Positions 1 to 64,000 of a stretch of 64,000 bases of DNA are shown in pieces; position 1 is the stretch's first letter; every line of letters starts with the position of its first letter. The stretch is from Antedon mediterranea (lineage: Eukaryota > Echinodermata > Crinoidea > Comatulida > Antedonidae), in assembly GCF_964355755.1 (NCBI RefSeq), contig NC_092677.1:16958101-17022100 (forward strand), written 5' to 3'. Position numbers and translations under genes: made by a program. The notes under the pieces were generated by a model. The model had not been told where the DNA came from and made no database searches. It saw nothing but the letters and a program-made list of their open reading frames with translations.

Positions 1-340
1 CTTACAGGTTAGCGATAATTGGTCCATTATGGCAACTTAGCGGGTAAACTAATAGATTGCATAACCCTTTCTATCTTTCTTCTTTCCTATCTGCCATGAG
101 GATTTTTAAAGTAAACTTTCCTATCTATTTTATGATATTTTACTACTTAACTGTATACTCTTTTTTTTATATTCTGTTACACTTGTATTTTTTCTATTTG
201 ATGTCGTACTGGTACTCGTATTTTATTATGTGATTGTTATTATAATTTGTTTATGGTGTTTATATTTCTTCTTCTCGAGCCATATAATAAATAATTAAGC
301 CTGAACGTTGATGTAGCACTGTGTAACCTTATAAAATTAC

Positions 341-1865
341 CTTCAATACGAGATTCTGCTAGGTGGGAATACATCTCAATGGTATCAAACATATCAATGA
401 TCTTAGTCAGACGACGTTCGAATGTATCAAACTTTCCAAATATGTACATCTCTGAAAATTCAAACTGTCGTTCATTTGGCATTGTTTCAAGTTTTTGTTT
501 TGTCTTCTGGAAGCAAGCTTGATACTCGCGGTTTAGACGTATTGAAGCTTGCAATTTTGTGATGACCTCATCACGAGGTTGTTCCCAGATTGTGTAGCTG
601 CCATTACATGTTATGTATGCCTTGCAAGCAGTTATCATCTGATTGGTTACCTAAAAGGTAAACAAGAACTTGATTGGCTGATTTGAATATAAATTTGCAT
701 TTTTAGTTAGAAGTTTACAGACTTTACAAAGAATCTGTGGCATTGGTTGTTTATGAATGAGATATCTACGTGTATAGACACTACAAATTCCATTACTCTC
801 AGAATATGGACACCCCTTGAATAGAAAAAGGAACAGTTCAAGGCATCGTATCGGGTTGAAACATATGACATTATGTCGTTTCGTTCACAGATAAAAAGTA
901 CTGTATAATATTATTACAAAAATGGAAGTGTTACATGTATTCATAAGTAAAGATTTATTAGTTATCCGCTTGGTATACCAAGCTGTCAAAGTGACGAGTT
1001 TCATGTCTAGTTTAACTTATTTTAGCCAACTAAACTTACTTTGACAAAAAGGGAAGTCATTCTTTCTGATGTGTTGTAGTATCGTGAGATACTGTGTATC
1101 ATGCGAATAGCATTGATTAAACCTGGAATAGTGTCAACCATGCCAACCTACAAAAACAAGAAATCTTTTGTTAATTTGCATAAATAAGTGTATAGTTGTC
1201 TTTTAGATGTAAAATATAGTTTAAAGTAAAATGCCGACATTCACTCAGTTACATGTAAATTACTAAGTAGACAGATCAACTACAGTACTTAGTAGTGTAG
1301 CAGCAAGCTTGGTAGTTACTGTACTTGTCTTCCAAACGCAATGTCTAGGTTTCAATCCTGACCTACTGTAGTGCCAGGGTTGTAACTCAGGGATGTTTCT
1401 ACTCCGATAGATGAGAACAAAATAATTACTGACCGGGTCACTATTGTACAGGGGATCACAAAACTTTTCCAGAGTGTAGAGGAACTTGACATTGTCCTTA
1501 GCTTCATTTGCTGCATCGGTTATTCTTCTATCAAGTTCCATCCAAGTCTATAAAATAGTATTGGATATGGAAAGTAAATGTAATAATTGTATAATGTAAG
1601 CTATATTTTGAGGCTCAAAACTAACATTAACATATATGTTTATGCTAGACATTTAAAAATTCACATTTTTAGGAACACAGGTATGCCCTATCATGCTTAT
1701 GTGTGTCACAAGCAGTGTGGCCAGCGAGCGAAATGAAATTATGCTAGGTGGCAGCACAAAATTATGCCAGATTATGCCAGACACAATTAAGGCTAAAAGT
1801 GCACGAAAACAGTGAATAAGAGGGCGGTTTATGTGTATGTTTTATGTACCACAAAGGTGGGAAGC

Positions 1866-1907
<42 letters not shown>

Positions 1908-4900
1908 TAGATTGTGTACAAATTATGCCAGATTTTTTCGCAATTATGCCAAATGCTAAATCGTGGTGAATATGTTGTATGTTTGCGTTTTTCAAATTAT
2001 GCCAGATTATGCCAGATTTCCTAAAATTATGCCTAGCATAAATGCCAAATGCCAGATGGGCCAGACGGCATAATTATGCCAGATTTGGCCACTATGGTCA
2101 CAAGTGACATAAGTTATATATATTGTGCTAGTGCTATTTTTACTTTCCCTTTGTCTTCACTATTTGAACCTTTTTTTTGTTTTAGCAAACTATTGTGTGA
2201 AGTTAGTGGAGCAGAGTATTGTGTTGCAGAGAAGGATGGTGTGGAGGTCTCTGATTGGTGGAGAAGTATAAGAGTTGTAACAGTTGTGGCTATTTCACGT
2301 CGTTCACCGGTGGTTCAAATGATTTACATTTCGGAAAGAGCCGTAGTTGCGCCTGTGTGACAACGTGAATGAAAAGTGAAATTTTGATAATACACAATCA
2401 TACACTTATAAACAAATCTTAAAGTTGACGATAAACCTACCTTTAGTAGACGGGATTTTGCAGCCTGCAATACCCCAAGCACAGCTTTGACATGTGGGTG
2501 CTTGATCTGATCCAATAGATAGTTGAACTTTGACATTCTCTTCTTCCAGTGGTCCAGTTCTGCCCGAGGACCAATGTTGTCTGCTTCTTTGCGAATCTGT
2601 TCGCTCTCTGTTAAAACCTGGAATTGAATGGAAGATTCAGATGTGTCTCGTTAAATCTCTTAGAATTAATTCCCCTTTGAACTTTGTGGTCTTCGTAGTG
2701 TTGGTCTAAAATTAATTATTATTTTAATTATAAGGACCACTTTATATACAATTGGGCCGTATTCATAACATTTGACAGGTCCTTAATTGGAAGAAGACCT
2801 ATAATACAAAAATGATATTTAGAATGTAACTACCTGTTCAATTTGTCGTATCCATACAGTAATACACTGTTCAATTTGTTCTAACTCTTGCGTACTATTC
2901 GCAACCACAATATAATCTGATGGTTTAACCAGCTTTGAGAGGTCATGTGTCTTACACGGTGTCAACTCAACTTTTTGACCGAGTGATTCTTGAGCACCTC
3001 CGATAATTGTGACAAATGAATCAAGGCTGTTCAGGAAGTCGGTGCGTGTTGCTTGGTTAGCCTGCGAGTTGAGCTGCCCCCAACAGTTTGTGTTTTTCCG
3101 AAGAAATGGAATAAAGATTGTTGACAGTAAGTTGTTAACAGCTAATAAAAGGTTACCACCATTTGTGTCCAATGAAGTGAAATTTATTTCCTGAAATGAA
3201 AATGGTTTAGATCAACATTATTTTAAACTTTTAATCATTCTCATTTTTATGTTATTATCATTAGTGCGACATAACTCTATTTTTTTATCTCATGTGCATC
3301 TAACAGCATGTAACTCGCCAATTACAGGATGGATAAAATTAACAAAACGAATACATGCAAAATATATTTACATAACAAAAAGTTTCTATAAATATATTTA
3401 ATACCTTATGTATATTTTCGACTGTAATAGCTTTACTGACTGATGACTTTAGAAAGAATATACATATTCCACAGGCAGAAATATCCTTGCCATCGGTCAG
3501 AATAAGTCTGGACTTCGCAGTTCGTGGCTTCCCTCCTGTCAGTCGCAATTGGTCAGCTAAAATGGAAAAACAAAAGTTTGTTTTTATTACTGTTTTCTGG
3601 ACATACAGGAATATGGAGCACCTGCAGCATCCTTAATTGAAACATTCCTGGATTTGGATTTTAACTTTTATTTTATTTATAACAAATTTAATTACGGAGC
3701 ATTCTGTCAATAGATTTATTCCAATAAATTGTCATGTGATAAGGTTATTCAAAGCATTGTATTAACATTAACTTTGTTTTCCAACGCTGTTATGAATATA
3801 TTTTAATTCAAAAATACAACATTCAATATATGCCAAACACACAGTTAAACATGAATACTTGTTAACAAATTTGGGAGTGATGTCATTCGAAAATAATGTT
3901 AAAGTTACACAACATCACACTTCAAAACTATTTTTTTTGCAACTGATACACATACTGTTAACTAAACAGAAATAGATCGTGTATGACATTAAATAACACC
4001 TGCAGAATTTAGTTAATTGTAATTGACATACTGTAGGTAATAATGATTTCACAACTACGTTTATGATCACACTAACACTTCCTTTCACATCTACATTGCA
4101 TAGGAAATATATCAGCTGTGAAATTCCGCAGTTTAAGGTAACTACGTTCGTTAAAATCAATGTTAACACTACTTTAAACGCTTTCAACAATTCCTAAGGG
4201 CATGTTTATATTGCATGTCAGGATTCGCATTAGATTAGACAGGCCTGGGTTAATTTGGGTTGTCAACAGGTCATCTCTAGCATGGCTATTGTATTGCAGG
4301 TGAAGGGTAGACCACAAGTTTATGGAATACATAGTATAAAGATAGATTTAGAGAATGAACTTCATAACATTATTTTTTTACTTATGGGCCTATTTGCCTG
4401 TTGAAATAAATATACTGTAAAACTTTTGTGCGACTTTCAATCGCCTGCGAATGTTTCATACCGTGAATATAGTACTAGAGTACAAGCATTTTCCAGTACA
4501 TGTGCACCTACTACTACTGAAAAGCGATAGCCTGTTTTGTTTGCTTTAACATGTACTGTTGGTAAATACAAAGGACTCGATTCGTATTGCTACAGTATGT
4601 GATGGTCAAATAATATGCATTTAGTACAGAGTACATGCATTGTAACATGGCGGTCACGTCTATGATGGATTGACCCGATCTTGTTACAGTATTTACTTGT
4701 ACTTAATTTTTCAAAAAATGGCTGATTTAACCGGTTTCTAGGGGCGCGTTTATACAACACACTATTACATGCATATTCAATATGCCTACGAGAAGTGTGT
4801 TGTATAACATTGAAGAGATTCTATGTTATGACTTTTTAATTGGGAAAAAGGCTACTTGACTGGTTTTTTTTTGGGGGGGGGGGAGGAGGTTGACCCTGGC

Positions 4901-7900
4901 CTCTACACAACAACACACTAAAAATTAAAGGGGTGTTCAAATTTAAGGTGTTGTATTAAACACAGCCTAGTTTTACATTACTTGTGATTATGATTATGGA
5001 TACAAAGTTTTACAAAGACAACCAGAAAACATAAACTCGCTTATAATCAAATTCCATACTAAGGCACTGTACCTTGTTCAGAAACTTGTTCCATTTCTTG
5101 ATAGAAAAACATCAGGTGAGGACTGGCATCTTCTTTGAAGAAAGTGTTCATTTTCTCGATCTATATAATTTATAAATGATTTATATTTTTCTAAATAATT
5201 GAATTTTGGTAAGTTAATCAAAAATAAGGAAAAAATTTAAATGTAGACAAACAGTTGAGAAAGTACATCAATGAATGCCGCATGAATGCTATTTTTAGAA
5301 AGGAAATTACAGGTTTTCAATAAATGATTGAATTTAAATACCTGTTGAGTAGTTCCACTATAAGTCTAATTTTAATCGATCAAACTACGTAATGTACTTT
5401 AATCAAAACAGCTTAAGTCATTATCCTCTCGTCTCACTTGTTAAGAAATTGAATTTTCAATTAACTGTTGGGTGTTTGTCAAAAGCAATTGAATTTGTAA
5501 AATTGTTTTGAATAAAATCAGGTCTGTTGGCAAGATTAACCACAGTATAAAGTATGCAAGATAACGAATGACGATAGAAGTTTTTATCTACAACTATAAG
5601 AAAACAATTTATACTTTCTTTGATGAAAATAATATTCTTAAAAATCCAATGATGATCAATAAGAACAATAAAATTGTTTTATCGTAACAATGTCATTGTA
5701 AAACATTCTTTGTAAAACAACTCACATTGTTTCCTTCCAAGATTGTGTCTTCCACTTCACTGTTTTCCAACCGAAGACATGAAGCCAGTGAATCCATGAT
5801 GAATGCATGACGTTCATCTAGAAGGGCGCGCTTTGCTTCACGTTCTTCCTTTAACTTTTGCTGAAAGAAAAAACATTAACTTTATGGATAAATTTGAACA
5901 ATATGTCTCATTCAAAAAGGCAGTGGCTATCAAAGATGATCAATTTCATCCGGCCTCTAGTATGTTCCAGTTGATGCGCAAAAGTTGGCGATTTCATCCT
6001 TTTAGGCCAATAAGGCACGATTTACAAATAGTTTCTTTCCAGGAGCTATTAGAGCCTTAAACATCTTGTAGACACTTTTTGTAATGTTTTTGTTTTTAGT
6101 TTGTGTTGTGTCCGTTGGATATTGTGCTCCGCCAACAGAGCAAACAGAATTTCTATGTTTTTTTTTAAGTTGAAACAAATGACAATAAATGATACTTGAC
6201 TTGCTATTCAAAGAGGCCTTATCGCCATTCACCGCAATAAACCATCTTTATATTGTGGTTTGAGAGAATCCAAAAAATTAAAATTGTTATGACTTTTATT
6301 TGTGTATTAACCATCTTTTGTTTTAATATTTTGTTTGTAACACTTTATATGGCTAATTGTTTATACCTCATTTGCATACTTTTCATAGTTGTGGAATGCT
6401 TGTGGAATTATTGTCATTTACAAAATCAAATGTAATATATTTTTATTTATAAAAATGACAGTTATTAAAATTGAACTACAAAATATGAATGCATCGATCT
6501 AACACCATTCGATACATTTTCATTCATTCATCTTCACATATTATTTTTATTAAATTGACCTTAGTTTTTTAAGTGAAAATAAGTCGGTACTTAAATCATC
6601 CAATAAATAATCAATCGTGAAAGAAACTAGACAATATCATGCATAGTTTACTAAGGCGATGGGTTGTCAAGCAATGGCTTAAGACGTTTCTTTTATCAGA
6701 CCTGTTGACATGGTAAATAGTAATCTGAGTCTCTACATATATTGTAGAAAACAATCTTTTGTTCAAATTGTTGACTCGGTAAATAGTCTCAAAGTCCCAG
6801 ACACACAAGCTTGTTGAATGTTGACTTAGAGAAGCAAGTGCATAGCAACAATACATAGCAACGAATGTTGATGAACATTAGATCTAACTTATTAACTATG
6901 AGACTAGATGATCATTTTGCTTCTCATTTGCAAAAAAAATGCATCCATAATATCAAAAGTATCGGAATTGTACTGGAAATGTTTTAAACTATTTGAAAAT
7001 CGTTCTGGGGTGGGGGATGGATATATTTACTAGTGAATAATAATTGTATTAATATTGTGCAAACCAGCAGGATAGAATTATTTTACTCATTGAATACAAA
7101 TTTGTATTTTAACAAGAAGAAATATTAAACATTTAATTTATTAAATACTTAATCTTAAAATTATTAATATAAATTATTACAATGTAAAATTTAAAAAGCC
7201 ACCCTATATCTCTATGCTTTGAAGGTCGGTATAATTTTATAAAGTAAGATAAGTTTAAAATTCACATTTAAGTTATTTTTTTAATAAAATAACTGAAGAA
7301 TATTGCTACTATATAACAATCCAAAAAGTGGATGATAAATATTAGCAAACGAAAAGACAGTGATTCTCTGAATGGAAGAATGCAACACTGATTGGTCCTC
7401 TGTATCTGCCTCCGCCAACAATTACACCCTAATAGCATGTTTGTTGAAAGTACTAAAAACAGAACAAAGTCAAATATTTTGCTGTGAATGGTATACAAGA
7501 AAGATACAATATATCAATACACGCTATTGTGTTAAAACTGAAATCGCCACGGTTGGTAAACTCATTGTATCTAATGATAGTTGCTATGGTAATAACTAAA
7601 GCTAAAGCTATAATTATTATTATGTAAACACAATATCATTTTGTTGCTATGGTAAATGTTCAAACAATATGGAAATGAATTTACATGAACATTCACAAAG
7701 CTATCAATGTAATTAACATACTTTGTTGGAGATAATGAACCATGGAGAAAAATTAATATTTTTATTTGGTACTTATTGAGGCAATTTTTTTAAGATATTC
7801 TCTGTACTAATCATTATTTTATTCCCTTTCACCTATATGCTGTTATTGGATACAAGTATCTCAATCACTTTTATGAAAATATTACCTATTTTTTGCTTAA

Positions 7901-10900
7901 CCAGAGTTGCTTATTTATTAAAATTTATGTTATTAGATTTATAGTACAGTATACAGTATCTACAGTATAAAATAATATAAATGTTACAAAAATAGGGTTC
8001 AGAAGGTCTGAGCTTATGTCATGGTTTGGCCTATACTTACAAACATTTAGCATAGAAATTAAACCAAATTTTGTAGGGGCTTAGTCTATACCCCAGGGGC
8101 TTATACTCAAGAGATCTAAATAAACTGGAAAAAATTGACAATCCAAAAAAGTAATGAAAACAAATAATAATGGTTAATAGCTTGTTCTCTTATTACTTGA
8201 TGTTTCTTGATATCCCTGCTGTGTAAAATCACAAGTGGAGATGCAGCTCCACTGCCTTCCACAAGACGGCTTTCGCGTTTGACAAAACTTCCTCCTCCTC
8301 TTCCTAAAGACATGGTGCTTCTGTCAGCTATCTGATGGCCGTGATGATGGCAATCGATTTACTGTATAGTAAATTTCAGTCTGAGTTCTACAGTAGTTTG
8401 TGTTCTGGTTGCTTTAGCCTTTAAGTCTTTTTCCTTAAATTAATAATCCTTTTATCTACCGTAAAAACGCTATTCTTGTAAAATGCACCTATTTTTTGGC
8501 CCAAGCATCATCCACTAATTATTGTAATATTAACCACTAACGTAAAAAAATATCAACCATTAATGTAACATTAATCACTAACAATACATAAGAAAATCAC
8601 CTAATAAAGAACAATAAAGAACTAAACCACTAATGTAACAAACTTTTAAACCACTAACATCAGTGGGTGATACAGCCCTTGGCTCTCTCTCATCCTGCCT
8701 TGTAACTACCTGTAGCTACAGTATGTGATATTGTGATTAATAATAAAAAACCGTACCTTAACACCTATAACACGTTTAACCTTTTTCATAAAAACTCTCT
8801 GCATCTTTGAAGAGTCTTCCTTGCTTAAAATCTACTCATCAACTAAACACATCTAGCGAAAGTAGTTACTACTAAAGTCATAATTACCTCTAAATCTATG
8901 CCCTGTACCTTGAATACCATTTTTTTGAACAAAGAACGTTTCATTTTCAGACAGATTTGATTAAAATTGATGTTTTAAATTGTTGTTCAGTCTATGCATA
9001 CAAGAAAGTATGAATACATGAGCATTTGTCACCAAGCGACAGTTTCTACTCAAAAATGGAAGAATTGACTTGTTCTATTCAGTCTGTTGTTAATGGGATT
9101 GTTGGTATGGATATTTACAGCTCTTAAAAACCAATCAAGACATTTATTATAATATAGGAAGTCAATCATCCATTTTTCTAATGTAAATTTGTAAAAGAAC
9201 ATTAATATTCATTGGATATACCTTCTTGTGTCATACAAAATAAAAAGCATTGAATTCGTTCCGCCATACCACGCCAAGAGAGTTAAAGCACAAGTGGGCT
9301 AATGGAAGGTGACACCTGCACATCAAGCAGAAGGTTCTGGGTTCAAATCTTGGTTGGGTGGATTTTTCTCATTCTCACATATTTCCTCATCTTTGTCATT
9401 TCAAATTTAATGAATTAATATTCAGTATACTGTATCACCGAACGGTTCAGAATTTATTCTGTGCTTGTTGATTAATATTAAGGGAATGAACCCATGCCTA
9501 AAACTTGCTTGAATTACCATAATGCAAGTTCTATAGTAGTCTGTACTAAGTCTACAAATATAGATACCAACCATCATCAAAGAAATTTTGAAGAAACACA
9601 CAAATTCCAAGAAAATTACTTAATTTAATTATAAGTAATGTACCGTTAACAAAATAATCAGGCATAAACTTAGTTATTGTGGGAAATATTGGGAAATATT
9701 TCAGATTGGTAACTTTGGGTAGGCCTAACTGCAACTTCACCTAGCACTGAGGCTACCATCTTTCTACTACCCAGTTATTGTTGTTAGCTTACAACTACAG
9801 TAGTCTAATCTATCAAACCTGATACAAGAAATTTCCTTTCAAAAAGTTACTTCTAATTGCTAAACACCAATCAAACTTTTAAAGAATATACTATATAATT
9901 CTAAAGTAACAAACTGTTTTAGCAGAACTCAGCTGAAATTCACAGAAATCAAAAACAGCAGTGAAAAGTACTGTATTCTATTGACTACCTCAATGACGAT
10001 AACAAGATAGCTTTTTATAAATTTTCAGCCCAAAATCTCACTGTTTACAAGCGGTGTCAAGGACAACCTGATAATTGTGCCAAATATGGTCATGTTATTA
10101 TTGTATTATTACCTGCTGACACTGTGACAATGTGATTTATAGTATTGATAGTGTTATTTTTGTACTGTACTGTACTTCTATTGTGAGTACAGTACTGTAC
10201 ATAAAAAACAAACTTGTCATAATACTATTGCAATTATGCAATAATGATAATTTATTTGTAAAATTAAATTAGAGGCACTCAGTAGGTCTCTTCTAATAAA
10301 TATTCTATAAAACATTTTGGTTTTAAACATCCTTATTTGGATTTTATGAAAACTTAATTTGAATAAACACCCTGGGGCATTATTTATTTTTAGGCGGAGG
10401 GGTATGGAACGCCGTTTACGCAACATTTCAATGATATGAATGTTATGACGCGATATGTGAATGAAATGCATCGATATGAATTGAATGGCGCGATATATGA
10501 ATGAAATGTTTTGAATTGAATGCTTTGAATTGAATGTTTTGAATGAAATGTTTTGAATGAAATGCTTTGAATGAAATGTTTTGAATAAATTTTTTGAATG
10601 CAATGTTTTGAATGAAATGTTTTGAATGAAATGTTTTGAATTAAATGTTTTAAATGAAATGTTTTGAATGAAATTCAAAGCATTCAATTCAAAACATTTC
10701 ATTCATATATCGCGCCATTCAATTCATATCGATGCATTTCATTCACATATTGCGTCATAAAATTCATATCATCAAAATGTTGCGTAAACGGCGTTCCATA
10801 GAAGGGCGTTTATTTTAGGAAGGGCGTTGATTTGAGGCAGGAGTTTATTTTTTTAAATATTATAAGTAAGATAATAAAATAAATTCTCCCTAATATGAAC

Positions 10901-13900
10901 AAACAAAATAAATAACAAGAAGTGATGAAATACAGTAAAAAATGCTTGGTCAATTATAGATCATGGAAGTCAATGAATTCTATAATAGAAATGTGTAATA
11001 ACAAAATATTACGTATAATGCATGTGGAGGGGCATTTATTCGGGTGGGGGAGAGGCGTTTATTCAAAGTGGGGGTGTTTATTTGAATAAATACGGTTATT
11101 ACGGTTCCACCAAACATATATAATGTTTTTACAAATTTCTTGTTAAAATATGTAAAAACTAGAGGGTACTCCGAGAGCACAAACCTCCGCCTACTATAAA
11201 ATTCCCCTACATAAAATTCCCCCCGAAAATGGTTTTTTTTTACATTTTTTTTATTAGTTCTAAAGTGTAAATAGGCTAACTGCAAACTACAAAGTTGTGG
11301 ATGAGAGTGTGGTGTAATGGTTATGTATCCAGCCTCTCACAGTTGAGATCGCTGGTTCGAGTCCCGCTGAGGTTTTTTTTTTATATTATTTTTTTATTTC
11401 TTTTTTTTTGTTTTGTGGACCTTATTCTTTGACCCTAACCCTTCAAAATTTAACCACAATTATATGATGTGTCATTGATCATTGTGGCTAAGTTTGGTGA
11501 GAATCGGATAAAAACTGTGGTCTCTAGGCAGTAAAATAGTTTTTTGTTAGTTGTGACCTTGACCTAAGACCTTTTCCCCTCAAATTCGAACTCGTCCGAG
11601 CTTTTGGGGCATAGATCATTGTTGCCAAATTTGGTGAGAATCGGATAAAAACTGTGGCCTACAGGCTGTTCACAGACACACACACAAACACACACACACA
11701 TACAGGGGTGGTGAAAACATAACCTCCTTGGCGGAGGTAAAAATGTTTTTAAAAACTTAAGGGCTGTTTGGAGAGTTAAACCAGGAAGTTGTTTACAACT
11801 CCCTGGTTAAACTTTGTATTAATTTTGTAAACAAAATTAGTGGTCTTCAAATCAAATAGATTAAAAACTGACAATAGTTTACAATTAGCTTCAAACACAT
11901 TTAACAATTCATTACAGCCAACTCATTTTTTGTAAACAAAATGACAAGGTCTTCTGGTTCTTCAAATAACAAAAGGTCTTCCACAGGGGGCAAGTGGAGT
12001 GTCCTATTATCAGGCAATAAACAAAGATCAATTGTTCTTCAGCAAATAGCTTAGGGTTTGATTACATAGTAAAGTTGTTTGAAAACTAATAGGACATGAC
12101 TGTAGGGAGTTTTCTTCCAAACTACAGCAAATCACCGGGTGTCTCGAAAACAGAGACCTCGAAAACAGAGACCAGAGACCCGAGACCCAGGATCTCTGTT
12201 TTCGAGAAAATCTCGAAAACAGAGACCCCCACTAAAACGTCTCAATATTACGTAATATAGGGGGTCTCTGTTTTCGAGTTCTCGAAAACAGAGACCCCCA
12301 CTAAAACGTCTCAATATTAAGTCAATATTACGTTATATAGAGGGTCTCTGTTTTCGAGAAAAACTCGAAAACAGAGATCCCCACTAAAACGTCTCAATAT
12401 TACATTATATAGGAGGTCTCTGTTTTCGAGAAAAACTCGAAAACAGAGACCCCCCACTAAAACGTCTCAATATTAAGTCAATATTACGTTATATAGGGGG
12501 TCTCTGTTTTCAAGAAAAACTCGAAAACAGAGACCCCCACTAAAACGTCTCAATATTACGTCAATATTACGTTATATAGGGGGTCCCCACTAAAACGTCT
12601 CAAAATCACAGAATGACGTATCAGTAATAAACGGTAACTGATATGCCGATCAAAGAACATGCCGCAACGATAAGAAGAGATTGATGAATTCTTGAACGCG
12701 TGTGAAAAGACTGTCATTTTGGAATACAAGGTCGACGTCCTAGAAGTAAGATGTATAAATGCATGCTGTGCCTTTTAGAAGCTAAAAGCGGGAGATTATT
12801 TCAAAAGCTGACACTAGTTTCGTAACATTTATTTACAAGCATAAAAGATAATAACGTACAATGCAATAACAAAATGATATGAGGTCAGACTTTGAGGCAG
12901 ACTGGAGGATGAAGACAAATATATTGTGTTGGGCGAGCCTTAAAAAATAAATGAATTTTTAAAAAATAAATAAATTGATAAATAAATAAACATAAATTCA
13001 CGGTTTTTGCGATAAAAGTTGGGTTTTAATAATTTATGACGAAGCTCGTTGGTGGGTATTTGCAACACTCTTAATAAACAGGGATTATATTAGGGGGTCT
13101 CGGGAAATCTCGAAAAAAGAGACCCCCAATATAATGAGACGTTTTAGTGGGGGTCTCTGTTTTCGAGATTTTCTAGAAAACAGAGACCCCCTATATAACG
13201 TAATATTGACTTAATATTGAGACGTTTTAGTGGGGGTCTCTGTTTTCGAGAAAAACTCGAAAAGGAGACCCCCCTATATAATGTAATATTAAAACGTTTT
13301 AGTGGGGTCTCTGTTTTCGAGAAAAACTCGAAAACAGAGACCCCCTATATAATGTAATATTAAAACGTTTTAGTGGGGTCTCTGTTTTCGAGAAAAACTC
13401 GAAAACAGAGACCCCCTATATTACGTAATGTTGAGACGTTTTAGTGAGGGTCTGTTTTCGAGAAAAACTCGAAAACAGAGACCCCCTATATAATGTAATA
13501 TTGAGACGTTTTAGTGGGGTCTCTGTTTTCGAGAAAAACTCGAAAACAGAGACCCCCTATATAATGTAATATTAAAACGTTTTAGTGGTGGGGTCTCTGT
13601 TTTCGAGAAAAACTCGAAAACAGAGACCCCCTATATTACGTAATATTGAGACGTTTTAGTGGGGGTCTCTGTTTTCGAGAAAAACTCGAAAACAGAGACC
13701 CCCTATATAACCCAAATCATCCATGGTTGGGCCTATGCTTGGGCCTATGCTTTTGGCCTATGGTGGTGTAACCCAACATTTCTCTTACCCTGGATATTTT
13801 TTTTATCTGTGATACTGTAAGCTACTGTATACTGGCAACAACAAGTTTTAAAAAAAGAGAATTTAAAATAAAATATTCAAAGTACATCTTTTCTAGCACT

Positions 13901-14508
13901 TTGTAAACAGAACTGTAATGCGTCCGTATATGTTTTATGTTTATGCTTAGGACTACAAAGACAAGCCACTTTGGCTTCTGTGTATCTTAACCCATAAACT
14001 ATGTATCTACGTATCTTTATTGTCAATGTAATTATTGTATACATTTGAGTGGAGTAATAAAATGAACGAATGTTAAAAAAAAAAACTACAGTTGTAGCAA
14101 AAATATTTGATGATTTGGACTGATAAGGAATAATAAAAAGTTTAAAAGCTATCTTTTCAAAGATACAGTAATTTTTTAAACCAGGATAGAATTCTCTTTC
14201 TCACTCCTGAGAACGATTTTTTCAGAACTATATATGTGGTGTACTGCAAATTTTATATCAATGATAGAATAATTGTTTTTATTAAGCCTCGCCAACAATA
14301 TACTGTTGTCCTGTATGACATTTTAATTCATAGAAATTGCAAATAATTCAGTATAATTAGGTTGAAATTTGAACATAAAGACTTGGACAACTAAGAACTT
14401 TAAAGTTAAATTAATTTTACTTACTTTATTTTCATTCTCTAATCGTGATTTACCAGTAATAGTAGGTACAGTTGGTACCACAACCTTTGCTTCGGCCACT
14501 GCACTCAT
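341..14508 (-). CDS. DNAH5: Axonemal outer-arm dynein heavy chain, N-terminal part (DNAH5/DNAH8 type)
   Basis: Large motor subunit of ciliary outer dynein arms; this N-terminal tail region binds intermediate chains and the other heavy chains. Exons on the minus strand, 5' to 3': 14508-14425, 5860-5726, 5160-5073, 3556-3405, 3190-2834, 2617-2441, 1547-1434, 1147-1040, 650-341. All have AG/GT borders and agreeing phases, giving 508 residues plus one base. Recognisable family stretches are [10 protein letters not shown] in exon 2, [10 protein letters not shown] in exon 5, NDxxD-free linker [18 protein letters not shown] in exon 6, [20 protein letters not shown] in exon 7 and [19 protein letters not shown] in exon 9, which lies in the DHC_N1 region. 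The order matches vertebrate DNAH5 as I remember it. The AAA motor lies outside the window, to the left. DNAH5 and DNAH8 cannot be separated on this part. The first exon used here (28 codons, starting MSAVAEAK) is one of three candidates. Confidence 0.93.
1715..2100. repeat. Dispersed repeat of ATGCCAG-type motifs with a poly-A core
   Basis: Within the intron between dynein exons at 2.44 and 1.55 kb, the phrase attatgccagatt recurs many times (1741-2095) in direct order around a homopolymer A run of over 30 bases at about 1867-1902. The segment begins gtgtggccagcgagcg and ends near tttggccactatg, so ggcca occurs at both ends. It resembles a small internally repetitive mobile element. No coding capacity; the phenylalanine-rich reverse frame is a homopolymer artefact. 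Confidence 0.5.
4863..4890. repeat. Homopolymer T then G tract
   Basis: A run of T followed by eleven G and gaggagg in the intron between dynein exons 3 and 4. The rest of the 3557-5072 intron (about 1.5 kb) has no recognisable feature beyond AT-rich sequence. Confidence 0.6.
8197..8313 (-). CDS. DNAH5: Candidate alternative first exon of the dynein heavy chain (a)
   Basis: A 39-codon open segment starts with ATG at 8313 ([20 protein letters not shown]) and ends HSRDIKKHQ just before a GTAATA donor. It ends in phase 0, so it can join exon 2 (5860-5726, starting [10 protein letters not shown]) in frame. Like the exons at 14.4 and 21.1 kb it contains an SRL tripeptide, here as ESRL, preceded by basic residues. 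Because it lies inside the intron between 14.4 kb and 5.8 kb, it is either a third transcription start or an internal exon. No strong polypyrimidine tract is visible directly upstream, which favours a first exon. This is inferred from splice and phase logic only; cDNA would decide it. Confidence 0.6.
9294..9420 (+). mobile_element. tRNA-derived SINE, family 1
   Basis: The tRNA-like head has a degenerate A box (gggctaatggaagg) and a B box (gggttcaaatc at 9339-9349), followed by a body ggatttttctcattctcac, then atttcctcatctttgtcatt and an ATTAA-rich tail. The same head, body and tail recur in reverse orientation at 52651-52780. Sharing the non-tRNA body is what identifies a SINE family rather than two tRNA genes. 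The head is too diverged here to be a functional tRNA. Confidence 0.7.
10159..10202. repeat. GTAC-rich inverted repeat
   Basis: tgtactgtactgtac and gtacagtactgtaca flank a short spacer, forming a perfect small hairpin. Short tactgta-like strings recur throughout the window, so this may be compositional. Confidence 0.5.
10396..10805. mobile_element. Hairpin (foldback) MITE with a tandem 14-bp core
   Basis: The left arm (about 10408-10530) starts tatggaacgccgtttacg and the right arm (about 10676-10800) ends cgtaaacggcgttccata. They are near-perfect reverse complements over roughly 120 bases and include atgcatcgatatgaatt and gcgcgatatatgaatg-type strings. Between them lies a tandem array of about ten gaatgaaatgtttt units. 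The whole could fold into one long stem. Flanking sequence carries gggcgtttatttt motifs that recur at 10.80 and 11.03-11.08 kb, so it may sit inside another repeat. The reverse-strand frame of HFIQN-like repeats is a by-product. Confidence 0.75.
11160..11745 (+). mobile_element. Repeat element with an internal tRNA-like promoter and inverted CCTCCGCC ends
   Basis: The left end contains acaaacctccgcc (about 11180) and the right end ggcggaggtaa (about 11731-11741), an inverted pair. Inside is a tRNA-like module (11300-11375) with A box tggtgtaatggtta and B box ggttcgagtcc. Then come two direct copies of tttggtgagaatcggataaa (near 11491 and 11622), each followed by aactgtgg, and a CA microsatellite (11675-11703). 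The ending hairpin and the gagaatcggat phrase are familiar from dispersed repeats of marine animals. Class is uncertain: a SINE with a conserved tail, or a composite. Confidence 0.6.
12132..13710. mobile_element. Foldback-type element: two inverted arrays of palindromic units
   Basis: The left arm (about 12140-12605) is an array of units reading ggtctctgttttcgag, a short A-rich loop, ctcgaaaacagagacccc, then actaaaacgtctcaatatta and acgttatatag. The right arm (about 13087-13710) is the same unit in reverse complement, with gagacgttttagtggg spacers. Each unit is itself a hairpin of about 15 bp per stem. I count about five hairpins on the left and eight on the right. A non-repetitive centre (12606-13086) has no recognisable gene. 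This matches the architecture of foldback transposons, whose long inverted ends consist of short tandem repeats. It lies in a dynein 5' intron. Confidence 0.8.
14425..14508 (-). CDS. DNAH5: Candidate first exon of the dynein heavy chain (b)
   Basis: Twenty-eight codons from ATG at 14508 to a consensus GTAAGT donor at 14424, reading [12 protein letters not shown] then [10 protein letters not shown]. It ends in phase 0 and joins exon 2 in frame. The strong donor makes it a good coding exon. It shares the KSRL tetrapeptide with the candidate exon at 21137-21283. The roughly 8.5-kb intron that follows is filled with mobile-element debris. Confidence 0.7.
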
Positions 14509-15667
14509 CCTAGCTGTCCATTGAAATGCCTATATCATTCAACTTTTAAGTCATCGTAACTGAGTATATTAATAATTCATCGTTTGAAGTGATCATAAGC
14601 ATGGACTTAAAGTAGACTGATTGATATTGGAGGATACAAAGTACTTTAGTATCAATTTCTAGCTTGCTAAGGTAAATTGTAAAATGATCCGCTAATTCAT
14701 TACACATCTCCATAACCTAACTTGGCTCAGTTGCCATGCCAACATTTAAATAAGGCTTGAGGTTTGGTAATACGAACACATTATCAAACCAGTTGGCTGT
14801 AATAAAGCGGGCTCGATTTATTTTTCTCCTTGCTGACTCTAATCAGTTCGCTTGAGGGAACAAATAAGATATGACCACCTGCCTGAAGACTACAAACCTA
14901 TAAAATCTTTCGTAACTTTTACCGCGAGTTTCCTGCGTTCTATTGTAAGCAAATGTACATGTTACGGGCTACGGATATCAGGGATTGTAAGTATATTTCT
15001 GTTCATTTGTTTTGCTAATGATAGTGAACTAGTCAAGCAGAATTAATAAGCAAGTGTTCATGAATTTTTTGGTTTGTATTCATGGATCAGAGGTAAAGAA
15101 ACATAATATTATCATTTCAAAATTTATTTTGAAATAAGTTGAATAAAACAATGTAAATCATAACAATATTCAAATGCAGAAAATATAATATAGTATTTAC
15201 TTAAATTTTATATTTCAAATATAACCACATTTTCAAAAATGTATGTGTATTTTATTTGTATTTTGAGAAAGTTTATTCCACAACAAGAATAAAATACTGA
15301 ATTAAAGAAGATTCAACAAGATTCAATACTTATGGTTCATGAAGATGAATAAGTTATTATTGATAACATTGCAATCAATAATTTTGTAGAGCAAAATAGA
15401 GAATTGTGGGATAGATATTTTTAAAGTACAGTATACAACATGCAATTGACACAAAGCTGAAAAATAAATTTTGCCCAAAAGATGGCAGTATTCATGAAGA
15501 TTGGTAATACATAATACTGTATAAAAAATGGATTTTCACAATGAAATAAGTTAAAACTTTTCCAGTTAATGAATATTAATTTAAAATGTATCCAAAAAAT
15601 GGAAAAATTTAGAATGTGACATTTCTGGATTTGGGTGTTTTCCATTTCGGTATTAGAATTGATAACA

Positions 15668-16300
15668 TTAAAGACCCCTTCCCTGCAATTTTGGACGTTT
15701 TTTGGAAAATAATACATATATATCACTTTAAAAACATTAAACCATGTCATTCCTTGTCTTAAATGTACGTTTTATGGTAAATTATGATAAAAAGTGAGAA
15801 ACAATGCACTACCTAAGTAGCTCACGGCGATCGGCCTCTCGTGGACGGTCTTAGGCCTAGCCTAGCTAGGCTTAGTTTTGTAGGCCTAGCTGCTAAACAT
15901 CGATAACGTACGAACATCGTACGCTAGCTATATACCTAGCCTGACGTTGTATAGTTGCTGCATTAATTGTCTTTCTATTTTTGCCAGACTCCGTTGATAC
16001 AAATTGGGGAAAACCCGGTATTTTCGCTGAAAAGTAAGAGTCTTCCATTTGTTTTCGCTTCACGATCGATCGAAAAGTGGGCGAATTACAGGTGAAAAAC
16101 AAAAATATCAATCCGCGTGCAATGCATTTTGGGATTTATAGCGGGCCGCTATAATTATTAGAATCAATTTATTTTTCACATTTTTAACCGTTTAAAGACA
16201 AAAAAAGTTATCGCAATAGGACCATATAGTATTATTTTTACATTAAATATAGTTTGTCATCTTAAATTAGATCTAAAAAACGTAGGGAATGGGGCTTTAA
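15668..16300. mobile_element. TTAA-flanked MITE, long copy
   Basis: The element is bounded by TTAA on both sides (15668-15671 and 16297-16300). The left terminus reads agaccccttccct and the right terminus agggaatggggct, an imperfect terminal inverted repeat. TTAA target duplication is the hallmark of piggyBac-type transposition, so a non-autonomous piggyBac-like element is likely. A second copy at 17.0 kb lacks about 270 internal bases (the equivalent of about 15865-16135). No transposase frame is present. Confidence 0.7.
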
Positions 16301-17009
16301 ATAAGTGTTGGGAGTTTTTCTTGTTTCACAAAATTAGTATAATATTGGGACAGTTCTCTCTATTTTGGTAGAGTATAATGAGTGGCCATGATAATTAATT
16401 TAGATATGAATATTGAAAATGTTATTTTGATTGTATAAAAACAATACACGTCATACAAAAACAGATATATAGTAGATCCTACGAAAATTCAAAAGCAGCA
16501 TAAAAGTCACTATCATTAACAATGATCTTCCACCTACTATGTATACAAACTATTTACATTTTAACTGCAATAATAGTTAATACAATGACATCTAAATTAT
16601 ACTCTGAAACATATAAACTAGGGAGAGATACCCACCTCACATCCCACCCAAGGGTGGTTTTCAAATGTTGTATACAACCTTCAGTCAGACCATTTTGAAT
16701 TTTGATACCCTATGAGCATGGATGTACTGTATGAAATAGAAAAATTGTAACAAACTTTTTTATTTTAGTACACGCAAAAAATATATACAAATCACCCACT
16801 GATATAATGGACTCATCTGGATATTGTCATAGAAACAAGAAATCATACACAGACCTGTCATATAGAATAAACTATTAACTGCGTTATCATATTAAGTAAA
16901 CAGACAAAGTATGACTTTGCCTGTTTGTTGTTGATAGCAATATATTGACCCTACCATACCAAAAAAAATAGACCACTTTTAAAAAGTTAAGTTTCCTGGA
17001 TTTCCTTAT

Positions 17010-17350
17010 TTAAAGACACCTTCCCTACAATTTATGACGTTTTGTAAAAATAATACATTATATTACTTTAAAAACATTAAATCATGTCATTCCTTGTCTT
17101 AAATGTACGTTTTATGGTAAATTATAATAAAAAGTGAGAAACAATGCACTACCTAAGTAGCTCGCGGCGAATGACCTCTCGTGGACGGTCTTTAGGCTTT
17201 ATAGCAGGCCACTATAATTATCGACTTATTTTTCACATTTTTACCCATTTAAAGACGAAAAAGTTATCGCAATAGGACCAATAGTATTATTTTTACATCA
17301 ATATAGTTTGTGATCTTAAATTAGATCTAAAAAACGTAGGGAAGGTGTAA
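17010..17350. mobile_element. TTAA-type MITE, internally deleted copy
   Basis: It is homologous to both ends of the 15.67-kb element: it shares gtcattccttgtcttaaatg, acaatgcactacctaagtag and ttagatctaaaaaacgtagg. The left TTAA is at 17010-17013; the right one is degraded (gtgtaag). The middle of the longer copy is absent, so this is a deletion derivative. Confidence 0.7.
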
Positions 17351-18042
17351 GTTTATGTGACAACAAAATGGACATGATGATGTCATATCATTAACCTATT
17401 TGAGCATATTAGTAATAGTACCATATTTGGGCACATCACACTAGTTTGATATTGTAGACAGAGCCTAACAGTATTTAGAAATTAAGTTTATAAATTGGTT
17501 TGTAATAACATAATTAAATATTACTTTATACAGTACACAGAAAAATATGAAAACATGAATTGCTTCTTCTCTTTTCCCCTTGAAAAATAAATTTTTAATA
17601 TTTTGTTGTTGAATGTTAATTAAATTTCACATACCGGTAGTAATTCACTTTGATCAAACTCTTGATTAAAAAAAATATTTACCTGAAAAAAATGTAATTT
17701 AAAGCACAACATTATTTTGTCTTTTTAAAGTGATCACTGAAATAATTTTTTTCTATACTGTAGAACTGAATAACTTTTTTTAAATTTCTCACAGATGTAA
17801 TTGATGATGTCACACCTTGATACGATTGTCAAAGAAGGAAGTGCAGTTTGTGAAGGAGAAAATACGTCAAGTCTAATCAACTGTATAGTTGTCATAGAGA
17901 AGCGATGCATTAAAATTGATTTTGCTGCCCCGTGACGACATTCAAGCTATTAATAAATACTGTGTTCACTTTTAAATATAGACAGAATTAAGGAAATGGA
18001 TAATATAAATTATGCCTAATCACCTTACAAACAATGAAGAAA

Positions 18043-18240
18043 ACTATCAGGAAAGTAAAACGACCCGTAGGAAGACCAAGAAATAATTAGATGAACCAAA
18101 TAAAGAAAGACTTACAAGGACTAGTAGACACTAACACAATAACAAACCATCCTGCCATAAACAGACAAAAATGGAAACAAATTGTAGAAAGCGTAATGTC
18201 GGAAGACGGAAAACATTAAGAAGAAGACCTTACAAGTCTG
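18043..18240 (+). pseudogene. LINE reverse transcriptase 3' fragment
   Basis: Translation gives KVKRPVGRPRN, a stop, then MNQIKKDLQGL and RQKWKQIVESVMSEDGK. This resembles the extreme C terminus of non-LTR retrotransposon polyproteins (GRPxxxWxDQIKxDL ... RxKWRxLV). It is 5' truncated with an in-frame stop. Confidence 0.5.
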
Positions 18241-18417
18241 TGTGAACTGAAAGATTATTTAATGCATGTAATTTGCAATATTTGCATGTAACATCATGGA
18301 GGAAACAAATATTCCTCTATGGTAACATCATCATTCTTTTAAGCTGAAATGTTTGCCAAGTTTGTTAATGATACCCCACAAAATTATAGACTAGTAATAT
18401 TGTAGTAAATAGTGGCG

Positions 18418-18560
18418 AAAGATCTGGAGAAAATGGGCCTCAACTGGGAGGATGCAAAGACACATGCGCTAAACCGAGTGAAATGGAGATCAGATGTTGC
18501 TGCCCAAAGTTCTTTAGAGAACAGGAGGAACTAAGTCTAAGTAAGTAAGTAAGTAACATA
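18418..18560 (+). pseudogene. LINE 3' fragment with a (TAAG)n tail
   Basis: The frame reads VAKDLEKMGLNWEDAKTHAL, then NRVKWRSDVAA and a stop. It is the C-terminal end of another LINE polyprotein (the L-K-x-x-G-L-x-W ... D/N-R-x-x-W-R pattern). It is followed by a gtaagtaagtaagtaagtaa microsatellite tail typical of LINE 3' ends. Confidence 0.6.
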
Positions 18561-19239
18561 GTAGAATGCAGATAGTAAGTCATATCTTCCTCACTCCTCC
18601 TTCTCTACTTTATAAAATGAATGATGTTTTCTATAAATTTAGAGATTTGAGCAAGTACAGCAAAACTGTTTTTCAGTATATTTCTTAATTCTCTTTTTAG
18701 CAATGGTAAGTTTAGGTTGTCACTTTTCGTCATGAAAACAGTTGCCATTTTGTGAAAGAGGACAGTCCACATGGAATGATAATTATACAATGACATTGGC
18801 AGATTTGAATGTTCACTGAGAATTGGAAATTACCAGGCTACTGTACATACCTAGTATTCTAGGCTTAAATTTCAATGTTAAATGGATTTTTTTTGGTAAA
18901 AAAAGTATGCCAAGTCAGATATGATTACTGTTAAACTAAGCAGTTTTCATTGATTAGACCTGAAGACTTGGACTAAATGGCTCTCATTTATTTTATACCT
19001 TATTCAATCTAACATAACCAGTAGATGATTAATTATCTTGTGTGATTTATCGCACCAGGTGAAATATTACAATACATCATTTTTCATTTTGACAAATTAT
19101 ACGGTATCTATATATAAATTTACGTAAGGCCAAAATACGGTAAATCGCGCGTTATTTCTAGAATGTTTACTCGATGGTATATAAAGTTAGTTAGAATATC
19201 GGTACTAATTTTAACCACCTGATGTAACCCTGTTTACTA

Positions 19240-20020
19240 ATTAAATTGAGTTAGATAATTAGTTATTGACGATTAAAACGAATTTGGGTTCAACGATTTG
19301 CCCCAAATAGGGATGTTTTCCGATCGTGGTATACACTGTCTTATGGATGTCCTCATGAAAAATACCTGCGCACCATAATACGAGGATGCTTCGCATTTTC
19401 CTATCTCCTCCTACGATAATTGTTTTTAATAGCTGAAAACTGGTTGGACAGCTTGAGTACAGTATCATAATGTTGAAGACAGGCCGATTTTCTTAAAAAA
19501 ATACTATTTTGATAGATTTAATATACGTTTATACAAATGTATTGATTTGCGATGAATGGAACATTCCAATCTCTGTTCCACAAGTGTCTATTCCCTCAGT
19601 ACTGTATACTCATAACAGAAATTCGATCCATTTTTTTTTCAATCTGTGCTGCAGAGGTTGGATATAATTTTTTTTAAACGGATAATGAGCTAGTGCTAGC
19701 GTTTTCAGTCGCCGTATATTATGTTCAAATCTTTATTATTGCAGTTAAACCACCCACATCATCACCCTTCCCTCACTGGCATGAGTAGCGTTGTAAAGCC
19801 ATAGTAGAGCCTGATAGGCCTACGGTGATCATATGCCCTAAACGCAAAACAACTTTGGTGGGTAGGGTAGGAACCAACTTAAGTATGAATTGGCTCTAAG
19901 AAACAATTGAAAACCATTAGGCCTACTATAATTAAGTTGAGTTAGATAATTTAATATTTATTGACGATTAAATCAAATTTATGATTTTCCTCGAATAGAG
20001 GTGGTTTTCACAAATTGTTT
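19240..20020. repeat. Pair of diverged dispersed repeats
   Basis: The segments 19240-19335 and 19928-20020 share gagttagataatt, ttattgacgattaaa and a variable gatttxccxcaaatagxgxtgxttttc stretch. They are direct copies about 690 bp apart. Identity is otherwise unknown; the open frame at 19.3 kb in this repeat is unlikely to be a gene. Confidence 0.45.
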
Positions 20021-20506
20021 TACATTATATAAACATACACGCCGTAGTGATGTATCGTTACATGTACTGCTATTTCAATCTACTAGGACGGTGATACTGA
20101 TAGTTTCAACAACGTATTACATCGCAATGTTTTACTGTGTTTAGTGGTATATTATTTGTAAAACATGAAAACAATTAATATTTTGTTACTAATAAATGGA
20201 TAAAGAATATATTTAAAAATTTTTCCTCTTTGCACCCATCCTCTTCCTCATCCCTCAACCCTAATGTTAAATACAAAACACAAATTAAGTTTGTTTAAAT
20301 TTGACTTAAACAATTCAAATTGGTCTCATTTTGTGACAAGTTTCTCTTTCGGAAGTAATTCCCAGGGTGCTAATTTTAGTTGAGTACATAAATCAGTGTC
20401 TATTTATTTGTTCCTGTAAACGACATGTATTATTGTACGTACATTTGAAATCGTCAGTTTTTAACGCTGAAATTATTATGTATTCGAGAATCATCTGTGG
20501 GCACGA

Positions 20507-20543
20507 CCTAGATGATACGCGAGCGAAGCGAGCGTATCATCTA
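20507..20543. repeat. Short perfect hairpin
   Basis: ctagatgatacg and cgtatcatctag are exact reverse complements flanking cgagcgaagcgag. An isolated stem-loop of unknown role. Confidence 0.6.
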
Positions 20544-21136
20544 GTTATAATAAAATATTGATGACTTGACTCCTAAATATTGATAAGGACTATAAACTGT
20601 AGGTCCAGTGTACACATCTGCCTCATGTGCACTTTATAGAACCTAGTACATCTTTCGAGACGAGTAGGGGGTTACCCCGGTGTACAAGTATACTGTATAC
20701 TAGTAGTACACGGGTAGAATATGTACCGTATACTGTGTTATTATACACACAGCCACTGTCACTCATCAAGAGGGCCCTTGATTGTCAGCATACCTACGCT
20801 GTTTAGGGTCACCCTCTATAAATAAGGTGTAATAAAAAAATAAATAAAATATATTAATTTTATTAGACTTGATTCACAAGGACCTTAATTATATTTTAGA
20901 CCTCTCGAAATCGAAATAATTTACAATTTCAATCACAGGGTTATTTATTAATTTAATAATAAATAATAACATTTAAAATACATGTGACAGAGAGCAGGAT
21001 ATCCCGTGGATGCTCAAGTATTAAATTCCACCCCCTCCTCCTAATCCCCAAACTCAGTAGGCAACCTGGACTCGGCCTATACTCTCGATCTTCTAGGCTG
21101 CATTGGGCCTAGCTAGCTATGCCTAAACATTCTTAC

Positions 21137-21283
21137 CTGTTTTTCTTTCAGATTTTCACCAGGGGCTAGGGCAGCCAGCCTCGATTTGTTCTTGGGATCA
21201 CCTGCAGGACTTTGCTGCCGCTTACCACCACCACCAGCTTTGATCCTATTCAGGGGTGTCTTTGCAGTCTCTGATTCAGACAT
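21137..21283 (-). CDS. DNAH5: Candidate first exon of the dynein heavy chain (c), most upstream
   Basis: Forty-nine codons from ATG at 21283 (MSESETAKTPLNRIKAGGGG) to a GTAAGA donor at 21136, ending NLKEKQ in phase 0. A further in-frame ATG exists at 21313. The exon carries KNKSRLAALAPGENLKEKQ, sharing KSRL with the 14.4-kb exon. Low-complexity, basic and Gly/Ser/Pro-rich N termini of this kind are common in DNAH5/DNAH8 homologues. It lies about 1 kb from the 3' end of the upstream alkaline phosphatase gene, so it would be the most distal promoter. It could instead be a non-alternative exon spliced to another first-type exon, but that would need the 14.4-kb exon to have an acceptor, which I do not see. 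Confidence 0.6.
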
Positions 21284-22093
21284 GCTGGTACTTAAATTAC
21301 TCAATGAAACCAAAACTATGTGTATTGTATAACAAATGTTTATCTACAAGATATACTCCATTTCCCGCTGTAATTAGACATAAGTTTATATTTAATTTCT
21401 AACGTCCAATACAGCCATGTTGGATTGTTTACTAATCTCCAAGAAACAAGACTGATTGATTGGACTCGTCCATTTATGACGGAGGGTGGAACGCAACAAA
21501 TAGGGGGTTTCCCAAAAACTATCGATCGAACGGCCAACTTATTGATTAATGTCAAAATAAGAACATTTGCATCTGAAATTGGCGAAAAATATAAGAAGAC
21601 AGATAAGTAGTATCTCTTTAGTTTCTCTTTTGTTTTAATAATAAACCAGATAAAGGCGGAAGCCGTGGTTCTATCACAATTTAAACACTGCCCTCTACGA
21701 CATCATCATCAAGCACTACAAAGCATCGGTAGGCCTCGGCCAAAAATCATCTCTCTACTTTTAGTTGGCCTAACGATATATATAAAGACAAACCTATACA
21801 ATAACTATTCCAGTAGGCCTCAGAAGACATTGAAAACCATTTTCCACATGTAGCCTACAATATCAAAGTGCAGTGTGCAGGTTGAAACGTTGATTAATAT
21901 TTATAAAAAAGCTATAACCTGAACATCTGATACCATAGAAAAAACGTCAAAGAGCATCCTTTCGGCGGCATAGGCCTGTGTTGTTTTAATCTGAATCTGA
22001 CGTGCGTTTAGGCCCTACAGTTTGAGTCGAATACAACTAATTGATCTGTTAATCAACAAACCAAGTCATTTAATTCTAAAGTTTGTTGAATTA

Positions 22094-22099
22094 TTTATT
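22094..22099 (-). promoter_or_regulatory. Possible polyadenylation signal of alkaline phosphatase
   Basis: AATAAA on the minus strand about 150 bases after the stop codon at 22250. It is the first canonical hexamer I noticed downstream; the AT-rich context makes chance occurrence likely. Confidence 0.35.
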
Positions 22100-22249
22100 T
22101 AAAAATAAACGCAAGCAAACTATAAAATTGGCCTATTAATATTTTCTCGAAAAAAAATAATAAGACGCTTCTTGTAATGTGATAGGCCTATACAACATAT
22201 ATTGTCAACAACAACACGTTGTCACAAATTATTGAACCATATCCTTGTG

Positions 22250-25200
22250 CTATTTTATCCATGTTATAAAGTTCCTCGTAATGTGATATACAACATAACA
22301 ACAAATCGTAAAAATTATTGACTGATTTGGGAAGGATGCCCGTCCAGTCGGACCAGCATATTTGTTAAACACTGTTACAAAACTTCCGCCATTACAATGG
22401 GCTGTGCTGTCTCCGAGGCATGCTGCGTATTTCATGACGTGCATTATGTAATTCTGTTCGTGGACGCCGTGCAGTAGATGTGCCATTGGTCCGTCGGCGT
22501 AGATTGACACGTCTTCGCCTCCATGACTCTCTGATATACGTGGAACTAAAGCTTGCTGAATGTATACAATTGATTCTATCATAGAAAACAAACACAATTG
22601 AAAGTCGGGTGTGTATTTACAGCGTGATTCTAACATTTATAACAAAAAAGACAGCAGGGACCGAGGGCATAATTTAGATTCTACATTAAGTCATTTCAGA
22701 CGACACAGCCAATTTCGCGTCAATCTGCCGCACCAGAAAGAATCGAAGACCCGCGACGACGACGACCGTACACTTTTTAAATGCACATGTCTGTAATAAC
22801 AGAAGAATCCAACATTGTAACCTCGACATATAGACGAAATTGGGTACGACGACTTTGACAAACCAAACTTACTGCGCATGCGTATATAACTAGGTCGTCA
22901 CCGCTCCATGATTCTAATTAGGATGTTACACAAGCGTAACGCTATGTAATGTGACCAATCACAATACGATAGACCATCATTCATGGCGTCGTGATTGGTT
23001 AAATTACTTGTGTTGCGTTGAGTAAGTAAAGCTTTAGGAATAATGGACGGTTTCAGCAGTAGGCCTACTAAGCACATAAACATGATGATGCTGTCGAGTT
23101 ATAACTTTGAAGGACTAACATCAGCCACCATTCTTCAATAAGCGTATTAAATATTACCTGTTATATTTCCTGGATCAATGCGTCGCCCAAATGCTTTGAA
23201 CCCGGCCCACGTTTCAATACCTCCTGGCCCATTAGCGTATGAAAGCGTCGTGTAAGGTACACCATCAAGACCCACAGATGTGTCATCGATTCCTGGAATT
23301 GAAAGGCAACATTAATTATCATAAAAAGTGCATTGGTTAACATTACAATGTTCTTGTCTTTCGACTTTCAGTGTGTGATTTCAGAAGTCGACGAGGACAT
23401 TTGACAACTACAATAAATATCGTAGTACTTTCCATATCGAAGCATATTCAAAATATTGACGTTTCCATCCTGTTAAACGTCATTTTAATGTTGACAACAT
23501 TTATGCCAGTATTTATTTCTGTTTATTTATTTATCACTGTCACTCACTCTTATCTGAACAATGGCTCCACCATTGATAATTTGGACACTGTCCTTGTAAA
23601 TATCTGTCATAAAATGTATCTTAAATGTTCAAGAAGTAAAAGTTTGAGTTTGTAACCTAGAATTGGATTTCCACGACTTGGGTATCCCCCAAACGTCATT
23701 GTATGGCTATGATCCGCAGTCACAATCATGAGAGTGTCGTTTATATTGGTTAAAGAAGTAGCTTTTGTAACAGCATCAGCCATGGCGATGGTGTCATGAA
23801 GAGCAAGCGACGCAATCCCATTATGATGTGCATGATCAACCCGAGCACCTTCGACCAATAGGAAGAATCCTTTTTTGTTTTTTCGAAGAATTCTTATAGC
23901 CTTTTCAGTCATCTCTGATATGGAAGGTTCACCGGCAATATCGTTATATCGTAAAGACTCGTACTGCATGCTGCTATATTGGAACAGGCCTAAAGTAAGA
24001 AAATCAATTGAGTTTTCAAAGTTTTGAAGAGTGGCTAATCGAATCATTTCTTTCTTCTGGATTAGTTTATTCCATCTTTACACACCAGACTATAACTTAT
24101 GTCTTCATAAAAATAAGTTTAAAATGATGTGATGAATTAATATTATTTTGTTTTACTTACAATATTTATCAAGACTTTATTACACCAACCAGATCCAAAA
24201 CGCGACGTGATGCGACAGTAAGAGCGGTTAACTAGAATTGGCAATGTGCAAGAGAGCTGCAAACAGATCTATGGCCTATAATGTCTATATAAGACTGATT
24301 CTCTTTAGATAACAAACTATCTCCCACGGACTATGCAACGTACAATCGTCGCCTGCAATAACTGATTTCACTCTCAAAAAGCGAAACCGTACGCGTAAAC
24401 TTAGCCTAGGTCGTCTTAGGCTAATGTTTGTAGTCAAACAATAGTCTTTCGGTTCTGACAAACAATAAAACGTGACATGAGGTAAAACTTCTGTCCGGAA
24501 TATGAATGGCTGCTACGCAACAAATATGTTGGCCTACAAACCTAAAAGATGATCGGTCTCTTCTGGATTAATTTGGTCAAATTCAGCTTGATTCCAAACG
24601 TAGTGCGTCGTTGAGTTTGGTGGTTTTGAGTCTATCCATTCCTTTATTAAGTTACGTCCATCTTTTCGTTCTCCAAACCGAACATGTTCCGGATCACGCG
24701 TATTAATTCCTAGGAATTTACTTCTACCACCGGCAAGAGCTACCTACATTATAAAAGATATAAATATTGTATGGTGTTAATATCAGATTTGACGAATAGA
24801 AACCGATAAGGACGTCAGGGCTTTGAAAGTTACCAGTTACGACGTGCGGCGGTAAGAAAGTACCAATGCAGTTAGTGATGAAATAGAGTATGATGAAAAC
24901 TTGATATCACGTATGATGGGACTGGTGCTGGATACAGTGGTAATTCGGCTACTGATAATGTACTACCTTCACATACGGTATCATATATAGCGACAATAAA
25001 CAGTATGCATGTCTGCCGACAGATAAGATAAAGATAAAATGCTTTTATTGCAACAATTGAATTTGTTGAATTATACAGCAATCTTTCTTTCATATAGGTT
25101 TCTGTTATTATATTGACTTTTGTTCTAAGGCGTTATTAAGTCTTTTCTGACAGCCCCGCACATTATTGTTGTTAGGTAATCACCATATGAGAATGGGTGG

Positions 25201-27416
25201 ATAATGACAACGTAAGTTATGCTTATCCTCATTATTTGTTTGACAAGAAATAATGACGTTGCTGCTACTGGTTTGATAGTTAAAAGCACTGAAGATGGAT
25301 AATGATCTTTTGAAATGATGATTATGACAATGGTGATTATGAAGGTGATTTCAGTTTGGGGATGTGTACGGAACTATTAATCTGCCTAAAAAAAAGTATA
25401 TATTACATCGATGTCAACATTTTCTACAAACTGTCTAGCAATATCTCTGCATCCCAGTTTAGCTTCCTCTTCTGGTATATCAGCATCACATTCCCAATTC
25501 CTCTCAGGCACATGCGCATAAACACCCGCCGGGGTGGCATGTGTTAATCGGGTGGTAGTTACAATACCAACAGATTTTCCTAAAAGAATAAGTTGAAAGA
25601 CTGTTGAGTTACTGCTTTTTAAATTGTTAAACACAAACTATTCTGAGAAAATGCTCTCCTGTGTTTCAGAATGGGATGTTTTATCTTGGCATGTGCTTGG
25701 ACCTTCTTCCATCTGGGTATGTGCTTGGGGTTCATTTGCTTTTAATTTTATGTGACAAGATATGCCAAATAAACCACTTGATTAATAATTACCTCTTCTT
25801 AAATTATTTTAAACTAAACACAAATCAGAGAGGTATGATTAACAAGATATGTTCTAAATTGAAGTGTTATTGTGTAATTATCCTCACTATCTCATGCCAC
25901 CTCACGGTACGTGTTCGGTTTTGCTCAGCCTTACATTTTTGACTATTTTATTTGTTCTATTCAAATTTTAATGAATCGAATCTTTAAATAATTGAGTTAC
26001 CGGCATCTTTAGCTAGATTCAAAATTGAATCGACATCAGTTCCGTTAGATGAAGCACAGTCACTTCGTTTAGCTCTACCATCTTGTCCTACAACACCACG
26101 ATTGGTCTTGGCGCCACAGAGGTAGGCAGTTGCAGTGCCGGCGGAGTCCGGTGTTTGAAAGTTAATGTTGTAAGTCTAAAGAATACAAACATAGACGTTT
26201 GTAGTTTAATACTTATAATTAGTAATCGCTCTCATATTCTTCTGATCCTTTTCCTCAATATGAGGTGTTTCAGAAGAAAGAAATTGCGCTACCCTTTCCA
26301 CTACAAGATTTGCTGAGCTTTTTGATTTTCATGTGAAGTCGTCATATCATAGCTCATTGCCTGAGCTCTGATTGGTTGCGCAAAAAAAAAATTCTTACCT
26401 TTGATAACGCTACATGAGGAAATTCTTCCCACGATAATACATGCTCTTCTCCAAATTTTCCCATTCTTTGTCCTTGTAGAATCCTAGCAGCTGTAACAGT
26501 CGGAATTCCCATGCCATCCCCAATAAATAGTATAATATTCTTCGCAACATTTTGATTTAATCGTTGACCGTTCAGGGCTTTGTTGAGGGTTTGACTGGCC
26601 TGGTTATTCCAATATTCGGCATCTTGTGACAAAATGGAAATGCGTCATGAGAGTTGGGTTTGTGACAGGAGCATTCGTATTCGACTCTGTAGCTGTAACT
26701 AGGTAGAACACGTTTCTGGATTACTTGCAAGAGTCAGTTAAGCTGTACCTAGTAACAGCTGCAGAATCGAATGAGCATTCTATGGCTAACATCTATGGCA
26801 TGGTATGAATGTGACGTAATTCACGATCTCACTCATCCATGGTTTCTGTTACCGTACTAAAATGTATTTAACATAATATTCCTCCTCAGTGCAAAAAAAA
26901 AAATCAATTAACATTTTATAATACAAGTCGAAAAAACATGTTTAAACAACCGTACCCAAATATAATGTACTATTTTTATTAAAGGATGACGCGAGTATAA
27001 TCGTTGAATATTTTTGTATTTCTTTCGAACGTGTTTGTATCTTATAATTTATGTTTTTTTTGTATTTTTTTGCTGAATATTTATGTACATCTGTACACTT
27101 TGAAAATGGTACTGTTGTGACAGGCCTACGTAATGTTGTTAATGTTAATGAAAGTGTTATCACGTAAAGACAAAAAAATAAATCATTTATTCAAGACATA
27201 TGCCATGGGTATGTGTGAATCCTGCAATCGGCGATCTAGTGTATTCCTATTGAATAACACCTATGTTTTAACAGAAACTACTTGGCCTAATAATGTAAGC
27301 CTATTTAAGATTATTAATAAGCGTAGAGATAAGAAATATTTTTTGTAATACTTACACTGTGGCTTGCTTATTGTAACCAGTCCAAATAGAATGAATAGGC
27401 CTAGACAATCTGTCAT
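22250..27416 (-). CDS. ALP: Alkaline phosphatase, complete eight-exon gene
   Basis: Secreted or membrane-bound zinc/magnesium phosphomonoesterase. Exons: 27416-27356, 26622-26399, 26175-26001, 25579-25407, 24743-24542, 23989-23657, 23292-23158, 22575-22250. All have AG/GT borders and matching phases, giving 542 residues against about 525-535 in vertebrate enzymes. Exon 1 encodes a signal peptide ([18 protein letters not shown]). Catalytic residues fall at the same spacing as in placental ALP: Asp56 in FIGDGMG, nucleophile Ser106 in PDSAGTA, His167, Arg180 in PERNW, Glu325 and Asp330/His334 in [10 protein letters not shown], Asp371/His372/His374 in TADHSH, and His452 in SESHGGEDV. The C terminus has a hydrophobic stretch ([14 protein letters not shown]) that could be a GPI signal, but it ends in charged residues. 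The exon-8 acceptor was chosen by phase (GATAG before 22575). It is the least certain border. Confidence 0.93.
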
Positions 27417-28602
27417 TATGCCTATTTTCTTCAATGACATTTTATAACATAAAAGTCAATAATATAATGGCTACAGAGGCCAATTTGATACACATGCGTA
27501 GATTTGTTTTGTGCTTGGTTACTTTGATAAGTTTAGACTTTGAACAGACCCGTTGAAATGATTATCGCAGACAGTATTCTGATTTCTATCGCATTGTAAC
27601 AAATAGTAGCTGCCCTGTTATTTACGCCCACAAACTGTTTGAAATATGTACTTATACTTGTATTATTAATTTATCATTTTGAAAAACCTGTTTGACTTTA
27701 AAATACCAAGAGTATACTCTTGATACATTTCAAATTATTGACATCCAACAAGATAATGTTTGTATTACTTAATGTAACACTTTGAAAAAGCTTGGTTACC
27801 ACATGGACGCAAAGTAATGACGTAGGCACTGCGCAAGTGAGTTGCAAAATCACAACAGTACATTCAGACGCGCAGTTTTATCTGAGTTTTGCTAGGTAAT
27901 TACAAAATATAACAAGAAAATCCTTATTTAAATAAAGTATTAAAATACTTTTAAATGTGCAATAGTAAATTGATATGTTTATGAAGCTGCGTCGCTCTTT
28001 GTAATTATTGTAATACATACATGCAATATATACAGGAAACAAAATACACATTTTATAAGTAACGATTTATTATTAATTTTTGTTTACATACTAAATGAGT
28101 GGCTAAGCGTTTGAGACAGTTGAAACGTAATTACGCACAGTGTAACCATAACAACGCTGAGAGTTCAATGCTCACTCGCCCCCATAGTTCTAGTAGTAGA
28201 TAGACCGTAGTAACTTTAAAGAACCTACTAGTACATCACAGCACAGTATAAATGATTATTAACAAAAAAAACTTACGAATTTTTTATCTAATATTTATAT
28301 ACATCATCAATGATTGACTAATCTCTACTGCATTTCATATACTATAATTTGTCTTGGAAACCCACACACTGCAGCTGTCAGACACACTATCGCAAGTCTT
28401 CAGAAACTGGTCTAGGTGTACTTACGACTTCCTGGACTGGTTGGTTGCAGTATCCAAAATGTAGTAATCGGACCATTTTGAATCAAAAGACCTATTTTAT
28501 CGGATCAATCAAAACACGACATGCATAACTTAATCAAATATTCAGTATCCAATATATGTCGCATCCTATATCCAATCAATCGCAGCTCACTAATTTAGTA
28601 CG
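27417..28602. other. Intergenic spacer: alkaline phosphatase 5' flank and SLC17 copy A 3' flank
   Basis: No coding segment was seen. The right part (28.50-28.60 kb) is homologous to the 3' flank of SLC17 copy B at 39.60-39.68 kb (shared gcatcctatat plus caatcaatc). No TATA box or other promoter element could be assigned with confidence. Confidence 0.5.
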
Positions 28603-31600
28603 CTATTCAGTACATTGCATTGTTCTATAAGACTTCATTTCTTGTTTGGAAACATTTTCGTTGAGAGGAAACTGCTCCTCTGCTTTCGCAAAAATCAAAA
28701 ATATCGTCAGTCCAAATAACATGACTCCACTAACTATCTTAAACATCAAAGACCATTGTTCAAATGTGTTCTGAAAAATAATATATTAGCCATGGTAGTT
28801 TGTATAATGCAGTTGATGAATATATGCCTATATTATATAATATTTATAAAGTGTTAATATAAGAATCAGCATAGGGCATTCAGAGGCTGGTTATAATCGT
28901 GTGATAAAGCGTGTGCGGAAGCTATTTAAATTAAACTAGAAATAAACACGAAATGTAATCTGAAGAGGAAAAATCATCATCACCATCATCATCATTAAAT
29001 ATTTCGTCTTTAAAATATTGGTTGGAAAGAATCGATGAAATATAGACAAGGGATGGGAAAAGAATGCTTGAGCATGCCTGTCAAAATGAGTATAGAAAAA
29101 GAGAAAGTCTGAGGAGAGTGAAGACAAAATAACATAGTGTGAGTAACATAGTGTTGCCAAAATCACTTGCTACAGAAGACTAGTCTCTCATACTGTATTA
29201 TTGCTGTCTTTTATACGATATTAGTCAACTTACTGTGTCTTTTGTTAATTCACCAATAATTGTTGGACCAACAATTCCTGAAAAACTTGCTAAAGTTGTC
29301 ATAATTCCTATGACCACCCCGGAATAATGCTTTGTTATGTCCAATACGTTTGAAGTGAGACTAGCTGTACATCCAAATATACCAAATGCCAGCATTATCA
29401 AGACCAGACATGATATGGCACTCTGTTTGAAAAACTCCATGAAAATAAGTAAAAAGGAAGGTAACCCAATACCTAAACAAGAATATCATAATGACATCAT
29501 AATTATATGATCTTGTGTGATTATCTTTCTTTACTTTTTATTTATAATATTTTAAAACACCTTCCTGTTTTATTAAGCCTATTATATTCGCTTTTGTCTA
29601 TTTGAATCAGTGAGAAACTCGCCAACTGTTTAAATGATTGTGCTTATAAACTAAATAATAATTTAAGACGATGGAGTGGAGTGAAAAGAGTAATGTGTTA
29701 CCATTCTGACAGTTGATGTACACGTTAACCAGCAAGCTATAGCTTTACTACTCTACTATTATTGTATTTATTTTTATAAAGTCTATAAAATCTTACCCAA
29801 ACATGTAAACAGCTTTCTTGTTTGCAAAATAGTAAAGTATTCACGACGAATAAATACGTCTGAACATGCGCCAGAAAGTAGGACTATGAAGCAACTCAGA
29901 ATACCTAAACTTGACGAAATCCACCCGATCTGAAGAACAAGAAGTTTTAATATTCAAATTCGTTATTGCAATAAAGTAAACATTGTTGAATTTACATAAT
30001 AATAAGTGATATACTGTATATTAACACCATATCTTAATGTAAGGAGCAAAAGTGACAACTATTATTGGTACTGCGAGTTTTTTAATTCTTTTTCAAATTC
30101 TTAACTTACCACTTGTAAATCAAATCCTAAGATGTCTACGATGAACGTCGGTGCTTCAGTAATAATAAAATATAGCCCAAAATTTTCGAAAACGAAAGCA
30201 ATTACTACCGCCCAAACTGCCGATGATTGAACTAAACTCAGCCATGGAATCGATATGTTCTTTAAAAAAACACAATATACTTGCATTATTTTAGTTCAAT
30301 AATTGACTACAAATGTAGATATCTGTAAGTACTATATCAGAAGTAGCAGTGGCAGTGGCAACAGTAGCAGTGGTAACAGCAGTAGCAGCGGTAGTTGTAG
30401 TAGCAGCAGTGGCAGCAGTTTAACAGTAGCTTCGTTGGCGGTCACAGTGGTAGTCGCAGTTGTAGTGGTATTGATAGCGGTAGTGGTAGCGATAGCAGTA
30501 GCAGTAGCAGCAGAGTAGAAGCAGTAACAATCGCAGTGGTGGTGGTGGTAGCAGCATTAGCGGTAGAAGCAGTGGTGGCAGCAGTTGCAGTGACAGGAGC
30601 AATAGCAGTGGCAGTGGCAGAAGCAGTATCAGCAAACATTTTTATTATATATCCTACCTTATTTTTATTGTTATCGTTAGTGTCAAAACTCTTCAAATAT
30701 TCGACCTCTTCACTCGATATAAATGGATCTTGATCACGAGTTTCGTAAATTAAGACAACCCACAGTGTTGCAGTAAAAATGGCAAAGACACCTGGTATGA
30801 AATAAATTATTTTTAAAACAAGATATTCTATCTATTTAACCATCCATCCATGTATTATGTATGTATATAAGTCAGTTTTATGATCGCGATCAGTTACATT
30901 ATTATTATTCTAAAATCATGTGTAGCGAATTGCGCTCTATTAAATGTTTCAGAGTTTTGACGAAAGAGACAAATATACTATATTCATATTCGGGTGGTCA
31001 TACGATGACGTCATACTTAATAACCTCAGTATCTATAACGACATTTTTTATTTGAACACATACGTATAGATAAATATTTAGGCCTATTTAGAAAAGATGA
31101 TAAGAAGATGAGGCCCAAGACCTCACTATATATTAGGTCTAACATGTAGAAGATAGGATAAGATGATGAGTCCCAATACCTCAGTATCTATTAGGCCTAA
31201 CCTTTAGAGGAGATGATAAGAAAACGAGATCCAAGACCTCAGTATCTATTAGGCCTAACCTTTAGACAAGATGATAAATAGACGACATCCAAGACCTCAG
31301 TATCTGTTAGGCCTAACCTTTAGAGGAGACGATAAGAAGACGAGATCCAAGACCTCAGTATATATTAGGTCTAACCTTTAGAAGATATGGTAAGATGACG
31401 AGATCCAATACCTCAGTATCTATTAGGCCTAATCTTTAGAAAAGATAACAAGACGAGATTCAAGACCTTAGATCTAAGATATCATCATCTTTTATCTCTT
31501 AAAAGTGATTATCATAATGAGAAGATTCTGGATCTCATTATGAATGATTATGATTATCATAGATATTGGTGTGTAAGACGTTGTGATATCTATGCATCTT

Positions 31601-34600
31601 GCTGGTCGCTAAGCTTCAGTATTAAAATAAAAATATAATTTGTATACGATTTAGACCTACTGTATGTATAAAATGATATCGGCCATCCACCTAACTTGTA
31701 AGCTGAACAAATCAAAGCAGAAAGAGGGTTACAGATGACTTGAGCAAATGTAAAACCTGTAAAACAATCAAACATCGATTAATTAATACTGTATAATGGA
31801 AAAGACATGATTGTTTTGTAAGTGAACCCCAATTGTCTAAACCAGTAGAGCTGGTCTGAGGACTATGACTTATGATATCTTATATATCTAGATCTAGATA
31901 TCTTAAGTTCCTTTCTAGACGCAACGTGTCAGGATATCACTCTAGGCGACGTATGAGCAGCCAACAGAGGCAAGGGTGAAACAATAAAATGAAATTCTGT
32001 TATGTTATTTAAAAATGTAATTTTTTGGTTGACGTGCCGTCACTCACAACAATGGCATCCAAATACGATGCTATGAATTACGTAATTGTTTGCCGCTTAC
32101 TCCATACACATTGCTGGCCTAGAACTAACGACACGATATCAACAACTGGAGCGCACAACTGGCAAAACACGCCGCGGAATATTTTCAAACGTTTCTAATT
32201 CCGTACAAATCACTACTTCCAATTAAAACCTAAATTCTCTAACTCATACTATTGCATCTTGCATAGCACTCAATCTCCTTTCCCTAATACTATAATTATT
32301 AAAATATTATATTAGTAAAATAATAACAGTCTAGCACTCTAGCTCTAGCACATAGTGTTTTTTATGTCCAAGCTCTACCTTTTTGTTGAGTTTCGATTTA
32401 ATTATGTGGTTATTTACTTGATATAAGTCTCACTATACGATACAGAAACAATCCCCTTACACACATTTATCGGAAGATATGTCAATCCCATACACACTAT
32501 TTATGTATCATTTATCAATTAGTTAACGCTGAAACGTCTACCTAAATATGTTTTCATTCAACAACAAATAGAGACAGCATTGTCTGGCATTATTGCCAAC
32601 ATTGCTGACTCTCATTCCTACTATTAAATCTATCACAGATCTCAGTTTACCGAACCTGATTAATAAACCCCATAAGATTTATCCAAGAGCACCATCACAT
32701 TATAAACTCATTATATAGCCTAACTTTCAACATACACATACGTATAAAATAATCACAATTTTTAAAATAATTCGGTCATGGTGTACCTGGACCACCAACC
32801 AAATTATCCTTATCAATATTATTATTGTGTTATTGTTATTGTTTCTGTTATTGTTTCTGTTATTATTATTAATCATTTACCGAAAAGGGCAATGGATACA
32901 AGGATACTTCGTTCATGTGGAACAGTCCATTTTCCCAGTATAGCCACTATTGCTCCATTGTTTAATCCCTGAAATGAAAAGGCATGGCTGCGATTCAATA
33001 AATAAGAACATCCTTTGTTCTTTTCTATAGATGCATTTATTGTGTAATCTCCAAAGTGCATACCCACTTTTAATTATAAAAAAACATAAATAAATACAAC
33101 TGTGAAATAAAAAATATAAAGAGTAATATCTTTATTCTGTTTTAAAGATGCATTGTCCCTTGAAAAAAAGTTTTTATTTGTTAATGTCATATAATAGAAT
33201 AACAATTGAAGCGAAAAAAATATATATATATACCTGAATAAATGAATTAATGAATTAATGAATTAATTTAAAGCAAAAAATAGTCAAATTGTGGTGGGTA
33301 GTGGGTTGTTGATTGAATTTTTTTTTAAATAAATAATTACAACTGTGAACTACAGAATATAAAGAGTAAAATATTTATTCTGTATTAAAGATATATAATT
33401 GTCCCCTGAAAAATATTTTAAAATCTTTCTTGCCATGTTAATGTCATATAATAGACAAAAATGGAATCGAAAAAAAAATATTTACCTGAAAAAATTAATT
33501 AATTTAAAGCAAAAAATAGTCAAATTGGCTGCCAGCCAATGGGTTGTTGATTGAATTTGATCATTTATTTTGTCATTTTATATGAGAAAATTTTATTTTT
33601 ACGGAAGGGATTAACTTTATTAAACAAAATAAGTTATTCAAAGTCTGATTTAATATTAATCATTTTTCATGTTTTTAGGGGACAATACATCTTCAACGAT
33701 TTAATATGGAAAAAACTGATAAACTACATGATTGCTATACCTTAACATTATTCATACTGACCTGTACCATACCGTCTAGTACACGTAGAACTATAAGAAG
33801 ATCACTGCTAACACTCGCTGACCAAGGTATTGATGCTGTCAGAATACTCGACAAAATAAGTGCACAAAAAATGATTGGTTTCCCGCCAACTCTGCAAGCC
33901 AACCAACCTCCTGGGAATGCTGTTACAGTGTAGCCATAATAAAAACCACTAAGTATCATTTGACGTGTTTCTTCATCCCAAGCGTACGTTGGTATCTAGT
34001 GACAAATAAAAAGTGACAGAGGGCGTGCTATTTATCAGGTAACTTAAACTCGCTTTGTTTCCAATTTTTTACATTTTAAAGTGACCTTTAGGCCTAAAGA
34101 TAATGTTTTGTTTACAGTCGCTAGTCTACTGCATGTTTCCACCTTCTTAGTATTTTATGTGTGTAAAATATGAACCTACTGAAAATAACAATGATAAACA
34201 AAACCGATTAGATAATCAAATTTTTAATCCTAATTCATTATATGATGAATGAACATCAACAAAACCTCAACTCTTCATTTCTTCCAGCCACTCAAATTGT
34301 GAATACTATGTCCCTTGGAGCACAAAAAAAATGAAGGTCAAAATATTTTTAATTTGAATTGGCCATATCAGAGTAATATTAAAGTTATTCACTTTAAGTC
34401 GAAACTTCGAGCCCAAAACATCAACCTTACGTAATTAACAGGTAAATTAGTTTGATTACTTTTCGTCTGGAAAATCATCACGAGCGAAAGTAAACAAAGA
34501 TTTTAAACCACGAGTATGCATTATGCATGATGCTAATTAGGATTGTTTACAACTCACGGTTGAGGAGGTGTTTTCACACAGATCGCGATGAAGTTTTATG

Positions 34601-36634
34601 ATTATGCATACAGAGTAGCCAAACAAGCGCGTTGAAAACTTTTACTGGAAGTCAAAGTTATTTTTTGAACAAAAAAACGTCTGTATTTCAGTTAAATAAT
34701 TTTTTTTCGACTAATTTTTTTTGAAAATTAATATCTATTATGATACCTCAAAATGACCCACTTTTTTTTAAAGATTTTTGTAAAAAATGTTTTGGAATTA
34801 GTCAAAGGGACAATACATCTTTAACAAATCGCCTGTCGAACTAAAATTGACAATAATAAACAAATATTTTCTTCTCTTCATATCAATGCATAACGTAAAT
34901 GCCATTCCATAATTATTAAAATCCCTTAACCATAACTAATGTATTGTGTACTAATGGTATTACAGAAACTTGGTTAAAGGATAATAATCCCCCTGCACAA
35001 ATTGAACATTATTCCTTTATTCATAAAAACAGACCTGGGAGGGCTGGTGGAGGTGTTGGCTTCTATATTCGAAATGGTATTAAAGAAAGGTTCGATGATC
35101 TACTATCTGATAGTTCCGTATATGAATCACTTTTTATTGAAATCGAAAGAAAATCTGGGGAAAATATTATTGTTTCATCTACAAGGCCCCCTCTCTAGTG
35201 TAATATAGTGTTGGGTTGTTGGAGGTACTAATGAAAGACTCTAACTCGCTTGGGTGTCGTAACACTATATTATTTATTCAGTATAATACTTCAGTACAAT
35301 ATACAACTATAAGTATAGATAAGGAACGGACAATCAATGATGCTGTCGGTGAGGTGTGAAGTGTGTAGGTCTGCTGTGAGGTGTGTGCTCCGTGAGGTGG
35401 CTGTAAGGTGTGTGTTCCGTGGGGTGGCTGTAAGGTGTGTGTTCCGTGGCGTGGTTGTAAGATGTGTCTGGGCCCTTCTGAAACTTGGGAGTATATTGGC
35501 TCAGTTCATTTGCATAATGTCATTACATCATCTGTGAGGGTAACGATTGGTCCTAAGTTGATCCAGGGGTGTTTAAGTGGGAGTGATTAACGGTGTCATA
35601 AGGTATTTCTGTGATGGATGACACTGTCAAATCTGTACTTAAATAGTGTCAATCACTCGATGGGAAAGTCACAAAATTAAACTAAGTGTTTTCTTTAGGG
35701 ATTCTATTATAAACTAAATGGTCATTAAAACATCTGGACAAACTCTCCTTCGGACTTTCTGGGTCAAGTTTGTGAACCTATCTGAATTCCGATACAAAGG
35801 TCAATTTCTTAAATATAAAAGTATATCTTTATATCACATCCCTCTGTTTCCCTTTTTTTTTTTTCTAATCTATTTAACATATAAAAATGGTTATAATAGT
35901 GGCATGCAAAATTAAAGTTAAGTGTTTTCTTTAGGGATTCTATTATAAACTAAATGGTCATTAAAACATCTGGACAAACTCTCCTTCGGACTTTCTGGGT
36001 CAAGTTTGTGAACCTATCTGAATTCCGATACAAAGGTCAATTTCTTAAATATAAAAGTATATCTTTATATCACACTAGATCCAAATACTTTTATATTATT
36101 TACCTTATTGAAGGTTTTGACGCCTTACTAAATAATTAGTCTATATACATATTTATTTATTAGGGGATTTTAACATTTTAAAACATCAGTCAAATAATCA
36201 GTCAAGACACTTTGTCAACTTACTATTTAGTAATTGCTTTCTTCCTTTAGGCCTTTCACAAACTCACCCGTATTACACCTCCTCAACGTTAATTGATAAC
36301 ATAATTACTAACAATATCGAATTTCTTAATATTAATGGACTGATCTATAGCGATATTAGTCACCACCTACCTATTTTAAATATTACATCACTTTCTACCA
36401 ATTCAAACGACCAATGCCCAAATTCCCCAAAAGCATATCTCATATAATAAATCACACCACCATAAATAACTTTTAAGAAGAACTTAGAAGAAGAACTGAT
36501 ACTTATGCAACTATGATCCTATCCTTGCATTTTCCTCCTTTGAAACCAAATTTGAAGATTGGGTTAATAAACATAAAAAGACTTGGATGACCATTCATAA
36601 CTTCCGTCAAACATAATCCATGGAAGTATACAAA

Positions 36635-36670
<36 letters not shown>

Positions 36671-37150
36671 GTTATACCTCCATGCATAAAATCTACTCTA
36701 AATCTTTAAAATTCCCAACTAACAGAAATATAATTGAATACAAAAAATTTCGAAATAGACTAAATTCTGTAATTAGAAAAACTTAAAAGGGTTTTACCAA
36801 AAAAAGAGACGACAGTAAAGGTACTTGGACAATTATAAACACTTTAATTAAACAAGGAAAAAAAAAGAAATTATATGTATTTTGATAAATTATATGGTTA
36901 AGAAAAAATATTAGATAGCTTAGTTTACCTCTGTGTCAAATTCTTTTGACCATGATGTTTTCATAGTTCCATTTAAATCGTCCCACTCAGTCAAACTGTT
37001 TGTTTGTTGAATCATTTCAACTATGGCAATATTAAGATTCAATCTCATACAATAAAAACAAAACTTTGCCATGGAACACATTACAGCTACTAGATAACGC
37101 TTCATATTGAAGATCTCTGAAGTTTGACAATTCAATCTTTGAGAATTCAC
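28603..37150 (-). CDS. SLC17-family anion/phosphate transporter, copy A (intact)
   Basis: Major-facilitator transporter of the SLC17 family (sialin, vesicular glutamate and Na/phosphate cotransporters). Exons: 37150-36929, 33995-33762, 32968-32881, 31756-31661, 30791-30658, 30259-30110, 29929-29797, 29472-29234, 28770-28603. Phases agree throughout and give 487 residues (472 from the inner ATG at MKRYLVAVMC). Family marks are RLNLNIAIVEM in TM1, an NGT glycosylation site in the first loop, WDEETRQMILSGFYYGY (TM2), FPGGWLACRVGGK, GKWTVPHERSIL (family: SKWAPPLERS), GGWPISFY, VWAVVIA...ITEAPTF and the TM11-12 hairpin GPTIIGELT...LTIFLIFAKAEEQ. Substrate cannot be assigned. Intron 1 carries a sense-opposed LINE fragment, intron 2 a tandem duplication, intron 4 a minisatellite and intron 5 a GCA-rich repeat. 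Confidence 0.9.
30335..30640. repeat. GCA/GTG-rich cryptic repeat in intron 5 of copy A
   Basis: An irregular mixture of agcagtggcag, ggtagtagcag and similar triplets. Equivalent repeats occupy the same intron of copies B, C and D. It produces long Ala, Ser or Leu frames on both strands that are not genes. Confidence 0.85.
31090..31480. repeat. Minisatellite, unit about 60 bp, in intron 4 of copy A
   Basis: About six to seven direct copies of a unit containing gatccaagacctcagtatct, attaggcctaacctttaga and gatgataagaagacga. Copies differ by a few substitutions and small indels. Confidence 0.85.
33114..33560. repeat. Direct duplication of about 245 bp in intron 2 of copy A
   Basis: 33114-33322 and 33358-33558 share ordered phrases: taaagagtaa then tttattctgt, attgtcccctgaaaaa, gttaatgtcatataataga, tttaaagcaaaaaatagtca and gggttgttgattgaattt. 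The phrase aaagatgtattgtccc and its complement recur at 33.14, 33.69 and 34.80 kb and may mark ends of a small transposon. Confidence 0.7.
35350..35470. repeat. Short minisatellite (about 27-bp unit)
   Basis: About four units of the type gtgttccgtggggtggct followed by gtaaggtgt inside the insertion that splits the LINE endonuclease fragment. The Cys/Val-rich frames here are by-products. Confidence 0.7.
35684..36074. repeat. 155-bp direct duplication
   Basis: 35684-35838 and 35920-36074 appear identical by eye over about 155 bases (starting aagtgttttctttaggga and ending ttatatcaca), separated by about 80 bases. Each contains the frame MVIKTSGQTLLRTFWVKF. Near identity suggests a recent event; it could be the remains of an inserted element with short repeats. 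Confidence 0.85.
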
Positions 37151-37433
37151 CTCTCATACCCTAGGTCTACAGTTTTATGAAAACTTTACGGTAGCCTAAT
37201 AGGAAGCTGCTATTTAATCATTCTAAACATCTACTATTTATCTTTTTAGAATTCACGCATGAAAACACTTATTCTTTGGAAGACAATATAATATTATACT
37301 GGTCACAGTTGACAGATGAAAACGTCACGGTAGCCTAATAGGAAGCTGCTATTTAATCATTCTAAACATCTACTAGTTTATTATTTATCTTTTTAGAATT
37401 CAAGCATAAAAACCACTTATGATAATCTATACT

Positions 37434-37434
<1 letters not shown>

Positions 37435-37476
<42 letters not shown>

Positions 37477-37672
37477 CAATGATGTTGCGTAGCACTGTGT
37501 AAATTATATATAAATCATACTGTAAATTATAGAAACAGTGCTCATATTCGGAACATGATCTCATAATCGCGTCGAGCATAGCTCATATGGAACTTTCGCC
37601 AATGAGCTATGCTCGACGCGATTATGAGATCATGTTCCGAATATGAGCACTGTTTCTATAATTTACAGTATG

Positions 37673-37762
<90 letters not shown>

Positions 37763-37765
37763 TAT
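37435..37765. mobile_element. Head-to-head SINE-tail palindrome flanked by TA microsatellites
   Basis: Two reverse-complement arms (about 37507-37582 and 37599-37674) surround a spacer around atggaactttcgcca. Each arm matches the 3' body of the SINE at 61160-61260 (shared ctcataatcgcgtcgagcat, attcggaacatgatctcata). Each arm ends in a TA run: about 37439-37473 on the left and about 37675-37761 on the right. It lies about 350 bases upstream of SLC17 copy A exon 1. It is either an inverted duplication or an insertion of two tails. Confidence 0.8.
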
Positions 37766-38383
37766 TCTTTGGAAGACAATATGAATATTATATTTTGGTC
37801 ACAGTTGAAAGTATATCACTTTTAAGCATGTTGTCAACGTATAACAATACACCTTTGGTTATAGGTTGAATAGAGAAGTGTCGAGATATGCCGCTCAACC
37901 GCACTTTTTTCCTTATTTGTTCGTTCGTTAAACACTTGTTCGTTATTGCACGCATCTACATATTGGGTATCAAGCTGGCCGCAATTGTACCGGGAAGGTT
38001 TTAAACTATATTTGAACATTATTCTTGGATCCAAGTTAGCGGCCAAACATTTTCCACTTTTTCCCACTTTAGGTGTTTATTTGTTATACAAGTTAGTTTT
38101 CATCAAAATGACCGCAATTGTACTGTGAAGATTTTAAACTAGGTTTACAAAATGTCATGAGTCAGGGCAGGGTGGGTTGATTTTTTCTTGGGCTGAAGCT
38201 AGAGGCTATCACATTCACCAGAATTGTACTACGAAAGCGCTTTGGGGGAGTAATCACCCAGGGAACAGGTTGGAAGTTTGATGGGGGGTGTAGGTCTACA
38301 ATGATCGAAACTTACTGGATATGTTTTAAACTACATTTGAAAACTTCCACTGAGGGGTTATGGGGGAGTGATGGTTCAACAAG

Positions 38384-38560
38384 ACGGTAATTTGTACTGG
38401 AAAGGTTTTTAATATATCGCCGAGCACGGGGTGGATGGGAATGATAATCATTTAAAAAGACGACCTTAGTACTGGAAAGGTTTTTAACATATCGCCGAGT
38501 ACGCGGTGGATGGGAAGGATAATCATTTAAAAAGACCACCTAGTACTGGAAAGGTTTAGA
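38384..38560. repeat. Tandem repeat, about 78-bp unit
   Basis: Two full units plus part of a third share actggaaaggttttta, atatcgccgag and ggtggatgggaa, ending ataatcatttaaaaagac. The surrounding 37.8-39.6 kb spacer between SLC17 copies A and B has no recognisable coding exon. Confidence 0.75.
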
Positions 38561-39943
38561 AATATCTGGATCAACCCTGGTGATTAAAAACAGTATTACA
38601 AAGTAAGTGTACACATCAGACACATCTGAAATCATTAAAGAGGAAGTAAGTTTCTTTAATGAGTACATGCGAAAATCTACCTGGTTTCAATAGTGGTAAC
38701 ATCCTTGTTGATTGTGCCCCATAACTCTAAAATGTATTGTAGATGCAGAAGCATTCTATATACTTAAGTTTAGAGTTTACGATTTTTCTTTTTCTGTTTA
38801 TAAGTATATTAATTATGGATAATATTTCCGAAATAAAAAGAAATTGAATATGCAAAAAAAAAATCGGATCATAAAATTAATGAGAAATGACAAAGATCAA
38901 ATGTAAGCAAACTTTTGATTGATGAAAGCACGAAAATGTACAGTATCTGTTGGCTTGAGCTTTGAATTTTACTGAAAGTTTTTGGACCATATCAAAGAAA
39001 TGCTGTGCACAACAATAAACTTTCCAATTTACAGAGGAGAGGTATAATGTATTTACTTTGGAAAAGTGGACAAAGAGAGAAATTAACAAATGTGCGACCT
39101 ATCTATTTTTTTGGGTTATAATATATTCAGATTCAAAATGGTTGCGGCAGACTCCAAACATCAATACAAATAATTATGTTCAGTAGTAATATAAACACTT
39201 ATAACACAACACTTTATTTTAACAGTAGGCCTACTGCTATAAATTTTCATAATGAATGGCATTTGTTTTAAATCTCCTACAATAATAATACCTGAAATTT
39301 GAATAGAAATGTATTCAAAATTTACTGTTTCAGTTTTTTATATACTGGCCTTACGAATTAAAATCACTTTTTCAGTGTTACATACGAATTGACGAATTTA
39401 TAATCCTTGCCTAAATTGCTATACCATATTTAATTTTACTGTTTTATGATTACTTTTGGTAATTAAACATTATTTATTGGTATGAATAAATAATACATAG
39501 GCCTATGACAGTGAAAAATATACACCACACAGTACAAAATATCCGGACTCGATTTAACCCTTTATTCTAACAAATACGGTAATTGAATAACGTAGCATAC
39601 TAGGGCCGATCAGAGAATAGCATAATTCAGTCCACCATTCCGTATTGATAATCAAATAATTGGATCATGCCGCATCCTATATCAATCAATCAATCAATCA
39701 ATAATTTTTATTTCTCAAATAAAAACACAAAAAAACAGTTAACATTTTCTAAAAATAATAGATAATAAATGAGAAAAAGGGGTACCCCACAGGAAGCTTA
39801 AGCTTTAAAATGTGGGGTCCTGGCAACATAATTAAAAGTAAGGTAAGGTAAGAAATATATATAATATATGATAATGAACATAAAAAGACATTTAACTTAA
39901 CAAATGCAGTTATTATTTGACTTAAGACAGATATATGATCAAC

Positions 39944-41514
39944 TTAAATAATAATAGTAGAAACAAGGTATTCATGTAGTTTGAACTTAAATGAAGATAT
40001 AAAATTAATAATTTTAATTTCATCTGGTAAAGAATTCCAAATTTTTGGTCCTTGAAGAGTTATATCATGCTTGCCAACCTCCGTATTAAAACAATCATAA
40101 GCATAATCAAATTTATTTCTGGTATTATAATTATGAACTGAACTAAAAGTTTGAAAATAAGTATCAAAAATTCTGGGCAGTTGATTATGTTTGAATTTAA
40201 ACATAAATAAAGCAACATTTTTTGTAAGTAAGTCGTAAATATTAAGTGTATTAGATAAGACAAAAAGAGGAGCAGAATGGTGGAGGTAATGAACATTATA
40301 AACTGATCTTAAAGCTCTTTTTTGCAAAATATAAATACGGTTTAAATTAATTTTTGAAGTAAAACCCCAAACGGTTATACCATAAATTAAATGTGGCAAA
40401 AAGAGTGATTTATAAATTAATAGTAAAACGGAGGAAGGCAAGGCATGTTTGAGTTTATTGAGGACACCGACCACTCTTGATAGTTTTAATGAAATTGTAT
40501 TAATATGAGAAATAAAAGATAAGTATTCGTCAATAAAAATGCCAAGAAATGTTGTTGCTTTAGTTCTTTCAATTTCGCTGATGCCGTAATATAATTTAGG
40601 AATGTTGGGGGGGGATTAGTTTATTAACTGAACGAAAAATAATAAATTTGTTTTTTTTAATATTTAACGAAAGCTTATTTGATTTTAACCAGTTTGCAAT
40701 TTTAGTAAGTTCTTGATTCATTAAAATAATAGCTTGGTAGATGTCCTTATGATTAATAAATAAACTTGTATCATCTGCAAACATAACAATTTCAGCACAA
40801 TCACTAATATAATTTAAATCATTAATAAATAACAGAAATAAAAGCGGAATGGATCCCTGTGGAACACCACACGAAACTGGCCGCAGCTCAGAGACAATAT
40901 CATTGATTGATATATATTGATGTCTGTTACTTAAATAATTTTCAAACCACTTAAGTGGTATACCTCTTATACCATAGAAACGTAACTTATTAATTAAAAT
41001 ATCATGAGAAATACAATCAAAAGCCTTTGACAGGTCAATAAAAACTCCTAAAGTAAATTGTTTATTGTCAATAGCAGACAAAATATTATGGATTGAATGA
41101 TGGATGGCATGTATTGTAGAATGTTGGGAACGAAAACCAAACTGAGAATTGCTGAGGATGTTAAACTTTGTAAGAAATGAAATAGTTTGATCATAAACTA
41201 TTCTTTCAAGTAGTTTAGAAATAGTTGGCAAGATGGAGATGGGCCTATAGTTATTGATATTTGAGACCTCACCACCTTTATGGATGGGTACAACTTTAGC
41301 AATTTTCATTGCATTTGGAACCACACCCTTTACTAAAGACATGTTCATTATGAATGTTAGTGGTATAGCTAATGCCAATGGACATATCTTTAGTATATAT
41401 GGACCAATGTTATCAAAACCAGGAGCTGTTGATTTTAAATTATTTATGTATGTTACTAATTCTTGTTCACATACAGGTTTGAAAAATAATGATGAAGGAA
41501 AATTACCCTGAAGG
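39944..41514 (-). pseudogene. LINE ORF2, reverse transcriptase half
   Basis: Continues ORF2 after the LTR element: VTYINNLKSTAPGFDNIGP (upstream of the listed Met), NNYRPISILPTISKLLER, LGVFIDLSKAFDCISHD, VSCGVPQGSIPLLF and FADDTSLF (catalytic Asp pair), then WLKSNKLSLNIKKNKFI. A C-terminal region follows from about 40605 (FLGIFIDEYLSF, LNKLKHALPSS, LIYGITVWGF, GPKIWNSLPDEIK). The frame shifts at a run of eight C/G at 40607-40614, so the RT and C-terminal parts are out of register. The element is therefore inactive even apart from the insertion. Confidence 0.88.
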
Positions 41515-41650
41515 TGTCACATATGTTCTGTTAATATGCTAATTATATTTGTTTGTTATTTGCAAATTATGCAAACTACGTTACGCTCGGTGAAGTAATA
41601 AAAGAGTAGTTGAATTAAAAGAACCGTGTTGACGAGTCACACTTGTAATA
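41515..41650 (+). repeat. 5' LTR (136 bp)
   Basis: Begins TGTCACATATGTTC and ends CACACTTGTAATA. It differs from the 3' LTR at one base (aataaaaga versus aatacaaga). Very short for an LTR, and lacking the usual CA terminus. Confidence 0.93.
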
Positions 41651-41667
41651 TGGTGTCAGAATAGTGG
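41651..41667 (+). promoter_or_regulatory. Primer binding site, tRNA-Leu type
   Basis: tggtgtcagaatagtgg directly follows the LTR. It nearly complements the 3' end of a tRNA-Leu (consensus TGGTGTCAGAAGTGG from memory), with one extra base. Confidence 0.65.
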
Positions 41668-41680
41668 AAATTCACTCAAA

Positions 41681-43093
41681 ATGGAATCGTTGAAATTTAA
41701 GCCGCCTCCACCCTTCGATTTTGATGGTCCTAGTGTGTCTGCTGCTTGGAAAAGGTGGAAACAGAGATTTACATTCTTTCTGAAAGCGACTGGCAGTGCA
41801 CGTAAAAGTGGTGAAATAAAGGTAGCAATTCTAATTACTACACTGGAAGGGCGTGGCTTAGATATTTACAACAACTTTACGTTCACTGATCTTGTAGGCG
41901 AACCGGGTCAGGAAGATTATGTCCCAGCAGAGGACAATAATGATTTTGATACAGTAATGTCAAAGTATGATGAATACTGTAATAAACGGGACCCGATAAT
42001 GGCGTTACGAGCGCAATATTGGCAATATGAACGACCCGAAGGTCAGGGTTTGGATGAGTTTGTGAATGACTTAAGAACAATGGCGGTGAATTGTAAATTT
42101 GTGGATCAAGACGGTACGATTCGTGATAAGCTTTTCTTCAGTGTAACAAATCCAGTGATGAAAATGAAAGTTATGGGCGATGATGGCAACGCTACACTTG
42201 ATACTGTGATACACCGAATGAGAAATTTTGAGAGTTCTAGACGCGAGCTTGAAATGGCCGGTGTTGCAAGTGATTATAAGCCGAAGGTTCATGCATTGAG
42301 AAGAACCAAATCACATAAACAGACGCCAAGGGTTAGTGGTCAACAGAACCATCAGTTTACGGATGCAGCCAAAATTAAATGTAGCAGGTGCGGTTCTTCA
42401 CATCTACCTCGTCAGTGTCCAGCTTATGGTAAAACATGCTACGGGTGTAAAGGTTTGAATCATTTTCAGTCTGTGTGCACCAAACGTTTTTCCCGAGGAC
42501 GCGGTCGTGGACGTGGAAGAGCTGTACATACAATGGATGAACAGTATATTATTGCCGAAGGTGTAAGTGATCCTAATGACTTATACATTGACACTTTAAC
42601 TGTTAAAGATAAAAATGAGTACTTTTATATTGACACTCTAAGAGATAACGATGACAAGAACGCTTGGTTCTATGGTGTGTTTGTGGGAGGTAATGTGTTA
42701 AAGATGAAGCTTGACACAGGAGCAGGTGTTAACTGCATACCACTGGAAACATTTAGAAAGTTACCAGGACATAAGAACATTAAAGTATATCATTCTAAAA
42801 CTAACCTATATAGTTATAGTGATGAAATTGTAAAACATATTGGTAAAGTTACTCTAAATGTAAAAGTTGATAACATCCAAAATGATTATGACTTCTTTAT
42901 TACTAATGTTGATGGTCCACCTATACTTGGATTGAAAGCCTGTAGGGAGCTTGGTCTGATCAAACGTGGTAACAATATGATGTGTAGTGATAATGTGATA
43001 AATAATAAATATGTACATGCACTAACTAAAGATTCTTTGATTGAAAAGTGGTGTTTCTCCAGTAGTCCATCCACCCCGCAGGGTGCCACTTAG
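41681..43093 (+). CDS. gag: Gag-protease polyprotein of the LTR retrotransposon
   Basis: A 470-residue frame. The N-terminal capsid-like part starts MESLKFKPPPPFDFDG and contains WKRWKQRFTFFLKATG, typical of this Gypsy group. Two CCHC zinc knuckles lie around residues 236-268 (CSRCGSSHLPRQC and CYGCKGLNHFQSVC), followed by an RGRGRGRGR basic run that binds RNA. The aspartic protease has its active site LDTGAG at about residue 345 and a downstream ILGLKACRELGL. It ends in a frame different from pol, overlapping it by 53 bases. Starts 31 bases after the LTR. Confidence 0.93.
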   Translation: MESLKFKPPPPFDFDGPSVSAAWKRWKQRFTFFLKATGSARKSGEIKVAILITTLEGRGLDIYNNFTFTDLVGEPGQEDYVPAEDNNDFDTVMSKYDEYCNKRDPIMALRAQYWQYERPEGQGLDEFVNDLRTMAVNCKFVDQDGTIRDKLFFSVTNPVMKMKVMGDDGNATLDTVIHRMRNFESSRRELEMAGVASDYKPKVHALRRTKSHKQTPRVSGQQNHQFTDAAKIKCSRCGSSHLPRQCPAYGKTCYGCKGLNHFQSVCTKRFSRGRGRGRGRAVHTMDEQYIIAEGVSDPNDLYIDTLTVKDKNEYFYIDTLRDNDDKNAWFYGVFVGGNVLKMKLDTGAGVNCIPLETFRKLPGHKNIKVYHSKTNLYSYSDEIVKHIGKVTLNVKVDNIQNDYDFFITNVDGPPILGLKACRELGLIKRGNNMMCSDNVINNKYVHALTKDSLIEKWCFSSSPSTPQGAT

Positions 43094-45614
43094 TCTGCAT
43101 ACCAAGCTGAAAGAAAAACTTGACGATATGGAGAAGAGGGGCGTGATTAAACGGACCGACAAACCAACAGATTGGGTCAACAGCCTAGTGATAGTGGAGA
43201 AACGAGACGGATCCTTGAGGTTGTGTTTGGATCCACGTGATTTGAACAAAGCCATTAGACGTGAACATCATATGATACCGACCGGTAAGGACGTAGTGAG
43301 TCAGCTGTCAGGTAAAACACTTTTCACTGTCTTTGACCAGAAAGATGCGTACTGGCAAGTTCCTCTTACTGACGCTAGCGCAGATATATGTACATTCAAT
43401 ACTCCCTTTGGACGATACAGTTTTCTAAGAATGCCATTTGGTATCTGCAGTGCTAGTGAGGTGCTACAGAAACGAAACCAGCAAATATTTGGTCATATAC
43501 CTAACGTACACATAATATCTGATGATATGATTATAGCTACAGGTAGTGAAGCAGAGCATAATGCAACAGTACAGAGGGTGATGGATACGGCCAGAGCGAA
43601 CAATGCCAAATTCAATGGAAGCAAGCTTAAGTATAAACAGTCTGAATTGGTGTTCATGGGAAACGTGGTGAGTGCCGATGGACAGAAACCAGACGAAGAA
43701 AAGGTTAGAGTTATCAAAGAAATGCCTGACCCACAATGTAAATCTGACTTGCAACGTATAATGGGGATGCTTAATTATCTTTCACAATTCATACCTAATA
43801 TGTCCAATGTGAGTGCACCTCTCCGGGAATTGCTCAAGAAAGATGTTGCATGGTTTTGGGGTCCAGAACAAGCAGAATCCCTGAGGCAGTTAAAGGCGTT
43901 GATTAGTAGCAAACCAGTCTTAAGTTTCTTTGATCCACAGAAGCCAACCATTATCCAATGTGATGCATCATCCACAGGGCTCGGAAGCTGTTTGCTTCAA
44001 GAGGGTCATCCGGTTGCGTTTGCCTCTAGGTCGTTAACATCAGCTGAAGTTAATTACTCACAAATTGAGAAGGAGATGTTGGCGATCTGCTTTTCTATAC
44101 ACAAATACCACCAATATGTATATGGCCGAGCTGTTGAAGTTCACACTGACCATAAACCACTCGAAACAATCACACGTAAACCACTCCATAAAGCTAGTCC
44201 TAGAATACAACAAATGCTGCTCAAATTGATAAAGTATGAGCTTGATGTTAAGTATGTTCCTGGAAAGTACATGTACATAGCTGATGCTCTCAGCAGAGCA
44301 TATCCTGATAAGGTTGATCGTGATGCCCAACCCCTTGAACAGTTGAAATATAGGGTGCATAGTCTAGACGAAATATTGCCCATGAGTAAAGCAAAAATTG
44401 AAGAAGCAATACGAGCTACACATGCAGATGTGGTACTCCAAACTCTAATTCTAACATGCAAAAGCGGGTGGCCTAAACATAGATGGGGTGCACCGGAGCA
44501 AGTTAGGCAGTATTGGCATCTTCGTGATGAGATACATGAAATTGATGGTCTTGTGTTTTTAGGTGAGAAGTTGATTGTTCCTAGCCAAATGAGAGCAGAT
44601 ATGCTGAATAAAATTCATGAAAGTCACCTTGGGATGGAGAAGTGTAAGGCGAGGGCCAGGTCTATTTTGTATTGGCCAGGTATGACCAACGATATAGAGT
44701 CAGTAGTGTCAAGGTGCCCTGTTTGTGTAAAGTTCATGCGTAGAAATCAACGGGAGCCGATGATTCCACATAAGGTTCCTATGAGACCATGGGCTAAGCT
44801 GGGCGCGGATATATTTACATTCGCTGGCAGAGATCATCTTATTGTAGTTGACTATTTTTCCAAATACCCGGAAGTAGTGACACTCACTAGCAAAACGGCT
44901 GGAGAAATCATCAAAAAATTGAAATCTATATTCTCAAGACATGGCATCCCTGAAATATTAATGACTGATAACATGCCGTTCGCCAGCTACGAGTTAAAAC
45001 GGTTTGCTAACCAGTGGGGGTTTGATTTAGTGACGTCCAGTCCGACATATGCCAGAAGTAATGGGCAAGTTGAACGTTTCGTCCAAACCATTAAGCAACT
45101 CATGAGGAAGTCCGTTGATGAGGGAAGCGATTTTCATCTTGCTCTACTAGGCTATCGTGATTCACCAATTGCAGGGTTGAATTGTTCTCCTGCTCAGTTG
45201 TTGATGAGCAGAAAGTTAAGGTCAACACTTCCAGTCACACATACATTGCTGCAACCACAAGTTATTGACGGAGTTAGAGATTTCCTGCAGTCACGTCAAC
45301 AATCTATGACAAAATATTATGATCGTGGTACACGTGTATTGACGAAACTAAGAAAAGGGGACAACGTGAGAATATTGAAAGGACGGCAATGGGAACCTGC
45401 TGTTGTGGCTAAGGAACATGAGCTACCCCGTTCATATGTAGTGATGACCGAAGATGGAACGTCGTACAGACGGAATCGACAACATTTATTAAACACTCAA
45501 CAACCGGATACTTTGCAGAAGGGCGTACCAACTTTGCAGAAGGTACCGGAAGCACCACCCTTACGTAGAAGTGATCGTGTTAGTCGTCCACCGGATCGAT
45601 TGGATTATAAATAA
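43041..45614 (+). CDS. pol: Pol polyprotein (RT, RNase H, integrase) of the LTR retrotransposon
   Basis: An 857-residue frame lying in +1 register relative to gag. RT: VVHPPRRVP at the N terminus, LCLDPRDLNKAI, TVFDQKDAYWQVPL, LRMPFGICSA, and ISDDMII as the catalytic box near residue 160 (Tyr of YxDD replaced). RNase H: CDASSTGLGS near 305, EKEMLAI, TDHKPL and DALSRAY. Integrase: zinc finger H-H-C-C (HESHLGMEKC ... CPVC), then D (LGADIF), D (MTDNMPF) and E (GQVERFV). The C terminus has a GDNVRILKGRQWEPAVV chromatin-contact-like module. No internal stop. The usual RT-proximal segment between protease and VVHPPRR seems shortened. Confidence 0.93.
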   Translation: MKSGVSPVVHPPRRVPLSLHTKLKEKLDDMEKRGVIKRTDKPTDWVNSLVIVEKRDGSLRLCLDPRDLNKAIRREHHMIPTGKDVVSQLSGKTLFTVFDQKDAYWQVPLTDASADICTFNTPFGRYSFLRMPFGICSASEVLQKRNQQIFGHIPNVHIISDDMIIATGSEAEHNATVQRVMDTARANNAKFNGSKLKYKQSELVFMGNVVSADGQKPDEEKVRVIKEMPDPQCKSDLQRIMGMLNYLSQFIPNMSNVSAPLRELLKKDVAWFWGPEQAESLRQLKALISSKPVLSFFDPQKPTIIQCDASSTGLGSCLLQEGHPVAFASRSLTSAEVNYSQIEKEMLAICFSIHKYHQYVYGRAVEVHTDHKPLETITRKPLHKASPRIQQMLLKLIKYELDVKYVPGKYMYIADALSRAYPDKVDRDAQPLEQLKYRVHSLDEILPMSKAKIEEAIRATHADVVLQTLILTCKSGWPKHRWGAPEQVRQYWHLRDEIHEIDGLVFLGEKLIVPSQMRADMLNKIHESHLGMEKCKARARSILYWPGMTNDIESVVSRCPVCVKFMRRNQREPMIPHKVPMRPWAKLGADIFTFAGRDHLIVVDYFSKYPEVVTLTSKTAGEIIKKLKSIFSRHGIPEILMTDNMPFASYELKRFANQWGFDLVTSSPTYARSNGQVERFVQTIKQLMRKSVDEGSDFHLALLGYRDSPIAGLNCSPAQLLMSRKLRSTLPVTHTLLQPQVIDGVRDFLQSRQQSMTKYYDRGTRVLTKLRKGDNVRILKGRQWEPAVVAKEHELPRSYVVMTEDGTSYRRNRQHLLNTQQPDTLQKGVPTLQKVPEAPPLRRSDRVSRPPDRLDYK

Positions 45615-45873
45615 ATGTATCAATAATTAACTTCATTTTATGTTTATTTTGCAGATATCATGTTTATTTTCAAACCATCCTATAATGTATGAAACATATG
45701 AATGTGGTCTAAGAAACAATTTGAAACATATGAATGTGATCTAAGAAACAATTTATGTTTAAGGAAAAGTAATATTATTTATTTATGAGAATGTGATATA
45801 TCGTGTCTAATTTACTTTTGATATTAATTTAAAAAAAGAAAATAAAAATTAAACTTTAGAAATTTATTTTGTT

Positions 45874-45886
45874 AGAAAAGGAAAGA
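45874..45886 (+). promoter_or_regulatory. Polypurine tract
   Basis: agaaaaggaaaga immediately before the 3' LTR, the plus-strand primer site. Confidence 0.8.
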
Positions 45887-46022
45887 TGTCACATATGTTC
45901 TGTTAATATGCTAATTATATTTGTTTGTTATTTGCAAATTATGCAAACTACGTTACGCTCGGTGAAGTAATACAAGAGTAGTTGAATTAAAAGAACCGTG
46001 TTGACGAGTCACACTTGTAATA
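45887..46022 (+). repeat. 3' LTR (136 bp)
   Basis: Same ends and length as the 5' LTR, with a single difference. Followed by the target duplication gaagg. Near-identity of the LTRs shows a young insertion. Confidence 0.93.
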
Positions 46023-47400
46023 GAAGGAAATCATTGTAAGGTTGAACATTGCCATTGAATGGAGTATTCGAAAAAGAATTTGCAATATTTGAGAAAAATG
46101 AATTAAAAGCTTCGGCTTTTTCTTTGTCATTTGTATATTCACATTGACCATTTATTAGTTTAGCTGGGAATGAATTTTTCCTTTTTCTACCCATTACATT
46201 ATTAATTTCGCGCCATGTACTTTTCATATCACCTTCACATTTACCAAATACATTGTTATAGTGCTCTTGTTTACTATATCTAATAATACTATTTAGTTTG
46301 TTTCTATAACAACAATATTTTTTCCAATGTGAAGGTGATGACGAAGCTTTATATCTAGCATACAGCTTTTGCCTGGTTTTGATTGACTTGGCTATACCTT
46401 CAGTTATCCAAGGTGATTTGAGCTTGTTTGCTCGAGTACGAATATTTTGCAGTGGAAAATGTCTGTTTATACAATCGTTAAGTATGTTATTAAAACTAGA
46501 AAAAGCTATGTTTACATCACTTTGTTCAAGTACTTCATTCCAGCTTATGTTATTTACATTTTCAATGAATTCTTGTTTAGATCTATCATTGTAAATACGT
46601 TTCTTAATGAATTTAGGTGGTTTTTTTTTAATATGGAAGGATGAGTTAATACAAAATGTGGGAAAATGATCAGATAAATCGACAGTAAATATTCCGGATG
46701 TGAAAGAGGGATACAAGGATTCAATATTACAGTAGATATTATCAATAATAGTAGAGCTATGCAAGGTAATTCGGGTTGGATTAGTAATAACAGGCTGAAA
46801 TGAATGACTGAAAATATTATCAATGTGATCCTGGACATATTGATCAGTACTAAGAAGGTTGATGTTAAAATCACCAGCTAAGTATGCCATTTTTTTATCT
46901 TCATTAATAATTTTCATGACTGATGATAGGTCCATATTTAAGGTGTTAGCGTTGGTGTCAGGTGGACGGTATATAATTCCAGCAATAATATTTTTACCAG
47001 AGTTATTCTCAATTTCAATAAAAATTGATTCAGCTGACGTAATTAGGCTTGAGAGATCATATCTCCTTTTAAAGGCAACATGAGTTGAAACGTATAGTGC
47101 AACGCCACCACCTTTTTTATGTTCCCTGTTATTTAAAATAAGGTTATAATTTGGAATGCTTAGAAGATTGTTGTCGGTAGAATCCTTAATCCAAGTTTCA
47201 GTAAGGGCAAGTAGAGTAAAACTATGATTTAAGGACTGAATAAAGTTACAAAATTTATCAAACTTATTATTTAAACTTCTACAATTTAGATTTAATATTG
47301 AAAAGTTAGATGACGTTTCAGAACTATATATAGTATTAAACAAATCTATATCATAATAACTTGAGCAATGATTGCAATCACCATTGACATTATTTTGCAT
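46023..47400 (-). pseudogene. LINE ORF2, endonuclease half
   Basis: About 460 codons from MQNNVNGDC. Endonuclease marks are LNLNCRSLNNK, LALTETWIKD, GGGVALYV, IIYRPPDTN, YLAGDFNINLL, STIIDNIY and VDLSDHFPTF, followed by the linker to KAEAFNSFFSNIA. It nicks the target DNA for target-primed reverse transcription. The frame is uninterrupted up to the LTR insertion at 46022, where the codon series is cut after NDFLL. The other half resumes at 41513. Confidence 0.88.
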
Positions 47401-47594
47401 TGGAGTAAGTTAAAGACAAAAATAAAATTGAAAAAGAACAAAAAACAAATACCGTACAACTATAAGTATCAAAGCAAATCGACTTATACTAAGTAATACG
47501 CACACGTATATTTGCCTAATTGGTAACTATGTGTGACAGCCGTCGCTCCATCAATAACAGCTAATGAACAGTACCGGTAAAGCCTTGCATCAAA

Positions 47595-47890
47595 CTACTT
47601 GTATAATTTTCCGTTTATGAACAGACTACCTTTGCGAAAGACCGGTTTATTTCCTTCCTTCCATGCCTTATGCATTACGTCACGGAGAGCTCTCTTCTTG
47701 GCTATATCAACAGCTGGTAAATCTTCCAGAACAAACACATTCCCACCTTCCTTTGTTGTTGATTTTGCCTTTTTAAAAACAAGATGGCGCTCAGGTCGGT
47801 AAACAAACTTAGCGATGATGTGTCTGGGCTTATCATTCACAGACTTAGGGTGTTTCCCTGTGCGATGTGCTAGTTCGATATTAATATCAG
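47595..47890 (-). pseudogene. LINE ORF1 C-terminal fragment
   Basis: The frame reads LPDINIELAHRTGKHPKSV, RHIIAKFVYRPERHLVFKKA, VLEDLPAVDIAKKRALRD and FRKGSLFINGKLYK, then a stop. It matches the C-terminal nucleic-acid-binding part of LINE ORF1 proteins (IIxRF...K...LxEDLP...R.xL...A...G..A.FR...LxINGKLY). The N-terminal two thirds are missing because of 5' truncation of the insert. Confidence 0.75.
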
Positions 47891-47923
47891 GTAGGTATAT
47901 TGGATCAATCGAAACTCAGTCAA

Positions 47924-50900
47924 CTATTCAGTATTCAAAACTTCATCCGAAGTACTTTGGATAGTTCTATAAGACTTCATTTCTTGTTTGGAAAAATGTT
48001 CGTTGAGAGGAAACTGTTCTTCTGCTTTCGCAAAAATCAAAAATATCGTCAGTCCAAATAACATGACCCCACTAACTATCTTAAACATCAAAGACCATTG
48101 TTCAAATGTGTTCTGAAAATAAAAAGAAAACATAAACAAATAAATAAGTGTTAATGTATGAATCAGCATAGGGAATTCAGAACATGGTTATAATAGTGTG
48201 ACACAGAGTGGAAAGAAGCCGTCTAAACTAAACTAGAATAACACGAAATGTAATCTGAAGTGGAACAATCATCATCATTAAATTGTTCGTCTTTAAATAT
48301 TGGTCAGAAAGAATCGATGAAACACAGACAAGGAATGGGAAAAAAAGCTTTAACATACAAGTAAAAAATATTAATTTGTTGATAAAGAAATTGTCTGAAA
48401 AAAATGACACACAGTGTTGCCAGAATCCCATGCTAGTATGTCTTACAGAAGATTAATCTCATATACTGACAAAACACTGTCTTATGCCATTGCTATCTTT
48501 TATACGCATTTCCTGAATGTATTCAATCAAACTAATCATGGAATGGGAAAATATTAGCAAACTTACTGTGTATTTTGTTAATTCACCGATAATTGTTGGA
48601 CCAACAACTGCAGAACAACTTGCTAAAGTTGTCATAACTCCTACGAGCACCCCGGAATAATGCTTCGTTATATCCAATACGTTTGGAGTGATACACGCAT
48701 TAGTACATCCGAATATACCAAATGCCAGCATCAGCAAGATCAGACATGATACAGCACTCTGTTTGAAAAATTCCATACAACTAAGTAAAAAAGAAGGTAG
48801 CCCAATACCTAAAAAAAGATTATAATAATATCATTATAATAATAATATATTATTAACCGATTATCATTAGGCTTAGTTACTTTTGTATTTCGATATTCCA
48901 AAGCACCTTCTTATCATTGTTTTTTTCTCTTTGAGTGAGAATATCGTCAATAACAGAATGAATTAACTATAAATGATCATGTCATTTGAGGCTAGAGAGT
49001 GGAAGAGTCGGTAGGATAGAACCCTAGACCTGGGGATGGAAGACAAACACGTTCATCACCAAGCTACAGCCCCATTACTATCATTGTATTTATAAGAGTT
49101 TTTGATTTTGATGCAGTACTGTTAATTTTTTATAAAGCTTATAAAATCTTACCCAAAACTGCAAACAGCTTCCTTGTTTGCAAAATAGACAAGTACTCAC
49201 GACGAATAAAGAAGTCTGCACATGCACCAGAAAGTAGAACGAAGCAGCAACTCACAATACCCAGACTTGACGTAATCCACCCAGTCTGATCAGTAAGAAA
49301 TCCCCACTTAGTTATACTATATATAGATTTAAAGTTCGAACACCCTATCTCAATATAGAAGCAAAAGCAACAACTATTATTCAGACTGCGACTTATTTTA
49401 TGCCATTTTTATGTAAGCAATTGTTTGACTTACCGCTTCTAAATCAAATCCTAAGATTTCTGTGACAAACGTCGGTGCTTCAGTAATAATGAAAAAGAAA
49501 CCAAAATTGTCGACAGCGTCAACAATAACTACTGCCCACACTGCCGACGATTGAGCAATACTCAACAATGGAACCGATATTTTCTTAAAAGAAAAACACG
49601 CATGATTCAATTATTTTAGTTCGATTGACTACAAAATGTAGATCTCATCTGTCTGAAGTGGAGGCCTAACAATATATAAAAGATGATGATATTTTAGTAG
49701 TAGGCAGTAACAGTAGAACTGGCAGCAGCACGGTAGAAGAAGCAGTGGCAGCGGTCACAGCAGTGGTAGAAGCAGTGACAGCAGCAACAACTAATCCCGA
49801 CAGAAGTAATGACAGCAGCAGAGTAAAAGCAGCAGTAGCAATGCCAGTGAAAAGTGTATGATTTATATCATACCTTATTTTTCTTTTCAACTTCAGTGTC
49901 AAATCTCTTCAAGTATTCGACCTCGTCACTCGATATAAATGGATCTTCATCAGGAGTTTCGTAAATCAAGAAAACCCATATTATTGCAGTGACAATTGTA
50001 AGAGTACCTAATATATATAAATAATCAGATTATAATTTGTTAATCAGAATATTATCAGTCTTTATTACTATTCTGTGGCTATTTGGAATCTTGTGTTCAA
50101 CCACAAGTCTCTCTCCACCTGAAGACCATTTTTAGAGGTCGTTAGTCTCTAATTAGAATCGCTCCAAATAAATATCCAAATCGCTCTAAATATAAATTTT
50201 ATTTATTCATTCATTCCTCTATATTACCTTATTTAGAGGGAATTTAAATGTCAGAATGGTATTAGCAGTCTTTAATTGGAGGGAGACCTGTACAAGAATT
50301 TGAATCTTTGAATATCATCTTGTCATCATCCTTTAAAAAAGATGATCAGTGACAAGATCCAGGATCTCGTCATATCTACATCACATGACGTGTTACTTTA
50401 TACATAAGGATGGTCACTATAAACTTCCGCACAACACAATAATAAACAATATCCAAGTTACTGTATATATAAAATGATAACGGCCATCCACCAAATTTGT
50501 AAGAACAAATCCAAGCAGAAATAGGATTACAGATGACTTGAGAAAATGTGAAACCTGTAAAAAAAATATTTAAACGTGAATTGGTACGTGTCCATTGAAA
50601 GACCAAATACCGCATGCAGTAAGTATTAGAGGCATCATATAATATTGGTTTTAGGAACACTAGTTGTAGTAACTGATTTGATATCTAAACCAAAGATTTC
50701 TAGATATCTTAGGTTATTAGTTTTCTAGATCCTATTTGATTTAACAATCGTTCGGAAACATCATACTATAATCATAAAAGTTCATAGAAAAGAAAAAAAA
50801 ATCATATCTGTAAAGAAAGAAATGCAATACTGTGGAATGGAAGAACGGAACTTAAATACATTGATTAAGGCTGTCTTGCTCATAATACAATACACAACTG

Positions 50901-52034
50901 TATAATAATAATAATCATTTACCGAAAAAAGCTATGGTTACGAGTATACTTCGTTCATGTGGAACAGTCCATTTTCCTAGGATAACCACTAGTGCCGATT
51001 TGTTTAATCCCTGATAAGAAAAATAGACATCCAATCATTTTTTTTTTTTTTCTTTAAATGAATTTATTGCGTAAACCCAGAAAAAATATATATCCATACT
51101 GTCAATTAATAAACTACAACTATGAAATAATCTAAAGAGTAATACTGTTATTATTACCGTATTATAAGAATTCCATCTTTCATGAGATTCATGACAATGT
51201 AATATGGAAAGAAACTAGGCTGGAAACTCTAACAATATTCATACTGACCTGTACCATACCGTCTAATACACGTAGAACTATAAGAAGATCACTGCTAACA
51301 CCCGCTGACCAAGGTATTAGTGCTGTAAGAATACTTGACAAAATAAGTATACAGAATATGATTGGTTTCCCGCCAACTCTGCAAGCCAACCAACCTCCTG
51401 GGAATGCTGTTACAGTGTAGCCATAATAAAAACTACTAAGTATCATTTGACGTGTTTCTTCATCCCAAGCGTACGTTGGTATCTAGTGAAAAATAAAGCA
51501 AGTCTTATATTTCAAGAACTAAACTATCTAATAGTTGGGCCCATGTTGGGTAAGATAAAGATCTGCTTTTGTGACCTCACCAATATATGTTTTATCCGGG
51601 AAATCAAAAGGTATTGTCTGTTGGTATGCATTGTAGCTATTTAAAAAAAAAAAGAAAAGTGAAGTTCTTACTTCCGTTCGTGTTTTCTTGTTTTTTGACA
51701 AATTACATTGAAAGATAGCTTAGCTTACCTCTGTGTCAAATTCTTTAGACCGTGATGTCTCTGTTGTCACCGTTCCATTTATATTGTCACACTCGGTCGA
51801 GTTTTTTGTTTTAATCATTTCAACTATGGCAATGTTAAGATTCAGTCTCATACAATAAAAACAAAACGTTACCATGGAACACATTACAGCTACTAGATAA
51901 CGCTTCATATTGACAATTTCTGTAGTTTGTGAAATCGATCTTTGTAAGTTTACACTTTGAGGTCCAATATCTAATACTAGTGTTATAGAAAATGGAATCA
52001 TTTTTATACGCCTGCTAGTCAGTTTGTTAAACAC
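47924..52034 (-). CDS. SLC17-family anion/phosphate transporter, copy B (intact)
   Basis: Direct paralogue of copy A with the same nine-exon structure. Exons: 52034-51729, 51482-51249, 51010-50923, 50554-50462, 50007-49874, 49583-49434, 49285-49153, 48808-48567, 48112-47924. It gives 522 residues from the first ATG, or 480 from the inner ATG at MKRYLVAVMC, which aligns with the other copies and is the likelier start. Differences from A: one codon less in exon 4, one more in exon 8 and a longer C terminus (STSDEVLNTE). Conserved marks include FPGGWLACRVGGKP, GKWTVPHERSIL, GGWPLSFY, SSAVWAVVIV and GPTIIGELT. The LINE begins within about 30 bases of the stop, so 3' processing of this gene may use LINE sequence. 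Confidence 0.9.
49690..49860. repeat. GCA-rich cryptic repeat in intron 5 of copy B
   Basis: agcagtggcagcggtcacag and similar; the same position as in copies A, C and D. Confidence 0.8.
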
Positions 52035-52238
52035 TGCGTGCGTGAATACATTTCTATTATGCTATTGGATTACAATACAACGTTACTTATTTAAATCCGA
52101 AAAGTATTATTGGGAAGGCCGTAATTATTAAGCCTATTGTCAACTTATACAAAAGAAAACTTTGACTATCTATTGATAACTTGAAAGAGAGAAAATAACA
52201 ATACAGAAAGCCTATGATAAGATTAATATAATAATAAG

Positions 52239-52244
52239 TTTATT
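52239..52244 (-). promoter_or_regulatory. Possible polyadenylation signal of copy C
   Basis: AATAAA 30 bases after the copy C stop. The same motif stands at 62379-62384, 30 bases after the copy D stop, supporting its use. Confidence 0.55.
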
Positions 52245-52650
52245 AAATATCTGACGAACACCAACTCAATCCACTATTTAGTATTCAAAACTTCGTCTGA
52301 AGTACTTTTAATAGTACTATAAGACTTAATTTCTTGTTTGGAAAAATGTTCGTTGAGAGGAAACTGCTCAAATGCTTTCGCAAAAATCAAAAATATTGTT
52401 AGTCCAAATAACATGACTCCACTAACTATCTTAAACATCAAAGACCACTGTTCAAATGTGTTCTGAAAACAACGATATTAACAAAGAATATTTTAACAAT
52501 GATGTATAATACTGATAAAATAGTAAATATCAAATATTCGGAGTGAAGAATCAAGACGAACATTTATTTGATCTAATACGAACAAAGTAAAACAAGGGAA
52601 GAGAAGATAAGATGAAAGTTAATTCTAAACCGTCCGGTGATATACTGACA

Positions 52651-52780
52651 TTTAATTAATCAATTTGAAACGAAAAGATGAGGAAATCTGTGAGAATGAG
52701 AAAAAGTCACCCCAACCGAGAATCGAACCCGGAGCTTCTGCTTGATATGCAGCTGTCCTAACCATTATATCACTGGGGCT
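52651..52780 (-). mobile_element. tRNA-derived SINE, family 1 (intron 8 of copy C)
   Basis: The minus-strand head gccccagtgatataatggtt has a good A box; the B box is gggttcgattc (complement at 52720-52730). It is followed by the same body as the 9.3-kb copy (tttttctcattctcacagat, then ttcctcatctttt) and a TTAAT-rich tail. The cloverleaf is better preserved than at 9.3 kb, but the tail shows it is a SINE. Flanking sequence gaaagttaattctaaaccg occurs on both sides (52.61 and 52.97 kb). Confidence 0.8.
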
Positions 52781-54139
52781 TTCATGGTATTGTTCAAACT
52801 TGATTGGATAGCGACTTTTTAATATTGCCGGCGGAATTCAGAACTAGTCCCTCAATTGTACACACGGGCACCAGAGATCAAATTGATACGCCCTCATCTA
52901 TCAGTATTATTCACGAAGCGGGATCTCCGGTGACATACTTATATCTATATATAAACACATTAGACAAAGAAAGTTAATTCTAAACCGCCCGGTGAAATTT
53001 AATTAACGTATAATTACTGTATCAATGATTAAATAAATCGTTATTATTTATTAAAACAGGTAAACATAATGCACATCTAAAACGTAACATGTCACGTGTT
53101 AATGTCAAAATCAGCACAGGATCTTCAGAAATAATACTTTTGTGATACTAAACTTGATTAACCAGACCCCGAAATGTAATCTCGAAGGAAAAATCATATC
53201 ATTAAACATTCGTCTTTAAATATTGGTCGGAAAGAATGGAGGTACAAAATAAATGGGTAGTACAAAAAAGAACATCACTATTATCAAAGTTAGCTGATGA
53301 AAACAAACAATCTCAGAGAGTTTTATTATTAAGCTAGTAGGCCCAGCAAACATTTCCTGAATTTGACGAAACTAATAATATAAATAAGGTATCAGAAAAC
53401 TTACTGTGTCTTTTGTTAATTCCGCGATAATTGTTGGACCAATAACTCCAGAAACACTTGATAAAGTTGTTATGTCCAATACGTTCGGGGTGATACTCGC
53501 ATTAGTACAAAAGGATATTCCAAATGCCAGAATCAACAGCATCAGACTTGATACAGCACTATGTTTGAAAAAGTCCATACAACTAAATAAAAACGAAGGT
53601 AGCCCGATACCTACAAAAATAGTAATAATATAACATTACTTACTTTTTAATTTCCATACTTCCAAAACTGTCAATTTGTCATAAAATATGTAGAATCTTA
53701 CCCAAAAATGTAAACAGCTTCCTTGTTTGCAAAATAGTCAAATATTCACGACGAATACAGGCGTCTGCACATACGCCAGAAAGTAAGACGAAGCAACAAC
53801 TCACAATACCCAGACATGACGTAATCCACCCAGTCTGAACAGTAAGAAATCATAACTGTATATCACATTTTAAACATCCTGTCTTTATGTGTAAAAATGT
53901 TAGTCTATGCAAATACTTTATGCAATCCATGTCTTAACTTACCGCTTGTAAATCAAATCCCAAGATTTCTGTGATAAACGTCGGTGCTTCAGTAATAATG
54001 AAATAGAAACCGAAATTTTCGACAACGTTTACAATGACTACCGCCCAAACCGCCGACGATTGGAGTATACTCAACCATGGAACCGATATGTTTTTAAAAA
54101 AGCACACGTGATTCAATTATTTTAGTTTAGTGTCAACTA

Positions 54140-54310
54140 CAGCATCGGTACCAGCAATAGCAGCAGTCGCAGAAGAAATGGTTGCAGATGAGCAGCAGGA
54201 GCAGTACAGAAGCAGTGGCAGGATCTGTAGTGAGTAGTGGCAGTGGCAGGAGCAGTTGCAAGAGGAGTGGCAGGAGCAGTGGAAATCGCACTGAGTAGCG
54301 TAGTGAGCAT
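54140..54310. repeat. GCA/GGA-rich cryptic repeat in intron 5 of copy C
   Basis: ggcaggagcag and agtggcagtggcag mixtures in the same intron as in copies A, B and D. Confidence 0.8.
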
Positions 54311-55019
54311 TTTGTATGATCGCATATCATACCTTATTTTTCTTTTCATTTTCAGTGTCAAAACTCTTTAAGTATTCAACCTCTGTACTTGATATAAATG
54401 GATCTTCATCAGGAGTTTCGTAAATTATGAAAACCCATATTATCGCAGTAACAATTGAAACGGTACCTAATATAAATTAAATTGAGAAACAAATCAGAGA
54501 TTCAAGTTAAAGATAATGATAATATTATCGGTCTTTATTATTAATCTGTGACTGTTAGAAATCATTTACAGACTACATCATTTCAAAGAGAAATATTAGA
54601 TGATGAGATCTTGGATATCTATAATATGTATATATCAGAGAGATGTTATAAGCCGAAGCAAATTACTGAAAAAATGACAAGGCTGTGGATATCAGTGGCT
54701 GGATCTCAATGGAGATACACAAAAAAGCGAAAGACATTACTGTATGTATAAAATGATAACGGCCATCCAAATGTGTAAGCAGAACAAATCCAAGCAGAAA
54801 GAGGGTTACAGATGACTTGACAAAATGGAAGACCTGTAAAACAACATTTAAACGTGGTTTGGTATTTATCAAGGAAATCAAGAACTAATACTGTATGATA
54901 TTAGCACCAGACATTGTGAATGGTTTACAAGTAGGAGCAGTAGTTTTTCATAATCTTAACATTGACTGGAAAGCAGGTTGGCTACCTAAGGTTTGAACAA
55001 CTCTAAAATGTATAGGAAA

Positions 55020-55197
55020 TGGGGTTTTTTTTGTATCTATTATGTTGTGTTTATTGTTTTATGTTTTTTATGTAAAAGAGTCCTGCAAAAACAGAAGTGT
55101 AAACTTCTCTATGCAGGATCCTTGCCATCATTTATGCTATGAAACTATATTTATAAAGGATGAGAAAATAAATGTGAATTGAATTGAATTGAATTGA
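55020..55197 (+). mobile_element. LINE 3' end with a (GAATT)n tail
   Basis: A T-rich 3' region, a hairpin-like gcaggatccttgcc stretch, then aaataaatgtgaattgaatt repeated. Pentanucleotide tails of this type terminate LINE insertions. No coding frame remains. Confidence 0.5.
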
Positions 55198-55705
55198 AAT
55201 GAAAGGTAAAAAATTTATGCAATTTAATTACAAACTTTTAAATAGCATATTAGCAACAAATAAAAAACTCTTTTTATGGAAATTAAAGGAAACGAATATA
55301 TGTGATAGACGTGGAGAGGTACAAGATGAGGCGCATATGTTGTTTACTTTACTAATTTTATTAAATCGTTTTGGACCAAAATAGATATTGTTTTAAAACA
55401 ATCGCAGAGAAACTGAGAAAGGTCTTTTAGAAGTATGATCGTTGGAACAAGAAATGTCCTAACAGATTATAAATATACATTAGCAGCATTTACTATCTAT
55501 AAACAGAAGGTAGTGGCTGATGCTACAAATAGTGAATATTGTGATTTATGGTTATCCTTCATAAGAAGTATACTAATAAGAATAAAATGTAATATTCACT
55601 ATGAAAGAGAGAAAGGTAAACAGAAATGGAAAAAATTGAAAATATTATTCTATCAATTTAAATATTCAAATAATTTCATTTGGCATTGTATGATTATTTT
55701 TTGAT
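55198..55705 (+). pseudogene. LINE (L1/Tx1-like) C-terminal fragment
   Basis: The frame reads FMQFNYKLLNSILATNKKLF, LWKLKETNICDRRGEVQDEA and HMLFT, then after a frameshift VLTDYKYTLAAFTIYKQKVV. It resembles the C-terminal region of L1/Tx1-type reverse transcriptase ORFs (Q..FNY.IL...L.TN..L.KW....C..C...E...H). Broken by frameshifts and stops. Confidence 0.5.
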
Positions 55706-57348
55706 GAAGTTTCTTTTTTTTCTCTAAGCCAAAAAAAAAGAAATTTCATCAAAAATGTAAATATTATTACAAAATTTGTGAGTATTTAATAAGTTTTTTA
55801 AAATCACAAGACGCTAGATCGATATAAATGTTCAGCTTTTGAGTTGTATGTTTTACATTTTATATTTTTATCTTTTATTTATTTATAATGTATAGCTATT
55901 GACGATGTACATACTTATTTAATTATATTTGTAAGAATGAAACTAATATATATTTTAAACAAGGCCATATACATGGCTGCAGTCGCGTGCTCAAGTTAGT
56001 GTTTACCGAACAACCGACCGACATAGTGAGCTGTAGAGTAGCGTTGCACGCGACTAAAAAGCATATAAGAATTTAAACAAAACAGCAATTTCGGTTGCAA
56101 ACAAGCGTTTATAATACAGTATGTTTACAAGGTTAAAACATACATTTTTTTCTCTCTGTCTATTTACTTAAAAGGAAATAAAGGCGAGTGTATCACACAA
56201 AAGACAAAAAAGGAGCAGTAGTTTCGACACTTTTCCATATTTGATTTGTCAATAATCATTCGGGAAACTCGTGATATAATCTCAAAGCCAATAACGTAGA
56301 CATCCACCATATCATCCGCAAAGAAAGGAAAAATCATCGTAAATCAACTTCAGCAACCAACACAGAGGTAGCCTACTGTTGAATTTGGAACTAGTTTTAA
56401 AATACATTTATTAAAGCTGCCGTGCTTCTCAATACAACATACAACTTAAGAGGCGAGGTGAAAAATGAATATCATTTTTGTTTTAGCATGTCCATACTAC
56501 AAAGAAACTAGACTAGATTATTCAATTAACCAAGTTCAGTTAACAAATTAACAAAATATTTTAAATAAATATATTATCAACTATTATAGTACTTGGCCTA
56601 CATACTATTGAATATATGAATGAATAAATATAAATTCATTACTATTATTTTTGGAAATCATTTACCGAAAAGAGATATGGATACAAGGATACTTCGTTCA
56701 TGTGGAACACTAGTCCATTTTTCTAGTAAACCCACTATTGCTCCATTGTTTAATCCCTGATGAGAAAAGAAATTCAATCAACGTAACCATTCTGTTTAAT
56801 CTTGTCTGTAAAAAATATATGTATTGTGTAATCTCCGATAAGATCCATACCGTCGATTAAACATAAAATGCAACGGTAAAATAAAATGTCTAAAGAGTAA
56901 TATCTTTAATGTCTATCATAAATAATAACAAGAATGCATCATAATATTAATGCATTTATTGTGAAATCCCCGAAAAGGTGTAAATCTATACTGTTAATTA
57001 AAAATAATATATAATATATTACTATAAAAAAGTAAATCTTCATAAGATCCATGACGACGTAATATAGAAAGACTAGTAAACTAGGAAGGCTACTTGAACA
57101 TTATTCATACTGACCTGTACCATGCCGTCAAGTACACGTAGAAATATAAGAAAATCACTGCTAATCCCCGCTGACCAAGGTATTAGTGCTGTAAGAATAC
57201 TCGACAAAATAAGTGCAACAAAAGTGATTGGTTTTCCGCCTACTCTGCAAACCAACCAACCTCCTGGGAATGCTGTTAGAGTGTAGCCATAATAAAAACT
57301 ACTAAGTATCATTTGACGTGTTTCTTCATCCCAAGCGTACGTTGGTAT

Positions 57349-60300
57349 CTAGTAAAAAATAAACAAAAGATATTTCTTGCCAAAAAACGCCGCTCGATTT
57401 TTAGACTAACAATGTTAATCATTCTTCTTTCTTCAGATATAATGATTCAGGGGTGTTGCCCTTAATTTCATACTACTACTGCTACTACTACTACTACTAC
57501 TACCGGACCCGGAATTTGATAGGCTTATATAGTCATAAAGTAGTTACATATTTGCAGGGCATTTTATCATTGTTCAATGTTTTGATGTTAGCTTAATTGT
57601 TAACATTGGTAAAAGAAGTAATACTGGCGCCAACGAATTTAACGACCTTCACAACCAAAATATTTCTTTGTAAAAATATTTATTTTAAATGGAACGCTAC
57701 AAAAATAATCATCCGCTTCATCACTGCATGAATACCTGATAACCAGACAAGAACGTATTTTTGTTACGTTTTACTATCAATCCATTTTCATATCCTTTGT
57801 TTGGTCACCTAGGTAGGGGTCCGGGACCGCGACAGAACGAGAACGGATGGGGACCCTCCAAAGAAATTGCATTTTATTTGTCAGGCATTTGTATGATTTG
57901 TTTTTATTTTTTTTAATGCGCCTTGAGCACTCTTGAGTGGTATGTGCGCTATAAAAATCCTGTTATTATTATTATTATATCACGCAATCCATTTTCAACA
58001 ATATAGTAGTATAATAATAACATTTTGATTGAATAGTTACAGTGTTGACTTTGAATAAACCATTGGTAATTTACTGAAAATCCAAAATGAACATAATAAT
58101 ATAATTATACTTATAGTTATAATACAGATAAAGAAACGCTCTACTACACATGATAAATAGATGTCGGTCGATACATTTCTGTCGACGACTAAAACAACGA
58201 CAATCAGCTAAATGTATTCGTGATTTCATCTCTGGCTTGTTACATTATCATGACACATTACCGGACGTCCCCTCCTCTGGCAATGAACGGCAGTACAGAT
58301 CTTGCCTATCTAGGCTCGTGTATGCCTACTACGTCATTCACAAATTACCCACGCATAGCAGTGTTACTAGCGCCATCATATTTTACGTCTAATGGATCAA
58401 GCATTCACACATGAACTTTGCGTTAAAAAAAATCATCGACAAACGAAATATAGCCTATATTCATTCCTGTTAAATATTAGGCATATTTCCAAGGCTAATA
58501 ATCGATTTGTTCATAATTATTGGGTTTTGCCGGGGGTTTTCCATAATCTAAGGCCAATTTTTAGGCCAAATCATAATTGTGCGTATAGTTTATACTTCAT
58601 ATTTATATATGTAGTGTCTACAGCCCTGGAGTCTTTGGGCAAAAATGTTTAAGAAAGCCGAGTATGGAAAGACAAGAGGACACTCGTACAAACTGTAAAA
58701 AGAAAAACCAAATCTGGACAGTAGGAAATTCTTCTACAGCCAGCGTGTAGTGAATGACTGGAACAACTTACCACAAAGTGCAATATCTGCTCCAAACCTA
58801 CTCTGCTTCAAGAAAGAGATAAATAAACACATGGGTTTATAATGGGCCAAAAAGCCCCCTTAACCCTGCCACACTCTATCGAAAGAAGATGGACTGTGGT
58901 GATTCAAGGTAAATTCAAGGTAATTTCAACCCTCTTAAAATAGTCATGCGACCGCCCATGTGATTTATTATTTCTGTTGAACAATCAGTAGTAAACATTT
59001 TGTGTAAATATCTGGCGTACTGTACAGAACAAAAAATACAATCATAAACTAAACTATTTTGATTTGATTTATTTCGGCATCAGTACATAAAAAATCACAG
59101 ACAAACAATTAAAAATAGCAAATATAAAAAACCATGAATAAAACAAGAAAGGATGCCAAGGATAACTCTTAAAAGTCCTCTACGGACTTGTTTCCAATGA
59201 GGTCCTTTGAAACAACAGCAAAAAGACATACAATGAAACATATAAAAATTACAAAAAAAACAGCAAAAGGACATCAAAAGAAGAAGAAGCGCTTATTAAA
59301 TAGTTTCAAGTGCTAGTACAGTATATGTACATATTCCAGGGTGGGAGCATTTTACTCTCTAATGACCCGGCCTACACACATAGACCTACTACCTCTAAGG
59401 ATAACGATGTAACATTAGAAGTCAATAGCACACATTGCCTGTTAATATTTTGTATCAACATTAAAATAAAGAAAGAATTATGAAAATCTGACTTGTAGTT
59501 TTCGAAATATAGGGTCCAAAACATCGCCGAAAATAATCGTTTTTAGCCACGAACGAAGTAAATAAATTGCGCTCAGTAGGCAATTGTATGAACTTTAAAA
59601 ATGACGGGTTATAGTAATATATTTTGTATATCAACATTGTAAAATTCAATCAAATATGATATTATGTGTTTATTAAATAAAAAAGTCTTTATTTAACCTC
59701 ATTCAAAGAATTTACATTATTTTCCCGACGTGTGTTTTTCAGCAGTCATCAGAGACAACGGCCCACGTGAGAAAAATCTTCCGCAGTCTGTTGATTCGCG
59801 TCAACCAATCAAAGGGCGAGAATCCACAATCGTTCAACCGTGAGCCCTCACAGACTCTCTTTTCCCAGACGTTTTTTGGGGTCCAGCAGCTTGGACCTAT
59901 CAATTAGTCGAGTTTACAAAATAACTGTCAGCCTTAGATAAATAACTTTTGGCGTTGATACAGTTTCTTACCGATTATATCCTCTGGGTTTTAGCTGGCT
60001 GGCTAAAGCCGCGGCGCGAAAAGTTCTTATACCTGTACTTCAGAAACGGATCACAATAATGACAGCGACAAAGTGCGTGTTATTTAAAGATAACTAGAGA
60101 TTCTAATAAGCTCTGGTTTAACTAGAACAAAATTACTACTAGCATTATAGTAATGGTTATAACTAATAATAATAAAAAATAAATAAATGTAAGTTGAAAA
60201 GATCAGACTGTGTTATGAGTTGAAAGAATTGTTTGAAAATATTTGGGAGTTGATTTAATTAAAATAGTCGTGCATGAAAAATATAGAAATTTAAAATGTT

Positions 60301-60651
60301 TTAATATCTAAGATGTTCAAGTTATTAAGTTAAAGGAAAGGAAATTTTTATGGGCTATATTAATGGCTTAATGAGAATGAGTACAAATGCAAAGAGCCCG
60401 TTTGTTAAGTTTAAAGGGTTTTTCTAATTTAGTAATATGTGTGGAAGTCCAGCGGCAAAAATCTTTATTTTAATATCTGTTGAGAAGGCAAAGACGAAAA
60501 CTCGGTGGAAGCTGTGAACATTATCTTGCAAAACCAACTTGCATAGAATTCTAAACAGTGTTTTGCAAGAATTTTGCTAAATAATAAAGAATTAACATTT
60601 TTCTTAAGAAATAACGTGAAAGAAAAGAGTAGATAACTTAGCTTAGCTTAC
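57349..60651. other. Intron 1 region of SLC17 copy C
   Basis: No host exon was found. It contains a TTA-tailed repeat end at 57.90-57.98 kb (ggtatgtgcgctataaaaat then a TTA run), a CTA triplet run at 57.47-57.50 kb and a LINE fragment at 58.66-58.86 kb. A CpG-containing stretch lies at 59.73-60.05 kb (acgtgtgtttttcagcag, aaccaatcaaaggg) that I could not identify. Confidence 0.55.
58660..58860 (+). pseudogene. LINE reverse transcriptase C-terminal fragment
   Basis: The frame gives YGKTRGHSYKL, a stop, NLDSRKFFYSQRVVNDWNNL, PQSAISAPNLLCFKKEINKH and MGL. This matches the TRGHxxKL...R.xFFSQRVVxxWNxLPxxVVxAxSxxxFKxxLD ending of many non-LTR elements. One in-frame stop; no upstream part. Confidence 0.7.
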
Positions 60652-60700
60652 CCCTGTGTGAAATTCTTCTTCACTTTTATTTGTAGCCTTCAAGTTTATT

Positions 60701-61939
60701 ATTGAAACATTGCACGCATGAACTAAATGCTATACTCCTCTAATAAAATACAACGCTGCTTTTAGCTGCTAGTATCTATTAGTCACGGTTGAAAGTCTGT
60801 CTATTGTCAGCTTATAACAAAAACACCTTGATTATAGGTTTCCGAACCGAAACTGTGTTTCCTTATACTTTATGCCTATTAGTGTTTATTTGCCATGCAA
60901 AATATCCTAACAAACTCACTATTGTTTCAAAGTCTGTAGCTGAGATTGGATCTATAAATCCAAAGGCAAATTACTTAAAATAATGACATGTTGCGGGTAT
61001 CAGTGGCTGAATCTCAATAAAAATAAGATAGATATAAAAAGATAAAGATAAAAATAAATATGCAAAAAGCTAAATCAAAACGATAAGGAAAAACAGCCAG
61101 AAAAAGTAGGAGAGCTTTCAGGCAACAACACTTCATCAATGTAAATGAGATTGGATAGATATATATAAATCATACGGTGAATTATAGAAACAGTGCCCAT
61201 ATTCGGAACATGATCTCATAATCGCGTCGAGCATAGCTCATTGGCGAAAGTTTCGTATTTTTTAGTTGTATAAAAAAATGTCTCTGGCGGGATTCGAACC
61301 TGCAACCTCTCGTTTACAGGGCGAGTATCATACTACTAGACCACAGAGCCATTCCTTAGGCTAGTTGGGGGAAGGGGGATCTCTAGTCAAACTTTAGAGG
61401 GGTCTACCAGGATCAAGGCAGTGTAAAAATAGTCTGTAATAGGTCATTTGGTATTTGGTGCTAAATCATATAACGTTGGTTGCTGGTGGTATCTACATTA
61501 TCTAAACTAGGCCAGATTGGGGAAGGGGGGTCTCTAGTTAAACTTTAGCGGTGCAGCAGACAATTAGTCTGTCGTTACCCATTTAGTATTGTATGAACAC
61601 AACTTGTTCATTTGGCATTAATTTTGAGTGGTACCTCACTCATCTATGCTATCGCCATTATAGGCCCTCCCTCGGGGGTCTGGCGGGCCTATTGCAGCAG
61701 ACAAAATGTCTGTCGTTGGTGATATTGGTACAAGGATGCCAATGGACATCCCATGGTGGTGAAATTAGGTGGTATCTCTCTCATCTAATTGGTGCCGATT
61801 TTTTAGCACCTTTCGGGATCCTCCGGGTCTAGACGTAGCAGGGGGTACCCGGCAGACTCCCATTTACATTGACTTCAAGTGACCCCCAACACATTTAAAT
61901 AGTCAGATATTGGTACCTAGTCTCTGGGCTGCCTGTCTA
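60701..61939. other. Rearranged spacer between two broken SLC17 first exons
   Basis: 60715-60850 resembles SLC17 5' flanking sequence (cgcatgaa..., aaaatacaacg, and cacggttgaaagt matching the copy A flank at 37.80 kb). A SINE lies at 61160-61350, then a duplicated phrase (gggggaagggg then tctctagt at about 61366 and 61519). A GC-richer block follows (61640-61930: gccctccctcgggggtctgg, ctccgggtctagacg) that is unlike the rest of the window and unidentified. Confidence 0.55.
61160..61350 (-). mobile_element. tRNA-derived SINE, family 2
   Basis: The minus-strand head ggctctgtggtctagtagta (A box) is followed by an anticodon loop CCTGTAA (UGU, Thr-like) and B box ggttcgaatcc (complement at 61290-61300). 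The cloverleaf has mismatches in the acceptor, anticodon and T stems and C instead of T before the anticodon. The body continues gaaactttcgccaatgagct, atgctcgacgcgattatg and ends in a TATATA tail. The same body forms the palindrome at 37.5 kb. Confidence 0.8.
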
Positions 61940-62013
61940 TTAAGATTCAGTCTCATACAATAAAAACAAAACGTTGCCATGGAACACATTACAGCTACTA
62001 GATAGCGCTTCAT
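61940..62013 (-). pseudogene. SLC17 first-exon fragment
   Basis: ATG at 62013 opens MKRYLVAVMCSMATFCFYCM then RLNLN, identical in type to exon 1 of copies A and B, and stops matching at 61940. Upstream, the 5' flank (62.10-62.35 kb) matches copy B's flank (acaatacaacgttacttatt, tattgggaaggccgtaatta). It is either the displaced start of copy C or a remnant of a further copy. Confidence 0.75.
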
Positions 62014-62413
62014 GTTGAAGATCTCTGTAGAAGTTGACAAATCAATCTTAGTGGATTGACTTCTTAAGTTTACACCTTTTGGCCATATTTCTAATATTTG
62101 TTATAGAAACGTTACTGTAGCCTAATAGGAATTTATTCATTTTTATACGCCTGCTATACATTTTATTAAACACTGCATGCATGAATTATATATATAATAT
62201 TCTTTAGACGACAATACAACGTTACTTATTTAAATCTGAAAAGTGTTTATTGGGAAGGCCGTAATTATTAAGCCTATTGTCAACTTATACAAAAGAAAAC
62301 TTTGACTATCTATTGATAATTTGAAAGAGAGATAATAACAATACAGTAAGCCTATGATAGGATTAATAAAATAATAGGTTTATTTAATATCTGACCAACA
62401 CCAACTCAATCCA

Positions 62414-63808
62414 CTATTTAGTATTCAAAACTTCGTCTGAAGTACTTTTAATAGTACTATAAGACTTCATTTCTTGTTTGGAAAAATGTTCGTTGAGAGG
62501 AAACTGCTCCTCTGCTTTCGCAAAAATCAAAAATATTGTCAGTCCAAATAACATGGCTCCACTAACTATCTTAAACATCAAAGACCACTGTTCAAATGTG
62601 TTCTGAAAAACAACGATATTAAAAATTGATTAACCCGAGGCCCCGAGGTGTAATATTGAAGGAATCATATCATTAAACATTCGTCTTTAAATATTGGTCG
62701 GATAGAATGATTTACTATGCAGGTACAAAATGAATGGGTAGTAGAAAAAGAAGGTCACTGTTATTCAAGTTAGCTGGTGATTTAGTATTATGCTAGTAGA
62801 CCTAGCAAACATTTCCTGAACTTGATAAAACTAATAATATAAATAATAAGAAAACTTACTGTGTCTTTTGTTAATTGCCCGATAATTGTTGGACCAAGAA
62901 CTCCAGAAACACTTGATAAAGTTGTCATAACTCCTACGATCACCCCGGAATAATGCTTCGTTATGTCCAATACGTTTGGAGTGATACTCGCATTAGTACA
63001 TACGGATATACCAAATGCCAGAATCAACAGCATCAGACATGATACAGCACTATGTTTGAAAAAGTCCATACAACTAAATAAAAGGGAAGGTAGCCCGATA
63101 CCTAAAAATAGTAATAATATATCATTATCATTACTTACATTTTGATTTCCATGCTTCCAAAACTTCTTCATGCAGTAGTTCAATTATTATTATTATTCCG
63201 CATCCAACAATGAAAAACTACAATTATAGGATTGCTAAACTATAATGTATCGTGCGTTTAAACTAAATCTCATTTGAGTCTAGGAAGGAACGTGCCTACG
63301 TTAACTACCAAGCTACAGCTCCATTATCCTATCATTGTATTTATGATAGTTGTTGGAAATGTTGATCAGTAATGTCAATTGTTTATAAAGTGTACAAAAT
63401 CTTACCCAAAAATGTAAACAGCTTCCTTGTTTGCAAAATAGTCAAATATTCACGACGAATACAGGCGTCTGCACATACGCCAGAAAGTAAGACGAAGCAA
63501 CAACTCACAATACCCAGACATGACGTAATCCACCCAGTCTGAACAGTAAGAAATCACAACTGTATATCACTTCAAATTTTAAACATCCTGTCTTAATGTA
63601 AAAAAGCGACAACTATTATGTTATGCAATTAATTTATGCAATCCATGTCTTAACTTACCGCTTCTAAATCAAATCCTAACATTTCTGTGATAAATGTCGG
63701 TGCTTCAGTAACAACAAAATAGAAACCGAAATTGTCGACAACGTTTACAATGACTACCGCCCAAACCGCCGACGATTGGAGTATACTCAACCATGGAACC
63801 GATATGTT
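62414..63808 (-). CDS. SLC17-family transporter, copy D (3' half, runs off the window)
   Basis: The last four exons are visible: 63808-63659, 63538-63406, 63101-62860 and 62602-62414, with intact acceptors, donors and phases. Protein marks are SSAVWAVVIVNVVDNFGFYF, VTEAPTFITEMLGF, SGVCADACIRREY, GPTIIGQLTKDT and LTIFLIFAKAEEQ, ending DEVLNTK. It is closest to copy C (same DFFKHSAVS, ILAFGIS and C terminus) but keeps the 12 codons and the exon 6 acceptor that C has lost. Exons 1-5 lie to the right of the window. Confidence 0.88.
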
Positions 63809-63859
63809 CTTAAAAAAAGCACACATGATTTAATAATTAATTTTAGTTTAGTGTCAACT

Positions 63860-64000
63860 AGAGCATCGGTAACAGCAGTAGCAGCAGTCGCAGAAGAAAT
63901 TGTGGCAGATGAGCAGCACGAGCAGTACAGAAGCAGTGGCAGGATCTGTAGTGATATGAGTAGTGGCAGTTGCAGGAGGAGTGGCAGGAGCAGTGGTGGA
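63860..64000. repeat. GCA-rich cryptic repeat in intron 5 of copy D
   Basis: agcagtagcagcagtcgcag and ggcaggagcagtgg mixtures up to the window edge, nearly matching copy C (gcagaagaaat, gtacagaagcagtggcagga). Confidence 0.8.

Follow-up and report, generated by a model that had tools for sequence, protein, structure and literature searches.

A genuine and discrete array, palindromic at two scales, occupies positions 12138-13712 (about 1.6 kb) of the window, the 64-kb stretch of Antedon mediterranea contig NC_092677.1 that was analysed. Its repeat unit is itself a hairpin and the units form two blocks of inverted orientation, giving the inverted arms built of tandem repeats that are a feature of foldback elements. 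On balance, with about as much to be said for this reading as against it, the array is read as what remains of a non-autonomous foldback-type element that template switching has reshaped.

Hairpin units in two inverted blocks

A fuzzy search recovered 13 hairpin units, five in the left block and eight in the right, with the stem GGGGTCTCTGTTTTCGAG and with joining spacers (CACTAAAACGTCTCAATATTA...) that are inverted between the two blocks. The left block (12188-12585, + strand) has hairpins starting at 12188, 12260, 12340, 12412 and 12497, which span 12188-12534, and its spacers read CACTAAAACGTCTC...ATATAG. The right block (13149-13712, - strand), whose spacers are inverted relative to these, has hairpins starting at 13149, 13232, 13303, 13374, 13446, 13515, 13589 and 13661, which span 13149-13699, and ends in a terminal spacer stub. 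Tandem Repeats Finder (TRF) reported arrays within 12189-12585 (periods 72, 83/84 and 156) on the left and within 13212-13710 (periods 71 and 141, scores 838-839) on the right. Among the best 25 of 200 arm-to-arm pairs, the best ungapped ones ran to 122 nt (96% complementary) and 106 nt (97%). The TRF arrays, arm pairs and fuzzy search confirm that hairpin units with spacers between them, in two blocks of opposite orientation, lie where the initial annotation had put them. An arm-to-arm inversion of about 500 bp had also been described; the blocks are indeed inverted, but not continuously, and no ungapped match exceeds 122 nt, since the spacers are of unequal length (31 or 42 bp).

The initial annotation had taken every unit for a perfect hairpin; 9 of the 13 are perfect with a stem of at least 14 bp. 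There are in addition a degenerate hairpin (13093-13127), a collapsed one of which the base alone remains (12579-12588, + strand; GGGGGT/CCCC, GGGGGTCCCC) and a scrambled left end with partial stems (12138-12190, + strand), in which TRF reported a period of 15 at 12143-12173. The number of hairpins in the element exceeds chance: the rest of the 64 kb holds just two perfect hairpins of at least 14 bp, both of them TA runs, against nine in the element, and none appeared in 20 random sequences matched in first-order make-up.

Inversion axis and unique segment

The unique segment of 482 bp (12603-13084, + strand) had been seen as a centre around which the blocks face each other. This proved not to be so. 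The segment is preceded by CACTAAAACGTCTCA and followed at its far end by TTATATTAGGGGG. These are how a left-oriented spacer starts and finishes, and the segment sits inside one spacer of the left type. The orientation switches at the first hairpin after it, the degenerate hairpin at 13093-13127, which has TATAT-type spacer ends on both sides; this hairpin is the inversion axis, so the unique segment is off-axis. Beyond the axis is a short spacer of 23 bp (13127-13149, - strand), which reads in reverse CACTAAAACGTCTCATTATATTG. Among the aligned spacers, its TTATATT end is common only to the right end of the unique segment. Judged from its letters, this spacer may mirror the spacer that holds the segment but carry no 482-bp insert, or may represent a deletion of it. 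The GC content of the blocks is 0.40 and 0.39, compared with 0.33 in the unique segment and 0.34 (33.6%) in the window.

Two origins were considered for the unique segment and rejected. A transposon-like insertion was one: the first 60 and last 60 bases of the segment share no inverted match as long as 6 bp, and direct matches of at least 6 bp (TAATAAAC, ATGACG) lie away from the edges. A captured host exon was the other. A 34-residue reading on the + strand matched nothing in PDB sequences (E up to 10) or Pfam, while three frames in or around the segment on the - strand gave one Pfam match, to a holin profile (E 0.11), which was taken as chance; these four frames held no convincing coding match. 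A search for Pol III boxes, allowing up to two mismatches to the consensus letters, gave one weak A-box-like match at 12895 and no B box.

Spacer variants and loop orientation

Spacers start with CACTAAAACGTCTCAATATTA (4 of the 12 full ones vary there), finish with ATATAG and come in a 42-bp and a 31-bp form. Three variants are identical letter for letter across the blocks (with L and R for the left and right block, L2 = L4 = R1, L1 = R7 and L3 = R5), and spacers are not significantly sorted by block (permutation P = 0.148 for 12 spacers, the 23-bp spacer at 13127 being left out). Such shared variants would fit a common origin of the two blocks or exchange between them. In mirrored order three are shared, a number reached by 25% of shuffles (P = 0.25); as the mirror order is not significant, a single inverted duplication is not claimed.

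Had a block simply been copied in inverted form, its loops would be expected to read TTTTT on the + strand. Eleven of the 12 five-base loops are A-rich on the + strand, in both blocks: seven AAAAA and one ATTTT on the right, three AAAAA and one AAAAT on the left, where the fifth hairpin has a two-base loop. The ATTTT loop (13168-13172, + strand) is the sole five-base loop to follow the arm inversion. This bias in loop sense has a two-sided binomial probability of 0.006, a calculation that assumes independent hairpins, which tandem copies are not. When the arms are aligned in one of several possible registers, five hairpins pair; in three of these pairs an A-run in one loop stands opposite a T-run in the other, a fourth pair matches except at a single base and the fifth includes the two-base loop, with other mismatches scattered along the alignment.

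The same-sense loops in both blocks seem, by analogy, to be a footprint of template switching inside hairpins. Interstrand template switching inverts a loop and keeps its stem, with 69 loop-only cases in rRNA described in the accessible part of PMC8794818; in yeast genes, ten spacer inversions are given, only with arms above 9 bp, in that of PMC8604942. As there described, these hairpins resemble the array in having perfect stems with inverted loops, but they are single and lie in rRNA, miRNA or yeast coding genes, whereas here the hairpins form an array within a larger inversion. A single loop flip would be enough if it occurred in a founder unit that then spread in tandem. Changes in the stems affect one side and have not been corrected on the other; among 16 stem pairs, counted over the 10 distinct hairpins of the 13 submitted, none has changed on both sides. 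As template switching should even out stems, these one-sided changes count against it as the keeper of the stems.

Hairpin units within a larger palindrome would allow two expected effects of template switching, flipped loops and evened-out stems, to be tested in nature and, if the genome holds many copies, loop orientation could be counted directly for each. In a foldback with a near-perfect hairpin as its unit, templates might even switch at two nested scales, blocks inverting at the large palindrome and loops flipping singly. We consider this unlikely; if true, the loop letters would keep a tally, for each unit, of the frequency of hairpin inversion in a living genome, and from the same-strand bias (11 of 12 loops) the direction of replication or transcription could be read.

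Ends, flanking repeat and copies

A 7-bp direct repeat, CAAATCA, flanks the element (12128-12134 and, as an exact match, 13713-13719) and is a candidate target-site duplication. For random pairs of window positions, a seven-letter match within 5 bp of both ends has a chance of 0.4%, and a shared stretch of at least seven anywhere in the 20-bp flanks one of 2%; the test was post hoc and the repeat is modestly unlikely only. The outermost ends do not form an inverted pair (left, CCGGGTGTCTCG; right, as reverse complement, GGTTATATAGGGGG). For most inverted-repeat transposons, asymmetric ends of this kind are not known.

The exact stem and spacer patterns do not recur in the rest of the 64-kb window, where BLAST with the element gave short matches only (the best at E 0.002, over 22 bp in the A/T-rich unique segment; for a block, 0.30). 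The exact hairpin and spacer patterns were found in 0 stretches of viral_contigs, a collection in which an animal repeat is hardly expected. No Pfam match to a transposase was obtained in the 19 window pieces scanned.

Origin of the array

The foldback transposon proposed initially is the explanation that we favour. The inverted tandem-repeat blocks, the unique segment, the flanking repeat and the lack of a coding match in four frames argue for it, and the ends, which are not inverted copies, against. The raised GC content of the blocks, the confinement of exact unit patterns to the element within the 64 kb, the shared spacer variants and the loop sense also count in its favour; the modest improbability of the repeat and the non-significant mirror order count against. 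On this reading, a foldback-type element would have entered a CAAATCA target lying either ahead of a DNAH5-like dynein gene or within its first intron, presumably by a transposase acting in trans. The blocks would later have grown and shrunk by slippage and unequal exchange, and template switching within hairpins during replication would have flipped loops independently of the arms.

The main rival is local amplification, in which template switching and slippage during replication would have duplicated, inverted and multiplied a single hairpin-forming sequence on the spot, without its ever being mobile. That the exact unit patterns occur only here in 64 kb, that the two ends are not inverted copies and that the blocks are unequal (five against eight hairpins) all agree with such an origin, and the flipped loops and collapsed hairpin fit template switching or slippage of the kind described in the accessible text of PMC8794818 and PMC8604942. 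The flanking 7-bp direct repeat and the raised GC content of the blocks speak against it, as does a second, unrelated foldback 1.3 kb away (10403-10800), which shows that such structures occur in this genome. Local amplification is possible but rather doubtful.

A tandem array of a tiny inverted-repeat element would turn the unit inside out. The hairpin halves would be 19-bp terminal repeats (CTCGAAAACAGAGACCCCC), the spacer the inside of the element and the AAAAA 'loop' the joint between copies, with copies in both orientations and the joint in one sense. The same-sense loops of both blocks would then need no loop flips, and spacer and unique segment would represent a single interior that varies in length (31, 42 and about 500 bp). 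However, no lone copy is present in the window, the ATTTT loop at 13168 does follow the inversion and, to our knowledge, transposition is not expected to yield tandem arrays with a constant 5-bp joint. We regard this arrangement as improbable.

RNA folding

The prediction of very strong RNA hairpins was borne out. The folding energy of the element is -813 and -819 kcal/mol for its two strands, compared with -276 to -517 kcal/mol for ten stretches of the same length from the window, and according to this model the array would form double-stranded RNA if transcribed. Compensatory base-pair changes were seen in 0 of 16 stem pairs, a comparison that gave no sign of selection on the fold. A structured RNA family was rejected as a candidate, no Rfam family reaching its gathering score in the element; in the whole window only two tRNAs elsewhere do so. 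Within 12100-13750, all 88 Rfam rows with E up to 1 are below gathering scores and are mostly miRNA hairpins. No function for the host is indicated, and a functional RNA or regulatory hairpin array under selection is very improbable, since very strong folding of both strands is set against the absence of stem pairs changed on both sides (0 of 16) and of an Rfam family at gathering score in the element.

Comparison with known foldbacks

Inverted arms of tandem units are also found in the sea-urchin TU and Drosophila FB elements, to which the array is likened by description, not by sequence. Further comparisons of the putative foldback-type element are with Tetris, Galileo and Tm1, each as characterized in the accessible part of its paper. 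Tetris of Drosophila virilis (PMC4079207) likewise has long inverted arms with tandem repeats and a non-coding middle, and its transposase was not found. It has TIR-220 repeats, target duplications of 8-10 bp and several copies, and its middle separates the arms, whereas the unique segment here is off-axis. Galileo of the P superfamily (PMC3573991) shares the long inverted arms and has 7-bp target duplications; in one subfamily the number of internal tandem repeats differs between the arms, as in the unequal blocks here. Its repeats are about 210 bp long, however, and transposase-coding relatives are known.

Tm1, of the Mutator/Foldback family of root-knot nematodes, has asymmetric short ends outside its inverted part (PMC3169594). 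Like the array, it combines composite inverted arms, tandem repeats that vary in number, asymmetric ends and flanking direct repeats. It differs in its units of 13-15 bp, not described as hairpins in the accessible text, in target duplications of mostly 9 bp and in its many copies, the comparison being by description and not by sequence. Against Tetris, Galileo and Tm1, as far as the three accounts (PMC4079207, PMC3573991 and PMC3169594) extend, two features of the array are unusual: each repeat unit forms a hairpin of its own, and loop sense does not follow the inversion of the arms.

Sea-urchin TU and Drosophila FB are cited as foldbacks in the part of PMC4079207 that was available. In a literature search for sea-urchin or echinoderm foldbacks, this Tetris paper alone mentions 'sea urchin' and none has 'TU elements', among the matches listed; no paper was found for the 14-letter stem. 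Foldback-type elements have been linked to chromosome inversions (Galileo) and to the origins of satellites (Tetris, PMC4079207), as stated in the accessible sections of those sources.

Genomic context

A dynein heavy-chain gene lies on the - strand of the window and runs towards lower coordinates, with Pfam DHC_N1 matches at 240-650 and 2324-2650 (two of the ten reading frames scanned). The exon at 240-650 resembles residues 400-503 of 'Dynein axonemal heavy chain 5' (chain 8j07_n0; E 3.1e-38), and that at 5693-5860 resembles residues 19-66 (E 8.8e-11). The limit of the latter at 5,860 is, as read by eye, an TTTCTTTCAG/CAAAA acceptor. The element had been placed in a dynein intron; a dynein gene is nearby, but the intron is unproven, as the homologous exons begin at about 5,860 (- strand) and 6.3 kb separates the element from the first exon that resembles DNAH5, upstream of which it lies. 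ATG frames occur at about 8.3 kb, with no dynein match in PDB sequences (E up to 10; seven weak other matches) or Pfam, and at 14.5 kb, with none in PDB sequences (E up to 1) or Pfam. Judged from their reading phase, either could be joined in frame to the exon near 5,860. A first coding exon at 8.3 kb would place the element outside the gene, and one at 14.5 kb in its first intron.

The second foldback (10403-10800) has two 129-nt arms that are 97% complementary and separated by 140 nt. Its outer part is GGAACGCCGTTTACGCAACATTT, with TAT/ATA at the outer edges, and its inner part (10498-10674) consists of 12.7 copies of a 14-bp unit, TGAATGAAATGTTT. The unit length of Tm1, as given in the accessible description, is closer to this foldback than to the hairpin array.

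Other repeats and genes are present in the window. By reading of its frames, 41511-46022 is an LTR-type retroelement, with 140-bp end repeats that are 98.6% alike. It splits a LINE-type element on the - strand, with reverse transcriptase and endonuclease domains, into pieces at 39944-41516 and 46009-47409, and this nesting gives their relative age. Alkaline phosphatase exons are found at 22250-24077 (- strand), and frames up to 26644 are similar by eye. Several diverged copies of one gene region lie within 28609-63996, and two frames of this region weakly match major-facilitator transporters, below the Pfam cut-off. A 58-bp tandem repeat (6.8 copies) occurs at 31087-31476. Positions 9285-9454 and 52621-52782 hold inverted copies, 79% alike, of one stretch; it overlaps an Rfam tRNA match (52708-52779) and is possibly a tRNA-derived SINE.
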